Origin: Cytospora piceicola
Taxonomy: Eukaryota > Ascomycota > Sordariomycetes > Diaporthales > Cytosporaceae
Assembly: GCA_023375675.1 (NCBI GenBank)
Contig: JALQBC010000001.1
Span: 930,001-994,000, forward strand
Direction: 5' to 3'
Length of the DNA: 64,000 nucleotides
The notes below the pieces were generated by a model. It saw nothing but the letters and a program-made list of their open reading frames with translations. It did no database searches and was not told where the DNA came from. Every line of letters starts with the position of its first letter. The stretch's first letter is position 1. The translations under genes were made by a program, and so were the position numbers. Positions 1-64,000 of the stretch are shown here, one piece after another.

Positions 1-29
1 AAGCCGGGGAAGGAGGCCATGTAGGCATG

Positions 30-964
30 TCATCTCGGAGGACGAGAGAAGCGCCATACTATTACAGCAGTCAGCTTTCTGTACTTAGCATGGTACGAGT
101 GTTGGGTAATGCTCACCAAGACCGAGGCTGGAAGTGTTAGCACATCCACCAACTGGGCTGGCAATGCTTTCTGGATCATCAGTGCCGGGGCAATGAAGTT
201 CAACAGCCAGAACCTGAAGCAGAACTCCCAGCCTGCCTTCCACCTGTACCAAGGTATGGCCGGGTGCATCCTCCTATCTGCCAGGGCGCGTCCCAGGCCC
301 AACCATCCCATCGCCGGCCCGGGGCCCGCGAACACGCACATGGACAACATGCCATAATAGCTCGAGCCAGCCACTACTTGGGTAAAACAGTCAGTCCGTT
401 AGCGATTGGCGCTGCGTGGTCACAATACAGAAAAGCACGACCCCAGTCGGCGCCCCAAGGGACGTTCGGCCGGAAGGGAACGCGCCCCTGCAGGCCAGGC
501 CGTTATAGAATGCTGGAGAGCAACTTACTGCTGCAGCCAGTGACGATGCCCAGTAATATGGCAGGCGTCATGCGACTGTACATTTTATGCAAATGGTCCC
601 GGATGCCGACAAAGCGGTCCTTGGGCTCTGTTGTCTTGATCTTGCCCTTACACGCGGGGCATCGTAACGTCTTTGTGCTCTCGCGCTCGTGTTCTGAGAT
701 CCACCGCAGCATGCAGTCCTCGTGCGCCTCGAGGCTGCACGGGCAGGCGTTTACCCAGACGGCATTGGGACTCTCGGCGGGCGTTTGTAGGCAGATGAAG
801 CAACTTCGAAGGTTCGGGTCGGTTTGGGTGCGTTGCAGTTTGGGAGGGGGTGTGGGAGCGGCGTTGGTCGTGGTGGCGGATGATGAGGACATGGCGGGTG
901 GGTTCGAGGAGGCGAGGCTGGTTGCTGGAGCCTCGTTCGTGTCGGTGTTGGAGGAGGAGGACAT
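30..964 (-). CDS. RING-CH (RINGv) membrane E3 ubiquitin ligase, MARCH-like
   Basis: Two exons, 964-529 and 376-30, joined across a GTAAGT...AG intron in phase 1, give about 260 residues. The N-terminal 45 residues are Ser/Thr/Pro-rich. A C4HC3 RING-variant finger follows at about residues 54-107: CFIC, then CPC, H-x2-C, and CPAC. It is followed by hydrophobic stretches (PAILLGIVTGC into the exon-2 start, then a Gly-rich segment and LLNFIAPALMI), as expected for a membrane ligase. By family knowledge these proteins pass ubiquitin from an E2 to membrane substrates of mitochondria or the ER; the substrate is not visible. The order (N-terminal RINGv, then membrane segments) resembles MARCH5. The C-terminus is uncertain because another intron near the window edge could extend the protein beyond position 30. 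Confidence 0.8.
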
Positions 965-2242
965 GTCTTTAGTTTGGATTTGGGTGGCAGTCTGGACAAG
1001 GTTGGGAGTCAGGGAGACTAATGCTCTCTTTCAGATCACGTATATCCTCCGCGGATAATTGGGTGGTTGATCAACCACAGCCCGCTGAAAGCGCAAATCG
1101 TCAAGCGCCGTGTGCCTGCAGAGGGAGGCGGCTGAGCGCCAGCACGAATGTCCACAGGTCTTCCCCGAAGGCTCGTATTATGTACGGTATTGTTTCGGCA
1201 ACACGGCAGAGTCGGTCGCATTAGTTGGTCATGTTTGTTTGAGTTGTAGTGTTGGGGATATTGCACGGGTGGCAAAGATTGCGGTTTTCTAATGGACTAC
1301 CATTATTAGGGATAGTCCAGACTGCGGCGCAAACAAAACCAACAGGAAATAATCTGGTAGAAGAAGAGGTCACAAGGAGCAGACCTGACTTGCGGCGTCG
1401 TTTGGTGTTAGGGTGTTGGTTTGGGAGGGGTCAAATCATCAAACCCATGCTCTTGTGCAATTGTCACCAGCTCGCCTAGCAGCCTAGTTCGCCCGGGGGG
1501 TTTAAGGTTCGGAGCTGCTTCGGGGCAGTGTTTGGGGGGGGATGGGGGGGTTGCGTTACAGGGAAGGGTGGCAGTTAGGGATTGTTATGCTGGGGACGTC
1601 ATAGAAGCTACCAACTATAGGGTTAGGGCAACCAACCATTGAATGATTACTCTACAAACACACAGCCAACACAGCCTTCAGCTACCAGCCATGGAGGTCT
1701 CAGCTTCAGGTTACTCTCTCAGGCCTCTCAATATGATTAGAGAGAAAAGTAATATAGTGTGGATTTGAGCAGATCATCACCTCTGGATGCTACATAGTAG
1801 ATCGTCAAGTACAGAAATAGTATGTAGTAGCATATTTCTATGTTTCTACATGTAGAGAATGCATTCCTATCTACCTAGGTACTTAGGTAATCGTACTATA
1901 CTGTTCTGACTGTGTACTGTGTAATGTAAGCGTGTGCTGAAAAGCCGCCCATGCAAGATCCCTGCTGGGCGATCTTCTAGAACCACCTGGGCAGGCCGGG
2001 CAGTAATCGGTACAGTAGCAGCCCCTCAGCCCCTCCATCCTGGGCTTTCAGTCACTCACTGTCCAGCTGCTCCCCACCATAATACTCAGGTACACAAACA
2101 ACCGAACAACATCGCCATCTGCACCAACACCAACACCAAAACAGCCTACTATTTCTGGAACTTACTGTTTTCCCACTCTAAAATACTGTAACTCTAACAA
2201 ATCGCACCCTCTCACCTTTCGGATCCCCCTTGATCCTCTACC
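965..2242. other. Divergent intergenic region between the RING-CH gene and sgt2
   Basis: I see no convincing coding frame here. It should contain both promoters. Positions 1871-1889 hold a TACCTAGGTA/ACTTAGGTA palindromic tract of the kind scattered through the window. A G-rich stretch lies near 1530-1550. Confidence 0.5.
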
Positions 2243-3462
2243 ATGGTATGTTCACCCCTACAGAATAACATTCCTCCCCCAGCTAAGACATGACCCGCTG
2301 ATCTTCCCTTCCCGCCAGGCCACCACATCTAAGCAGCGCCTCGCGCTGGCCATTTGCGACTTCCTCTCCACCTCAGTTACCGATGGAACTCTGCCAGCCG
2401 ATGATCAGGACTCCATCGATGTCGCTGTCAACTGCATCGCCGAATCCTTCAAGGTCGACCCCACCGACAAGGCCGCCGTAGCAGGCGCCATCGGCGACCA
2501 GAACCTGCTCAAGATCTACGGTGTCTACGAGAAGCTCAAGGACGCCACCAAGCCCGCCGCCGGCGCCGCCCCCGCCCCTGAGTCCTCCGCACCCGCAGAC
2601 CCGGTATCAGTCTCCGAGGACGCCAAGAAGGAGGCCGAGAAGCTCAAGGGCCAGGGCAACGCCGCCATGGCGCAGAAGGACTACCCCAGGGCCATCGACC
2701 TCTACACCCAGGCCCTGTCCCTGAACCCCGGCAACGCCATCTTCCTGTCCAACCGCGCCGCCGCCTACAGCGCCGCCAAGGACCACGAGAGCGCCAGGGC
2801 CGACGCCGAGGCCGCTGTCACCGTGGACCCCAAGTACACCAAGGCATGGAGCCGCCTGGGTCTCGCGCGCTTCGCCCTTGGCGACGCCAGGGGGTCCATG
2901 GAGGCATACCAGAAGGGTATCGAGCACGAGGGCAACGGCGGCAGCGATGCCATGAAGAAGGGCTTCGAGACGGCACGGAAGAGGACCGAGGAGCTCGAGG
3001 CCGACGAGGTCGCCGCCAGGGATGGCGGCGGTGCTGCTCCCGGTGGCGCTGGCCCCAACCTGAACGACCTGGCAGGCATGTTCGGCGGCGGCGGCGGCGG
3101 CGGTGGTGGTGGTGGCATGCCCGACCTGAGCTCCATCATGAGCAACCCCATGTTCGCTTCTATGGCCCAGAACCTGATGGGCAACCCTGATATCATGAAC
3201 AACCTTATGAGCAACCCGAGACTGCGCGACATGGCCAGCTCGTTCGGCAACGGAGGTGGCATGCCAGATATGTCTGCGCTGATGTCCGACCCTAACATAG
3301 CAGATATGTAAGTCTTGGAACCTTATCCCCGGGTACTTTACAATTTACAGGAGCTAACATACCTCCAGGGCACGTAATTTGATGGGTGGTGCAGGCGGTG
3401 CTGGTGCCGGTGCTGGTGCCGGAGCTGGCGCCGGACCGGGAGCTGGCGCTGGCAACCAGTAA
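2243..3462 (+). CDS. sgt2: Small glutamine-rich TPR co-chaperone SGT2
   Basis: Three exons: 2243-2245, 2319-3307 and 3369-3462, giving 361 residues. The first exon is only the ATG, cut off by a GTATGT donor. The product starts MATTSKQRLALAICDFL, the N-terminal dimerisation domain that binds Get4/Get5. A TPR block follows at about residues 105-220 (EKLKGQGNAAMAQKDYPRAI onward); such TPRs dock Hsp70/Hsp90/Hsp104 C-termini. Then come a Gly-rich linker, Met/Asn-rich motifs (MSNPMFASMAQNLM, LMSNPRLRDM) that in this family bind tail-anchor helices, and a Gly/Ala/Pro tail. Known role: cytosolic capture of tail-anchored membrane proteins for the GET pathway. The second intron (3308-3368) splits a Met codon and restores MARNLMGG, confirming the junction. 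Confidence 0.93.
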
Positions 3463-4465
3463 ATGCCTGATTTATTCGTCCGCTTTTCTACGTACGGCCT
3501 CGTTTTTATTGCCTCGCATAATAGAAGCTTAACATTCGAGCTCACAAGAAATCCAAACTTGATCATTGACGCTCGATTCATGTTCCTCTCACTCGTTCAG
3601 TCTCAACCCAACCCAACCCAGCCGCGAGCTATGGGGAGACACAACACTGGCAAAGGCGCCTTGCGCCTCGTCGACAGCGAACTTGCTACCTTGAGAGGCT
3701 GTGGCGAAACCTCCGCGTGGATTCCCAGGCTACCCAGACTCTTCCACTATTTCGCCTCTTTGATGCCATTCGTCTGTCGTCTTTCTTGCCCACCATGTTT
3801 CGTACCGTCATTGTACCTCACCGTAGCGTTGTGCGTCCTACCCAACCAAGACCCTTCCCCTTTGCTTGTATTCTTTTCGTTTCCTCCATACCTATCACTC
3901 CCCGAAAATCTGCCTTCTTCAGGTGGTCCCTACAAGTTTCCTACTCAAATACCCCGGGTCATCATATTTTCCAACGGCGGAAGACGAGGATGAAGTTTTC
4001 TGAGGAGTACTAGGATGCATAGATGTGCAGGGTTTCGAGGCTCCGGTCCTGTGTGCACGCCTTGTAACACTGGCGAGCTCCATCGTCGAGGCAGCCTCCC
4101 CGGGTGTGTTTCCGCTCGAGATGTAGTACATGGGCATAGTTATCAGGTCGGGAAGGGGAAGGTCCAAATAGGTAAACAGGTGAGAAGTGTATCTGCTCTT
4201 ACCTAGGTGGCATAATACAAACATTTCAACTTTCATCCTCGTGCCTTCTGTTGCCATCTAGGCGACGTACGGGCCTGTGCCTTCCACATCTTGGAATCTA
4301 GTGGTACTTTGAGGCTTGAACCTCGGATTTCGGTTGGCATTGCCAACAATCATCAACGGGCAAAGGCCTTTTTGTTATCCAATAGACGCCGTCAACTCTA
4401 ACATTCCACCTACGTAACACCTCAAGAAGAAACCTTTCCCAGCGCTACCAACTCAAACCGGCACA
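3463..4465. other. Intergenic region after sgt2
   Basis: It includes the sgt2 3' UTR. Open frames on both strands overlap each other and show no recognisable domain, so I call no gene. Confidence 0.4.
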
Positions 4466-5026
4466 ATGGCTAGCCGAGAGACTGGGGCCGGGGGGAACCC
4501 CTCCAGGCACAGAATATCCGTCATCGCCAGCGTACTGGTAGAATACGCTCACAGACGGCGCCAACTCGACAAGTATCACAAGACGGAGGTTGAAAATATC
4601 ACAACAGCTACGATAGAGGAGGCAATGAACGACGTGCGGAGGCTCCCAGGGCCACGAACACTCCTCCGGTGCCTGCTTGCCATCTACAGGGCCAGTCTCG
4701 CGGTTGAGATGCCGGCTCTCTGGAGGGTGAGATTTGCCTTCATTTGGGTCCGGGTCTCGTTGCGGCTCTTCTTCCGCTCCTCGTTGGCTTACGGCCTCAT
4801 ATTCTGGTCGTGGTTCCTGGTGTTCTTCGGGCGGCTGGCGAAGTGCTCGACGGCTACTTTTCGGGACCTGGGAGGGGTGCATGACGAGATTGTGTTGCGA
4901 GCGTCGAACGAATTGCAGATGAGCAGCCGCGACGCGAGGGGCTTTGTCTGGAGGGTGCGAGTTGCGGTACTCTTCTGCGAACTCGTCGGTCTCTTTAGAG
5001 AATGGGACAGCGAGGAGGGGGTATGA
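4466..5026 (+). CDS. Hypothetical small membrane protein
   Basis: A single open frame of 186 residues whose ATG sits in a good context (cacaATGGct). Two hydrophobic aromatic segments near residues 86-103 (RVRFAFIWVRVSLRLFF) and 108-124 (LAYGLIFWSWFLVFF) suggest membrane insertion, flanked by charged helices. I recognise no family. A similar-length frame exists on the opposite strand, and its Pro/Arg/Glu-rich product looks like a shadow. Reading could continue through an unrecognised intron near the 3' end. Confidence 0.4.
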   Translation: MASRETGAGGNPSRHRISVIASVLVEYAHRRRQLDKYHKTEVENITTATIEEAMNDVRRLPGPRTLLRCLLAIYRASLAVEMPALWRVRFAFIWVRVSLRLFFRSSLAYGLIFWSWFLVFFGRLAKCSTATFRDLGGVHDEIVLRASNELQMSSRDARGFVWRVRVAVLFCELVGLFREWDSEEGV

Positions 5027-5914
5027 CAGTTTTCTTTTGTGCCCGGAAGACAACTACTTACATGGGCAAGAGGTACAGGCATTGTTTGGTACACAGAAAC
5101 ATAGCGATCAGACTACAGTGGTAGTGACAGGTATGGATGACAGCGGACTAGATGACATGATACCAGAGCGGATTATTGGTTACTACAGGCACTTCCAAAG
5201 AATAGCGCTGATAGCCGGCAGGGCTGCCATACCTACGACAAAGATGTTGGTTATCAACTGAATTGTCACTAATATCCTGTGGGAATCACAGTCTTCGAAA
5301 AATACATATGTCCCCGAGCCCTCCCCAGGTGGGCTTGGTATGTAGGCGGCAGTCCAGCAGACACAACATTTGCCGGCTGGGGAGGTTATTTGGGTGCCAG
5401 ATTCAAAAACTCGGTCGAGTATCGAATTGGTGGATGAGACCAGAAAATTACTTCGTAGTCCAGCGTCATTGGCGGAAACTTCTGCAAGTAAACGGTGGCC
5501 TGGCCCCGAGCAATACAAGACAGGGCTACTGCACATGGGAGTGGACACAACGGTCTTGACTACGCACCACTCATCACAACTGCCGACGAAGACAGCCCGG
5601 TACCGATCAGTATGCAAGCTCACGTTTGCATTACGGGGACTGTTTCCAGTAAACGAGTTGACCAAATGACAAGGTTAAGAAAGGTCTTGTGTCGTTAAAC
5701 ACGGAAGTTAGGTTCCGCAGATGTGGTTCCAATATGGGAAAGTCTGGAGTATTGGCTAAAAGGAGCGTGTCTTGTCTCCACGTTCAACACCAATAACGAG
5801 AACTCCTATAAAGAGGCTCCTGTGTTGCCTGACCTTTGGGTAGTATGACTTGACGGTCAAGCCACTGGCAGAGCTTAGCCATTCGAGCGACTGGACAAAC
5901 GCCGAGAAAGCAAA
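5027..5914. other. Intergenic region upstream of the AA9 gene
   Basis: A minus-strand open frame (5183-5665, 160 codons) has one hydrophobic stretch but no recognisable family or splice support. Otherwise this is the probable promoter of the AA9 gene. Confidence 0.35.
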
Positions 5915-7223
5915 ATGAAGCAAGTGACACTTCTACTAGCCTTCGCTGCCTCAGTTTGGGCACACGGGTATGTTGACAACGCTACAATAGGAGGAGAGTA
6001 TTATCAGGTATGACCATCGTCTAGACGATCCGTGCATGTGTAGTCATGGAGACAATACTGACGCCTCTAGTTCTACCAACGTACGCTCGTCCGGATTCTG
6101 ACGAAGACTCCATAACACCCTGAAATGTTATATTAACTCTTGACACAGCCTACACGGACCCTTACTATTCTACTCCGGTTAGCCTCAGATCCAATTGCCT
6201 GTATCCTTGTACTCAACATGTGCTGATATCGTGTATCGCAATGTAGCCAGAAAGGATCTCACGCCCCATACAAGGCAACGGCCCAGTCACAGATGTTACC
6301 TACACCGATCTCCAATGCGGAGGAGACACGGTCGACGGCATCGTGGGAAGTGAACCGGCCCCCCTCCACGCCACGGCCGCCGCGGGTTCAACGGTCACGC
6401 TTCACTGGACGCTCTGGCCTGACAGTCATGTCGGTCCTGTAGTTACCTATGTAAGTCCTTGCTTCTTGAATCATATTTCTGGAGAATTATGTTGCCCAAA
6501 ACATGTCCCAACTCGTGGACATTCGTTTTGGAACGATACTGACTGAGATTGTTTGATAGATGGGTCGGTGCCCAGATACAGGATGCCAGGATTACCTGCC
6601 CGGGACCGAGTAAGTGGGGGCGATACCCCCGTCCCTGTGAAATTGGGATCACTGGGACTCGGAAAGAAAATGGCCCGGGGTGAGCTAACACCTTGTTCCA
6701 CTCGCAACAGTGCCATCTGGTTCAAGATCGCGGAGGCGGGTCGTGACGGGACTTCGAGCACTTGGGGCGACGTGAGTCCACTTTCCAGTTCCCCAGCAGC
6801 ACCGTGGCGATCATCCCTGCTCACCAGAAAAAAAAAAACACAGTCCTCCCTGATGGTCTCCGGCAACGCTGGCGTGCAGTACACCATCCCGTCGTGCCTC
6901 AAGGCCGGCTATTACCTCGTGCGCCACGAGATCATCGCTCTCCACGCTGCCTATTCGTACCCCGGGGCTCAGTTCTACCCCGGCTGCCACCAGCTCAAAA
7001 TCACGAGCAGTGGTACGACCATCCCCAGTAGTCTCGTCGCCTTCCCGGGAGCTTATAAGGGGACTGACGCGGGTGTTACTTATGATGCTTATAAAGGTAA
7101 GCACAGTGGAGAGAGCATCATGATTGCTTTCATTTTTTTAAATCTGAAGTGGACCGAGTCAAAGGCTAAAAAGTGGTAGCAACTACTTACACAGTACCGG
7201 GCCCGGACGTGTTCACTTGTTAG
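5915..7223 (+). CDS. Secreted AA9 lytic polysaccharide monooxygenase (former GH61)
   Basis: Eight exons: 5915-6007, 6071-6080, 6149-6177, 6247-6450, 6560-6609, 6711-6771, 6844-7096 and 7195-7223, giving 242 residues. All junctions keep frame. The signal peptide [16 protein letters not shown] is followed at once by His17, the mature N-terminal His of the copper histidine brace. The second brace His is H105 in [12 protein letters not shown]. The axial Tyr and second-sphere Gln lie in AQFYPGC (Q192, Y194). The protein ends VPGPDVFTC, a usual AA9 terminus; there is no CBM1 tail. Known role: extracellular oxidative cleavage of cellulose or related glucans using copper and a reductant with O2/H2O2. 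Substrate regioselectivity cannot be read. Exon 2 is only 10 nt. The last long intron ends in an A-tract just before its acceptor. Confidence 0.95.
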
Positions 7224-8076
7224 AAGAGCGGTGATGGATTTGCGGTTCAATATTGTGAGCGAGCCTTTGTTGATTGGACACTGAGGATGGGTGTAGTTGG
7301 GCCCGGGTGCTTTGGTGACTGCATCCATATTGTACTAAATCATGATGAGACGTCCGCACTTACGTATGATGAGCTGAGGAGGAAATGAAAATCCGTCGAA
7401 GAGCTCGTGCGAAAAGGCTGAAATTGTCATCTACGAAATCTTATCGTGTCGTAGATCATTTCCAAATGAGCCGAGCGGCCCACCGTTGTGGGCTTGAGCA
7501 AAGCATGGGTTCTAAGGACTGACGCGTCCCTGAGCTGCACGCTCATCAAGGTTGACAAGAGAAATAATTATCGTTCGAGTCTCAATCGAGTTCCTGCGGC
7601 GAAAATTGCTTACAATGTTTAATACATGGGTATTTGCGGGCTGAAGGAAGACAAAACCGGAGCGAGGATGGGGAACGGGCCGGGGCGCCGAGCTTCTTCG
7701 AAATCGATATTGTCGGGCTGGCCAAAGCCAAGTTTCCTCCCTGCCTCCCCTCCCCCTAGGTAGAATAAGACTATGGGGTATTTTGCATGGTTCGGGTAAC
7801 CGGAAATCGCTTGCTTCACTCTATTTTAATTCCGGAACACGACCTAAGCCCCTTTCGTGGTCTCAGATGCGACACGCGTCAAGCAGATGGATGACGTTGC
7901 ATGTGAGGACGGGGGAGTTCTGGTGGAACAATTGATAACTTCGAGTAGGTCTTCATATCTTCAAGGTATATCTTTCTCTTTACGGCGGTTTCCCCATTCC
8001 TCCCGAATCCTTTGACAATTCGGATCTCGGAACGCGGGTCTCAGTGACACCAATAATTCACCACCACCACTACAAC
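7224..8076. other. Intergenic region between AA9 and the UstYa-like gene
   Basis: I see no gene here; only short unsupported frames are present. Confidence 0.4.
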
Positions 8077-8822
8077 ATGGCCTGGGGAACATGGTCCTAC
8101 ATACCAGTAGGCGACGATGCCTCCGACACCGAACACAAGGCCGGCTCATCAGACACCCCAAACCAGTCCAGGTCAACGGCCATCCCCGAATTCCTGAGAG
8201 CGGCCGCCTCGATACCACCACAGACATGGTGGACCACACTAAGCAGCGCCGCGGCCGTCGTCCTCCTCGGCTTGTTCCTATTTGTGCCCCGCCCGTGGCT
8301 TCCCGTGGACCGGCCAGACCAGAGTCACCACGTCGGCTGCGGGAACTCGACGGCGGAGGCGCAGGCCGCAGGGTGCAGATTCGACATCATGTCGTACACC
8401 TGGGTGCAGCCCGCCTGCTTCGACCAGGAGCTGATGTACGAGTTCCTTGGGCAGGGCGACTGGAGGTGGTACCCGGACGAGGAGACGGTGGAGGAGATGA
8501 CGGCCAGTGAGGTGGCGGATGGGCAGCGTGAGTATGTCTATGTGACGTGGGAATATTATACAGCACACTGCATATACAGTAAGTTCATATGTGATCCAGC
8601 AATCTTCTTTCTCGTAGTGATTGCTGACCAGATGTGTGAATATTAGTGTGGAAGAAGATGCACCGATCTCTGATGACATCGAGGTCGCTGGACGCATATG
8701 TCATGGACTACCGACACACAGAGCAATGCGAGATGGTACTGATGGATAGGGAACGGAAACTGGACAGCAGGAGCGTGATGCTTGTAACGAAATACCCTTC
8801 TTGCCCCATGGCTGCGGACTAA
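8077..8822 (+). CDS. UstYa/DUF3328-like single-pass membrane protein
   Basis: Two exons, 8077-8578 and 8647-8822, give 225 residues. I chose the ATG at 8077 (acaacATGGcc) over one 11 codons upstream. A cytosolic N-tail is followed by one membrane helix near residues 52-72 (SSAAAVVLLGLFLFVP). The lumenal part has CGNSTAEAQAAGCRFD, a Trp/Tyr-rich stretch (WVQPACFDQEL, WRWYPD), then TWEYYTAHCIYMWKKMHR across the splice and DYRHTEQCEM. This layout matches the widespread fungal family related to UstYa, in which paired HxxHC motifs carry oxidative ring-forming activity on ribosomal peptides. Here the two motifs read YTAHC and HTEQC, each missing one His, so catalysis is doubtful. No peptide precursor gene is visible nearby. 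Confidence 0.7.
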
Positions 8823-9661
8823 GTTCAAATCTGGGTAGGAGTCGATGTTGCGGACTATTTTTTCCCCTCCTTTATTTTCTTGAGCCTGGAGCTGGGGTGA
8901 CGGTTTTTCACGGGGTTCATGGCGTTACAAAGGGGTTACCGGAAAACCAACAGACGAGGTTTTATATAAGTAGTGATTACAGGAAGTTGACATCTTGAGA
9001 ATCAGGGGCATTGAACTTCCCGAGTTAAGATTGGAACCGCTATCTAGGTTTCGAACATCAAATGTGCCTATGGTCCGAACGGACGAAAAGGTGATTGCAG
9101 TGCATAGTCTTATAATGCCTCAGATATTTGTGACCGGTGACTGTAATAATTTGGACTGAAATTTCGGCCGTGGCATACCAGAGAAACATCTTCAATGCAA
9201 GACATTGTTCACACCTGACTTGCCATGGCTATCCTAACCTGGCCCTGGGTTTAGACTTGACAGACCAACTTAAAAATAAGTCAAACCCTATAACTCTGCA
9301 ATGACTGTCACCAGGTTCTAAGAATTATTACAAGATAGGTTTGAAACTCATTGTTCTTTCTATTAAATGAATGTTCACATACGAATATTGTGTAAAACCT
9401 TGCAAGAACGCATCGTGGAACATATTTTTAAAAGCAGTATGCACCGGACTAGCTGGCAATGACTATATACCTACTGAGTATGAATCGAAGGACTTCTGGC
9501 TAGATAGATGAAATATTTTAGAAATATTGGGAATCATTTAATCAATATATGATGGTTGATGTGAACAAGTCGTTAAGGAGCCAACTTCAATGGTCCTTAT
9601 AATACCCTTCTCAGCTGCCGAATTCATCCAACAGCCTTGACAATCAAGTCAGGCAATCACC
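8823..9661. other. AT-rich intergenic region before the tRNA pair
   Basis: No coding frame with support. The DNA becomes AT-rich from about 9000. The segment just before 9662 holds the upstream region of the first tRNA gene. Confidence 0.4.
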
Positions 9662-9808
9662 GGTCTGGTGGTCTAGTGGTATGATTCGCGCTTAGGGACT
9701 ACCCTGAGTTATATGCGCGAGGTCCGTGAGTAACATCCTAAGTTCAAGTACAATTCCGAGCAACAATATCTAACAATATAACAGCGGGTTCAATCCCCGG
9801 CCAGACCC
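9662..9808 (+). tRNA. tRNA-Pro(AGG), copy 1, with two insertions
   Basis: Exons 9662-9697, 9714-9725 and 9785-9808 assemble a complete 72-nt tRNA. The acceptor stem pairs GGTCTGG with CCAGACC, and the discriminator is C. The D arm is GTCT-AGTGGTA-TGAT, the anticodon stem CGCGC/GCGCG, the loop TTAGGGT with anticodon AGG, and the T arm CCGGG-TTCAATC-CCCGG. Insertion 1 (9698-9713, 16 nt) sits after position 37, the normal site for tRNA splicing endonuclease. Insertion 2 (9726-9784, 59 nt) interrupts the T stem between its first and second base pairs. It begins GTGAGT and ends CTAACAATATAACAG, as a spliceosomal intron would. The A box and B box (GGGTTCAATCCC) are intact but lie far apart. Confidence 0.9.
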
Positions 9809-9820
9809 TTAACAACTTCC

Positions 9821-9826
9821 TTTTTT
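9821..9826 (+). terminator. RNA polymerase III terminator (T6) of tRNA copy 1
   Basis: A run of six T on the coding strand 13 nt after the discriminator base, as expected for Pol III termination. Confidence 0.7.
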
Positions 9827-9942
9827 GCCTTTTCTCTCTTCCTTTCTTTTTTAAGTCGCCCTATTCTTTTTTCCCTTCCTGTCCAGAGCTAGTCACTCGG
9901 CTCTTATTCACCTCGAACGGCTATGACAAACAACAATTCCTA

Positions 9943-10089
9943 GGTCTGGTGGTCTAGTGGTATGATTCGCGCTTAGGGTGTACTCTGAGTTCATTGCGCG
10001 AGGTCCGTAAGTAGGATTCTAAGTTCAAATGCAATTCCGAGCAACAATGTCTAACAATATAACAGCGGGTTCAATCCCCGGCCAGACCC
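9943..10089 (+). tRNA. tRNA-Pro(AGG), copy 2, with two insertions
   Basis: Exons 9943-9978, 9995-10006 and 10066-10089 are identical over all 72 nt to copy 1, 134 bp upstream. Both insertions are at identical sites with identical lengths (9979-9994, 16 nt; 10007-10065, 59 nt), but their sequences have drifted: I count seven substitutions in the 59-nt insertion. The donor is GTAAGT here against GTGAGT in copy 1, while CTAACAATATAACAG at the 3' end is unchanged. Drift in the inserts against perfectly conserved exons argues that both genes make functional tRNA and that the inserts are removed. Confidence 0.9.
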
Positions 10090-10113
10090 TTCAATTAATA
10101 TCGTGAGATATAC

Positions 10114-10119
10114 TTTTTT
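10114..10119 (+). terminator. RNA polymerase III terminator (T6) of tRNA copy 2
   Basis: Six T residues, 25 nt after the discriminator base of the second tRNA gene. Confidence 0.65.
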
Positions 10120-12118
10120 GTTGTTTTGTGCGGCTTGTGGCCCACTTTTTGTCTCACTTCTCTGGATGAGTCAGCACCTTAAATGTTTTACATAAACGCT
10201 TAAATTGTAGAGAAGGGTGCATAAGGCAGAGCTGGGATTCAGTTGATACTCTACAATGTTTCTCTATAATCAAATAGTTGAGGAGATGAAAGTGACCTAG
10301 GCATAATTGACTTATACGGATATAGCGATGCTTGTTTATATCCAGCTCTACATATTGTAGCAAGATGCAGTGTTAGCGCAGCTTGAAAGACCACTACCTA
10401 TATCAGATTCAGCTTCCACTCCCTCGCTCCCTTGAGCTGTAAAAACATTGTCCGTCATCTGGGTCCAGTGCGGGGTTGTTTCCTGACTGCCCGGTCCAGC
10501 GGTTCCATGCTGGTACATATGTATAACAAAACCACTTTTAACAAGATAGCTACCGTAATTACTCCCTCTATGAACGGCGACGTGGACGCAAGAGACGAAG
10601 TGTTAAACATACGCGTTCGTTAATAGGCTTTGGTCTGAAGAGCAATTCCCGGAGAACGGAAGAAAACGCCGAGAAGCGGATGAAGGAAAAGTGGTCTACC
10701 TAGCACCGACTTGCTAAGTGACTGGGCAGAGGCCATTATCCAGAACAGGCAGGGAGTTAATGGATGGTTGCTCTCAGGGCGTCCGACCATTGCAATATCG
10801 AGAAAGCCAAACCTTGTATGTTATTTCAAGCGACATCTGGACCGTCTCATATAAAATATGACCCGGAAAGCTATCTCTACACCTAATTGGATGGTCTCTC
10901 AGATCTTGCAAGCCTGGCCATTATGAACAATTTCGTTGCCGCCGGTGCCAATTAGGCGCATAGATCATCTAATCGAGAAACTGATTAGAGAGGAAACTTG
11001 TAACCCCTAGAGACAATCTATACATATAATCATGGGGAGTCCTATGTTAATGACCACGGGTATCTCTTGCAACCAATCACTGAAAGAGAGACATACTACG
11101 GGAAATGTTGAGCGGATAATTAGGATCTGGGGGGATTCGGCTATATTCACCAACAAGTCTAAAGTTCCATTACACAAGCCGATGTTGAATTTTTTCCCCA
11201 GCTGATGTGTGGTTTTTTTTAAGTTGAGACTGTAGGTGAATTTTCGCTGGTCAACATTCCACTTTTTATCACGGTGGTGAGGTTGATCCAATATGTATGT
11301 AGCTCTAGGCGTGACATCGACTGGAGTTTGCTCAGCCTAAGCACATAACTGCAGGACATACATTACCGCAGACGCTTGCAGCTGGCTGTATAAAATACCT
11401 ACATAACGTACGTATCACCACCTGGATCCGAGGGTGGTCCCTGGTTGGCCATCTCACTCGGCCTCCCGGAAACCACATCCATACCGTTACACTATGCTTT
11501 GACAGTTCGGGCCATCGGAGGGGACTACACCAGCTTCGTGACCTAGGGGCAACTTTCCCAACAGGGTATATGCCAGGGCACAGTATCTCAGGGAAGACAT
11601 TACCGAAGACGTTGCCAGAGGAGACTCAAGACTCTAGCACAAGACTCCTCGGATAATATAATGTGAAAATTTGCATTTCATGCTGCAATGCTTGTTTGCT
11701 TGACTCGGCACATGAGCTGAACTATTCCTCCTTGATCAAATAGACGGTAAGCTCCCAGTCAGGACTCGGCAATACTGACTGCCCAGGTACCTGCATCCAG
11801 AGCGGCACAGTCACATACGTCCTGCCTATGGCCACTGGTGTCGAGATAAATCACATACAACAAACGTATACTCCATTTAGGAATACGATCTGGACCCATA
11901 TGGGCCTTATGAAACTCCCGCAGTCCCGGAGCCCGCATGAAACTGTCTGTCGAACCATTTTGCAAAACATCGCTTATGGGTATCGTGTATCTTGTAATTG
12001 CCTTTTATCCTTCTCCGGCTGAGTCGCATACAATCTTCCGACAGAGAACCGCGAACAATACCATAGTAACATATCGCCTGTGTCCAACGACCCCGCATCC
12101 AGAGTAGCCACCGCCGCC
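10120..12118. other. Long AT-rich intergenic region
   Basis: Two kilobases with only short, unsupported frames on both strands. The base composition is AT-rich compared with the flanking genes. I see no recognisable transposon ends or domains. The distal part is probably the 3' UTR of the sirtuin gene. Confidence 0.4.
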
Positions 12119-15100
12119 TCAGATCATAGCAAACCGCCTGTCGTCAAAGACAGGCGGCTTCCTCAACTGGCTCAAAGCCGCAGCAGCCTCGTTCTCCCGC
12201 TGGAGCTGCCGGGTGGGGCTGTCCTCGACCGACTGCACGCCAGGCGGGGGCTGCGTGTCCGCCATGCCCGCCTGGGGAGGTGCCAGGAACGGCGCGTTCG
12301 TCACGACGCTTCGGCTGGCCGACGGTGGTGCGGCGTTGATCTTGATCATCTGCGCCGTCAGCTGAGCTGGAGGTGGTCCCAACGTGGGCAGCACGCCATT
12401 CGCGTTGTCGGGAGGTCCGGCTGGCGGGCCAACAGTTGGCACGGCCATAAAGTCGAGGCCGCGGCATGGGCCCTGGAAATTTCTCGACTGTGGATCTATC
12501 AGTGAGAAACTGCGTTTCCGCCAGTGTTGAGGCGAGGTGGTTGGAGACATATCCGAAGGCGGACCCTGAACAACAACTGTGGGTTCGAGGTATGCGGGGG
12601 GCTGAGCCGGGGTATACGGCCATTCTTTGTACTGTGTTGGATACTTGTAGCTTTCGAGATTTTGAAGATGCAGGGGCGGCAGCGTAAATGACTCGATAGG
12701 AACATCTGGTTGTTCTGATGTTGTGGTGTCCCTAATTGCTGGAGTAGAGGTAGACACCATTGGACGAGGTGGCGGGAGGATGGGGGTCTGCTTCTGTGGA
12801 GCTCGTCGGCCTTGCTCGACCTTGGCCGCTTTGCCTGACGGTTTGGCCTTTTTTCCTTGTGGTGCAGGCTTGGCTTTGGACTTTGTGTTGCCGCCAGATG
12901 GGACCGGTGTTCCCCGTCCTGACTTGGGAGATGCAATCGATTGAGACTCGAAGAATGATTTGGGTCTTCGAATCCTATGATGGGATTTCACCGCTGCAAG
13001 GATCGAGTTATCTCCACCGACTAGGTCAGGGCCACTGTTGGGAATAGACATCTCAGCCAGGGCTGACTGGTCTTGTGCAGAAGTCGGCGGGGATGCTTTT
13101 CGCTTTATCACAGCCAAACCATCCGCACCCTTTGCATCCGAGCTAGGTTTCGTCTCTTCGACTAGTGACGGACAATGCGCATAGGTAGGTGTGGCTGCGG
13201 GCCCTGAGACGCCGACAGTATTTGCGTGACGCTTCCTAGTGTGAGATATTCCTCCCTCATATCGTTCGATCTTAGGTGTGATAGCCTCTTCGATAGATGA
13301 CGATGCTGTGATAGTCTCGGTAGGCGTCACGACCTTGGACACGGGCTTTCTGGTTCTCGCATTCTTAAGGCGTGGACCGCGGCCCGTCCTTAGACCTTGC
13401 TTGCTCGCGAACGGTTTCCCGGCTGCTGGAACTGACTGCTCAACCTTTGGAACCCCCTTCACTGTGGTAGACACAGGAGAGTCATTGGGAGTTTCCCGTC
13501 CACTAATGGCTGCCAGATCTCTCATGATTTTGGTAGTCAAGAAAGCCCCATTGGCTTTGTGATCTCGAAAAGCAGCTGGACGCTTGGGTTGTGGTTTGGG
13601 CTCAGTGGGTTTCGTCTCTTTGGGTGCCTCTTTCTTCTGGACCTTGTTCGGCTTGCTGCTGGGAGCCATTGTAATCGTGCTGTTAATGCTCTCTACCTTG
13701 GTCAACTCCTTGTTGGCCACCTTTTCAGTTTCGTTGTTGGTACGACGCCGTCTCTTGTTTCGAGATTCATCGGTGACTGAGCCTGGTGGCAGCCAAATGA
13801 GAGGCTTCTTCTCTTTCAAATCGTGCACCCAGGCATCGCAGTCCATCTGTACCCAGAAGTCAATCGTATCCGCCCAGACGCTATCCGCCGGCTTTGTATA
13901 ATTGATGAAAATAACCTTGCCGTCCTTTTTGTTGTGGACTGCCTTTGCAAATTCTTTGACGACTGTTTTCAATCCATGAACCTTGAGACTCGTACCCATG
14001 ATTATGAGCATATCTGGTGCGAGGGAAAGATCGTGCTGGATGATGTCGGATATTTGCTGGGATTCGGGGTGTTCTTCACCATAAAGCACAATGTCAGGCC
14101 GCAACTTCCCCACACCGAGGGCACGTTTGCCTCGCTCTTGTCTAGCGGCCGTAGCATCCTCGCAGCGAGGACACGGTGGCTGCTGACCCGACATAGTTTG
14201 CAACTCTCGGTCAGCCTCATCCCAGTCAACGACTCCTCCACACTGGAAGCAACGCAGAGCACGGAGGGAGCCGTGAAGGTAGACACACTCTACACCACGG
14301 TCTGGCTCGGGGCTCGATGCCTTTGACTGTGATGCTCCTCCTCCTTCTGAAACTTTGGGGATGTTGCCTGAATTCGCAGCATTCTCCTTCTTCCCGTTTC
14401 CTGCGCATACTTGGCCACGAGCTCCGCCTTCCTGGTCGCTATCTTTAGCCAGTCCCTGCGCATCACCGCACATCTCCTGATTCAAAACACTGGCTTCCTC
14501 CACGGAGTCCGACACCGTCCTCCGATGATTCGAGGTAGGAGCCTGAGTGGAATTGTCTCCGGCTGCTAAGACAGGCCTGGAGTATCCGCCAGGGACAGTG
14601 GGTCGTCCGGTTGGCTCAAGCTCTGCTGTTTGAACTTCGTTGTTATTCAAATCTTGGCGAGAGTTGGCGGCGGCGGCGGCGGCAGCCTTTGCGTTCCGCG
14701 CTGAGAACCGGGATCGGCTTCCAGTTCCAAGCACCAGGTGAGTTGCAAGGCCGACTTTGTCTTCGAGAAGATCAATGTTCTGTGTGTAGCAGCGCACCAT
14801 TTTGCCGCTATTCCGGAGATGAGAAATGAAGTGATGCGAACCAGTTGGCGAGGCAAATCTTGATTTTTGACGGAGGTTGGTGGCGAAGGTGTAGAATACA
14901 GATGTTTTTAAGGGGTCTGACCAAATAGACGCATCAAAGAGGTCGCGTCCTTTGAGGGTTGAGAGGCTGGCATGCTTGAGGGCCTGTGACTTGAAAGGTT
15001 GCATATATGAGGGAGAGGCGTCATCTGATGAATCGGGCGAAGTACACCTGCTGCTAGAGGGATGCGAGTTGGCCAACTGCTCCTCATATGGGTCGGACAT

Positions 15101-16100
15101 GAGGGGTGGAGGCGAGGACAAAGGCGAGCTGACGGTAGTTGTTTGTGCCCCGGATTCTGATGATGATTGTTTTGGAGTTGAAGGGCCAGAAGACGACACA
15201 ATCCTTGAGCTTGGATCTAAAGGGATTGTAAGAGCCTTGGATATGCTGGGCTTGTGATGTCGAGATGCTGTTGAGATATGTCCGGGAGGTGAGGATTGCT
15301 GTAGTGTCGAAGGAAATGTTGCAGAGGTTGTGGCTGATGCTGATTCTGGTAATACAGCATGCCTGCCCTGCTTCTGCTCCACCGACTCTTTTCTGTTGAC
15401 AAACATCACCCCTGCTGGAGGGCGCCCCCCATCAGATTTGCCATGTGCCTCTTTCGTCTCGGAGCTAGGAAGACCAAGGTCAGAGTCCCCTCTCGATTCC
15501 TCTGCCAGCACTGATTCTTCCGATAGGAGAACGACCTCTTCATCCGTGTCTGGCTCTGGATCCTTGTCAATAGGGTCAACCCTATCGCTATCCCCACTCT
15601 CGGCTTTGATGCAAGGTTCCTCATCAGATGGGTTGACTGCTTCGATGCAGCCACTATCATTTGACATCATGCTCTCATCTTGGCCCATGACCTCGATGCT
15701 TTCGCCCTCAGTGGGCAGTTCGATGTCTTCTGTGGCGTCCTTAACCTCGATGGTGTCACCCACAGGTGAAGGTGACACCCTCCTACGTTTCCTTGGACGC
15801 TCAGCGTCGCCAGTTCTTGCATCATCTGACCTGACCCCGTCCAATTTGGTAGCAGCATCGAATTGACCCTGGATCATCGAATACAAGCCATTCTCCGAGC
15901 GAAAGTCCTAATCAGCTTGTCAGAAATAGACACCCAGCAAGACAAAGACCATATATATTTCAAAAACAACTTACAGGGATTCCTGAGTTAGTACTGATGC
16001 CGGCTCCGGTGATCACCACCACCTTCTTCGCCTTGAAAAGCGAGTCGGCTATTTCCTGGAGGTCGGCCGCTGACCCAGACTGGACATGCACGGTAGGCAT
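12119..16100 (-). CDS. Hst3/Hst4-type sirtuin (NAD-dependent protein deacetylase)
   Basis: Two exons, 16100-15975 and 15907-12119, give about 1,304 residues. The splice joins GAGISTNSGIP (residues 32-42) to DFRSENGLYS, rebuilding the NAD-binding signature. The sirtuin core is broken by low-complexity insertions. About 320 residues rich in Ser/Glu/Asp follow the DFRS motif; then DASIWSDPLKTSVFYTF and CYTQNIDLLED (about 365-425); then another 150 residues; then YLHGSL with the catalytic His (about 585), two zinc Cys pairs (CFQC, CPRC) and MGTSLKV (about 680). A long basic Pro/Ser/Lys-rich tail completes it. By family, these nuclear enzymes remove acetyl from histone H3 Lys56; filamentous-fungal relatives influence secondary metabolism. 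Substrate here is inferred. Confidence 0.92.
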
Positions 16101-18632
16101 TCTGAGTGCAAACACGCCGGCCTGCTACGGAGGACGAACGTGCTGGTTCTTGATCTTGACAAATGCCTAATGCCCCAATCACAATCACAATCACTGGGAT
16201 TGTTGAGATCAGAGGTACCAATATGTGGCAGCCCGTCTCCTTCAAGTTCTGCTTGGCTGGGACCGCCCTCGCCCCGAGGATGGCCCGCGGCTATGTTCTT
16301 GTTTCCTTCCCAGCCTGTCGGAGACGTTGTGGACGTGGCTGGTGTGTATGCTCGTCTGGGCCATTCGTGTTCTTTGCAACCCTTTGGTCGAGGCACCATG
16401 CGGGATAACAGTATAACTTTGGAGGGTGTGATGGAGAGTCGGTACACAAGGAATCGGTGGTGAGTGGCGGCCACTATAACGTAGTCGTATCGCAAAGGAT
16501 CTGGTGAGGCCTGCGCTTTCGCAGTGATGTTGGCACGGCAAGCTTGGTCTTGGATCACGCCACAGTGTCGCGTACAAGCAGGTTTACGATGGGTCGCTTG
16601 TGTCGGATCCTGAGGTTTGAAGTGCAGCTTGTGACAAGCTCACATACAAGCCAGTATTGATATGAGGTTCGGGGTCGTCGTCGTCACAACTTCGGTACTC
16701 GTATCCTGCGTAGCTTCCGGTCGCCTGCCAGCGCTCGTCTCGTTGGTATGAATTGTGGTCGGCGGGGGGCCAGACGCCAATCCTGGCGAAAAGAAACAAA
16801 ACCAGGGGCTTCAATTGGCGCCTCGGAGGCACAAGCAAATGCAACGAAGTTGGAGTTGTCGATGTTGTCGTCTGCGGGAGCGGTCGACGCGTGGGGGTCG
16901 CAGAAGACAAGGATCCCGGGTCGAGTTACCGCGTCGAAGAATACAGGGTCCGTCCTCGATATAACCGAGGCTCTGTCCACAGCCGACAAGGGCCTAGGAA
17001 AACTCGACCGAATTGGAGAGGAGTGGATTGTTTGGTGAATTATAAATGGGTGGTCAAAGAGAGGGAAAGACAAAAGATACTTGTCACGTTGGACAAACTG
17101 ACCGGGTGTCGTCGTCCCAAGTTGTATACGACTCTTGGGCCCAAAGCACATGAGAGGCGCGACCTGCAGGTCGAAAACATCCCCGCACGTGCCACAAGTA
17201 GCACAAAGCTCCCCGACCTGGACACCTGGATTCTCCACGACACGCTAATCCACACTGCTGGGCCTCCCCTGATGAGGCTGATGGCCAGACGGCCAGAACG
17301 GCCAGGCGGCTTGATCCCCACAACGTTCCCTGTCGGCCCAGCCGGAAGCTTCAACAGGGAATCCAGGACCTCGGGACGGCTGCAGGCTGATGATACCCAC
17401 CTTCTGTATCACCTCTGCTTATCGCGGCCCGGTATGCTTTCCCACGAGGAGGCCACACATGTGATAGCAAGATATGACGCATGCACCCTGGCTTGCTGGC
17501 TTGGGGATTAAGCGCATTGATTCCTTATATCCAGATAAACAACATCAGGACTCCAGGCATACATACTACCATATTCACCCAGCAACCATCTGCCATCTGC
17601 CAAAAAGCTGGCATCAGAGAGCATAATCTTCTAGTACCTAGGCAGTTCCAGCCACTCTTTACCGATATAGCTATCATCCCCAACCTGCTTCAGCCTTAGA
17701 CTCATTAAACTGAAATGCTGCGGCTAGCAGAGGACCTCGGGAGTAGTTAGTCGAAGAGACCATTAAGACTGCGGCAACATAAGACTCCAGATTTCGCCTT
17801 CATAAACGCCGACCACGTTTATCGAGTTTATCGAGGGTCGTTCATTGAATACCTAGGTATGTATCGCCGATAGGGTTGTTATTTGGCCTACTGCATCTCA
17901 ACCGTCTATGATATCACCTACACGTTCGCATACAGTCTTGTCGATAGGGGTGATGAGGTAGGGAGGCATATGGTATGAGAACGAGAGGATCAAGGAGAAT
18001 TCGACTATCATAAGGATGACCACATTGGGTTATAGTGTGAGTATAAGCAGCCTAGGCGCAAGCAACCACCACTTTATTCCGGGCTTGTACCGAAGAATGG
18101 TTTTCGATATCGTGTACTTATATAACCATACTTTACCAACAGTTCTGTTAATCTATTCAATAATCCCAGTGAACCCCTCTTATCAAAATCATTGACAGGC
18201 ATTCATAATTGTGCACAATGGTTTTTTTGGCCTTGGTTGTTGCTCCAAGATGCGATGCATGTCGTGCTCACACCCCTGTTAACCACAAAATCACATCATC
18301 AATGCCGTCCTCTCACATTACACCATGTCGCAATCGCCCCTAACGATGGTTGATAAATCACAGCATCACATTCGTCCCAGATCTTTGGGGCGATCTCTGG
18401 GGTCAGCGTTTTTAACGTAGATCAAACGGGTCATTTACTTGTAAGCAGGGCACACTGGTAATTGGTCCTGCCGACCTCATAAATTGTAAACCTCTGGAGT
18501 TGAGCCTATTTCTTTGTTTTTCTTGACCTCCTGAAGTCGCCTATACCATCCATGGCTGGAATTCCTTCTTCATAACTGCCTTACTTTAATATCCAGAAAT
18601 ACTAGTCTTCTTACAAGGCAGTGTTACACACG
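16101..18632. other. Divergent intergenic region between the sirtuin and MFS genes
   Basis: GC-richer overlapping frames occupy 16.1-17.5 kb on both strands but lack any recognisable domain. 17.5-18.6 kb is AT-rich. TACCTAGG-like palindromes occur near 17636 and 17853. I call no gene. Confidence 0.4.
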
Positions 18633-20317
18633 ATGGCTGGACAAGATATTTATTATCCTAATGATAAAGGGCCAGACAACCAGACGGCCAACAAAAGCTC
18701 CGGATCCGAGAATGAGGAGGCAGAGAATGCTGGAATCAGCGAGAAGTCTATACTGCGAAAGCTCGACCTCAGACTTCTCCCAGCCGTCGGCGTACTCTAC
18801 CTGCTCTCCTTCCTCGATCGCAGCAACGTGGCCAATGCGCGGGTCGAAGGTCTCGCCGATGACCTTGGCATGACCGGGAATCAGTATCTGACTGGACTGA
18901 CGCTGTACTTCATTGGATATGTGCTCTTCGAGATACCCTGCAACATCATTCTCAAGAGGACCTCGCCGAGGGTTTGGCTACCCAGTCTGACCATCGTGTG
19001 GGGGGTCGTGGCAACCTTATCAGGGATTGTTCAGAACTTGACTGGCTTCTTCATTGTGCGGTTCTTCCTGGGAGTTGCAGAGTCTGGTCTTTTCCCTGGC
19101 GTGGTGTACTACTTTTCTATGTGGTATCAACGGCGCGAGAGGCAGTTCCGCATATCGCTCTTCTTCAGTGCCGCTGCCCTTGCGGGATCGTTTGGTGGTA
19201 TTCTGGCATATGTAAGCACCCGCCCCTGATGTTATTACTCCCAAGGCGAAAAGACATGGACTGACGGAAAACATTACAGGGAATCAGCTTCATGGGAGGA
19301 ATAGTCTGGTCGAATGGATGGCGCTGGATTTTCATTCTCGTAAGTTCGAACCTCTTCCACATCCCATGACAGAACCAAAAACTTTACTGAACACCCATAT
19401 CTTGTACAGGAAGGAATAGTCACTGTTGTAGTTGCTGTGGGTGCGTACTGGTTCATCTACAACTACCCAGCCACCGCCAATTTCTTGACCGAGAAGGAGC
19501 GGGCTGTGATTCAGACAAGGTTAGCTGCGGACAGTGATTCCACACACAACGAGAGTTTCACTTGGGCCAATGTTGGGCGAGCATTCAAGGATCCCGCATG
19601 CTGGCTCTACGGCTTTGCCTTTCATACGACGAGCCTGCCACTCTATACGTACTCCCTGTTCCTGGTAAGCAAGCCACCGTTTCACTCATGACGATACGTG
19701 TGTCCGACATCAGAACTGACACCCCTCAGCCGTCCATCATCAAGAGCCTAGGCTACACCGCAGCCACCGCGCAGCTCCTGACCATCCCCCCCTACGCCTT
19801 CGCCTTCCTCACGACCCTGGCAATAGCCGTCCTCTCCGAGAGGCTCAACAAGCGCGCCGTCTTCGTGGCGGGCTCGGCCGCCTTCGGCGCCATCGGCTAC
19901 ATCATCCTCCTGGCCAACACGGACCCCGCCCGCCGCCCGGGGGTGTCCTACCTCGGGACCTTCTTCGCCGCCGGCGGCATCTACCCGGCCACGGCCCTGG
20001 CGCTCTCGTGGCCCGCCATCAACGTCTCGGGCCAGACGAAGCGCGCCGTCGCCAACGCCATGCAGATCTCCATAGGCAACTGCGGCGCGGTCCTGGGCAC
20101 CCAGCTGTACCGCGCCGACGACGGGCCGCGGTACATCCTGGGCCACAGCTTTGCGCTGGGCTACCTGGTGGCGAACGTCGTGGTGTCGGGCGCCTTGTAC
20201 TGGCTGCTGAGGAGGAAAAACGAGAGGAGGGAGGCGATCACTGCTGAGGTCAAGGAGGTTGGAGAGTTGAGCGACTGGGATGGGGATGAAGACCCTAGGT
20301 GGCGATTCCAGTATTAG
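18633..20317 (+). CDS. MFS transporter, anion:cation symporter (Dal5-like) family
   Basis: Four exons: 18633-19211, 19280-19339, 19410-19664 and 19730-20317, all joined in phase 0, giving 493 residues. I chose the start at 18633 (cgATGGCT); an ATG four codons upstream is possible. After an acidic N-tail comes LRKLDLRLLPAVGVLYLLSFLDRSNVANAR, the family signature of helix 1, with GLTLYFIGYVLFEIPCNI (helix 2) and RFFLGVAESGLFPG (helix 4). About 12 hydrophobic helices are visible, with an acidic C-tail. Relatives import allantoate, nicotinate, pantothenate, biotin precursors or other small organic anions with protons at the plasma membrane. The substrate cannot be told from sequence, and no pathway genes are adjacent. 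Confidence 0.92.
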
Positions 20318-20960
20318 ACCGAAGACAGCGATATAGACCAACGTGATTCACTTTCTCGGAACGATGCGAAAGTCGTTAGAAATAATTGGAAATCCAGATT
20401 TTGATTGGAAGAAACTTAGCAGCAGCTTTGAACTGGTTAGTGTGCTTGTGTATATATTTATATATCCCTATAATGCAAAACAAGATGATGTTACGAGGCA
20501 AATCTGCCCCCCCCCCCAAACCCATATGAATCAGGATATAATGCTGCGACCTGAATGCAACTCCGTTGGATCGATCAGATGCATATACAACCAGACCACT
20601 CCCACCCATTGAAAATTTGCAGGACGAATGCTGTCGTGACTTCGTTAGAGCGCCGATAATGATAATCAAATACACGTATCCTCCTTGTGAATGGCCGACC
20701 ATGGGTGAAGCCACCCAACCCCAAACGCCAGGAAATGGTGAAACACAGAAAACTTGAGTGCTATATATATTTATAAGGAGAAAGATCGAAATGAGACAGG
20801 CGGATTCAGTGCCAAAGCCCTTGGCTTGATATCGAACTCAGAGCCGCCAACGGCGGCGCGTAGGGACGACGGCCAGCTCCAGAAAGGGAAGCAACTCACT
20901 GCAGGCCGACCGCATCGTAGCCCACTTGATCGACATGCACCGGAGATGTTTGGCATTTAA
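20318..20960. other. Convergent intergenic region
   Basis: The MFS and Whi5-like genes converge here. It contains a run of C near 20508-20518 and AT-rich DNA. No gene seen. Confidence 0.45.
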
Positions 20961-22622
20961 TCATGCGCGCATTCCGGCAGAACCCTCGCGCCGTCTTGAA
21001 GGCCCAGGAAGTTCAATCTCGCGATCCGAGTCTGAAGACGAGTCTTCTGCAGCCATGCGGTCGAGCACCGCGTCCAGGTCCTCGTATGACCTTATCCTCG
21101 GTCTGGGCCGTGCCGGTCTGCCCGATATCGACGCAAGAGGCACAGAAAGCCTGTCATGCGCTTGCCCGTCAGCCGCGCCGTTGACCCTGCGTGCTGGAGC
21201 CAGCGGGCGTACGTATCCGGCATGACGGCGCGTACTAGACGACTCATCGATGTCCATCTCGCTGACCGTGCTTCGCGATTTCTCAAATCCGACGCGCTTC
21301 TTGGGTGAATGCGCGGCGGGAAGTGGTTGTGAGCTATGGCTTGGACGGCCGTTGGGCAAGCTCTTCCTTTTCGGCGCGGATGTGGGCAGTGCTGTCCTGT
21401 GACCGCTCGACGCGGCTGATGCGCCATTGCGGAGGCGCTCGAGCGGTTGCGAAGAGACGGGAAAATGATTCTTCATGTTGGCAGAATTCCCAGGGCTGCT
21501 CATGAAAAGCAGGGCTTCCATGGCGTCTTTCTCGCGGTTGTTGTGAGTGGGGGAAACAACCATTGCATCCCCAGCAGCACGTAAGCCACGCTGATCTGGT
21601 GACAAGTTCAAAGTGGCCAAGGATGGTGTGTGCGGGCTGGCATGATGAGATCGTGGAGAGAGGAAGTTGGGCGTGTGCTTGGGGCTGGAACTCCGTCGAG
21701 GATGACCTTCTGTGCGATGCGGCTGGATAGAGACGGGGGGAGCTAGCGAGTGGATATTTTGAAGCGGAGCAGACATGGTATGCGATTCTGAGCTTGCTGG
21801 AGAGCGGCGCCTGGCTCCCTCGGGTATTTGGTTCGAGGTTGGGGCGGCGTGACTAGTCATAGGTGGCCGATGCGAGACTTGGAACTGTGGGCTTGCTGAC
21901 GATCTTGCTACGCCTGGAATAGTAGAGTTGCTCGATGCTGGAGAAGCTGCTCGGGATGCCAGGGTCTCGACCTCGTTGATCGTCCGTGATTCCCAGCCGT
22001 TGTTCACCTTGAGCAGAGCGTATGACATGCGTGCCCTCAGCTCGGAAGATAGCTGCGGACAAAACGCGTCAGTATTGGCTTGTTTCTTGGGGCAATACCG
22101 CGGATAGGCATAGGACCCGGATCTTGGGGCACTCACTTCAGTGACACGGCTAGTTGTAGTAGAAGCAGCGCTCACAGCGCTTGTGTTTCTCGAGTGGCCG
22201 ACGGGTCGACGTGGGGAGGCTGTGGGAGACAATCTTGGCTCCTTGACTGCGCCATCGGCTGTCCTCTTCACGGAGGAGCGCGAACTTAGGTCTGGCATCT
22301 TCTCCTGGGCGGCAGCCAACTGCGACAGCTGTAGTAATTGCGTCTCCTGACTGGACCCCTGAACGCTTCCAGCACCTCCTTCACTTCCTGTCCTCTCGAT
22401 CACGGGCGGGGTAAAGACGCGGTTGGACTCGGAGGAAGAGACGGTGGCTTGCGAGTCGCTGGTCGAGGACAACTGCTTTTGTAAAGGGTATGATTCGGTG
22501 GCACTTGGGCGTACATGGGATATTGTTTCGCGAGGACCGAGAGGGTTCGAGGTAGGGGGAAGAGTGTTGTTGTCTACGACTCCTGCCTGACTCGGCGAGT
22601 CGTCAGCAGGCCGTGATGACAT
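20961..22622 (-). CDS. Whi5/Nrm1-like G1/S transcription repressor
   Basis: Two exons, 22622-22137 and 22052-20961, give 525 residues. The 84-nt intron between them (donor GTGAGT, acceptor GCAG) is a multiple of three without a stop, so an unspliced reading also stays open. Splicing brings E next to LSSELRARMSYALLKVNNGW (about residues 163-182), which matches the short GTB motif that Whi5 and Nrm1 use to bind SBF/MBF transcription factors. The rest is disordered, rich in Ser/Pro/Arg, with many SP/TP sites as expected for CDK control, and a basic KKRVGFEKSRSTVSEMD motif. Known role: holding G1/S genes silent until cyclin-CDK phosphorylation. Confidence 0.8.
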   Translation of the reverse strand: MSSRPADDSPSQAGVVDNNTLPPTSNPLGPRETISHVRPSATESYPLQKQLSSTSDSQATVSSSESNRVFTPPVIERTGSEGGAGSVQGSSQETQLLQLSQLAAAQEKMPDLSSRSSVKRTADGAVKEPRLSPTASPRRPVGHSRNTSAVSAASTTTSRVTEVSAPRSGSYAYPRYCPKKQANTDAFCPQLSSELRARMSYALLKVNNGWESRTINEVETLASRAASPASSNSTIPGVARSSASPQFQVSHRPPMTSHAAPTSNQIPEGARRRSPASSESHTMSAPLQNIHSLAPPVSIQPHRTEGHPRRSSSPKHTPNFLSPRSHHASPHTPSLATLNLSPDQRGLRAAGDAMVVSPTHNNREKDAMEALLFMSSPGNSANMKNHFPVSSQPLERLRNGASAASSGHRTALPTSAPKRKSLPNGRPSHSSQPLPAAHSPKKRVGFEKSRSTVSEMDIDESSSTRRHAGYVRPLAPARRVNGAADGQAHDRLSVPLASISGRPARPRPRIRSYEDLDAVLDRMAAEDSSSDSDREIELPGPSRRREGSAGMRA

Positions 22623-23716
22623 TGTTGACGGCCAAAGATGTCCAGTTCCTGTTCCTCCGACAATGATCGCGTCGCAAATGGTATTCGATTGTGGCGCATG
22701 CGGAAATGGTATATTTCAAACAATACGATTGCAGTTGAGGAGGTCGAGCAAGTCAAAGTGTGGTTGGATCGGCGAAGTTGAGTCAAACTCGAAGCCGAAG
22801 TTGAGGGTCGTCGCGACACGCTATTGAAGCCGCTGCGTCGAGCGCGCGAAAGCAGTGGAGAGAGGTTCGGTAAATAATCCCTGCCAACTAGCGATATGGG
22901 CGGCGCGATGGCGTCAAAAACGGATTCAAGTCGAGTAACTGGACGTGATTCCTGCTCATGCGGTCATGGAATGAGGAGAGTGTACTGTGGTGGTGGTGGT
23001 AGTGGTTGTTGTGTGTAATCTGTGGTGGCAGGTTCCAAGGTTGACGAGTGAATTGCGGGAAACCCGTCGCGGTCGGCGTTCGTGTGCAGTGCGTGCAGTG
23101 CGGTGCAAGTGCGCAGCGCAGTGCGTGGTGCAGGCTTACGTGGGGTCGGCCCGCCTCTCCTCGACCGCTCTCTTTCTACGGCACTGTGTTAGAAGTACAG
23201 CACAGACCAGCCACTCGACTTCTAAGACATGTGCAAGTACCAAAAGTACCTAGATGCAAGTACCAGAAGTCTCCATTCATATTCCGCCGCCTCTTGTCTG
23301 TGCTCCATAATAACACTCGCAGTACAGTACGTGCATGACCGGGTCTTACATAGAAAACCGACGTTCGCATCTGGATCAAAAAGAAAATTGTTATCGATTT
23401 CCCGTTCTGGAAACCATACCTTTCTTTGTTGGGGTTACTACATCAGCTACATGTACATACCAACCTGCACAATGTTATTGTTCGCCTTTTTTAGCCCCCC
23501 GATTCATCGCCAAGCCCCAACACGCGGCCACGTGACTCAATTCTTTGACCTCCATCCAGCTCGGTCGACGGCGGTGAGGCTACTGCCACGCTACCTCGAG
23601 CCCAAACACACTCAGCTGAACAGCTGACTTTCTTCACTTGGCGTCCAAACTAGAAAACAAACTGACCGTTCGTTGAAAGTAAAGCCGCCTAACTCTTGGC
23701 CCTTTTCGGGCTTGGA
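22623..23716. other. Intergenic region between the Whi5-like and SNF2 genes
   Basis: It should hold the promoter of the Whi5-like gene and the 3' UTR of the SNF2 gene. It contains a GTG/GTT-rich simple tract near 22987-23015. No supported frame. Confidence 0.4.
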
Positions 23717-26700
23717 TTACACTACAGCAAACACCTCAATTTCTGCTCTGAGCGTCAGCAACCGAATGACACCACATCGCAATTGGCCCAGTGCACCACT
23801 TACATGGAGGCTTCCCAACCTATCATCTGCCTCGCCGTCGTGTTGCGAGAGTAACACACCTGCTAGCTGCTTTTTGCTAGCTTGAAGCTCCATCACCCGC
23901 TGTGAGGCGGTGTCAACGCTCAGATCATGGCGTATGGAAGTATTGGGCAACTCACCTCCTCAAACGAGTCTCGGACGTAGAATCGGACAGTGGTTACTTC
24001 TTGCGTCTGCCCTATGCGATGGATTCTTGCGAGTGCTTGCTCCTCAAGCGTCGGGTTCCTGGACAAGTCAATCACCTAGAATTGACTGGAACTAAAAAGA
24101 TCGCAACCTACCAGTGAGGCTCCAAGAGATACGCACGTGATGCTGCTGTGAGCGTGAGCCTGTTTGAAGAACACCAGTCAGCTCGAAGGAATGCGGGCTC
24201 CAGGGACTGGACGACCAAGGGGGAGAGACCCTACCCAACAGCACCACACGACAGCGTGAGAAGCATGACACGAACACCCGGATCTGTCTTGAAGCGGTCA
24301 ACGACGTGTTGCCGTTCTTTTTGCGGCACTTTACCGTCGAATCGAATGTTTTGTATCGAAGCTTTATTGAGCCCGGCTTCGACAAGGTCCAGTGTCAACC
24401 TCCAGGTCGAAAATACAACACTGGCATCTGTCAACACGCGATCTTTCTCTCCATGGGCTGCTCCATGGGCTGAGAGCCAATTACAGCCAAGAGTACTCAC
24501 CACTTGACTCCTTCCGGTTGGCTGCTGATATCTGTCACCAGAGCTTGGACCTTTGACGGTAGCACCAAGTCTCGTCTTGGTGCCATACCATCCAAGGAAG
24601 GCAGGTCTTCAAGAGCCCTATCACTGATTGATACACATGCTCCTGGGCAAGAAGGGCTGTGGCCGCAGTTCACGCGGCGACCATGTCGACGGATTTTGTT
24701 GACACACTCACCGCAGCAAAACCTCAAACAGCGGAAGAACTGCGGAAGCTTCTCCGTATCTGTGCCCTCGTCCAGTAGAGTCTCGGTGACAGTGAGACTA
24801 GATGCGCATTGCAAGCATATTATGGTGTCCATCTCCCGCTGCGCGTTGAACGCTTGTTGGGCAGTATCAGTCCATGCTGCCGTTGCGTTCCCCAAAGCCT
24901 TGGACTCGTTATGTCTCGACTGGTAGTGGAGACCCATATCACAAATGAGTCTCAGGGCGTCGATCTGTTGCAGGACGTTGACGTACGCGCTGCCTTTGGA
25001 GGCCTCTGAGCCGGATTGCAGAGCCTCGTCGATTCGGGTGATTGCTCGTTGCCGAACAGTTTCGTATGCCCGCCTTTCATTGGGAGTAAACTCAACTGCA
25101 TAAAGCTGATCTCGACGGGCGGGAAGAGATATGGTCTTTTTTGGCCGTCGAAGCACTAAGCAATTGGACAGGTACTTCAACCTGGTTACCGCCTTCTCGT
25201 CCTCTCCGGACTTCCACAGGGCCGAGATGTCGGCTTTGAATTGCTTGGGGTCATCATAAGGGTACGCACGAATAAATTTTAACAGCGTCGCAAGATCATC
25301 CAAACGATTCTGGTAGAGTAGGTTTCAGTTCACAGCCGGTCGCGGATCATTCAAGGAACTAACCTGGATAGGAGTGCCGGTCACAGCCCAACGAGAAGTG
25401 CACTCTAGGTCGCAAACGGCACGCGACATTCTCGAGTGTTCATTTCGGATGAAATGCGCTATCATAGTTAGCTTCGATGATCTATGGTTTTGCCTCAGGG
25501 TCTGTTCCGTCAATCTATACCTTCATCAAGGATGATCCGCCTCCAATGGACGGAGAACAAGATTGAGCTACTTGGACCTCTTGCCGTCTTCCAATCTGTG
25601 GAAACCGTGTGGAATGTCGTTAATACTACATTGAGTCCGTCCAAACCGCGGTAATCAGCCAGTTTGGCCTTGCCATAGTGACGTCGAAATTTCAAAGCGT
25701 TCCCTGATACGTGCCTGAAGCTCTCAGTCAGCGACCTGGAAGCTAAATGGATGTTTGTGGGCTTACTCTGATAATTGCTCTTCCCAAGTTCCGAGCACTG
25801 CTTGAAGGTCAGTTGAACTCCGTAATGTAAAAGACGCAAGAAGGGTATACGAAACAATGTCAGTCGATTGTAGGGCACTCACACGGTGGTGGGACAATGA
25901 TCAGTGTGGCATCGGTATAATATACATCCCCTTTACCTTCCTGATTTTGGACTGTTTCGTAGTTTACCCTGTCCAGGTCTGATGCCGCCAATGCGATCAT
26001 AGTCAATGTCTTTCCCAGACCCATTGGATCTGCAATTATGCCCCCCCGGAGCGGTGGTGGTTCTTCAGTCTCACACCTTCCAGATATCTTGTTGATGAAG
26101 CTGCCGGTACTGGAGTTTAGCCCAAGGTCCCTACTTGTTTTGTGAAGCGATCAAACCCACAGTTCCCCGTAGCCGTCTTTAGCCTCCCAGATATCTTGCG
26201 AATTTTCGTCGAAGGCCCAACCCTGTTCTCGACGAAACATGAAAGTCAGGGCTTGTCTTTGGTGTCTGTGATGTTGCGATTAGTGTAGGTCAGATAGCGA
26301 ATTCGGTGTATCTTTTTACCTTTTCAAAGTAGTGTGTATTGCTGTTGGCTGTGGTGCCTCTTCCAAGTCTGCGTGGCTGCTTAGAATATCGAGCAGATCA
26401 GGCTGGCCGACAAATTCCTCAAATCCAAAAAGCGTCGAGTTTTGCGCAATGAATTCTGAAATCAATACGCATGAGCTAAGATCGTTGGATGACAGCCTAT
26501 GTGGATTGCAGTATCGCACGTCTAGCTCTCCAACCCGAGTAGGATCTTGAAGGTAGAGCTCGTACTCCTGGAACCAAGTTCCGATCTCATCAAAAAGTTC
26601 CAATGGCCCGTATACCGTAATGCTCAGCGTGCAATGATGTTTCATTAACACCCGCCCTGCACGTGTGTTATTTGAGGCAGTCTCGCTGTCAACCGAGCAG

Positions 26701-27676
26701 AAAACTTCTAGTTGCAGAGACGACTCGTCGAGTAAACCGTGGATGATTTGCCCGTAGTCCGAAACAACACGGCCTTGTATTCCTAAAGCGTCTTCTTTCG
26801 AAGTAAACCGGTCGGGAGGGTCAAGATTTGCTAAAAAGGAGCGCGGCAAGTCACAGCATCGTGGGTCGCCACAACGTGCAGGGATATTTGTCACCTGGAA
26901 GCTCAATTCAGCAAGGCAGGACAGGAATCAGTATGGGGTATCATAACTACCATTCCAAAGCAGACCATCCTTTTGGATTCCTGTTCTTGATCCTCAATAT
27001 CGAAGAGTGGGTTCCCAAGGTTGCTGGCGGTTTGAACTGCTGTTTCCACACCTTTATCCTCTATTATACCCTCTGCAGACCACGGCTCTGATACTGTGTC
27101 CACGCTTTGCGAGAATGTGGTACCTTGGTACACAGAGAGACGATTTGTGCCCTCTGAAGAGATATAGTGTTGTAAATACTGTTCGTGTATTGGACCACTG
27201 ACCCCGGCGTGAGCCCCTCCATAAGGTCCTAGATAATCTGAAATTTGGACCGGCCAGCGATTTCCAGGACTGTATGAGCAATTCTGCATAAACAAACCTT
27301 GCCGGGATTGGTCCCAAGGCCCAGCGAATGGACCACTTTGGATGCCATGCTGGAACGAAGCATATTGTGCATGAGAATATCTGGCTCTGAGAGTTCCTGG
27401 ATGATTGATGGCGTTGGATGGTATGGTGGAAGGTGTATATTCCGAAAAATCTATGTCGCCATAGGTATCGGGATACGGTCTTGTGAAGTTGAGTGATGGT
27501 TGAGAGCCAAAGGTGTCGAGCCCGCCGGTGGTGTTGTGGGCGTGAGAAAAGCCAGTTGTGATAGTATCCGGAAAAAGGATCGAAGGCTCTGCATTGAAAC
27601 TGGTTGCTTCAGGGTCCTCTTCTACCATTCGTCTTCGCTTGGGAGCGCGCTCATTCGATATCGGATGAAAATCCAT
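23717..27676 (-). CDS. SNF2-family helicase with internal RING-like insert (Rad5/Rad16-like)
   Basis: I reconstruct 12 exons: 27676-26951, 26894-26320, 26265-26161, 26109-25883, 25800-25767, 25714-25521, 25458-25364, 25309-24501, 24420-24235, 24159-24112, 24058-23956 and 23899-23717, about 1,094 residues, all phases closing. Motifs in order: RHQRQALTFMFRREQGW, Walker A ADPMGLGKT, LDEAH split by an intron after the E codon, RWAVTGTPIQNR, a Cys/His insert (ICLQCASSL ... CCGECVNK ... CGHSPSC) in the RING position, CVVFSTWRLTLDLVEAGL, and RIHRIGQTQEVTTVRFYV. The N-terminal 250 residues are disordered. Family role: ATP-driven DNA translocation in post-replication or excision repair, or nucleosome remodelling, with possible ubiquitin-ligase activity. 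The 3' end may contain one more intron (23803-23748). Confidence 0.9.
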
Positions 27677-28137
27677 TGGTAGTGATTTTGAGCCTAGGAA
27701 ATGAAGTTTTGGTCTATTGATACAATGGAAGCAGGAATCTCAGAGGCTGTCCTCCGGCCTGGGCGCGCATGTATACTAATTACTTGTACATGTATGGCCA
27801 AACTGTTGTGCCACTTGGGCTGCTGCAGAGCTGCCCGACCGATGACAGCTGGAGCTGTGCCTTACAGTCTGCCTCACTCCAGAAACGCTGCAGTGAGCTA
27901 ATGCAAGAGGCCAGCTGGTGGCAATATAGTTGTGGCGGGGTCTGCATGTGCACTCTGAGCCTCAACCAACCCCCTCAATTCTGGGCCAAGGCTTTGTGTA
28001 AGTTCTGGAACAGAATCCCTTTAACATAGACACCATCTTCGACTTTGACTCTGTCTTCACTTTGGAGGACAGAAAACTCCAGCCAGGCCTGGAGGCGATC
28101 CTGTCCAACAACATTGTTCAATTACTTGCAAGTCGAC
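27677..28137. other. Divergent promoter region, SNF2 / STAND genes
   Basis: No coding frame with support lies between the two divergent starts. Confidence 0.45.
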
Positions 28138-31100
28138 ATGCCTTTGCCTAGAGCAATACCCCCTGCTGTACGGCAGACAATGAAGGAAGCGTTCGAGGAA
28201 CTCGAAAGAACGATCATCCCACAAGACCGCAAGGAATTTGCAACTTCTACCCTCCAGACGGTGCGGCAGGAGGCACTGGATATCGAGACGCGACTAGCCG
28301 CACGACAGTCGCTCCGCAACATGCGACGCTTGATGCCCTTATTTGCGGCGCTCGAACACTATGCAAAATCAGTTGACACCCTTTGCAATGGAACTCCCTT
28401 CATGCCATGGATTTGGGCTCCCATCACTCTCATACTACGAGTTGCATCCGAGTATGTGGAAGCCTTTGACCAGATAATCAAGGGTTATACGAGAATTGCG
28501 GAATCTCTGCAACATATTCAATTCCTGAGCGAAGCCTTTCCTGGCGATGACCAGTTCCATCAGGTACTGGCAACGTTCTATGCAGATATTCTCGAGTTCC
28601 ATAAACACGCATACAAGTTCGTGCGTCGTAGCGGCAAGTCCACCCTAATACTGATTTGGATCTCATGAACTCAAACATGATTTTGAGGCTAATGGCTTGC
28701 ATTGCCCCCAGGCTGGAAAATCTTGTTTCTCACCTCGTGGGGACGCTTCCAAAGACGATTCGATAACATCTTAGAAGATATGAGACGGCACGAAGCTCTA
28801 ATTGATCAAGGGGCCAGCTCTCGAAACATTGCTAGAGCGCAAATCATGCGTCAAGAACTTCGCAGTTGGAAAGAGGATAGCCTTGAAAAGATCAATCAAT
28901 TAGACAAGGAACAGTCTGCCAAGGAGTTTCAGGCCATCCTCTCTTGGCTTCGAGTGAATGAAAACGACCAGTTGGCGATTTTTGAATCGGTTTCAAGCCA
29001 AGGGAACAAGTATCAGGGAACTTGTTCATGGACACATCAGAATTCCAAGATCCGGTCGTGGTTGCAGCAGAAACCGGACACTCCTTTCCTTTGGCTGTCT
29101 GGCATAGCTGGCTCTGGTAAGAGTGTCATATCAACACAGCTCATCAACTTCATGCGAATCTCAGGAAAGAACGTCCTCAGCCACTTCTGCACATACAGCT
29201 CGGCTGCGTCCTCTGAATACGAGCAGATTCTGAAATCTCTACTGGAGCAGCTACTTCGTCAAGATGGACATCTAGCGGCCCACGTCTACAACGAATACGT
29301 CCTCAAGAAACAGTCGGCAACAATCTCAAGCCTGGAGAATCTTCTTCAAACCCTTTTAACAAGTTCATCGGATAATCTAAGCACAACCCATTACATTTGG
29401 ATCGTCGTGGATGGCGCAGATGAGCTCCGAGAAGAACCACCTAATTTGCAAGCTCGTTTGTTGGGGTTGTTGAAGCAAATAGTTTCAAAAACATCTGCTT
29501 CAGGAAATGTCGTATGCAAGATCCTGCTATCCAGCCGTTCAACTCCAACGATGTCCCAGGCTCTTCGTCGGAAACCAGGTGTTTCCCTCACAGAAGAGAA
29601 AGTCTGTATGTCACTCGCAATAGAGGAATATGCCTGCCAGCGATTGCGCTCATTGCACACGCGTCTCGAGCAATTAGGTCTCGGTTCAGAAGAGATTGAC
29701 GATATTGCCCGGCAGATCTCGGGAAAGGCCGATGGTATGTGTCACTACCAGCCTGTGAGCAACTTTAGTGGAAGAACATGAATTTTGTGCTCGGTATAAT
29801 TGCTAGATTACTCATGGCAAAGTGCTGATATTCATTAGGCATGTTCCTTTACGCCCGGCTGGTTTTGGATTTTATCAGCAATAATATCTTCATACGTGGC
29901 GAAGAACTGCGAGGTTCCATTGACCAGTTACCCAAGGAGCTTTCAGATTTGTGAGTCTGCCTGCACCAATCCTAAGGATGGAACTCCACACTAACCTTCC
30001 TGGCTCCAGCTACCGGAAGATTATGTCTCAGATTGTTGCACCCCTTGACCTGAACTCGGTAGATCATATCAAATGTATATTTGGCTGGATATCGTTTTCT
30101 AGACGCGCATTGAGGACTGCCGAGCTATTGTCAGCTGTAGCATTTTCGGACGGAGACCCTGATATCAGCCTCCCTGCTCCCAACTATATTCTTGACATTT
30201 GTGGCTCGTTGGTCGAACAACGCAGCGATGGAACAGTATCGTTCATTCACGTATCCGTCAAAGAGTAAGTGGTAGTACTGGCTTCTGCTAGTACGAGACC
30301 GATTTTGGAAAACAGCCATACTGATCTTTAGCCAGATACCTCCAGAGCCCCTTATCACTCTTTGGTATCAACGAGAAAGATGCGCTAGTTCAGCACTGTG
30401 TGGCCACGGTTACCTGTTTGCTGTCTGGAGTCAGGCTCTTTGATGAGGCTTCCGAGGACAGATATCGTTCAACTGTGAAAGGAACACATGCTCTTCAAGT
30501 GTACGCATCCGTGTACTGGGTTGATTATCTCTTGTGCATTTTCCAGTCCCCGGTTGATGTCCATGAAACCTCAAAGCTTCATACTCTCCTCGATCTTCTA
30601 TGCACGGAGCTGGATAGGTTCTGTACGGACCAAGATCAAACGGATGATTCAGAAGAATTGGCACCAGAGTCCCAGCTGGCTTGCCTAGAGCGTTACGAAA
30701 AGATACACAAAGTGGTGAAGCAGACGATACACGCTCGATCCCTTCGAAACCTTGAAGAACGACTACGGCTAGGAAATGGTGAGTACCCTGACAACTGAAC
30801 AGTACAGAAGTCTGATGATGGACACTGACACAAATATCGGAAGGACTACCTCGCACGAATTCAAAGGTCTCGAATGATTCAGTCTCAGCTGTACTAGCCC
30901 AATATCAGAAGATTCTCAAACATGTCATTAACGAGACAGAAATTCCAGGAATGACGGCACATGACCTTGAGAAATTCAAGAAAGATTATCAATCGTCAGT
31001 ATATACGTGTAGGCTCGGATCATGTGCCAGGGCCACAGTTGGATTCGAAACTGAAAGACAACGTGATGAGCACGAAATTGGTCATGTGCGCCAATTTCGT

Positions 31101-31415
31101 TGCACTTACTCCTCTTGCCAATACCCACCATTTCTGTCGGCACAGGCTCTCAGAAGACATGTCAACGGAACCCACCAATTGATGTCTCCCAAGAGAAAGC
31201 CAATACGTCAAAGCAAAGATGCAAGAGGTCCTTCTCAAGCAGGCCAACACAGCGGTACTGCAGCTGGCAGTCCGATACCCTTTCGTCCTCTGGACCCCCC
31301 GCCCCCTTTTCACTCCCAGCGCATGGCATCGACCAGATTCGAAGCCGCCTTAGGGCTCAGCGATGTACCTGGTACGCTAGTGTTAGATAAATTGGAAGTC
31401 GGGACACATTATTGA
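28138..31415 (+). CDS. STAND/NACHT NTPase with C-terminal zinc fingers (NLR-like)
   Basis: Six exons: 28138-28633, 28712-29734, 29839-29950, 30010-30264, 30336-30778 and 30844-31415, giving 966 residues. The first intron uses a GC donor (GCAAGT). The N-terminal helical domain (about 1-230) contains the FHKHAYKFVRRSGWK motif common before fungal NACHT domains. NACHT follows: P-loop GIAGSGKS (about 296-303), IWIVVDGADE Walker B (about 394-403) and CKILLSSRS. A winged-helix-like segment comes next, ending FIHVSVKEYL. No ankyrin, WD or TPR repeats follow. Instead, two C2H2-like fingers lie near 830-885 (CRLGSC...HEIGH and CTYSSC...HVNGTH) ahead of a Pro-rich tail. Relatives are oligomerising switch NTPases linked to allorecognition and programmed cell death; the ligand is unknown. 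Confidence 0.88.
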
Positions 31416-31476
31416 GCAACATTTGTATTGATTCATGTCAATTAGAGGGATGGAACCGAAAGGCAATTGCAAACCC

Positions 31477-33358
31477 CTACTCGGTCTCAAAAACCTCCAT
31501 CCCAACTAAATCCGGAGCCCAACTTCCCTCATCCCCATACGCAGTGAAAACGACCTCATTCCCATCACCGGCCACAAACCCATCCACGTAGACATACAGC
31601 CGCCCAGTATCATACCAATCACCCCCAGAAATAGGGAACGCAATCCGGGTCCCATTACCAGCCGGCTCGTTTACGGCAATTGTCAAATTACGTGTGTTAT
31701 CGCCAGATCCCCACGATGTTGCCAGCGCAACATCATAGTTTATGAAGTCGACGCCCAGCAGCTTCGTCCCCGCGGAGCTGGCAGTCACGCCGGAGAAGGT
31801 CACGGCGGCCGCGGAGTCGCCTTCCCCGATGTTCCCAACCTTGCTACCGGCCGGGAGGCATGTCCCAGAGGCACACGATACCACGGTGGCGGCGCCGGAC
31901 AAAGTGGCGTCCGTACTGGCAGTGTAATATCCCACAGACTGCTGAGTACCCGCCGTGGCGTTGACGATATCGGACAGGATGATCAGACGGAGTTCGTGGC
32001 CGTTGAGGGTGGTCTCGTATGTGCTGTTGATTGTGCCGAGGTCCTGGGCTGCCCAGACATCGCGAGCCGTGGCGGAGGCAATGCCAAGGTCGGCGGGGAG
32101 ACTGACGGTTACGCTCTGACTGTCGTTGTACCAGTTCGCCAGGCCCAGCACTATTCGAGATCCGGAGAGCTCACCAGCCCACACGTCATATTGCTCAGTG
32201 GTGTATCGCCGGACAAGCTGGGCCTGCTTGCCGAGGGAGTCCTGATTCAAAGCTATGACTCCGCTGTTGTTGAGGAGCTCCAAAGACTCAGTTGGCGTGA
32301 TGGAGGTATCAATAGGGGCACCTATGATAAGAGGTGATTTGTTGATAGCCCACATCCCGAAGTGAAATCTCTCCTCCTCGAGTGACAGTGCTTTCAGACC
32401 AACAATTAGCATGTCCATGTCAGGATAGGCGCCGACTCCTGTATGTTTGAAGTATGGCACTACCTGATTTGTGATACGCCAGATGCTCCGCCATGCATTG
32501 TATATGTCATTGCTTATCCTCCATGAGTTTCCGATCTCAGAGGCCCTATCAGGACAGAGTATTCAGCACCTCAACATTGTATGATTATGTGAGACAGCAC
32601 TTACCAGACTCCGATGTCAGTTCCCTGGCCCCATTGACATATCTGATAAATTATGTCACGAGAAGTGCCGTCGAGCGCACTGGCCATGACCTGAAACCTC
32701 GTAGGAGATTGGGCAACAACGTTCGAGTAGTCCGCAGCTTCACTAGTACTATTTGCATAGCAGTTGTCGTACCTATGGGAATTAGCTATAGACCGCGCAT
32801 GAACACGTCCGGATATTGATTCCGTGAACGAACTCACTTGAGAGAATCCGCACCCCATCCCGCAAATGCGTCAGCGTCCGTTGTTTCATAACCTGAAGAG
32901 GGCGCAATGTCAGTATCACCGCCTGCTCAAGACGACCAAAGCCAAGAGGCGTCCAGAGCCCAGCTGAGAGTCTCACCCAAAGAAGCAGGCTGGTCCGTGG
33001 ACCCGCACTGGAAATGTCCTGCGCCGGAGTACACGCCGAACTTCAGACCCAGGCCATGGATATATTTACCAAGAGCCGAGGCTCCGGATGGAAATGTAGT
33101 TGAGTTCCATACTAGCTGTCCCGATGAGTCCCGATAGTTCGAGTTCCACCCGCAGTCCGTGGTGACGTAGTTGTACCCAGCTCCGTGAAAGCCTAGACTG
33201 ACAAGCCCGGCCGCATTTTCCTGTATAATGGTCTCGTTCGGGTAACAATTGTAATAATTGTAGCTGTTCCAACCCATCACAGGCGTTGACGTTCGCACAG
33301 TGGTTGCGGAGACAAGACCGCTCGTCAAGGACAAGGCGAGGAGAGTACCCCACAACAT
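31477..33358 (-). CDS. Secreted GH27 alpha-galactosidase
   Basis: Four exons: 33358-32977, 32892-32838, 32772-32605 and 32545-31477, giving 557 residues. The signal peptide (MLWGTLLALSLTSGLVSA) is followed by TPVMGWNSYNYYNCYPNE, the GH27 start. The nucleophile is Asp148 in LKYDNC, rebuilt across an intron. The acid/base Asp lies in AYPDMDML (about 244-246). The catalytic barrel and beta domain are followed from about residue 390 by a beta-rich module with GVDFINYDVALATSWGSGDN and a Tyr/Asp-rich end, resembling a CBM35-type sugar-binding domain. Several N-glycosylation sequons are present. It releases terminal alpha-1,6-galactose from raffinose-type sugars or galactomannan outside the cell. 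It converges with the STAND gene, whose stop lies only about 60 bp away. Confidence 0.93.
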
Positions 33359-34012
33359 GTTTATTGTTTGCCTTCGAGAGGAAGGACCATCAGCTAAGTC
33401 TGGTCAAATGACTCGAGCTTTCGTAAAATGATAGGTCTGGTCGGTGGCTGCTCTACTTATACACTTCCGAACAGGAACGGAGCCACCCTGGGGCATTCTC
33501 CGTCCATGAATTGGGTAGGCCTCGGATTCGGGGGAACATGATACGCAGTTGATTCAATGTGTAACGCGGCGAAATATTAGTGCAATTTGAAGGAACATGG
33601 TTCCCCGTTCAACGTAGTATTCTAAACCTTGATCCACATAAAGCCTCCCCTGATCCGGGGGGAAGTCCCCTAATCCCCCGCATGGGACCGCGGATGCATA
33701 AGCGCACCGATCATAGAAGATCTTCCTCGGACCCGGAAACTAGATACTGAGTTCATATTGAGGCTATGCGACCTCTATGGAGCCGATCAGGCATTCAATC
33801 GAGTGATTTTGGAGCAATAATGAACGAACTGAACGTGCACCAAACTTGTTCACCCCTGCCGTGCTGTTAATGATCACAGCAGGCGTGGCCTCGGGCAAAA
33901 CGTGATATCCGCAAAGTAACATCTAATGTGCACCATACATACGAAGAACCAAATTATGGGCCAAAGACTGCAGGTGGTGGATACGATGCAGTCGATACAA
34001 CTTATCGCAACC
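33359..34012. other. Intergenic region upstream of the alpha-galactosidase
   Basis: It holds the alpha-galactosidase promoter, including several GGGG/CCCC-rich stretches (33655-33690) that could bind carbon-regulatory factors. It also holds the 3' UTR of the bZIP-ankyrin gene. No gene seen. Confidence 0.4.
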
Positions 34013-35166
34013 CTAAAATTCCGAGGTGTCTTTCGTCACCTTTGAATGTACATCAGCGCCGAACTGCAGAAGCAGCCGCAACCCCTCTTCGAAACCCGTC
34101 TCAATAGCGATATGCACCGGTGCCCTTCCTGTACTGTCGTACCTATCTATCACCGCATGATCCCTGCCACAGTGCTCCAGCAACACCTTCAGCACTCCCT
34201 CACGCTGCCGCGCGACGGCCCAATGGAGAACTGTGCGGCATTGGTCATCCACCTCGCTTATCCGCGCGCCGTGGTCCAGGAGCAAGGCCACGACGTCTTC
34301 GTGCCCGCTGATCGCCGCTTGCACCAGGGGCGTCAAGCCGTCGCTGTCCTTGGCGTTGCAGTCCGCATTGTGCTGTAGCAGAATACGTACGATGTTTTCA
34401 CGTCCTTTCTGTGCCGCAACGTGGAGAGGGGTCAGCCACCCTGCCTTACCTGCCTTCGTTGTGCCCTCTTCTCGGCTGCTGATGCTGGCATCCGACCCAG
34501 TTAGTTGATGCTGTTGCCCGGCCGGTGTGCTCGGGTCCTTCTCCGTTTCTTTCCCTTCCGGTCGCGGCTGGGGGACACGTTGGTCGATATGTATGCGGTC
34601 TATAGAAGGATCGTCAGCACATGCAAGTTCCCTAACCGACCGCCGAAGTACAGTCTTGCGGGTGACTACTGAAAGGGACTGCATCGGATATACCATTATC
34701 ATCCATGTCAACCTGTTCAATGTTGTCCAGAAGCAGGTTGGCACCGTAGAAATTGAAGCTACTACAGCCCTTAGAAGGTTTGACGGGTGTAGGCCCCGGG
34801 GGACTAATCAGAGTCCCGGAGAAGATCGCCGAGGGAACGGATGTTGCTTTGTTATCTGGTGATAGGCTCTGCCTATACCTGGTAGGGCTCTGTTGTACCG
34901 GTGCCGGGGAACCCGAACTTGAGCCCAGCGCCGGACTCAGATTGGTTCCGACGGGGCCTTGGGCTTTCACTGCTACTGCAGCGGACTTTTGGCGCTCTAT
35001 TATACCACCGCAAGGTCAGGTTAAAAAAAAAAAAAAAAAGAGGTGTCCCTGTGGTTCATCCGGAGCCCACCTTGGGCAGTGCACAGGGAGCGGGGGCGAG
35101 GGGGAGGCTCTACTGACGGCGGAACCTTCGTTGCGCCGCCCGATTCTGCTCGCGGCGACGCTCCAT
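34013..35166 (-). CDS. bZIP-like basic region plus ankyrin repeats
   Basis: Three exons, 35166-35118, 34996-34670 and 34599-34013, give 320 residues with phases that close. The N-terminus MERRREQNRAAQRRFRQRQK is a bZIP basic region (N-x2-A-A-Q-x2-F-R), restored across an intron with a GTCAGT donor. No leucine heptads follow. Instead there are about 90 disordered Ser/Pro residues, then SFNFYGANLLLDN and four ankyrin repeats: WLTPLHVAAQKG, GLTPLVQAAISG, RTVLHWAVARQ and RAPVHIAIETG. Similar bZIP-ankyrin combinations occur in fungi as presumed regulators. Without a zipper, dimerisation would need another route. The first intron contains a long T-run on the coding strand. Exon 2/3 borders are the least sure. 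Confidence 0.6.
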
Positions 35167-36159
35167 GTTTATATCTGGTGGCCACGGGGGTGCAATATGA
35201 CGCCCTGAAGCTGGCCGATCTGTCGAGGAGAGGACGTGGAGCTGCAACGATATTACCACCTAGCTGACTTTGATGCAGTCTGCTGAAATAATGCGGAATG
35301 ATCGGCAATCGTCTCAGCTGGTCATGATGGAGACTGTATAATGAAGATAAATCACATGCCGTCAGCGGCTTACCGGAGGTACTTGGGATCTGTCGGTTAA
35401 AATGTTCCCGCGTTATCCTTGCAATAAATATGGTAAGGCCGGAATGTCAGCATGCATGCTTACATACAATAAGCATACTTACGTATCGCTTGGTCAGCTT
35501 GCTCAAGTAACAAGGACTTCACCCGTGCGTTTGTAAGCTTGCGGAGGGCTAGCAAGAACCGAGTACAGCCCAAGGACCGCGAGGCCATAAGTGGATGATG
35601 ACATGGTATTGTTTGGATATAATGGCCAGTAGTAACCTGGTAGGAGTTCTCACTTCCGAATTTATGTGCACACTACATAGAAAATCGGATTCTTTGTGAC
35701 GACATATAAGTATGCGCCGACTTCACTTTCGTTATTTACTTGGAATATGTGGAAGTGGACAAAGCTCTATCTACAAGCCAACAGCCAAAAGTCGTTTTTT
35801 TTCTCCAAACATCCTCTATGATTATTCTAGATTTCCTCAGCAACTGCTTTGCTTTAGTCCCCATGGCACCAACCGAGTCACGATAATTGACGCCTGGGAA
35901 TCTGAGAACATTGGCGATGGAGGCCAAACATAGTCGAGACAAGAAGACAAGCAGTTTCAGAAGTGGAATTAGTCTTCACTTTGGAGGTGTAGAGTTTGAA
36001 GGACGAGCTTATATCAATTGGAATGAGTCTTGTTCCTGAACAAACGCCGCGACACCGTAAAATAGCTGAGAGGTAAAGGAACAAAACAGACAGCAATGGG
36101 TGCTATGCGGTGTCGGTGTAATATTTGGCCCGGGTCAAGTCTATACCCTAGCTTTTATA
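35167..36159. other. Intergenic region, possible 5' exon
   Basis: On the minus strand 35588-35483 encodes ATG plus 34 codons with a helical look (ARVKSLLLEQADQAIR) ending at a GTAAGT donor. A matching second segment (ITREHFNRQIPSTSG, near 35400) is off by one nucleotide at the only AG acceptor. It may be an upstream exon or 5' UTR of the bZIP-ankyrin gene, or a decayed gene. Confidence 0.25.
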
Positions 36160-36395
36160 AATAGAAGACGAAACTTAGTACTGGATTTCAATATTACGAA
36201 TAATTTCTATGCTAGTATTCCATCTTTAGTCAACAGGAATGTCTGTTTAGACGCGGTCGACTTTAGGGAGCTAATACTACACAGAAAACTTCGTAATTAT
36301 ACTAAGTATTAGGTACAATTTCGCTAATCTCATGCATGTGTTCAGCAATACCTAGAATATACAGTCCCAACAACAGTGACCTTGACCTCCATACC
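36160..36395 (+). pseudogene. RIP-like degenerate copy of an exon of the 57.8-62.6 kb C2H2 gene
   Basis: Aligned by eye, this stretch matches positions about 59930-60150 in the same orientation. Shared anchors are ACTGGATTxCAATATTACGAA, ACAGAxAACTTCG, AATxTCGCxAATCTCA and CAGTGACCTTGACCTC. The differences are mostly C-to-T and G-to-A transitions, leaving this copy AT-rich and full of stops. The source is exon 6 of the intact C2H2 gene. This is the pattern expected when a duplication has passed through repeat-induced point mutation. Only about 235 bp are recognisable. Confidence 0.75.
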
Positions 36396-36488
36396 GCGGC
36401 GACGATTATTTTGAAAACGCTCAGAGGTACCGTTTACGTGCTCTAAAACGGTTTTGGCCTCAAGTTCCAAGTCAGGCATTATTCACTA

Positions 36489-36556
36489 TTCTGAAATGGT
36501 TACTTTGCTCTGAAATGGTCTTTTATTCTGAAATGGTCCCTTCGTTCTGAAATGGT
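36489..36556 (+). repeat. Four tandem TCTGAAATGGT units, 18-19 bp period
   Basis: Copies of TTCTGAAATGGT (one reads CTCTGAAATGGT) start at 36489, 36508, 36526 and 36545, separated by short T-rich spacers. Each contains an ATGG. They lie immediately upstream of the microexon gene. Confidence 0.8.
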
Positions 36557-36559
36557 TTC

Positions 36560-38025
36560 TAGATCCTTGTACCTAGGTACCTAGGTACCAGGTGCCTTCC
36601 CTTTAAGATCTTAAGGCAACAACCTTCAAGGCAACAACCCTCAAGGCAACAACCTTCAAGGCAACAACCTTCAAGGCAACAAACAACCTTCAAGACCTTC
36701 CCTTCAAGATCATCAAGACCATCAAAGATCATTAAGACCATCAAAGATCATCAAGACCATCAGGACCATCAAAGAGATCTTCAAGAATCAGACCTTTTAG
36801 ACCTTGGTGTAAGTATTTTCACGAGGCGGAGCGAATACCCTCCAGCACTACCTTCTAAAACATTCCACTATACTACACTATCTAGAGTATCTCGCTGACG
36901 TCGAAACGTATGAGGCACAGCCATTGACTCTTCCGGTGAGTGCTTCGGCCCGAGGTCCAAGAAGGAAAGGCGAACGGCTTCTACTAACTGTACTCTGTAG
37001 GGAACCTCGGGCGCAAGTCTTCTATGGAACCCGATTTTTGCCACCCTTCTGTACCAAGTTGTAATCCTAGTTCCTGGAGAACCAACGCGATGTATGTATT
37101 CTCTGGATATTCGAGGCCCTCATTGCTTCAAGACTGACATCGATATTATAGAATTACATCGCAGTCGCAAATGTGAGTTGCAGTCCCGAGGTCACCATTG
37201 GCCCCAAGCATAAGGCTTTCTGACATCGTGTGCCTTAATGATAGGAGAAAATGAATTTTGCCAGGGTAAGTTCATATCTATCTGCGTGCTTGTGTTTGTG
37301 TATTTCGTTGCGGATCGCAACTTCGGCTCGTACGCTATTAGGTTTTTGCTAACAATTGGGTTAAACAAATAGAAGAAGCAACGCGAGATTGCAGATCTCA
37401 ACAATGAAGCTGAGGTTCGCATTTCTTACCGCTTGAATACTTTATATCTGCAACTACCTACTGACAGCTACGATTTGCCATGCAGTCGCTGCTCCAGAAA
37501 GCTGTTGTGAGTACTACTCTTTCTAGGCATAGGGAACCGCAGGTTCTACGGATATAACTACCTGCTTATCTCTTCCATCTCGTTACTTAGAAACAGGATT
37601 TCGCAATCGCGGTAAGTAGCCCCTGGGTTGGTGTCTATTGGAGCCTGGTTATGGTGCTTATCAGATGATTTAGGAGCTGAAGGAGGAGGAGAAGAAGGAG
37701 GAGGAGGAGAAGAAGGAGGAGGAGAAGAAGGAGGAGGAGAAGAAGAACGCCGCGGGTGTAAGTAATATCTTGCATTACCCTTCATCTGTAGTTCTTAACT
37801 AATTTCCATTTAACAGAGCACCTTGAAAACAGCTATGGTAAGATAAGCCTCGCATACAACGAAACACTGTACTTTATTTACTAATATAATATCGCCTCGG
37901 TTTAGGACAGGTTCCTTGAGTTGGTAGGTTATATGCCTAAGACATTGCTACCATTTGAATCTGTGTTACTGATATGTTCGCAGAAGGCGGAGGCTACAGA
38001 GGAGAAGAAGCAGAAGATGGAGTAG
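36560..38025 (+). CDS. Microexon gene with 21-nt phase-0 exons, helical charged protein
   Basis: Read on +, a chain of exons is flanked by strong splice sites (donors GTAAGT, GTGAGT, GTATGT; acceptors TAG or CAG): 36560-36808 (5' end unsure), 36888-36935, 37001-37012 (GC donor), 37071-37091, 37152-37172, 37245-37265, 37373-37414, 37486-37506, 37591-37611, 37674-37757, 37817-37837, 37906-37923 and 37984-38025. From the second on, lengths are 48, 12, 21, 21, 21, 42, 21, 21, 84, 21, 18 and 42 nt, all phase 0. Exons encode FLENQRD, NYIAVAN, EKMNFAR, KKQREIADLNNEAE, SLLQKAV, KQDFAIA, a 28-residue Glu/Lys block, STLKTAM, DRFLEL and a Lys/Glu tail ending in TAG. No known family; charge and periodicity suggest a helix or coiled coil. 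The start codon is unresolved: no in-frame ATG precedes EKM. Confidence 0.65.
36614..36682 (+). repeat. 15-bp tandem repeat encoding Arg-Gln-Gln-Pro-Ser
   Basis: Four full units of AGGCAACAACCTTCA (one with CCC for CCT) and a partial fifth. The period is a multiple of three and the plus-strand frame stays open, reading RQQPS repeatedly. It lies inside the presumed first coding exon of the microexon gene. Confidence 0.8.
36698..36776 (+). repeat. Imperfect ATCAAGACC / ATCAAAGATC repeat
   Basis: Short ATCATCAAGACC-like and ATCAAAGATC-like units recur about seven times. The plus frame stays open, with a DHQDHQDHQ segment, again within the first presumed exon of the microexon gene. Confidence 0.6.
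37680..37746 (+). repeat. GAG/AAG purine repeat
   Basis: Tandem GAGGAGGAGAAGAAG-type units fill most of the 84-nt exon and encode an EEEKK repeat. The tract is prone to length change in steps of three. Confidence 0.85.
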
Positions 38026-38474
38026 TTATATATGGTTTTGATCTGCATTTTTTCGGTAAGTCAGCATTTCTCGCACAGTACCAAGGCGGCATGAAATTTC
38101 CCTTAGATAATTTTATTCGCGGCTAACAATCTGTGAAAAACTAGGTTCGCTATCAAAGTTTATCCCTATCACCTGATTCGCGGTAGAGACAAAGATTCTT
38201 TTGGGGGGCAGTATTGCCGGTAGCTATGATTAGGGGCCTTTGCGGTATTACAGCTAAGGTGTTTTAGCAAAAGTTTGAAGGAGGATAGAGGCCGAAGTGT
38301 AACGATTAGAGACGAGAATAATCATAAGCCAACAACGCGGTTTAGGTCATGCGACACCCAACCAGTGGCACCAAGAATTTGGTTGAAGTGTATAATGATT
38401 CGATAATTAGCTCGCACAGGTTGCAACCTCTAAATGATCGCGTTCGGCTGTCGATATGTAGGCTTAAGGTCTGA
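38026..38474. other. Convergent intergenic region
   Basis: 3' flanks of the microexon gene and of the Zn2Cys6 gene. A GTAAGT...CACAG pair at 38056-38080 may be a 3' UTR intron. No gene seen. Confidence 0.4.
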
Positions 38475-40191
38475 TCATGATATCGTCACAAGGCCACATG
38501 ATTGCTCTGGGAACCTCAAAATCCGGTCTAAATGAGGAATGTCGCCATGATACCGCTTGAGAAAGATACACATGGCCTGGCACTCAAGAACCGCCCTCTT
38601 CCATGTCCACCACTGCTGAAGTGGGATAACCTTCGCGTACCAATAAGACAGCAGTAGTAAGACGCCCGGATCCTTCTCTATCCATAACCTTCGAAACTCT
38701 GGCTCCATGGGGTTGAGGAAGGATATGAACATCAGGATGTTTGACTGATTGTACTCCATAGGCATCAGCTGCGAAATAATATTCGTTGCGCGGAAGTACG
38801 GGCTCCAGGCCCAAGTTGAAGCATCGTCGAGGTTGAGGTACGCTATCATTTCTCTCGGGAGGTTTTTGAAGCCGCCATCTCTGACTTCGCATGGTGTAAA
38901 TTCCGGGTCCTCGACATGAATAGCGCACTTGACCAACAGCACCTTGAAACAGCTGTCCATTCTGGATGGGTCACATAAGTCCCACATCTCGTTTTTGCCC
39001 TGATTCAATGTCAACCAGTCAGGCTCACCGGGATCATGATCCTTGAGTGGCCAGGCCTCTTCTGCTGCCTGGGCCTGGATATTGCATATCTCTATTATTC
39101 CGATCATGTGAGATGCCATCCATATGGCGTCACGTTCAGATGGAGTAAGGTCTCGGCTTTGCAGTTTGTAGTTGAATAGAGCTGTGGCCTTGTAATGGTG
39201 GTATAGCTCGTTGGCCGTTGGCTTTGCATCGGGCGAAGACAGGAGGCGGTCATGATTGGCCGTGAGAGCGAGCACAGCATGCATGAGGAAGGGGTGCTAT
39301 GTATATCAGCCTGTTGGAACTTTGCTTGTCATTCAAACGAAGAGAGTAGGTCCAGGGTTAACAATGCATGGGACACCTCTAGTAGCAAGGGAACATGTAG
39401 ATGGATCTAATCCTGGGGCGATACGTGAAGTAGGTAACAAGAGATCCAGCACATGGCCACTTTAGCGGCATGATGTCAAGCGCATGTGACTGGCAGCTGA
39501 TAGGTAGGATTGAAAGCTTGAGTCAATTCTAGGAGGTTGACTTACAAGACATGCAAGTCTCGGGGCCTCGACCTGGAAGATCCATTTGGTGACATTCGAG
39601 CCAAAAGTGAGAACGCTCCTGTTGCTGAAATTGTCAAGAACCTCGAGGTCTTGCCTATTCAGCTGGTAGACCTGGCCACTCAATGCTATTCCGGTCGGCG
39701 AGTGCCGCATGGAGTGATTGATCAGATCGAGCATAGTCTGACACATGGGAACAGGCGCTTTGGGAGGTGCTTCCATGCACGAGGCTCCGTCGAATGAGAG
39801 GACTAGTTCTCCCGTGCTGCTGCTCGCTGTCGGCCCATAATTGCAGGACACCCCATAGGAGATGCACTGATTACACCTGGGCTTCGCTTCATCGCACTGA
39901 ACGAAGCCAGGTTAGCGTGACGGGGAATGTAGGCCCTGGGACCTCTAAGGCCGCAAGGGGATCACATTTGAAGTCGATTCCCGAGATCGTCCTCGAGCCA
40001 CGTACCTTGACACTCCGCATCTTGCAGTTCCCGCATCCTGCACGTGATTTCTTATGAACTTTGCGCTTCCTCTGGTTCTTTTTTGCCAGGGTCGCCGTTG
40101 AAAGCGTTCTTGCAGGCCCCATCACCATAAGAATATGTTGTGGGCACAAGTTAGTGTCAGACTCTTGGATACCTATAGAGATGTACACCAC
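38475..40191 (-). CDS. Zn2Cys6 (Gal4-type) transcription factor
   Basis: Three exons, 40191-40006, 39896-39546 and 39296-38475, give 452 residues if the first ATG is used; an ATG at 40122 would remove 23 residues. The binuclear zinc cluster GCGNCKMRSVKCDEAKPRCNQC (pattern C-x2-C-x6-C-x6-C-x2-C-x6-C) is rebuilt across the first intron, with a basic stretch KKNQRKRKVHKKSR before it. The C-terminal part (HPFLMHAVLALTANH onward) matches the regulatory region of many small fungal Zn2Cys6 regulators with a YKATALFNYKL-type helix. It acts in the nucleus as a DNA-binding regulator; the target is unknown. The 249-nt second intron is long for this window and could hide a small exon. Confidence 0.85.
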
Positions 40192-41396
40192 TGGCCCCGG
40201 GTGATGATTAGATGTGATAGAAAGAGACTTTGAACTACATTGATGTCAGAGAAAGTAGAGAGTATTCAGAGTTCGTGGTAAAGGGGGAAAGGGAGGTGTA
40301 GGAGGACTGAAAGCAGCCGAAGGAGCTGTTGATAACATGTCCAGTGGCCTCTGATTGGCCTGATTAGGAGGAGGACCGATCCACCATAGCATCGCTGACA
40401 AGCATTATGGATCGGCCGCTAAGCCGAACCCCTGAACCACGCTAACCGCCATTCGTATTTCAACGTCAAAAGTACTTTTTGGGCCATCGAAGTGTCATCA
40501 CTGTCCATCAGCGATGACTGCTCCTTGACAGTTGCGCGACAATGAGTTCAAAATGCCTTGAAATCGTCTGTCAACCATGTGATCGCCTCGTTATTAAACA
40601 ATTCCGATACCAGACGACATACCAAGGACCAGTATCTTCAAAATCATCGCCGTGCTCGTCGGATGTGGTCGCAGCCGTAGGTGTTGACACAGCCCCCATG
40701 CAGTAGCGCCCAACTCCCCTGCCCGCAACTTTCTTTCGGCACGCGCGTAGAGTACGCAGCGTATGATCACAAGGGCAAGGAGTCCGTGGCGGACAACTGG
40801 AACCCCGGCTCCCCGGCCAATGATGGACGGTTTGATGCCATCGAAAACGCATAAGCTCTAAACCAGGAGCGGGAGTGAGAGAAGGACTGTGTCCCTGCCT
40901 TCAGGATTTTTACCAAGTTCGATCTCGAGAAATCGAGAAGCCGTTTGGAATCGCGTCTGCCAATACGGCAGCTGGTGACATGCACACATGATGTGTTATT
41001 GCTCGTTTCAGGCATCTCCGATGCATAGTCTCCCTCAGAGCTGTCGGTAAAAGTGAGCACGTGCACAAGGTTTCAAATTCGATTTAGAGTGCCTAGATGA
41101 TACTGAATTTCTGAGATGGATCGTGTGCATAAGGTTCTTTTATATGATTGCAAGCATAGTGGCCGTGAGGTTCTACCGGTCCAGCCTATCTGAAAACCTT
41201 CGGTATGGCACCTGAGAACTCCGAGCCTTCCGTGTGTCCAGTAAGCCACCCTCGCCCTGTCCCATGCCATCCTATCCCATCCCTTGAGAACCATTGGCGG
41301 TGCATCCAGTACCATGCAGGCCAAGAAAACATATGCTCAAACGCCAGCAAACCAATGCCAAATTTTCATAATTCGTAGGTATGGCCTCTCGGCCTT
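40192..41396. other. Intergenic region upstream of the Zn2Cys6 gene
   Basis: Small minus-strand frames here show no domain. I see nothing else. Confidence 0.4.
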
Positions 41397-42194
41397 TTAC
41401 CAACCATGGTGTCCATGGTGCCCGTGATGCTCGTGGTGCCCGTGGTGCCCGTGGTGCCCGTGGTGCCCATGGTGTCCGTGGTGTCCGTGGTATCCGTGAT
41501 GCTCGTGATGGCCATGACCATGTTGGCTTTGGTAAACAGGAGGCCCACCGTAGTTGCCACCCGCCATCCCACCGTAACCGCCCATCGGGTTTCCGTAGCC
41601 ACCCTGATGCGGAGCCGGTGCCCCGAGCAAGCCGCCGAAAGCCCCCGGCGAAGCAGCCCCGCCGTAGTGGCCCTGGTGACCTTGTTGCATCGGCGGAGGT
41701 CCATAATTCTGCTGCCCGTAGCCATGACCCCCTTGACTCCCATGTCCGTTGTTTCCATGCCCTGGTTTTGAGCCCTTCATCTTGTGCTCCACAATATTGG
41801 CCGCGACCGCCCCGGCCGCCGCCCCGAGGAACGTCTTGAACTTGCTGCCCTTGCCCGCCTTGTGGCCGAGCGCACCACCGGCACCGCCACCAAGCACGGT
41901 GGCCATTAGGCCCTTCTCGCCGTCCTGCTCTTGTCCTTGGGCTTGGCCCTGCTGCTGGGTGGGTGGAGCGTAGCCGCTCATATCCGAGTGGGCGCTTGAA
42001 GGCCGTGTTGTGTATGCCGGGGAGCCATAAGGAGCGTTGGCTGAATGTGTGGAAGTTGGACGTTGATAGGGGTCGGGGGCGTTCGAGTAGGGCGTGAGAT
42101 GCGACGAGGATGCATATTGTTGTTGTTGTGGCGCCGCGTACTGTCCCTGTTGCCCATAGCCGCCACTTTGGCCATAATAACTTGCCGCAGACAT
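41397..42194 (-). CDS. Gly/Gln/His-rich protein with glycine-zipper segment
   Basis: One exon, 265 residues from the ATG at 42194 (the frame is open 21 codons further upstream). The N-terminal 90 residues are Gln/Tyr/Ser/Pro-rich (YYGQSGGYGQQGQY). A glycine-zipper-like hydrophobic segment follows near 95-130 (MATVLGGGAGGALGHKAG, FLGAAAGAVAANIVEHKMK), a form seen in membrane-inserting or oligomerising proteins. The rest is Gly/Tyr/Pro-rich and ends in HHGHHG repeats (about 25 His in the last 40 residues). Similar Gly-Tyr proteins are common in fungi, with proposed stress or membrane roles. The His tail could bind divalent metals. No defined function. Confidence 0.75.
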   Translation of the reverse strand: MSAASYYGQSGGYGQQGQYAAPQQQQYASSSHLTPYSNAPDPYQRPTSTHSANAPYGSPAYTTRPSSAHSDMSGYAPPTQQQGQAQGQEQDGEKGLMATVLGGGAGGALGHKAGKGSKFKTFLGAAAGAVAANIVEHKMKGSKPGHGNNGHGSQGGHGYGQQNYGPPPMQQGHQGHYGGAASPGAFGGLLGAPAPHQGGYGNPMGGYGGMAGGNYGGPPVYQSQHGHGHHEHHGYHGHHGHHGHHGHHGHHGHHEHHGHHGHHGW

Positions 42195-45100
42195 GGCAAT
42201 AGCCTGGTTTTCAATGTTGGTATCTCTCGGCCTTTCAAAGAATATATCACTTGCCACCAGGGTAGGGAAAAGACGAGATGATAGTTTAGTAGGTATGAGG
42301 AAGCTCGTCCCACAGGGTCTTTATCTGCGGGGTTAAGCCTTTATTTATGTAGACAAGGACATTTGCCCTTTTGGTAATGCGCCCAAGTGATTCGTCTGAG
42401 GCTTGGCTGCGGCCACTTCCACTCACGAATCAGAGTGGCTGAACTACGCTACTTCGCTGGCAGATTGTGGCTGTGGAGGATCATTCCTATGAAAAACCTA
42501 GCGACGTCACTGCTGCGCCGCAATACCAGCCAGGCAGTACCCTGTCGTCTTACCAGTGCCTGCTGCGATTACCCCAACCGTCACCCGACCATATCTTCAC
42601 GATCCGTCACATACACCATTGTTCACTATATCCCGCGTCCGCGACAGTCCTTCCTAGCCCGGCATTTTCAATGATACGGAAAGTTCACCTAGGCCAAATG
42701 TATTGTCGCCAAACCGCAATAAATTCTGAATTCTTGAAAATTTCGATAATTCAAAATAAAACACAACCACTGGAAAGTCGGGCAAGCCAGCATGATTCTA
42801 AGTTCGCCCTATGCCCTGGCTGAATTGTTTTATTGCTTTATGGTACACCATGCCCGAGGGTTTTGGAAGTCCTGACTAATGAGGCAAGCTCGGAAAATAA
42901 TATGGATGAACAGCTGTGGAATGATCCTTTCATCGCGTCGAGTTTTATGATCGTAAGTTGATGTTCCCTTAGCTATGTATGAATTATACTTAGTTAATAC
43001 GCCAGGTTGCCCCTCGAGGACTCAAGGAGGAAGCATCTATAAGGAGAGTATAAAGTGATATATTTCTCAAAGCTTATCAGATTTCGAATTCCAGACGTGG
43101 ATCGTTACGGGGTGGTATGTGGGCCTTGTTACTGAAGCAGGTTCTCAACATTGATGTAAGTCAATAGGTAACATGTTTGGCCTGAATATTGTATTTCCGT
43201 TGGAGCTGCTTCCCAGGTTGTGATCCAGGTGATGTTTATATCTCCCCGTGATAGCTACGTACGTAGGTATTTACTGTATGTAATTAACATAAATAATTAC
43301 CAGGTACCAAATATGTAGCAAGTTTCCAGCGACAAAAACGGTAACGACGTGGGGGTAATTGGAGAGAGTTTCGCCCATTTCATAATACCTTGGCTTCACC
43401 GAAGTCAGGCCTCGGGTCGTCCTCTACTTGTACAACATCTATAGGTCCATATATTGGCGGCAGAAAGTATCTGCGGGAACCCATCAAAGCCATGCCGACA
43501 TAATTGCTACGCTGCGATGTTGTATTTACGAGCGACCCGTCATGGACAGCTATCAGCTGGCACCAGCTGGCCATAACGGTCAGTCTCACGCTCCGTATCA
43601 TACCCTGCTTCCAAATCCCAGTGTCAAGATGTAAGTGAAGGATGCGTGTTTCCTTAAAAAAAAGAAAAATACAAAACTACCTGTATTTAGGAAGAGAATC
43701 CTCGTGTACAGTGCAATTTAGGTTCTGGACTCGATGATAACTTTAGAAAATGAAAGATTCGAATCGAAACGATGTTGCAGTCCCACACCTCGGAGACCTC
43801 TACCACCTGGGCAGTTCACAGGCGTAATCCGTATGCGCCACATACCGGATACTCGTGTCTCTCCTCTTCTAGACCTTTTCAAAGAATGTTTGCTATTGGA
43901 GATATGTAAGACATAGGTAGCTTATTCATGTGGCGCAGCACTTCGGCGAGGTACACGAACAAGGCTGCTTATCATGAAGGCCTTTTGGTGACCGGTAGTT
44001 GCGATGAACTCCGAAATCTAAAACGCAACCTGGCACTTGAACCATTGTAAATATTTCAATGACATCTATGAAGTGATACGCGGTGGGTTAGGAGAGTACT
44101 TGACGAAGTTGACGACATTGACCGTGGACATGAACACATAATGATTCCAGATAAAGGCGTACACCACGAAGTTATCCATGACTTAACACTATGATTAGTT
44201 CAGTTAAGGTTTTAAGCAAGATTGAGTTTGCTCGGTACAGATATGGCTGGTAAGCTGCAGACATGGTGTACAGGTACCAGGGTATGGTTCGTGTACCATG
44301 TTTATCTAGGCTCGCCAAATTATTATGATGTGTCACATACATGCACGTATAATGGAGCGCGCACCATGTACTGGAATGTAAAAAAGGCTCCCAGGCGTCC
44401 TGTAAGCCTCGTTGCCTTACTGAAAGAATTTGGCTCTGTATTACCACTTCAGATTCGGCCCCGAATACCACAACCTTCCGATACAACATACCTACCACAG
44501 CCTGCCTTCACAGTACGGACCCCCACTCGAATCGCGGCCCCCAACGACTCTGGACTCAATACTATTTTTGTTCAGCAAGTACGCGGATCCCAATCTCGTC
44601 TAGAGTTGCTGACCGATAATGAGAAGAAGAAAAGCCTCCCGGCTGCCTAACGTGCCGCCTTTGCCGAAAGGCAGGTCGCCCAGATGGAACGTGCCTTCGG
44701 CGTCGTACCAGTTAACATACATAGTCATTCGCACCGCCCACTGCTACGTCCGACATGCCACGCAACCATGAATAACTCGGTGTGGAGAGCTGAAGGGGCA
44801 GCAACTGGAAATGTGTAAAAAGCAGCCAATAATGCTGGTATCCTGGATTACATCACACCCTTCTGATAGTTTCGGTGAGTAAGCCCATCATCGTAGGCGT
44901 AACTGAACTATAAGCCACACCCAAAAGATGTGGCAGGTTGGAAAGTATATTTATACTCAATGTGATTTGTATGCGTGCCTCAACGCTCGTCTATAAATCA
45001 CCGTTAAGGCTCCTGGTTCGTGGACTTGTAAATCCTTCCCCGTTTATAGCCAACCACATACCTTGAAATACCTGTAAAACTTCCAAACACACTTGTACAA

Positions 45101-45261
45101 GTGAGGCTCGTGCGAAAACACATATTGTTCGCTGGAATCTACCACTCATATCCCCAAGACCATCTCATCGCACGTCATCAAACGGCTAGCCGTTTCACCT
45201 TCAGGTGGCCAGAGCCTCGAAGTACAGTGACCCGTCATATCGGTACATTGTCGCCTTCGTA
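42195..45261. other. Long intergenic region with a decayed frame
   Basis: Three kilobases without a supported gene. Near 44222-44820 (+) a frame reads to a TAA at 44648 and then continues RAAFAERQVAQMERAFGVVP in the same frame. This suggests a decayed coding sequence in which a CAA Gln codon became TAA. The remainder is AT-rich. Confidence 0.35.
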
Positions 45262-46475
45262 ATGGCTCGATCGTGCCACGTAAGTCGCTGTACTGGGAAG
45301 ATTGTCAAGCAACGCATTGGAGAGAAGAAGATACAGTCCATCCACTGCCAAGAGCACACTTGTCAAGGGCCACGCGACTTGAGGAACGGGTTCTGTCCTA
45401 GACCGAGAAAGCCCAGCTTCAAGTGTTGCGAGGTACACGGAAGGTGTCTCGTCCAAGGCTGCCCTCGTCAGGCTCCCAGGAGGGGTGTTTCCAGCGAAGA
45501 CGTCCCATGGACCTGTCCTGAACGTGAGTCAAACCCTTGATTTGGGAGCTGTTTTGGGACGAAAAGATGAAGAAGTGACTACTGACGTCTATCAATTTTA
45601 CAGACCAATTAACACGCAGGCGCGAGTATTTTGAAGCTGAGAGACAACGCCGGTCAGCAGACGCACAGGAGAGAGCTGAGCGTTGCAAGCAGCAGGAATC
45701 CGACAGAATTGAAGCAGAAGTACGGAGGCGGTTGCGCTGGGCGGCGAATCAGGATCAGATGAGGCAGAACCAAGAGGCCGAGGAGTGTCGTCGACAGGAT
45801 GAGATGATCGCTAAACGTGAGGAAGAGGTTGAGCAGAGGTTTCAGCAACGCCTGGCGCAGGAGGCCGCGAAGCAGCAGCAGCGAGATCAACAACGAGCAG
45901 AAAAGGAGCAGAAAGAGAGGGAGTTCCAAACCAGGGTTCAAGCAGAGGTCCAGAGGCGCCAAGCACAACAAGCAATTCAAGAAGCAGAAGAGAGAAGATC
46001 TCAGGAAGAACAACGAGTCAATGAAGATAGAATCAGACACGAGGCACTCCTGGAAGAAAGAATCCGACAAGTTGAACATCAGCAAGCCCGTGCACAGCAG
46101 GAAGCCGAAGAGAAAAGGCGAGACGTTGAAAAACTGGCACGTGATCAGCGAGTTAGGGAGGAGGCAATACAAGAAGAGAGAAAAAGAGAAGATGAGCGAA
46201 AGCGGGCCCAAGAGACAGAAGAAAGGAAGATCGCTGCCGAATTAGAACGTCGTATGAAGGAATTACAGGAAAGAAAAGACGCTGAGGCTTACCAAAAGGC
46301 GAAGGAAGAGAGGAAGATCGAGGATCAAGTAAGGGAGCGAATTAGCCAGATACGTCAGGAAGAGGAACGGAGACGTCGAGTCAATGATGGTTATCGACAC
46401 ATGTATACTTCGACGGGTCCAAGACGACCAGGTAACTACCGGGAACGGCGTGAAACATTTTACCGATGTATATAG
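45262..46475 (+). CDS. Cys/His-rich N-terminus plus long charged coiled coil
   Basis: Two exons, 45262-45523 and 45604-46475, give 377 residues; the splice reads WTCPEHQLTRRREYF. The first 88 residues hold about ten Cys and several His in pairs (CHVSRC, HCQEHTC, CCEVHGRC), spaced like a zinc-binding module but matching no finger I recognise. From residue 90 to about 350 the sequence is almost entirely Glu/Arg/Gln/Lys with few hydrophobics (EERIRQVEHQQARAQQEAEE), typical of a long coiled coil or single alpha-helix. It ends with a short basic Tyr/Arg tail. No function assigned. The upstream in-frame extension lacks an ATG, which fixes the start. Confidence 0.7.
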
Positions 46476-46966
46476 TTTTCCAGCTGTACTCCTCGGCTGA
46501 ATATGAAGTCAGAAAACTAGAGGCTTTGCTTTCTTAACTCATTTTTGGTTTCCTGCTTTGGGGGTTTCTTAAGACTATCTTAGCACATTTTCATGTTTCT
46601 GACCTGTTCATTACTGCCCAAAATCCATGACATCGTCCTCCAAAACCCCGTAGTATATTTGGCTCTCGAGTTGTAACTGGCTAGTTTCGTCACTGACAGG
46701 AGGTATTCCAGCCATGTGAAGTACTTACGAATCATCTTGGTTGTCATCCTAAGTCTCCATAACATATTCTGGGCCCTGTAAGTATTTAAGGGGCTCGTAC
46801 CAGTTGACCCTAGGGTAACTAAATAGAACCTTCACGACCGGCCCTTCGTTACCATCACGCTCAACCGTACTTCCAATATGAATCTAGGTAGAAGCCCGTG
46901 AGTATCGGCCCGATCCTTACTTAGTTGTCTCTGAGTTGACTGTGGAAACAGCCCCTGAAGTCTGGA
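46476..46966. other. Convergent intergenic region
   Basis: 3' flanks of the coiled-coil and chitinase genes; no gene seen. Confidence 0.45.
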
Positions 46967-49900
46967 TCAAAATGTTTCCGCCCTCTCATTGGGATCGATA
47001 CTCCACACTGCACAATTTGAAGTCACAGTACCCCCTTGCTTATACTGAGTACTCGACGTGTCACACTTGTCGATTGCCTGGCGGAAAATCCTCCCACAGT
47101 CGTCATTCGCACTAGGCCCGTCCACGGTAAACTTGCATCCATTCGTCACGGTGACACTCAGCTGTATGGCAATCTCGCAGGCAAGCCCGGCGGTGAAGAA
47201 GCACTCCGCCCCAGACCCGCCTGTTGGATCCACGTTCCATAGGTAGGAGTTAAGGGTGTGCTCTGCATTCTTGTCGCTGGCATCTAGCACCCGGCCCTGA
47301 TAGGTGCTGCAGAAGTCCGTGACGCCCTCGATCATGTCGGCGCGGGACGTCTCGGCCCCGCTGTTGTAGCAGTGCAGGCTCTCAGTGGCCGGGTTTGGAC
47401 TCGGCGGCGACGGGTCTGGCGACGGTGTCGGGGTGGGCGGCGTCGCGGCCGGGGAGATTGTCTGCGAGGAGCCGGCGCCCGAGTCCGGGTCGACGTAGAC
47501 GGGCGCCGAGAGGTCGAGCTCGTAGGCGCAGAAGTCATACAGATCTTCTTCGTCTTCGTCCTCTGGTTCGTCGCCTTCCGGGTCTTTCGGCACAGGGTCG
47601 ACGGTAGTTGGCCCCGTTGGCAGCGGGTCATCCTCAGTAGGCGGCGTTGGCCGTGATGGAGGGTGCGGGTCTTTGGGGTCAACAAAGTCGTCGCCTCCGT
47701 CCGGACAGTCCAACAGGCACGGGTGACTGCAGAAGATTAGACAAGGTGTGCCACATCCTGACTTGCAGATTGGACCTGGAGGGCCGGGTCTGATCGTTAC
47801 GATCGGGTCGATCTCTGGGTCATTCACTTTTCTGGTGAACGAGTACGGGTATGGGGGCGGAGTGATGGTTCTGGTAGCGGGGGGGTGGGTAATAGTAGGC
47901 TCTTTGAGAGGATTAGGGTCGTCGGTGATGGTGAAAGGCGGGGGCAAAATACTCCTGGTTGGATAGAAGGTTGTCGTCGCCTGCGTCGCCGTGTCAGATC
48001 CTGACAATGTGTACTCCCAAAACGGTATGATGGTCGTTGTCAGTGGCGGTATTGTCAGGGTCGTCGTCTGTATTATGTGTGTCCATCCAGTGGACGTGGA
48101 CCAGGCGACGTCCAGTGATGTCACATAGGGCGGGAAGGTAATAGTTGTCGTAGTGGACAGATGAAGAGGCGGCAGAATAAAGGTGCAAGGGGGTTCACAG
48201 CTGATTTCTGGGTGGGACTCGGTCCAGATCGACGGGTCGATGTAGATGAGACCACCACAGCCACTGGAAGAGGAGCCACTTTGCCCGCTGGTGCCTCCCG
48301 GGTCTGAACTGCAAGAGACAGTTCCGTCTGGAGTGTCACCCGAACCGGAGCCTGAGTACAGATCGATGCTCCAGATCATCGTGCCACCGAAGCAGTGACT
48401 GCTGGCCCAAGCCTTCTTCATGGCGATTGTGACCAGATCATCATATCCAATCCACTGGTTGCTCCAAACGAGGTACTTCATCATGGCTACCGAATCCAGA
48501 ATTGGCTGGATTCCCAACTCGGGAATCAGGATCGACTCGATCTCCTGTAGGGACATGACGCCCCCAAAGGCTGTACAGGGCCCCGGGTTGCTGGTGCTCG
48601 ACCATTCGCATCCAACCTCCATACAGTCGACACTGGATACCGTGTACCCTCTGCCATAGTAGGCGAGCCCCATATTGATCTTGGATGGGTCGACCTGGTC
48701 GTACCAGAGGGGCAATGTCCAGTTGGATATTTCGGGGATGTTTGTCTGGCCAATAACGACCGAGCCCACGTCTTTGACTTTTGCGTCCCAGGGCCCGTGG
48801 AGGTCGTAGGTCATAAGGCCGAAGAAGTCGAGATAAGGTTCCATGGCGACGGGATCAAACCATCTGAGGTACCAGTAGCTTGCGGGCAGGGTCACGCTTA
48901 TCCCATAGTTCGTGCCAAACGCTACTCGCATTTCAGCGAGTAGAGTGACAAAGTTTTGCGTGTCGGCTGGTTTCCCGCTACGGTCGGGAGCACCGGGGTA
49001 CTCCCAATCGATATCCACGCCTTGGAACCCATATTGGGACATGAAGCTCTGAAGAGACGAAATGAAAGCAGCGCGGTTACTGGCCGAGGAGGCGATGTCA
49101 GAGAATGTTGTTTGCGTGGGACCCGGATCGTTGAAGTCCCAGCCCCCAATGGCAATCCAGGTCTGGAGAGTCGAAGATTTGAGTGACGTGAACTGAGTAT
49201 AGTAGGGAACATCTCGAGAATCCGCGGGGACTACCGCGAAGGTGGATGGGTCGATACTGGCAAATGCAAGGTTCAGATGGGTTAGCCCGGCTGTGTTGAT
49301 TTGGGAGGGACTGATTCGTTGGCATGCTCGTCCATAGTTGTTTCCGACCTGGTAGTAGGCAATCGAACGACCGCTGGCCGAACTGCCACCGCATGAAGGA
49401 GGCGAGGCAGAGGCACATGATCCAAAGCCCTGCTGGCAAGGTTGATCGACATTGGGCGAAGCGCAAAAAGAGTCTCCGACCTGAGATGGTTGTCAGGTTA
49501 GACAGAAGGCACATCGCACGCTCTCACTTTCTCAGAATGCAGCCATGGAGGTGAGCGGTCGAGACTTGGATGGAGCCGTCACAAGAAGAACTGGGAAATG
49601 CAACATACTCCGCAGTAACCATAATAACTGCAACAAACGTCAAGCGGGCATTTGACACTACCACCTGCGCTGTCGCGTCCACACTCGGCCGTGGCATTGC
49701 CTGCTTCAAGGTTAATATTCATGTGACTTAACACAATCGTATCGCAATATCTTCAGACTCACAGTTGGCCGTGCAATTACCAGCACCGCAATTAGCTGGT
49801 CCAAAGCCACAATGGCCTTCGCTATTGCAGCAGGACCCGTCTTCGCATGGGCTGCTGGCAGTACAGTCTCCAGTATCGGGTCCAGTATCGCCTTGTCTGG

Positions 49901-51343
49901 GGGAAAGTGTGCCTGGGAGGGAGAAAGACGCATCGTGAATACGCCGTGTCACATTCTGTGTCTCGTCTGAAGAGGCAGATGACAAGAATATCCCGACTAT
50001 TCTGCTGATGTACGATTTGACAGGCACCGATGCCAGCCGCTCCACCCATGTGCGTGTAATCTCGATGATGGGGAGCGGAGGCGGATCCTGCAACAACTCG
50101 AACCTCTGCTGGACGGGAGGCGGAATTGTTGAGTTGCCTTTATAGCTCGCTATAATAGTCATGTTTGTCTCATCCAAATCCCGTTCGAGAAGTTCATGGT
50201 AGTCTAAGTGTTGCTGGATCTAGTCACCGGAAGATGTCAGTAGGGGAGCCCAATCACATTGGAGCGTATCCTTATGATCCTGTACTTACCTCGTCTTCTG
50301 TCATGGGTCGGGAGAATGATGCCACATTGCCCTCTCCGTAAATCACATCCACGTACATGAGCATTGGTTCGAGGGACCGCTTGTACGCAGCCACTGCATT
50401 TGCGCCGCCACTCCACACCACAACCGCACTCGGAGAGGTGATGCTATCCTCCCACTCCGTTTGGAAGGAAAACGGGTAGGTTCCAGAAAGCGGCCTGCTT
50501 GGAGGTGCTGTATTGCGGAGACGTAATCGCAGTGCACTGTGAATATTGCCTTGTATGTCCTTTGGGGAGTAGCATTGGTGAGCTGAAGACTCACTCCCAC
50601 CTATATGTCCAATGGGCTCACCTGTTCGGTCATCGTTCCTCCAAACCGTGCTCCACCACACCTGCCGTTCTGTGGGGCACAATATGTCACGGCGTTCTGC
50701 CCACCCTGGGTAGTTCTGGTACCTTGTGAGCCTACCTGGATAGAATATAAAGAGATAGGTAGGTCCCAATGTAGAGCTAGGGAGAGAAGCCAAATAGCAG
50801 GGATAGCACTCACATGGCGGGAGGCCACTCATCACAGGTCCACATCATACCGCTTGGTCCGGTATTCGCTGGATCCGCGATTACGTTGTAGCCAGCTTGA
50901 CCAGGGACAAGTTGCCCAAGGGGAGCCCGATTCCAGCCTTGGCCAATGTAGCCGCCAAAGTTCCACGAGTCGCCCGAGGCCACTGTCAATGGCTGATTTG
51001 GCTCGGGACAAGGGTGAGTGAGTTTCCAACGTGAAGGACAAGCAGCATTTCGTCGGCCTCTCTTGTTGTTGTTATTGGTATCGTAGGTGAGTTGGAGATA
51101 GTTCAGGCCCCCGGGTGTGTTGCCTGGATTGAGTTTCCCCAGGTTTCCCGCCGCGAGGTTTCCGCTCACTGCTAAGAGTGGGTTTCGCTGGTTTACATTC
51201 CTGCAAATTGCGGGCATCTTGGCACAATTGTAAATTAGTAGCGGTTGCGTGGCCGGCTGGCCTTCGACAAAAACGTCCATCGGGCAGAGTAAGATAAGCC
51301 CAAGGACAGGCAGTGTCCACGGAATACCATGATAGAAAAACAT
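46967..51343 (-). CDS. Secreted nuclease-like / CBM18 / GH18 chitinase fusion
   Basis: Six exons, 51343-50814, 50715-50622, 50559-50290, 50219-49763, 49700-49609 and 49480-46967, close in phase and give about 1,318 residues. After a signal peptide, a region to about residue 300 carries WTCDEWPPA (about 170-178), the hallmark of NucA/NucB-type secreted DNases. Two Cys-rich CBM18-type chitin-binding segments follow near 415-490 (CCNSEGHCGFG; CCSYYGYCG). GH18 runs from about 520 (IAYYQVGNNYGRAC) with GVDIDWEYP (catalytic Glu641) and MTYDLHGPWD. A long Thr/Pro/Asp linker leads to a Cys-containing C-terminal domain (CGRIFRQAIDKCD). Subgroup-C chitinases resemble the alpha subunit of yeast killer toxins, which helps bring in a nuclease. 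Here both activities appear in one chain. The exon 1/2 acceptor is the weakest call. Confidence 0.8.
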
Positions 51344-52814
51344 AGCCAAGAAGGTAAACCTCTGGAAGAATAAACCCGTTTGTAACTTTAGATACAGTTT
51401 CAGTTGACCTCTAGAACTTAGATACGCCTGGAGCCACGGCCTCCACCGGTGTCCTTTAAGAGGATTTCACTTTAGCCACATGTCCTGAGCACCCATATTC
51501 CACAACCTCTCCGGCTCTCTTGTCTCAATTCGTTGCTCAGCCCTCGTTCGGTGATTCTGGTGGGGTGTACAAAACCAGGCATCTGGTTGTCTGTGACACC
51601 TTCCCAGATGGTTCTCCATCAACTTGCTTAAAGACTAGGCAAATTTTCTCGGCCTGGAAATATGACGGTTGAAAGTGTTCACATGCAACTACGCGAACTC
51701 CTTGGTTGGGTGGTCAGCAATTCTCGACCTCAATATGCCTGCCTGCCCTGGTCCTTGATAGACATCAGCGTATAAGTCAACTGTTCCCAGGTTACATCAG
51801 TGCTGACTGTTTTGACCAAGACATGAATCAGGAGCTCAGCTCATGTGCTCCAATTAGTACATGGATGTGTGTAGCAATGACCTCGCGAAGAGGCAATTCC
51901 GCAATGAGTCCTTCACACCGGCTGCACCCTAATGGCACAGTTTCAATATTTACCAAGCCACGGCTTGATGGGGCGGTACAAGGACTTAGTCTACCGAGGA
52001 ATTCTCATATCTTAGCTAGTCAAAAAGTTAAGACCAACAGTTCTTGAGGTCTGGCACCTCCCCATCTCAGGAATGCTTACCGTGGGACCTCCCCGAGGGT
52101 CGGGAGACCACAAGTTCGGGTGTGTGGGTGGTAGTCAGTATAGTAGGGTCTGCATCAAAATAGAGCTGAACCAAGACATGCATTCTCAGAGTCAGGATTC
52201 CTCCATGCCAATAATAATGGTCAAGCCATGCTAATGTTTAGATTCTGAAAAGTTAGGGTTGACGTCTAGGTAAGGTATTTTGACAACTATGATTTATAGC
52301 GGGCCAGTGTGTCAAAGTTCATAGCTCGGAGTTCCCTCTTGGAGGCCCGACGAGGGGCTCAAGTGAATTTGCCACCATAATGTCGAAGATAAACAAGAAC
52401 CAGGATAACTTCCCATGTTGTTACACGAAAGTGTTTAGGAAGCTTGAGACTGCAACCCGCTAACTACTGATATAGAGGGGTGGGGTAAAGTAGACCATCG
52501 ATACTTCAATGGCATGATGGTCTGATCCATGGTGTTACCACACTGCGATGATGGAGGGTCGCAAAAGTTCTCATGGATGTCTCGACCAAAAGGGCCATCC
52601 ACGTTTTAGGAAATCAGCGGCCGGGTAGACCTACCATCTTCTCGTGAGAACATGTCTATTGAATACTGACACTCGAGCACGAATATGTCCGGGTCCACAG
52701 ATAGTAGCAGTCAGTGCCCAACCTACTCCATCTCATCCTTTATTCTTTGACTTCTAACTGTGAAGGGTACGACATACCGAGCAATTCAGGAAGAGAAGCC
52801 GGCGTACTGGCACG
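51344..52814. other. Divergent promoter region, chitinase / LysM genes
   Basis: A 1.5-kb spacer between two divergent cell-wall-related genes. I see no supported frame and no clear repeat. Shared regulation is plausible but not shown. Confidence 0.45.
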
Positions 52815-54220
52815 ATGCGTTCTTCGTCTTTGACCTTTTTGATCATGACTGGTGTGACGTCTGCGTCTATCCTTTCAAATATCGGGTTCGCTGCTGTACA
52901 ATCACAAAACTTACTAGGCAAACATGCCACTATGCTCCGTCGTCAGACTACGGGCAACGCTACCTGTCGCCTGAGTATGGGAACCGACATATGGAGCTCT
53001 TGTGCCAGTTTTCTCTCTCAGTACAACATTACACTCGACTACTTCATGGCAGGGAACCCGAGCATAGGTGTCAACTGCTCCAACTTCGTCCCAGGTGATA
53101 CATATTGCATTTCACTGGGTATGTCCTCCGACCCAGGTCCTTGGATCCTCTTCACATCTAACAAAGGAGGCAGAACTCGGCCAAACGGTTCCTAAATCCA
53201 CGAACGGGATGTGCGGTGCGCAGCAGAACTTTACCAGCACCTGCATCGGAAGTCAGTGGGGAAATTGCTGTGGTGTTGGTGGATAGTGTGTCTTGAAAGC
53301 GTTCTTCTTCTCCTAAGAAGCATATCTTCTAACCCCGGTCGTTAACAGCTGCAGTACTGGTGAAGACTATTGTGGCCTAGGCAACTGCCAAGAAGGCACC
53401 TGTGATGGAGCGCCAATTCCTTACAGTACCGATGGATTATGCGGCAGCCAGAACCGTTGGGTCGAGTGCCCGCCCAAGTTTGGATTGTGCTGCAGCGAGT
53501 ATGGTTTCTGCGGCAATGGGACTGACTTCTGTAGCGGTGAGTGCCAGAGTGGACCATGTATCAACTCGACGGCGACGAGCTCCACGACCACAACAAGTGT
53601 GAGGCCAACACAGACACCTGGCTCTGTGTCCGCCGACGGGACTTGCGGCTATACAGGCGGGCTGGTCTGCAAGGGCTCGAGTTTTGGCGACTGCTGTTCA
53701 GCAGCTGGGTTCTGCGGTTCGAGCCAATATGCTTGCTTGGATATTCTGGGATGGTAAGAGACCGTTTTGATTTCTTTCCCATGTTGGTAAAACCACGCTG
53801 ACACGGAGAACTTGACACAAGCCAACCTGCCTTTGGGACATGTAATGTAACAGGATATCTGAATGAAACAAGCACAACAACCACGGCGAGCCCCACTACA
53901 AGCAAGAGCACGTCTACGTCGTCAACGCCTATTCCGACTCAAAGCGGACTGGTGGCAACCTGCAACCACCTTGAGATCGCGCAATCAGGGGAGTACTGCT
54001 TTGAATTTGCTGATAAATGGGGTAATTCTCCGGTCTCTTTTCCTGCTAACTTATTTCGTAACGAACAAATGACATGAAGACATGCTTACAAGGCTTCTTT
54101 TTTATAGGCATCACAACAGCACAATTATATGCCTGGAACCCTGTTTTGGGCGCGAACGGTGAGAATTGTGGTGTTGGTTTCTGGGCGGAAGAGGGGTATT
54201 GCGTTGGTGTAAGAAGTTGA
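52815..54220 (+). CDS. Secreted LysM-CBM18x3-LysM chitin-binding protein
   Basis: Five exons, 52815-53118, 53174-53285, 53349-53753, 53822-54021 and 54108-54220, give 377 residues with closing phases. A signal peptide lies within the first 27 residues. LysM 1 (about 48-105) ends [15 protein letters not shown]. Three CBM18 (hevein-like) modules follow (NGMCGAQQ...[18 protein letters not shown]...[18 protein letters not shown]...CCSAAGFCG), then a Thr/Ser linker and a second LysM ([18 protein letters not shown] ... [16 protein letters not shown]). Such proteins bind chitin or chito-oligomers. Fungal LysM proteins shield hyphae or dampen host recognition, and LysM genes often neighbour subgroup-C chitinases, as here. 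Without splicing at 53286 a TAG would end the frame; the GTGTGT donor restores GGYCSTG. Confidence 0.9.
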
Positions 54221-54657
54221 AAGCATTTGAGTAAGGTCCTAGTCCAACAATGTGACGGAGAGCATACACGATCGTGCAGATATATATCTCTAGAAAGTTG
54301 TTGAACTCCAGGAGACAGTCAACTGGTATGTTTACAATTAACGAGGTCTTGTACTTACAAAATTCCGCTGTTAGCACCGGTCCCGCAAGGAAGCATATGT
54401 GAGCATTGCAGTCAAGCGATACAGTCGTCTTGAAAATTGTCGAATTTACCTCCTACGTGGTTCAGAAGCATATTTTGGTGCATTAGTGTCTTGGTACCAA
54501 CCTACTTAAGTAGATACCTAGAGAGTAAGCAGCTTGTGACACAGACACAGCGAAAGTGACACAAAGCCTGTTTTTATTAAGAGACACGCTGACCCCGACC
54601 GCATCCGGCCGCAATCTCCAACCTTCTCCGCTTCGAGCTACTAAAACATACCTTACA
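54221..54657. other. Short intergenic region
   Basis: The two neighbouring genes run in the same direction. It holds the LysM 3' UTR and the F-box promoter, with a TACCTAG motif near 54517. Confidence 0.4.
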
Positions 54658-55989
54658 ATGGACTCGCCACCAATCTTCAGACTCGTACCAGAGCTCTTGC
54701 TGAAGATCTTCACCATTATTGCCCAGGACCCTGATGCGGTCCTTGCCTTTTCGGTTGTATGTTGCAAAAGATGGCGACCTCTGGCACAGTTGGTGCTGTA
54801 TAGCGATGTCCTTCTCAGCGGCGAGCGCCTTGTCAAATTTGCAAAGAAGGGTGGTGGCTCTGACGACGAAATCCGGTCGCTGACACTTCACTTGGGTCCG
54901 GTACACGTCAACCAGTACGACCCACAGCAAGCCATCGAGACGACTGAGGGTTGGCTCAACGCCCTACGGGGGCTCTTGCCGCGTATCAATCGGATGGTAC
55001 AGCTCGAGAGCCTTTCGGTCTCGGCCGACTTCCCTCTGCCATATTCACCTTGCGGCGAGCTATCCTCCATTGTCGAGGCACTGCCTACTACTTGCGTGGC
55101 CTTGGAAATCGATTGGCGCCATAGCACATTCATCCAGCAGAAACTGGGTACTGCAGCCACGGCAACAGCCCACATTTGCGACTCGATCCGGACTGTGTTA
55201 GGCAGGACTCAGCATCTTCGCCTGCGCTTACCCAAGGTCTGCCCAGGGGTGTTTGGCGAGCAAGACGAGGATGGATTCCATCCTGCAGGAGCGCCAAAAC
55301 TCGAGAATTGCATCATCAACCTCTCTCAGCGTACCCCTGGCACTTCTCCCCGGGCTTCGTGGGCGGCCTCCTGTAACTCACAACACATTCCTCACATTGG
55401 ATCACAGACATGGATTGCTCCAGTCCTTCCTTCACTCGTACCAAAGCTGCAAAGCTTTGCCCAGCTCAACCCGACACTCAAGCGGCTCTGGGTCATCGAC
55501 TGTCAAGCTTCTGGCCAGGGTAAGAACTCATGGGCGGCCTGGATTCGCCGAGACGTCGGGTGTGATGCCAGCTGGCCCATTCCTCTTGTCAACGTTGGCG
55601 GCTTCCGCCAGAACGCCTGGCTGGCGAGGCTACCGACCATCGACCCAGAGGCTAGTACTGAGGACAAGATTTCCTCACCCGAGACTCTGGAGGCTTTGGT
55701 GGAGGACTGTGCTTGGAGCGGGGATCAGGCCGGGGTACGACTTCCTACCCCCATCTTGATCGCCCGAGGGTATGAACCTGCGCACCCTCCTCTGCGTAGG
55801 AGGGCGCAGCTTCGAGGTGAAGAGGATATTTCTTGCACTTTGTGGGAGAACGAAGCACTCACCGGAGAGACATTGCTTTCTCGGGGCCCTGGTGCGCTGA
55901 TGCAGGTGTGGGACTTGAATGAGAGGACACCGAGCGGATGGAAAAGAGCCAACTTCACCGGTTCGTCTATGGTCCGGCTCAATGGATGA
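54658..55989 (+). CDS. F-box-like protein
   Basis: Single exon, 443 residues from the ATG at 54658 (ttacaATGGac). The frame is open 34 codons upstream, but that ATG is weaker. The first 45 residues (IFRLVPELLLKIFTIIAQDPDAVLAFSVVCCKRWRPLAQLVLYSDV) have the F-box pattern of P-x-E-L-L-x-x-I-F, then CKRW and LYSDV. By family this would bind Skp1 and bring a substrate to an SCF ubiquitin ligase. The remainder contains Leu-rich stretches (IRSLTLHLG, LESLSV, LRLRLPKV) that could form irregular repeats, as in many fungal F-box proteins. The substrate is unknown. Confidence 0.72.
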   Translation: MDSPPIFRLVPELLLKIFTIIAQDPDAVLAFSVVCCKRWRPLAQLVLYSDVLLSGERLVKFAKKGGGSDDEIRSLTLHLGPVHVNQYDPQQAIETTEGWLNALRGLLPRINRMVQLESLSVSADFPLPYSPCGELSSIVEALPTTCVALEIDWRHSTFIQQKLGTAATATAHICDSIRTVLGRTQHLRLRLPKVCPGVFGEQDEDGFHPAGAPKLENCIINLSQRTPGTSPRASWAASCNSQHIPHIGSQTWIAPVLPSLVPKLQSFAQLNPTLKRLWVIDCQASGQGKNSWAAWIRRDVGCDASWPIPLVNVGGFRQNAWLARLPTIDPEASTEDKISSPETLEALVEDCAWSGDQAGVRLPTPILIARGYEPAHPPLRRRAQLRGEEDISCTLWENEALTGETLLSRGPGALMQVWDLNERTPSGWKRANFTGSSMVRLNG

Positions 55990-56429
55990 GTGGCGACGCT
56001 CGAAACCTTCCTGTAGGAAAGCTAGAAGCCCCAGATAGGCGATATCTGTAGCGAAGAATAACGCTACGCGGAGAGTACCTAGTGAGGTAGTAGTTGTCGG
56101 ATATGCAGTGCAGGAGGCACTATGGTCCGTTCACACTGTCGATACTTTCTGGGGCTAGGTATAGGGATGGGGTCGGTGCGTATCAAATCGATGTTTTTAT
56201 TCATGGCTTCGAGAAGTTCCTTTGCGACCTCAGACCTCATCCCGTCCAGGCTTTTCTCGTCGGGCAATCGAGGGAGGGCGCCCCAAGCTCGGGTTTCCAC
56301 GAAACCGTTTAGCCGGCTTCTGTTTCTATAGGTGAAGCCTAAAGCACTAAGGCGAAAAGGGGTTCATACTGTGAATAAAAGTTAGATCTTCTTGTTCTAA
56401 AGTAGAACTTCGCGTACAGTTCCCAAATT
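55990..56429. other. Intergenic region before the AAA pseudogene
   Basis: No supported frame. It may once have held the 5' part of the AAA-ATPase gene but shows no recognisable remnant. Confidence 0.35.
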
Positions 56430-57351
56430 ACAGTTTTCCTCAGGGTATTGGAGTACTATACCGGCATTTTGTTCCTCACAACAAACCGGATTGGTGACCT
56501 TGACAAGGCTTTCGTGTCAAGGATTCACGTCAGCCTGTATTACCCACAGCTGGATCTCGAACCGACAACCAAAGTCTTCAAACTGAACCTCCATTTGATA
56601 TAGAGCCGTTTTCAGTCCAACAACAGAGCAATCAAGGTAGACGAAGACTCTAACCTCAGCCATGCCAGGCAGTACTGGGAGAATAAACCTGCTTTGCGAT
56701 GGAATGGAAGGCAGATCCGCAATGCCTGCCAAACAGCTCTAGCATTAGCCGAGTTTGATTCCCAAGGCGGCAGTTCGAGAAAGTCTAGAATGACGAAACT
56801 GAGGTCGTTCTTACGGACCGATATCTGGAGATCGTGTCTTCGGCATACCAGGAGTCTCCACGTATCTCAAGGAAGCCTCGGGAGTCGACGCTGAAATAAG
56901 GTCCAAGCGAATCGATATAAGGGCCCTGGAATCACCCCGAAATTCTTTTCAGAAAGTATAAGGAAGACGACCACGACCCCAGGAATTTCCCAGCAATCAA
57001 CATTCACGGCAAGGCCCAGCCCAGCTCCTCCAGCCTGGGATCAATCTTTACATTCCTCCAGTGCCATGAGCACTCTCATTGCTTAATCGACGTCTTCGAT
57101 ATCGCCGCCAACGCCGTACCCCTATTTCTAGCCTCATCCGTCTGCTCCAGCTCATACCTGGCTCTAGTGTCTTTGCTTAAACTCAGGCATACTACCCGCC
57201 ATCGTATGGACAGCCTCAGTGACCACCGTACGTGGCTCCCGGTTCAGGCTACAGTATTTCTCCACAGGGTCACTATAGCCTTGCGCCCCCTGCAGATCAA
57301 GCGGCGCAGGAGCCTGGAGCCCCTACAAGACCATATGAGCACCCGACGTAA
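56430..57351 (+). pseudogene. AAA-ATPase C-terminal remnant, broken
   Basis: The plus strand encodes TVFLRVLEYYTGILFLTTNR and IGDLDKAFVSRIHVSLYYPQ, which match the second half of the AAA module of large fungal AAA proteins. A TAG at 56601 then interrupts the same frame, which resumes SRFQSNNRAIKVDEDSN and WNGRQIRNACQTALALAEF. Further on, TEVVLTDRYLEIVSSAYQE and YLKEASGVDAEIRSKRIDIR need two different frames, so at least two indels exist. A Pro/Tyr/Gln-rich stretch with another stop (57184-57351) looks like the original C-terminal tail. Walker A and everything upstream are missing. The TAG could be CAG or TGG changed by one transition. Confidence 0.82.
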
Positions 57352-57830
57352 CAGAAAGCAGTCCATCACGACAGAGTTACCGGTCTTCTAATTCACCACA
57401 AACCCCTTCCAAGATCTTTCGTGTAGGCTATTCTGCTGAGTGCGTGGTTTCATAACTGGTAAGATTGTCTTCTTGTTGATGTTCTGGGTTGGCCGTACTT
57501 CATATACATGAGTTATCTCTTTCATAATTCCATGCTCCTATGTAACGTATCTCCTTGAAAGATCCAAATCAATGAATGAATATGAAAACTGTAGAAGATG
57601 TGGTCGACCACGAACAGCGTCAGATTGTGCCACGGCTTGACCTACAGTTCTATAGGTCGCTCGTGTGAGCCTAGAGTTTGGAACCACTGCCCATTGTATG
57701 TTTGTAATTGTTCGATTTATATTCCACCTGTCTAATCATGCTGGGATATGCCACGTTATTTTGCGACGCCTGATCTCACACAGACCTCGACCATACCCTA
57801 GGGTAGCCTTGAATAAAACGAGCCTAACAT
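57352..57830. other. Intergenic region after the AAA pseudogene
   Basis: No supported frame. It includes the 3' flank of the C2H2 gene. Confidence 0.4.
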
Positions 57831-60800
57831 TTAGGTCGCTTTATCCTTTCCTTTCCATTTCCGGACATTGTATTTCCATGAATCCAATAGGGTCGGACTA
57901 TGGCTCCGCCTCTCTTCTGGATCAAATGGGAATCGTGCGGTGGTCTCAAGAATGACAGGATATGCTGTCCGCGACCTCGGCGCAGAGATAAGCTCACTTG
58001 GCTCGGAGGCTAGAACACTCTCCGAGGAAGCCTCTTGCGTCTCCTCTGCGTCTCCAGCAGCGCCTTTGTGTCTTTTTGATGGTCCACTACGCATGCCCTG
58101 TGTTGCCAGATCTCCACTGCTTACAGAGTCGAGTCGATTCAAGGTTGGGCCTTGTCTCTTGAGTGGCCGTCCAAGTATTTCCGCGTTGCGGGGGATATTT
58201 AGTCTTGTTTCATCAGGCTCGACGTGCGAATCTGAGCGAGAAGAACCCTCCGCCGCGGCGCTGGAGGATTCGAGGCTTGTCCCTAGGCCACTATCGTGAA
58301 AGCACGCCTCCATCTCCTCTAATCCATCATCAGGCTCGCCTTCCTCGGGGAGGCCATGATCCTTCCATCTCAGAGGAAAGCGCCAGCTGTGACCAAACAG
58401 AACTGCCCCTTGCGTAGGCAGACGTGCAGGGCTACTGAACCCCCGTCCCCAAAATCCTGGAAGCGAAGATGGCAACAAGACCTGGACACGGTCGTGCTTC
58501 CTCAAAGACAGCTTCTTGCATTGGCATGGCTCAAAGCTCTTGTCAGGGGTATGCCAGTAGATATCGTCGACCAGCCTCCATGGGCTGGTACTCTTGGTCC
58601 CTCTCTTTTCGAGTATCTCCTGCAGCTCTAGCGTACACACTGCTAGATAATCTTCGCCTTTCGGGACCTCACTATTGACAAGGCAACCGCCGCAGCCCCC
58701 TGACTTCTTTGCCGGCCGAAGCAGTTCCCCGAACCCAGTCCCAAAGAGCGTGATGGCATGGAGTGCCCTTGTCAAGTCGATCCATCCTCGCCCACTCGCT
58801 CTGACGGTGGTCACGCGAGGCCAAAGGGGGTCCTCATCTGTCGCCACGTCCATGAAGTCAAAGCCCTCCAGTTGGCGGCGAAGGGTATGTCTGATGCGGA
58901 ATCCAACTCCGTCTTGGGAAGCAACGTCGGCTTGGTGGGCCATTATTTGCTCCAATCTCTCGTATATGTCGTCAACTCTGTCTTTGAACGTATAATCTCG
59001 ACTGGTAGTGCTCCATACCGTTTTTCGCGCACCGTTATCGGATTTTGTTTCTTCCACTTTGCAGTCGGTTGGCTTCGCATATAGTGGGAGGGATACATTG
59101 GCCTTGTTGGTTAGGATATGGATTGCGGCGAACTTTCCAGTAAACCGCGCGCGGGGTTCTTGAAGGGAGGCCTCTTCGAAGAGGAATAGGTCTTTGAAAG
59201 GATCACTTCCGTCATGCCTGAGGGAAGCCCGAACCAAGTGGAGCAGGGCGCTGGCTCCGTCCACAAACCATGCTCTTCGTTCATGAACATCATACAACAC
59301 AACAAACTTCTTGGAGATCCATTTAAGACGCATGACATAGTCGTCCCGGGAATGGATGTGGACGGCCTTGTCCTTCTTTCCTATAATGGCAGATACCCCG
59401 GCCGTGACAAAGGATCCTCCCGCGATGGTAACTTTATCAAAGGCACAACCGGGTCGTGGTCGATTAAGACCTGACCATCGTACTCCGTAGTTGGCTTCAG
59501 ACGAGCCTGTGTTGATGTTGTTAGCGAAGGCTCACATGGGATTGATAATGTCCTCACCTGTCAAATTTTCAATTTCAGGAGACCAGCCGAGAATGTGTCG
59601 ACTCGTCCTCAAATCCTGAATGCTCAGGTCCCGGGGGTAGTTCGTTGCAAGTGCTACCACCCTCTCGTCTGTATATGAGATGTGTTGTCCGTCTAGATTG
59701 GTCACCAGATGCCAATAGATAATATCTCCCTGTCGTCTCGTTGGTATAACGATCGAGCAATACCCTTTAATGCAGAAAATTCCCTTGAACTGGCTCAGGC
59801 GACGAGCATTGGCGAGTGATAGCATCATGGGTAGTTGGATTTCCATCCCCGTCTGGTGCTCCGGCCTGCGTGCTATTGGGTATCCTCTAACGCTGACCAT
59901 GTTATCACCGAGCATCTTAGCCCAGCAGCTTCCCGGCTTCGATAATTGGGAGACGAACCCTGGTACTGGATTCAATATTACGAAGATTTCCATGCTGGTA
60001 CTCGATCCCTGGACAACAGGAGTGCCTGTCCAGTTGCGGTCGACATCTGGGGAGCCAATACCACACAGAGAACTTCGCAACCATGACACAATTTCGCCAA
60101 TCTCAGCAATGGAGCATGCAGTCCCAATAACAGTGACCTTGACCTCGTAAGCTGTTTTCCAAGCACTAACCCACGTGTCATCCGGTAGGGTTCCTATGAT
60201 GTCGCTTCTTATTAGTGATCGGTAGTCTCAGAAGGACCTCCTGGTTAACCTCCACTAGTTTCACCCTGTTTCCTGCTTCTTGGAAGTATTACGCCTACCC
60301 GTGTCTATCCCACAGTAATCTTTCCCGGAGGGATAGATACAATGCTGAAGGGTAACCACTTACGGAGTTTTTTACAGTTCATCTCCCCCGCGAGTAGGTC
60401 CTGAAATAGAGCGAGTATCACTGGCCCGTAAAAAGGCCAAGTATCAGAAATATAATCTGAGACTGTTGATGCTTGAATGTTATTGTCAGCGCCAACCAGA
60501 ACGATGACCTGGGGCAAGGCTTCTGTGGCAGGGATGGGGTAATCCTGATATGCGAGGAATTCCGTCAAAACCCATGGGATGTTGAACACCATCTCAACAA
60601 CTAGAGGAGCCACTTCTCGACTAATATTATTCTTCCCATTTTGTTCCAGTATGTTGACGATTTTCTGTCGGATCCCGCCACGGACGTCTTCTCCTAGAGT
60701 TTCGAGCCTGAATTCGGCTGCCAAGGTGGAAGCAAGCCACGAGTAGGCTGGCGAGTTGACCAGGACTTCTCGGTATTCGCGCAGCTCTGGGAAATCATCT

Positions 60801-62621
60801 TCACCATCCAACCCATATTCGTTGAGGCTCTCTCCATCCCAGACAGGTGGGGTGGTGCTCCGGGGCACTGGCTCGCCTTCTAGCTCTTTGCTTTGCCACA
60901 AAGACATCTTGCCTTCCAGGGGCATGTCCTCAGTTGGAATTGGACTGCAATCAACCTCGCTGGTCTCTTCAATGGTGAAGAATTTCAGCAGTGCGCCGGT
61001 GATTTGACTGTATAGAAAGCCAGATAATCAGGCTGTTAGGCCATATCAAGATGGAAAATACAATCCTGGAAATACTGGAAACAAATCGAGGGCAAGTCAA
61101 GAGGAAACGAAAAACAATATATATCTCACAAAACGGCCCTCCTTGAAATTGCCATTATGGCAGGAAGTGTTACTGGAACAAGTTATGGGGAATAAATGGC
61201 GACGATTGGGGCTGGGAAACAAAACTGCTTACAAGCGATAGCGATGCACAAGATACATCAAAGTCTTGTCAAAGGGTGACGTATCGTAAGATCCAAGTTT
61301 GACGGCGAAAGCTTTCAACAAGGGAGGCAAAATCGATTGTAGGCGAGGCAATTCGGCAGAGACCAGACTCGTAGGCAACATCCCACTCAGTTCTTCCGAA
61401 AAGCTAGCAATGTATCGAGTGAGGTTGCTGCTTTGGGTAGTTGCGGCGCTTGAATAGGCTGCCTGTGTGCCTTGTGAGCCACCTGGCTTATCACATTGTA
61501 CATCCCCGAGCAATGGGCGCTTCAGAGCCCCATTGATTGATTCCTCAAGGCTTGGTCGACTTATGGAATCATAGCCGGAGTCTGACACCGTATCAGAATT
61601 ATGAGAAGATTTGTGGGTTGTGGCCCTATATGAGGTGATGAAGGGATCCTGTAGAGGCTGCTGTACATATTGCTCGGCGAGAGTGCTGTGGGTACGCTGT
61701 CGCATCCTTGGTGCAGGCTCGTCCAACTTGGAGCTTGGGGTTGACATTGGAACGTAGCTTTCCGAGATAGATGCCCACCGTGGATCCCTTAGCTCAGGTG
61801 CCATATTCATCAGTCCGTAGGTTGATTGAAGATTGGAAGACTCAGGTGGCATGGTTGAAGAGCTTGTCCATTGCACAGGAGATAGTAAAGACGTACTGAG
61901 CATAGCAGGATGGGAAACAGAACTTGGATGGGAAACAGAACTTGGATGGGAAACAGAACTTGGAAGGAAAAAAGAACTGAAATGGGAAACAGAACTTGGA
62001 TGTGTGTCTTCAGCTGCTTTGAATGAAATGTAATCAAATACTCTGGGCAAAGCAACTGGGTTTAGCGAGGCTACACGCCGGCTCACTTCTCTGTTATATC
62101 TCTGGACTCTGTCTTTTTCTTCATGTTCACTGGGAATAACTGTTAGACACCACAACCAATTTGCTCAGTATGTAAGAAAGTACTTGCTGTTGTGATTTGT
62201 GACGTGATAACAAGTCCTGTCGATGGAAATGTCTTTCACAGCCGGGATAGGTGCATGCGTATCTAGGGACTTGGTGGCTTAATTCATGCCTCCTAAACGG
62301 AATTTAGTCGAAATCAAGATTTGTGTAGATGGATATAAAACGAACCGAAGATGCTCTTGCCTAGTGAAAGTCTATAGCAAATGTTAAAATGGCTTATGAT
62401 ACTTAGCGGAGCGGTGGTGCTCTCGCCTTTGGAGGATTGCACATATCGCATGTGAATACTGGCACACCCTTCCTGGCTCTAGAGACCCTTCCAGTAATTG
62501 GCGTGGCCCCGGAAAGTCTTTCAGGGTCAGGAAACGCGATTAGGCGTGGAGATTGCTGCGGGGGCAGTCCCTCCCGGCCATCCTGTGTGTTGAAAGTAGA
62601 CTCATCGCTGTTCGAATCCAT
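57831..62621 (-). CDS. C2H2 zinc-finger protein with large unclassified C-terminal region
   Basis: Seven exons: 62621-62427, 62371-62346 (26 nt), 62292-62188, 62129-61233, 61007-60364, 60193-59558 and 59506-57831, all closing in phase, about 1,392 residues. Two introns use GC donors (starting 62426 and 62187). Splicing rebuilds two tandem fingers near residues 55-110: FTCDMCNPPKTFTRQEHLRR with HELSH, and YACTYPGCERHFHRQDLLSR with H. A Ser-rich region contains PSSVSH repeats (about 150-185). The C-terminal 800 residues form a conserved-looking but to me unnamed region (GYPIARRPEHQTGMEIQLP, IIYWHLVTNLDGQHISYTD, CLVNSEVPKGEDYLAVCTLE), ending in a disordered tail. Presumed nuclear; function unknown. 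A RIP-like copy of part of exon 6 sits near 36.2 kb. Confidence 0.82.
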
Positions 62622-63431
62622 GATAGTACTGAGAGGTTTTCAGGTGCAAGTCGGCCACTAATTCTGTACTTTAATTACACATCAGATCCAGCGTGAAGAT
62701 GATTAGTTCAAATGGGAGCAAATGATTGAGAGTTTATCGGATTCTTGAAGAATTCGAAACATAATGGGCGGAGGCTCATATTTTTAAGGCAACATTATAT
62801 CAAAACATACCTACTAATCAAGAATCAAGTACACAGCCCTACTGCAGCCAGTGCACATTCTGCATCTCGTATAGCAACGGCGCAGATAGCAAGGCGCAGT
62901 ATCCGCAGATCACCAAGGCGCAGTGTCATTGCATATGTGTACAGCCCCCCCCCCCCCAAGAGAATTCAGAAGTTTTGCAGTTACCTAAGTACTTAGGTAG
63001 GTAGATCAAGATGTCAGCTTCACAATGGCGGTCACTTCAAAGCCAGCAATACACACAAACTGTACAGATGGCCTCATGGTAATATAAGATGTGCTGGGAT
63101 TTTTGATGATGTTGGACGAACTGTTTATATGAGTACCTAAAGATACCTAGATACTTGAGTGAATACCTAGGTACCTTGTTACATACTTAGGAGGAATATG
63201 TAGGTTGAACCCTGACGTCCTTCCACCCCCCCCCGTTCACCCGGGGTCGGCAACCCTCCTTTCCAGGCCTATCAGCGTTTTTGTCCAGATTGCAGTTAGC
63301 GAACACTATAATGTTCCTGCGATACTTTTTCTCGAGTCCACCTTTCTCTTTACCGATCTCATCATTTCTTGAGCCCCTCCACGGTGCGCATCTGCTGTCT
63401 TTTCAGAACAAACCTGACACAAATCATCATA
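62622..63431. other. Divergent promoter region, C2H2 / HET genes
   Basis: It contains TACCTAAGTACTTAGGTAGGTA near 62982-63003 and a dense cluster of TACCTAG-type motifs at 63135-63193, plus C-runs near 62945 and 63225. No gene seen. Confidence 0.5.
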
Positions 63432-64000
63432 ATGGCGTCCGTCAGCCGTTACAGTTATACAACCTTGCCTTCTCCTTCTCATGTCCGCCTTCTTGAGCTA
63501 CGGCCATCACCAAACCCCTCAACCCCTCTTACAGCTTCTATCCTTGTGACAGACCTTGACGACGACGATGACGGCTTTCTTTACGAAGCCTTATCATACA
63601 CATGGGGGCCTCCTGTCTTTCAAGAAAAGCTTATAATTTATGATCGTTCAGGCAACGAACGAATCTTGATGATCACCACGGCCCTCGCAAGTGCCTTGCG
63701 CAGATTCAGACAGGCCGGAAGACCTCGCAATATCTGGGCAGATGCCGTATGTATCAACCAAGGCGATGATGTGGAAAAGAGCACACAAATCCCCTTGATG
63801 TCGCGCATTTATCGTGAAGCTGTGCGAGTACTTGTCTGGTTGGGAGACTCGGAGCAAATTGAACGGCCGCTAGTGTATCTAGCTGGGCGTGCGCAAAAGG
63901 CAAAGTGCAATACTGCCGCTACCAGTTCGAGGTTGAAAGAAGCCCTTTCAACATTGCTATCGTCTCCATGGTTCGGTAGACGCTGGATCATTCAGGAAAC
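63432..64000 (+). CDS. HET-domain protein, N-terminal part (runs off window)
   Basis: From the ATG at 63432 (cataATGGcg) an uninterrupted frame runs to the window end, 189 codons. It carries the HET signature in order: VRLLELRPSP, FLYEALSYTWGPP, ITTALASALRRFRQAG, RNIWADAVCINQGDDVEKSTQ and IYREAVRVLVWLGD, then SSPWFGRRWIIQE. HET domains trigger heterokaryon incompatibility and programmed cell death in filamentous ascomycetes, often with a separate recognition domain. The C-terminal architecture lies outside the window. Confidence 0.93.
   Translation, partial: MASVSRYSYTTLPSPSHVRLLELRPSPNPSTPLTASILVTDLDDDDDGFLYEALSYTWGPPVFQEKLIIYDRSGNERILMITTALASALRRFRQAGRPRNIWADAVCINQGDDVEKSTQIPLMSRIYREAVRVLVWLGDSEQIERPLVYLAGRAQKAKCNTAATSSRLKEALSTLLSSPWFGRRWIIQE

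Follow-up and report, generated by a model that had tools for sequence, protein, structure and literature searches.

How can a tRNA be made from a nuclear gene whose T stem is interrupted? The question is raised by two tRNA-Pro(AGG) genes on the forward strand of the window, the 64,000-nt stretch of DNA analysed here. Copy 1 (9662..9808, + strand) is 147 nt long, and joining its exons (9662-9697, 9714-9725 and 9785-9808) gives a 72-nt tRNA recognized by ARAGORN. The exons are separated by a canonical 16-nt anticodon-loop intron (37/38; 9698..9713) and by a 59-nt insert in the T arm (9726..9784), between T-stem positions 49 and 50. Copy 2 (9943..10089, + strand, 147 nt) has the same arrangement and the same exons, with a 16-nt anticodon-loop intron at 9979..9994 and a 59-nt T-arm insert at 10007..10065 that differs from that of copy 1 at 7 of 59 positions. 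In both genes the 16-nt insert stands directly after position 37, and in copy 1 it contains an ACCCT that, by reading, is able to pair with AGGG of the anticodon loop. Dropping the 16-nt and 59-nt inserts from either copy yields one and the same 72-nt tRNA-Pro(AGG), which bears out the proposal of the initial annotation that two inserts must be removed to reach the mature tRNA. ARAGORN called a tRNA from the window genes when the T-arm insert was taken out and never when it was present; the raw unspliced window gave no tRNA by ARAGORN or Rfam (around the genes, E up to 5).

In cloverleaf numbering AGGTC occupies positions 44-48 and is followed by C49 | C50 G51 G52 G53, the bar marking the insert. 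A one-base slide disrupts the T stem, so the borders of the copy 1 insert are unique, as had been claimed. At these exact borders the insert reads GTGAGT ... CTAACAATATAACAG. Its donor GTGAGT (9726..9731), a hexamer also found in host mRNA introns, and its acceptor CAG (9782..9784) were identified by direct reading, and the branch motif CTAAC lies at 9770..9774, with the presumed branch A 11 nt from the intron end. Copy 2 reads GTAAGT...CTAAC...ACAG. Since donor, branch and acceptor signals coincide with the borders fixed by the tRNA, the mRNA splicing machinery likely removes the insert. Within the window, 59-nt stretches with a GTRNGT donor, a CTRAY near the end and a terminal YAG occur 4 times among 127,884 positions on both strands; these include both T-arm inserts and thus only two other stretches, a chance rate of 2/127,882 with both inserts set aside.

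The pattern is larger than first noted, with four further genes in the genome, two AGG and two CGG. The host genome searched comprises 43.6 Mb in 99 contigs. An A-box pattern allowing up to two mismatches matched 14 places across it, corresponding to three tRNA-Ala genes, one place without assignment and ten tRNA-Pro genes, the last number counting genes near the A-box pattern, which more divergent proline genes would escape. Six of these ten carry the T-arm insert: four of the five AGG genes (the two in the window, one on contig C7 and one on C36) and two of the three CGG genes (one on C90 and one on C1 near 75,170-75,316, minus strand). ARAGORN identified the joined CGG exons as tRNA-Pro(cgg) and made no such call with the T insert present. 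The insert is lacking from both TGG genes, one CGG gene and one AGG gene. In the last of these, on C20, the T stem is unbroken at the 49/50 point and the insert is absent exactly; its exon sequence differs from that of the insert-bearing AGG genes at 4 of 72 positions. A separate tRNA family scan scored 63 of 1659 candidates, and the insert-free AGG gene was not among them. The third tRNA-Pro(CGG) gene (C1:2122560, plus strand) has a clearly different body, with a 28-nt anticodon intron and no T-arm insert.

All six T introns are 59 nt long and share the layout GTRAGT or GTACGT donor (6/6), TCTAAC and YAG, the acceptor being CAG in five and TAG in one. The branch A of CTAAC is 11 nt from the intron end in every case, within the 6-36 nt given for fungal branch motifs in the available text of PMC5832005. 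Two features count against an mRNA-type intron: CTAAC is preceded by a T instead of the purine given for the fungal consensus in the same text (RCTRAY), and on its exon side the donor has CC rather than AG. AGG and CGG T introns align with one gap each, yet keep the same length. Across the six, 11 of 14 splice-signal columns are invariant vs. 17 of 46 other columns (one-sided Fisher p = 0.007), and a mid-intron GTTC is the sole invariant run of at least three columns outside the splice signals. The exons behave differently from the introns. The four AGG copies, on three contigs, are invariant across all 72 exon positions, whereas their T introns vary in 10 of 59 columns (p = 2e-4 by Fisher's test). 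Between the CGG copies the 72 exon positions again show no difference, against 14 differences in 58 positions of the T intron (p = 5e-6); for the anticodon intron the count is 5 of 35 (p = 0.003). Comparison of AGG with CGG exons gives 8 differences in 72 positions, among them two acceptor pairs that, by reading, are compensated from AGG to CGG (T3-A70 to C3-G70 and G7-C66 to A7-T66). When the AGG T intron was used as a query, only the four AGG genes were returned at E up to 5, so this search gave no near-identical copies in unrelated genes of the kind expected of introner-like elements; distant copies could have been missed, as the query missed both CGG introns.

As a yardstick for these signals we used 12 host mRNA introns, located by spliced alignment in two protein genes of the window, one encoding an SNF2 protein (orthologs P0121 and P0123) and one an alpha-galactosidase (P0006, P0007 and P0015), an exon of which is 85-88% identical to four Cytospora proteins, which points to a Cytospora-like fungus within the Diaporthales as the likely host. 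Ten of the 12 were cut alike by every ortholog tried for the gene in question; P0121 kept the two final SNF2 introns (75 and 53 nt) apart, whereas P0123 fused them into one. These introns measure 52-85 nt (median 61, n = 12), a range that includes the 59 nt of the T introns. Their donors include GTGAGT and GTAAGT, along with weaker ones such as GTAAAA and GTATAG. Seven of the 12 have a CTRAY branch motif 9-18 nt upstream of the intron end, all 12 have one of the looser form YTRAH, and one has the exact CTAAC. Two introns taken for comparison are a 59-nt alpha-galactosidase intron (GTAAGT...TAG; 32546..32604, minus strand), supported by spliced alignment of three orthologs, and a 62-nt SNF2 intron with the branch GCTAAC (25459..25520, minus strand). 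The T introns fall well within the host mRNA intron set. The identification of the insert as a fungal mRNA-type intron from its donor, branch and acceptor, made at first for a single gene, now extends to all six genes and is matched by similar host introns. Elsewhere in the window, 28693-29778 (+ strand) holds an NLR-like reading frame of the NACHT/NPHP3_N type.

The most probable interpretation, to which we assign a probability of about 85%, is that the spliceosome removes the T-arm insert (49/50), while cutting of the anticodon-loop intron is predicted to fall to the tRNA splicing endonuclease. The sequence evidence all favours spliceosomal introns in these nuclear tRNA genes: the insert recurs in six genes of two isoacceptors, its signals are conserved amid drift, host introns are similar, one paralog lacks the insert, and a U6 gene of the same genome has two mRNA-type introns of its own (described below). 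The spliceosomal reading of the initial annotation is in this way supported at the level of sequence, from which splicing itself is inferred. In the proposed scheme, Pol III would transcribe each gene from its intact A and B boxes through to the T run. The nuclear spliceosome would then excise the T-arm intron and rebuild the T stem, probably as the first of the two removals because the T arm is required for end processing and export. Endonuclease and ligase would act afterwards on the anticodon intron, in an order and in compartments that we infer; in yeast the endonuclease/ligase step on anticodon introns is cytoplasmic. A single gain in one tRNA-Pro gene, followed by duplications that also carried the insert to a copy with a CGG anticodon, is the likely origin.

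T-arm introns of another kind are already known. In the red alga Cyanidioschyzon merolae, nuclear tRNA introns lie away from 37/38, T arm included, according to the available text of PMC9602550, PMC3978253 and PMC4090602; removal of these ectopic introns is attributed there to bulge-helix-bulge (BHB) motifs and the tRNA endonuclease (PMC3978253, PMC4090602), and the anticodon intron is described as removed last (PMC9602550, PMC3978253). The expectation in the initial annotation that nuclear tRNA introns lie essentially at 37/38 therefore needs correction, in view of this alga and of a nucleomorph. The Pro genes resemble those of C. merolae in combining a T-arm intron with one at 37/38, and the host genome has two loci with a tRNA-endonuclease domain, so the same enzyme might be thought to cut the T-arm insert as well. 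We regard this as very improbable. The insert lies at 49/50 rather than at 37/38, and, unlike the algal BHB introns as the available text presents them, it reads GT...CTAAC...YAG, a pattern present in 6/6 genes that cutting by the endonuclease leaves unexplained. With cutting at the standard position, 0-1 of the 4 central-helix pairs can form in each of the six T inserts, compared with 2-3 of 4 in seven anticodon introns. A 4-bp central helix does form at one non-standard offset in two of the six inserts, with 1/2 outer pairs in A1 and 0/2 in A3. When all 16 offsets are allowed, four pairs are reached by 2/6 T inserts, by 2/7 anticodon introns (presumed real substrates) and by 2190 of 5000 shuffled inserts. 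The BHB test is weak, since anticodon introns reach four pairs in only two of seven cases and shuffles often do, and relaxed or helix-less BHB forms are known (available text of PMC3978253). Judged from these pairings, the test no more than leans against the endonuclease route; the splice signals weigh more heavily against it.

Two further possibilities dispense with removal altogether. The insert-bearing genes could be dead copies that are never freed of the insert and yield no tRNA, an idea favoured by the presence of insert-free AGG, CGG and TGG genes, which means that the insert genes need not be essential, and by the invisibility of both unspliced window genes to standard finders. What makes it quite improbable is that 72/72 exon positions have been kept in the four AGG copies, and likewise in both CGG copies, while the introns drifted; whole-gene conversion would have made the introns uniform too, and the acceptor-stem changes between AGG and CGG are compensated. 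Alternatively, the insert could be retained as part of a giant variable loop of ~64 nt. A 4-bp T stem can still form beside it, and folding the four AGG inserts alone gives a weak common hairpin of 4-5 bp, with whole-insert energies of -1.8 to -4.7 kcal/mol. This hairpin is not common to the two CGG inserts, however, the pair 49-65, kept in every copy, would be displaced, and the insert-free paralog has the ordinary form; we consider a retained loop extremely improbable.

With spliceosomal removal as the preferred reading, we turn to how the genes may be transcribed. A and B boxes are intact in all six insert genes. In copy 1 the A box TGGTCTAGTGGT (9669..9680, by direct reading) and the B box GGTTCAATCCC (9787..9797), intact downstream of the T intron, are separated by a 107-nt gap, and a T6 run at 9821..9826 is the likely Pol III terminator; in copy 2 the likely terminator is a T6 run at 10114..10119. 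Across the insert genes, the first downstream T run lies 12-25 nt away and is 6-7 nt long in five genes and 5 nt in CGG copy 2. The latter gene (C1 near 75,170-75,316, minus strand) also has a T5 run at the start of its anticodon intron, which might act as an early Pol III stop. The true B box lies 107 nt (AGG) or 126 nt (CGG) past the A box. Both gaps exceed the maximum of 86 among 51 distinct ARAGORN tRNAs in the fetched loci, mitochondrial ones included, as well as the yeast range of 31-93 given in the available text of PMC4937561, and this counts against the preferred reading.

Each T intron also contains a B-box-like motif, AGTTCAAGTAC in copy 1 (9741..9751, + strand) and AGTTCAAATGC in copy 2 (10022..10032, + strand), in which GTTC is invariant in 6/6 introns. 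Its GTTCRA lies 61 or 81 nt from the A box, inside the yeast range (PMC4937561, available text). The motif matches 8-9 of 11 positions of the B-box consensus. Shuffled introns scored equally in 111 (A1), 103 (G1) and 477 (G2) of 3000 cases, one of the 12 host introns also reaches 9/11, and a GTTCAA occurs in the anticodon intron of the AGG gene that lacks the insert. Since comparable scores are not rare in shuffles, the motif alone is weak; support comes from GTTC being the sole invariant non-splice run of at least three columns in the six introns. Taken together, motif and spacing suggest that the T intron may carry a working B box. A tentative and rather doubtful extension is that most proline tRNA is made by two machines in turn, the spliceosome for the T arm and the endonuclease for the anticodon loop, with the T intron doubling as a promoter whose B-box-like motif gives TFIIIC a normal A-box spacing (61 or 81 nt), which the true B box, pushed downstream, no longer offers. 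Such a promoter role would resemble that of U6 genes with an intronic B box.

U6 provides the nearest parallel in other respects. Canzler is said to have described mRNA-type introns in the U6 genes of several fungi in 2016, and Frendewey reportedly noted in 1990 that the U6 intron of S. pombe holds a B-box match. The host genome has two U6 matches, an ordinary intron-less gene on C63 and a gene on C68 whose match spans 169 nt and includes an insert. By hand reading and alignment to the C63 copy, the latter (C68:682397 to about 682170, minus strand) reads as a second U6 snRNA gene interrupted by two introns of mRNA type, 53 and 60 nt long. Intron 1 (53 nt), in the 5' part, reads GTAAGT ... TACTAAT ... 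AAG; intron 2 (60 nt) reads GTAGGT ... TACTGAC ... CACAG and is placed at ACAGAGAAGAT|TAGC. This genome therefore has such introns in a second kind of RNA for which Pol III is the usual polymerase. Four U2 matches were also found in the genome. The precedent that the initial annotation had drawn from U6 is sound, both through this gene and through S. pombe, whose U6 is a Pol III transcript with an mRNA-type intron removed by the spliceosome (available text of PMC8917221). Like fungal U6, the Pro genes place a GT...AG intron in a Pol III-type RNA, and U6 intron 2 shares a B-box-like motif with the T introns, its score being equalled in 496 of 3000 shuffles. Unlike U6, the host here is a tRNA gene with its own downstream B box and a second intron for another machine. 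We also considered whether the T introns are homologous to U6 intron 2 beyond the B-box-like motif; interior alignment scores gave this no support, being matched by 35 (A1), 234 (A2), 585 (A3), 368 (A4), 219 (G1) and 224 (G2) of 2000 shuffles.

Other known systems share single features with the Pro genes. Nucleomorph tRNA introns of Guillardia theta occupy non-canonical positions, many without a defined BHB (PMC3978253), and some are extremely short (PMC4090602), as far as the available text of these sources goes; the T introns are likewise at a non-canonical position and differ in being 59 nt long with spliceosomal signals. Fungal U3 snoRNA genes have spliceosomal introns whose presence differs between paralogs (PMC5832005, available text). 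This is again an mRNA-type intron in a small structural RNA with variable presence among paralogs, although U3 is no tRNA. Among the literature matches listed, in which subscription journals are thinly covered, titles and abstract openings gave no description of a nuclear tRNA gene with a spliceosomal intron; the available text of one paper places archaeal-type introns in nuclear tRNA genes and names no spliceosomal ones. The literature covered also took in the available parts of PMC4033280, PMC8450103, PMC13149111 and PMC9518982.

If the spliceosomal reading is right, it would represent a new way of maturing a tRNA, through the mRNA splicing machinery. A nuclear tRNA could then depend on the spliceosome, and tRNA supply would be tied to mRNA splicing. 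The genes would allow two questions to be tested in a natural setting: by what route an uncapped Pol III transcript reaches the spliceosome and, because bearing and empty paralogs coexist in one genome, how introns make their way into non-coding RNA genes. It would also follow that tRNA finders such as ARAGORN and Rfam overlook T-intron genes.

Pattern scans of the host genome for further T-arm introns gave 16 matches with CTAAC as the branch motif, six of them the Pro genes (18 in a reversed-pattern control), 46 with CTGAY (control 17) and 8 with CTAAT (control 7). Four of the 46 CTGAY matches were run through ARAGORN, giving one ordinary tRNA-Ala and three without a tRNA; the remaining CTGAY and all CTAAT matches were judged on the matched letters alone. 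Outside fungi, the scans returned two stretches in prokaryote genomes and five in viral contigs, none of which is, by its letters, a tRNA-Pro exon behind an intron. Two host loci have tRNA-like features. At C8:708980-709009 (plus strand), A-box-like and B-box-like stretches lie ~130 nt apart, with CTAAC and AG preceding the B box; ARAGORN found no tRNA at this locus and its T stem looks weak. The other, at C9:333199-333217 (minus strand) and not called a tRNA by ARAGORN, has a tRNA-like A box, after which come GTTCGATT and a T5 run.
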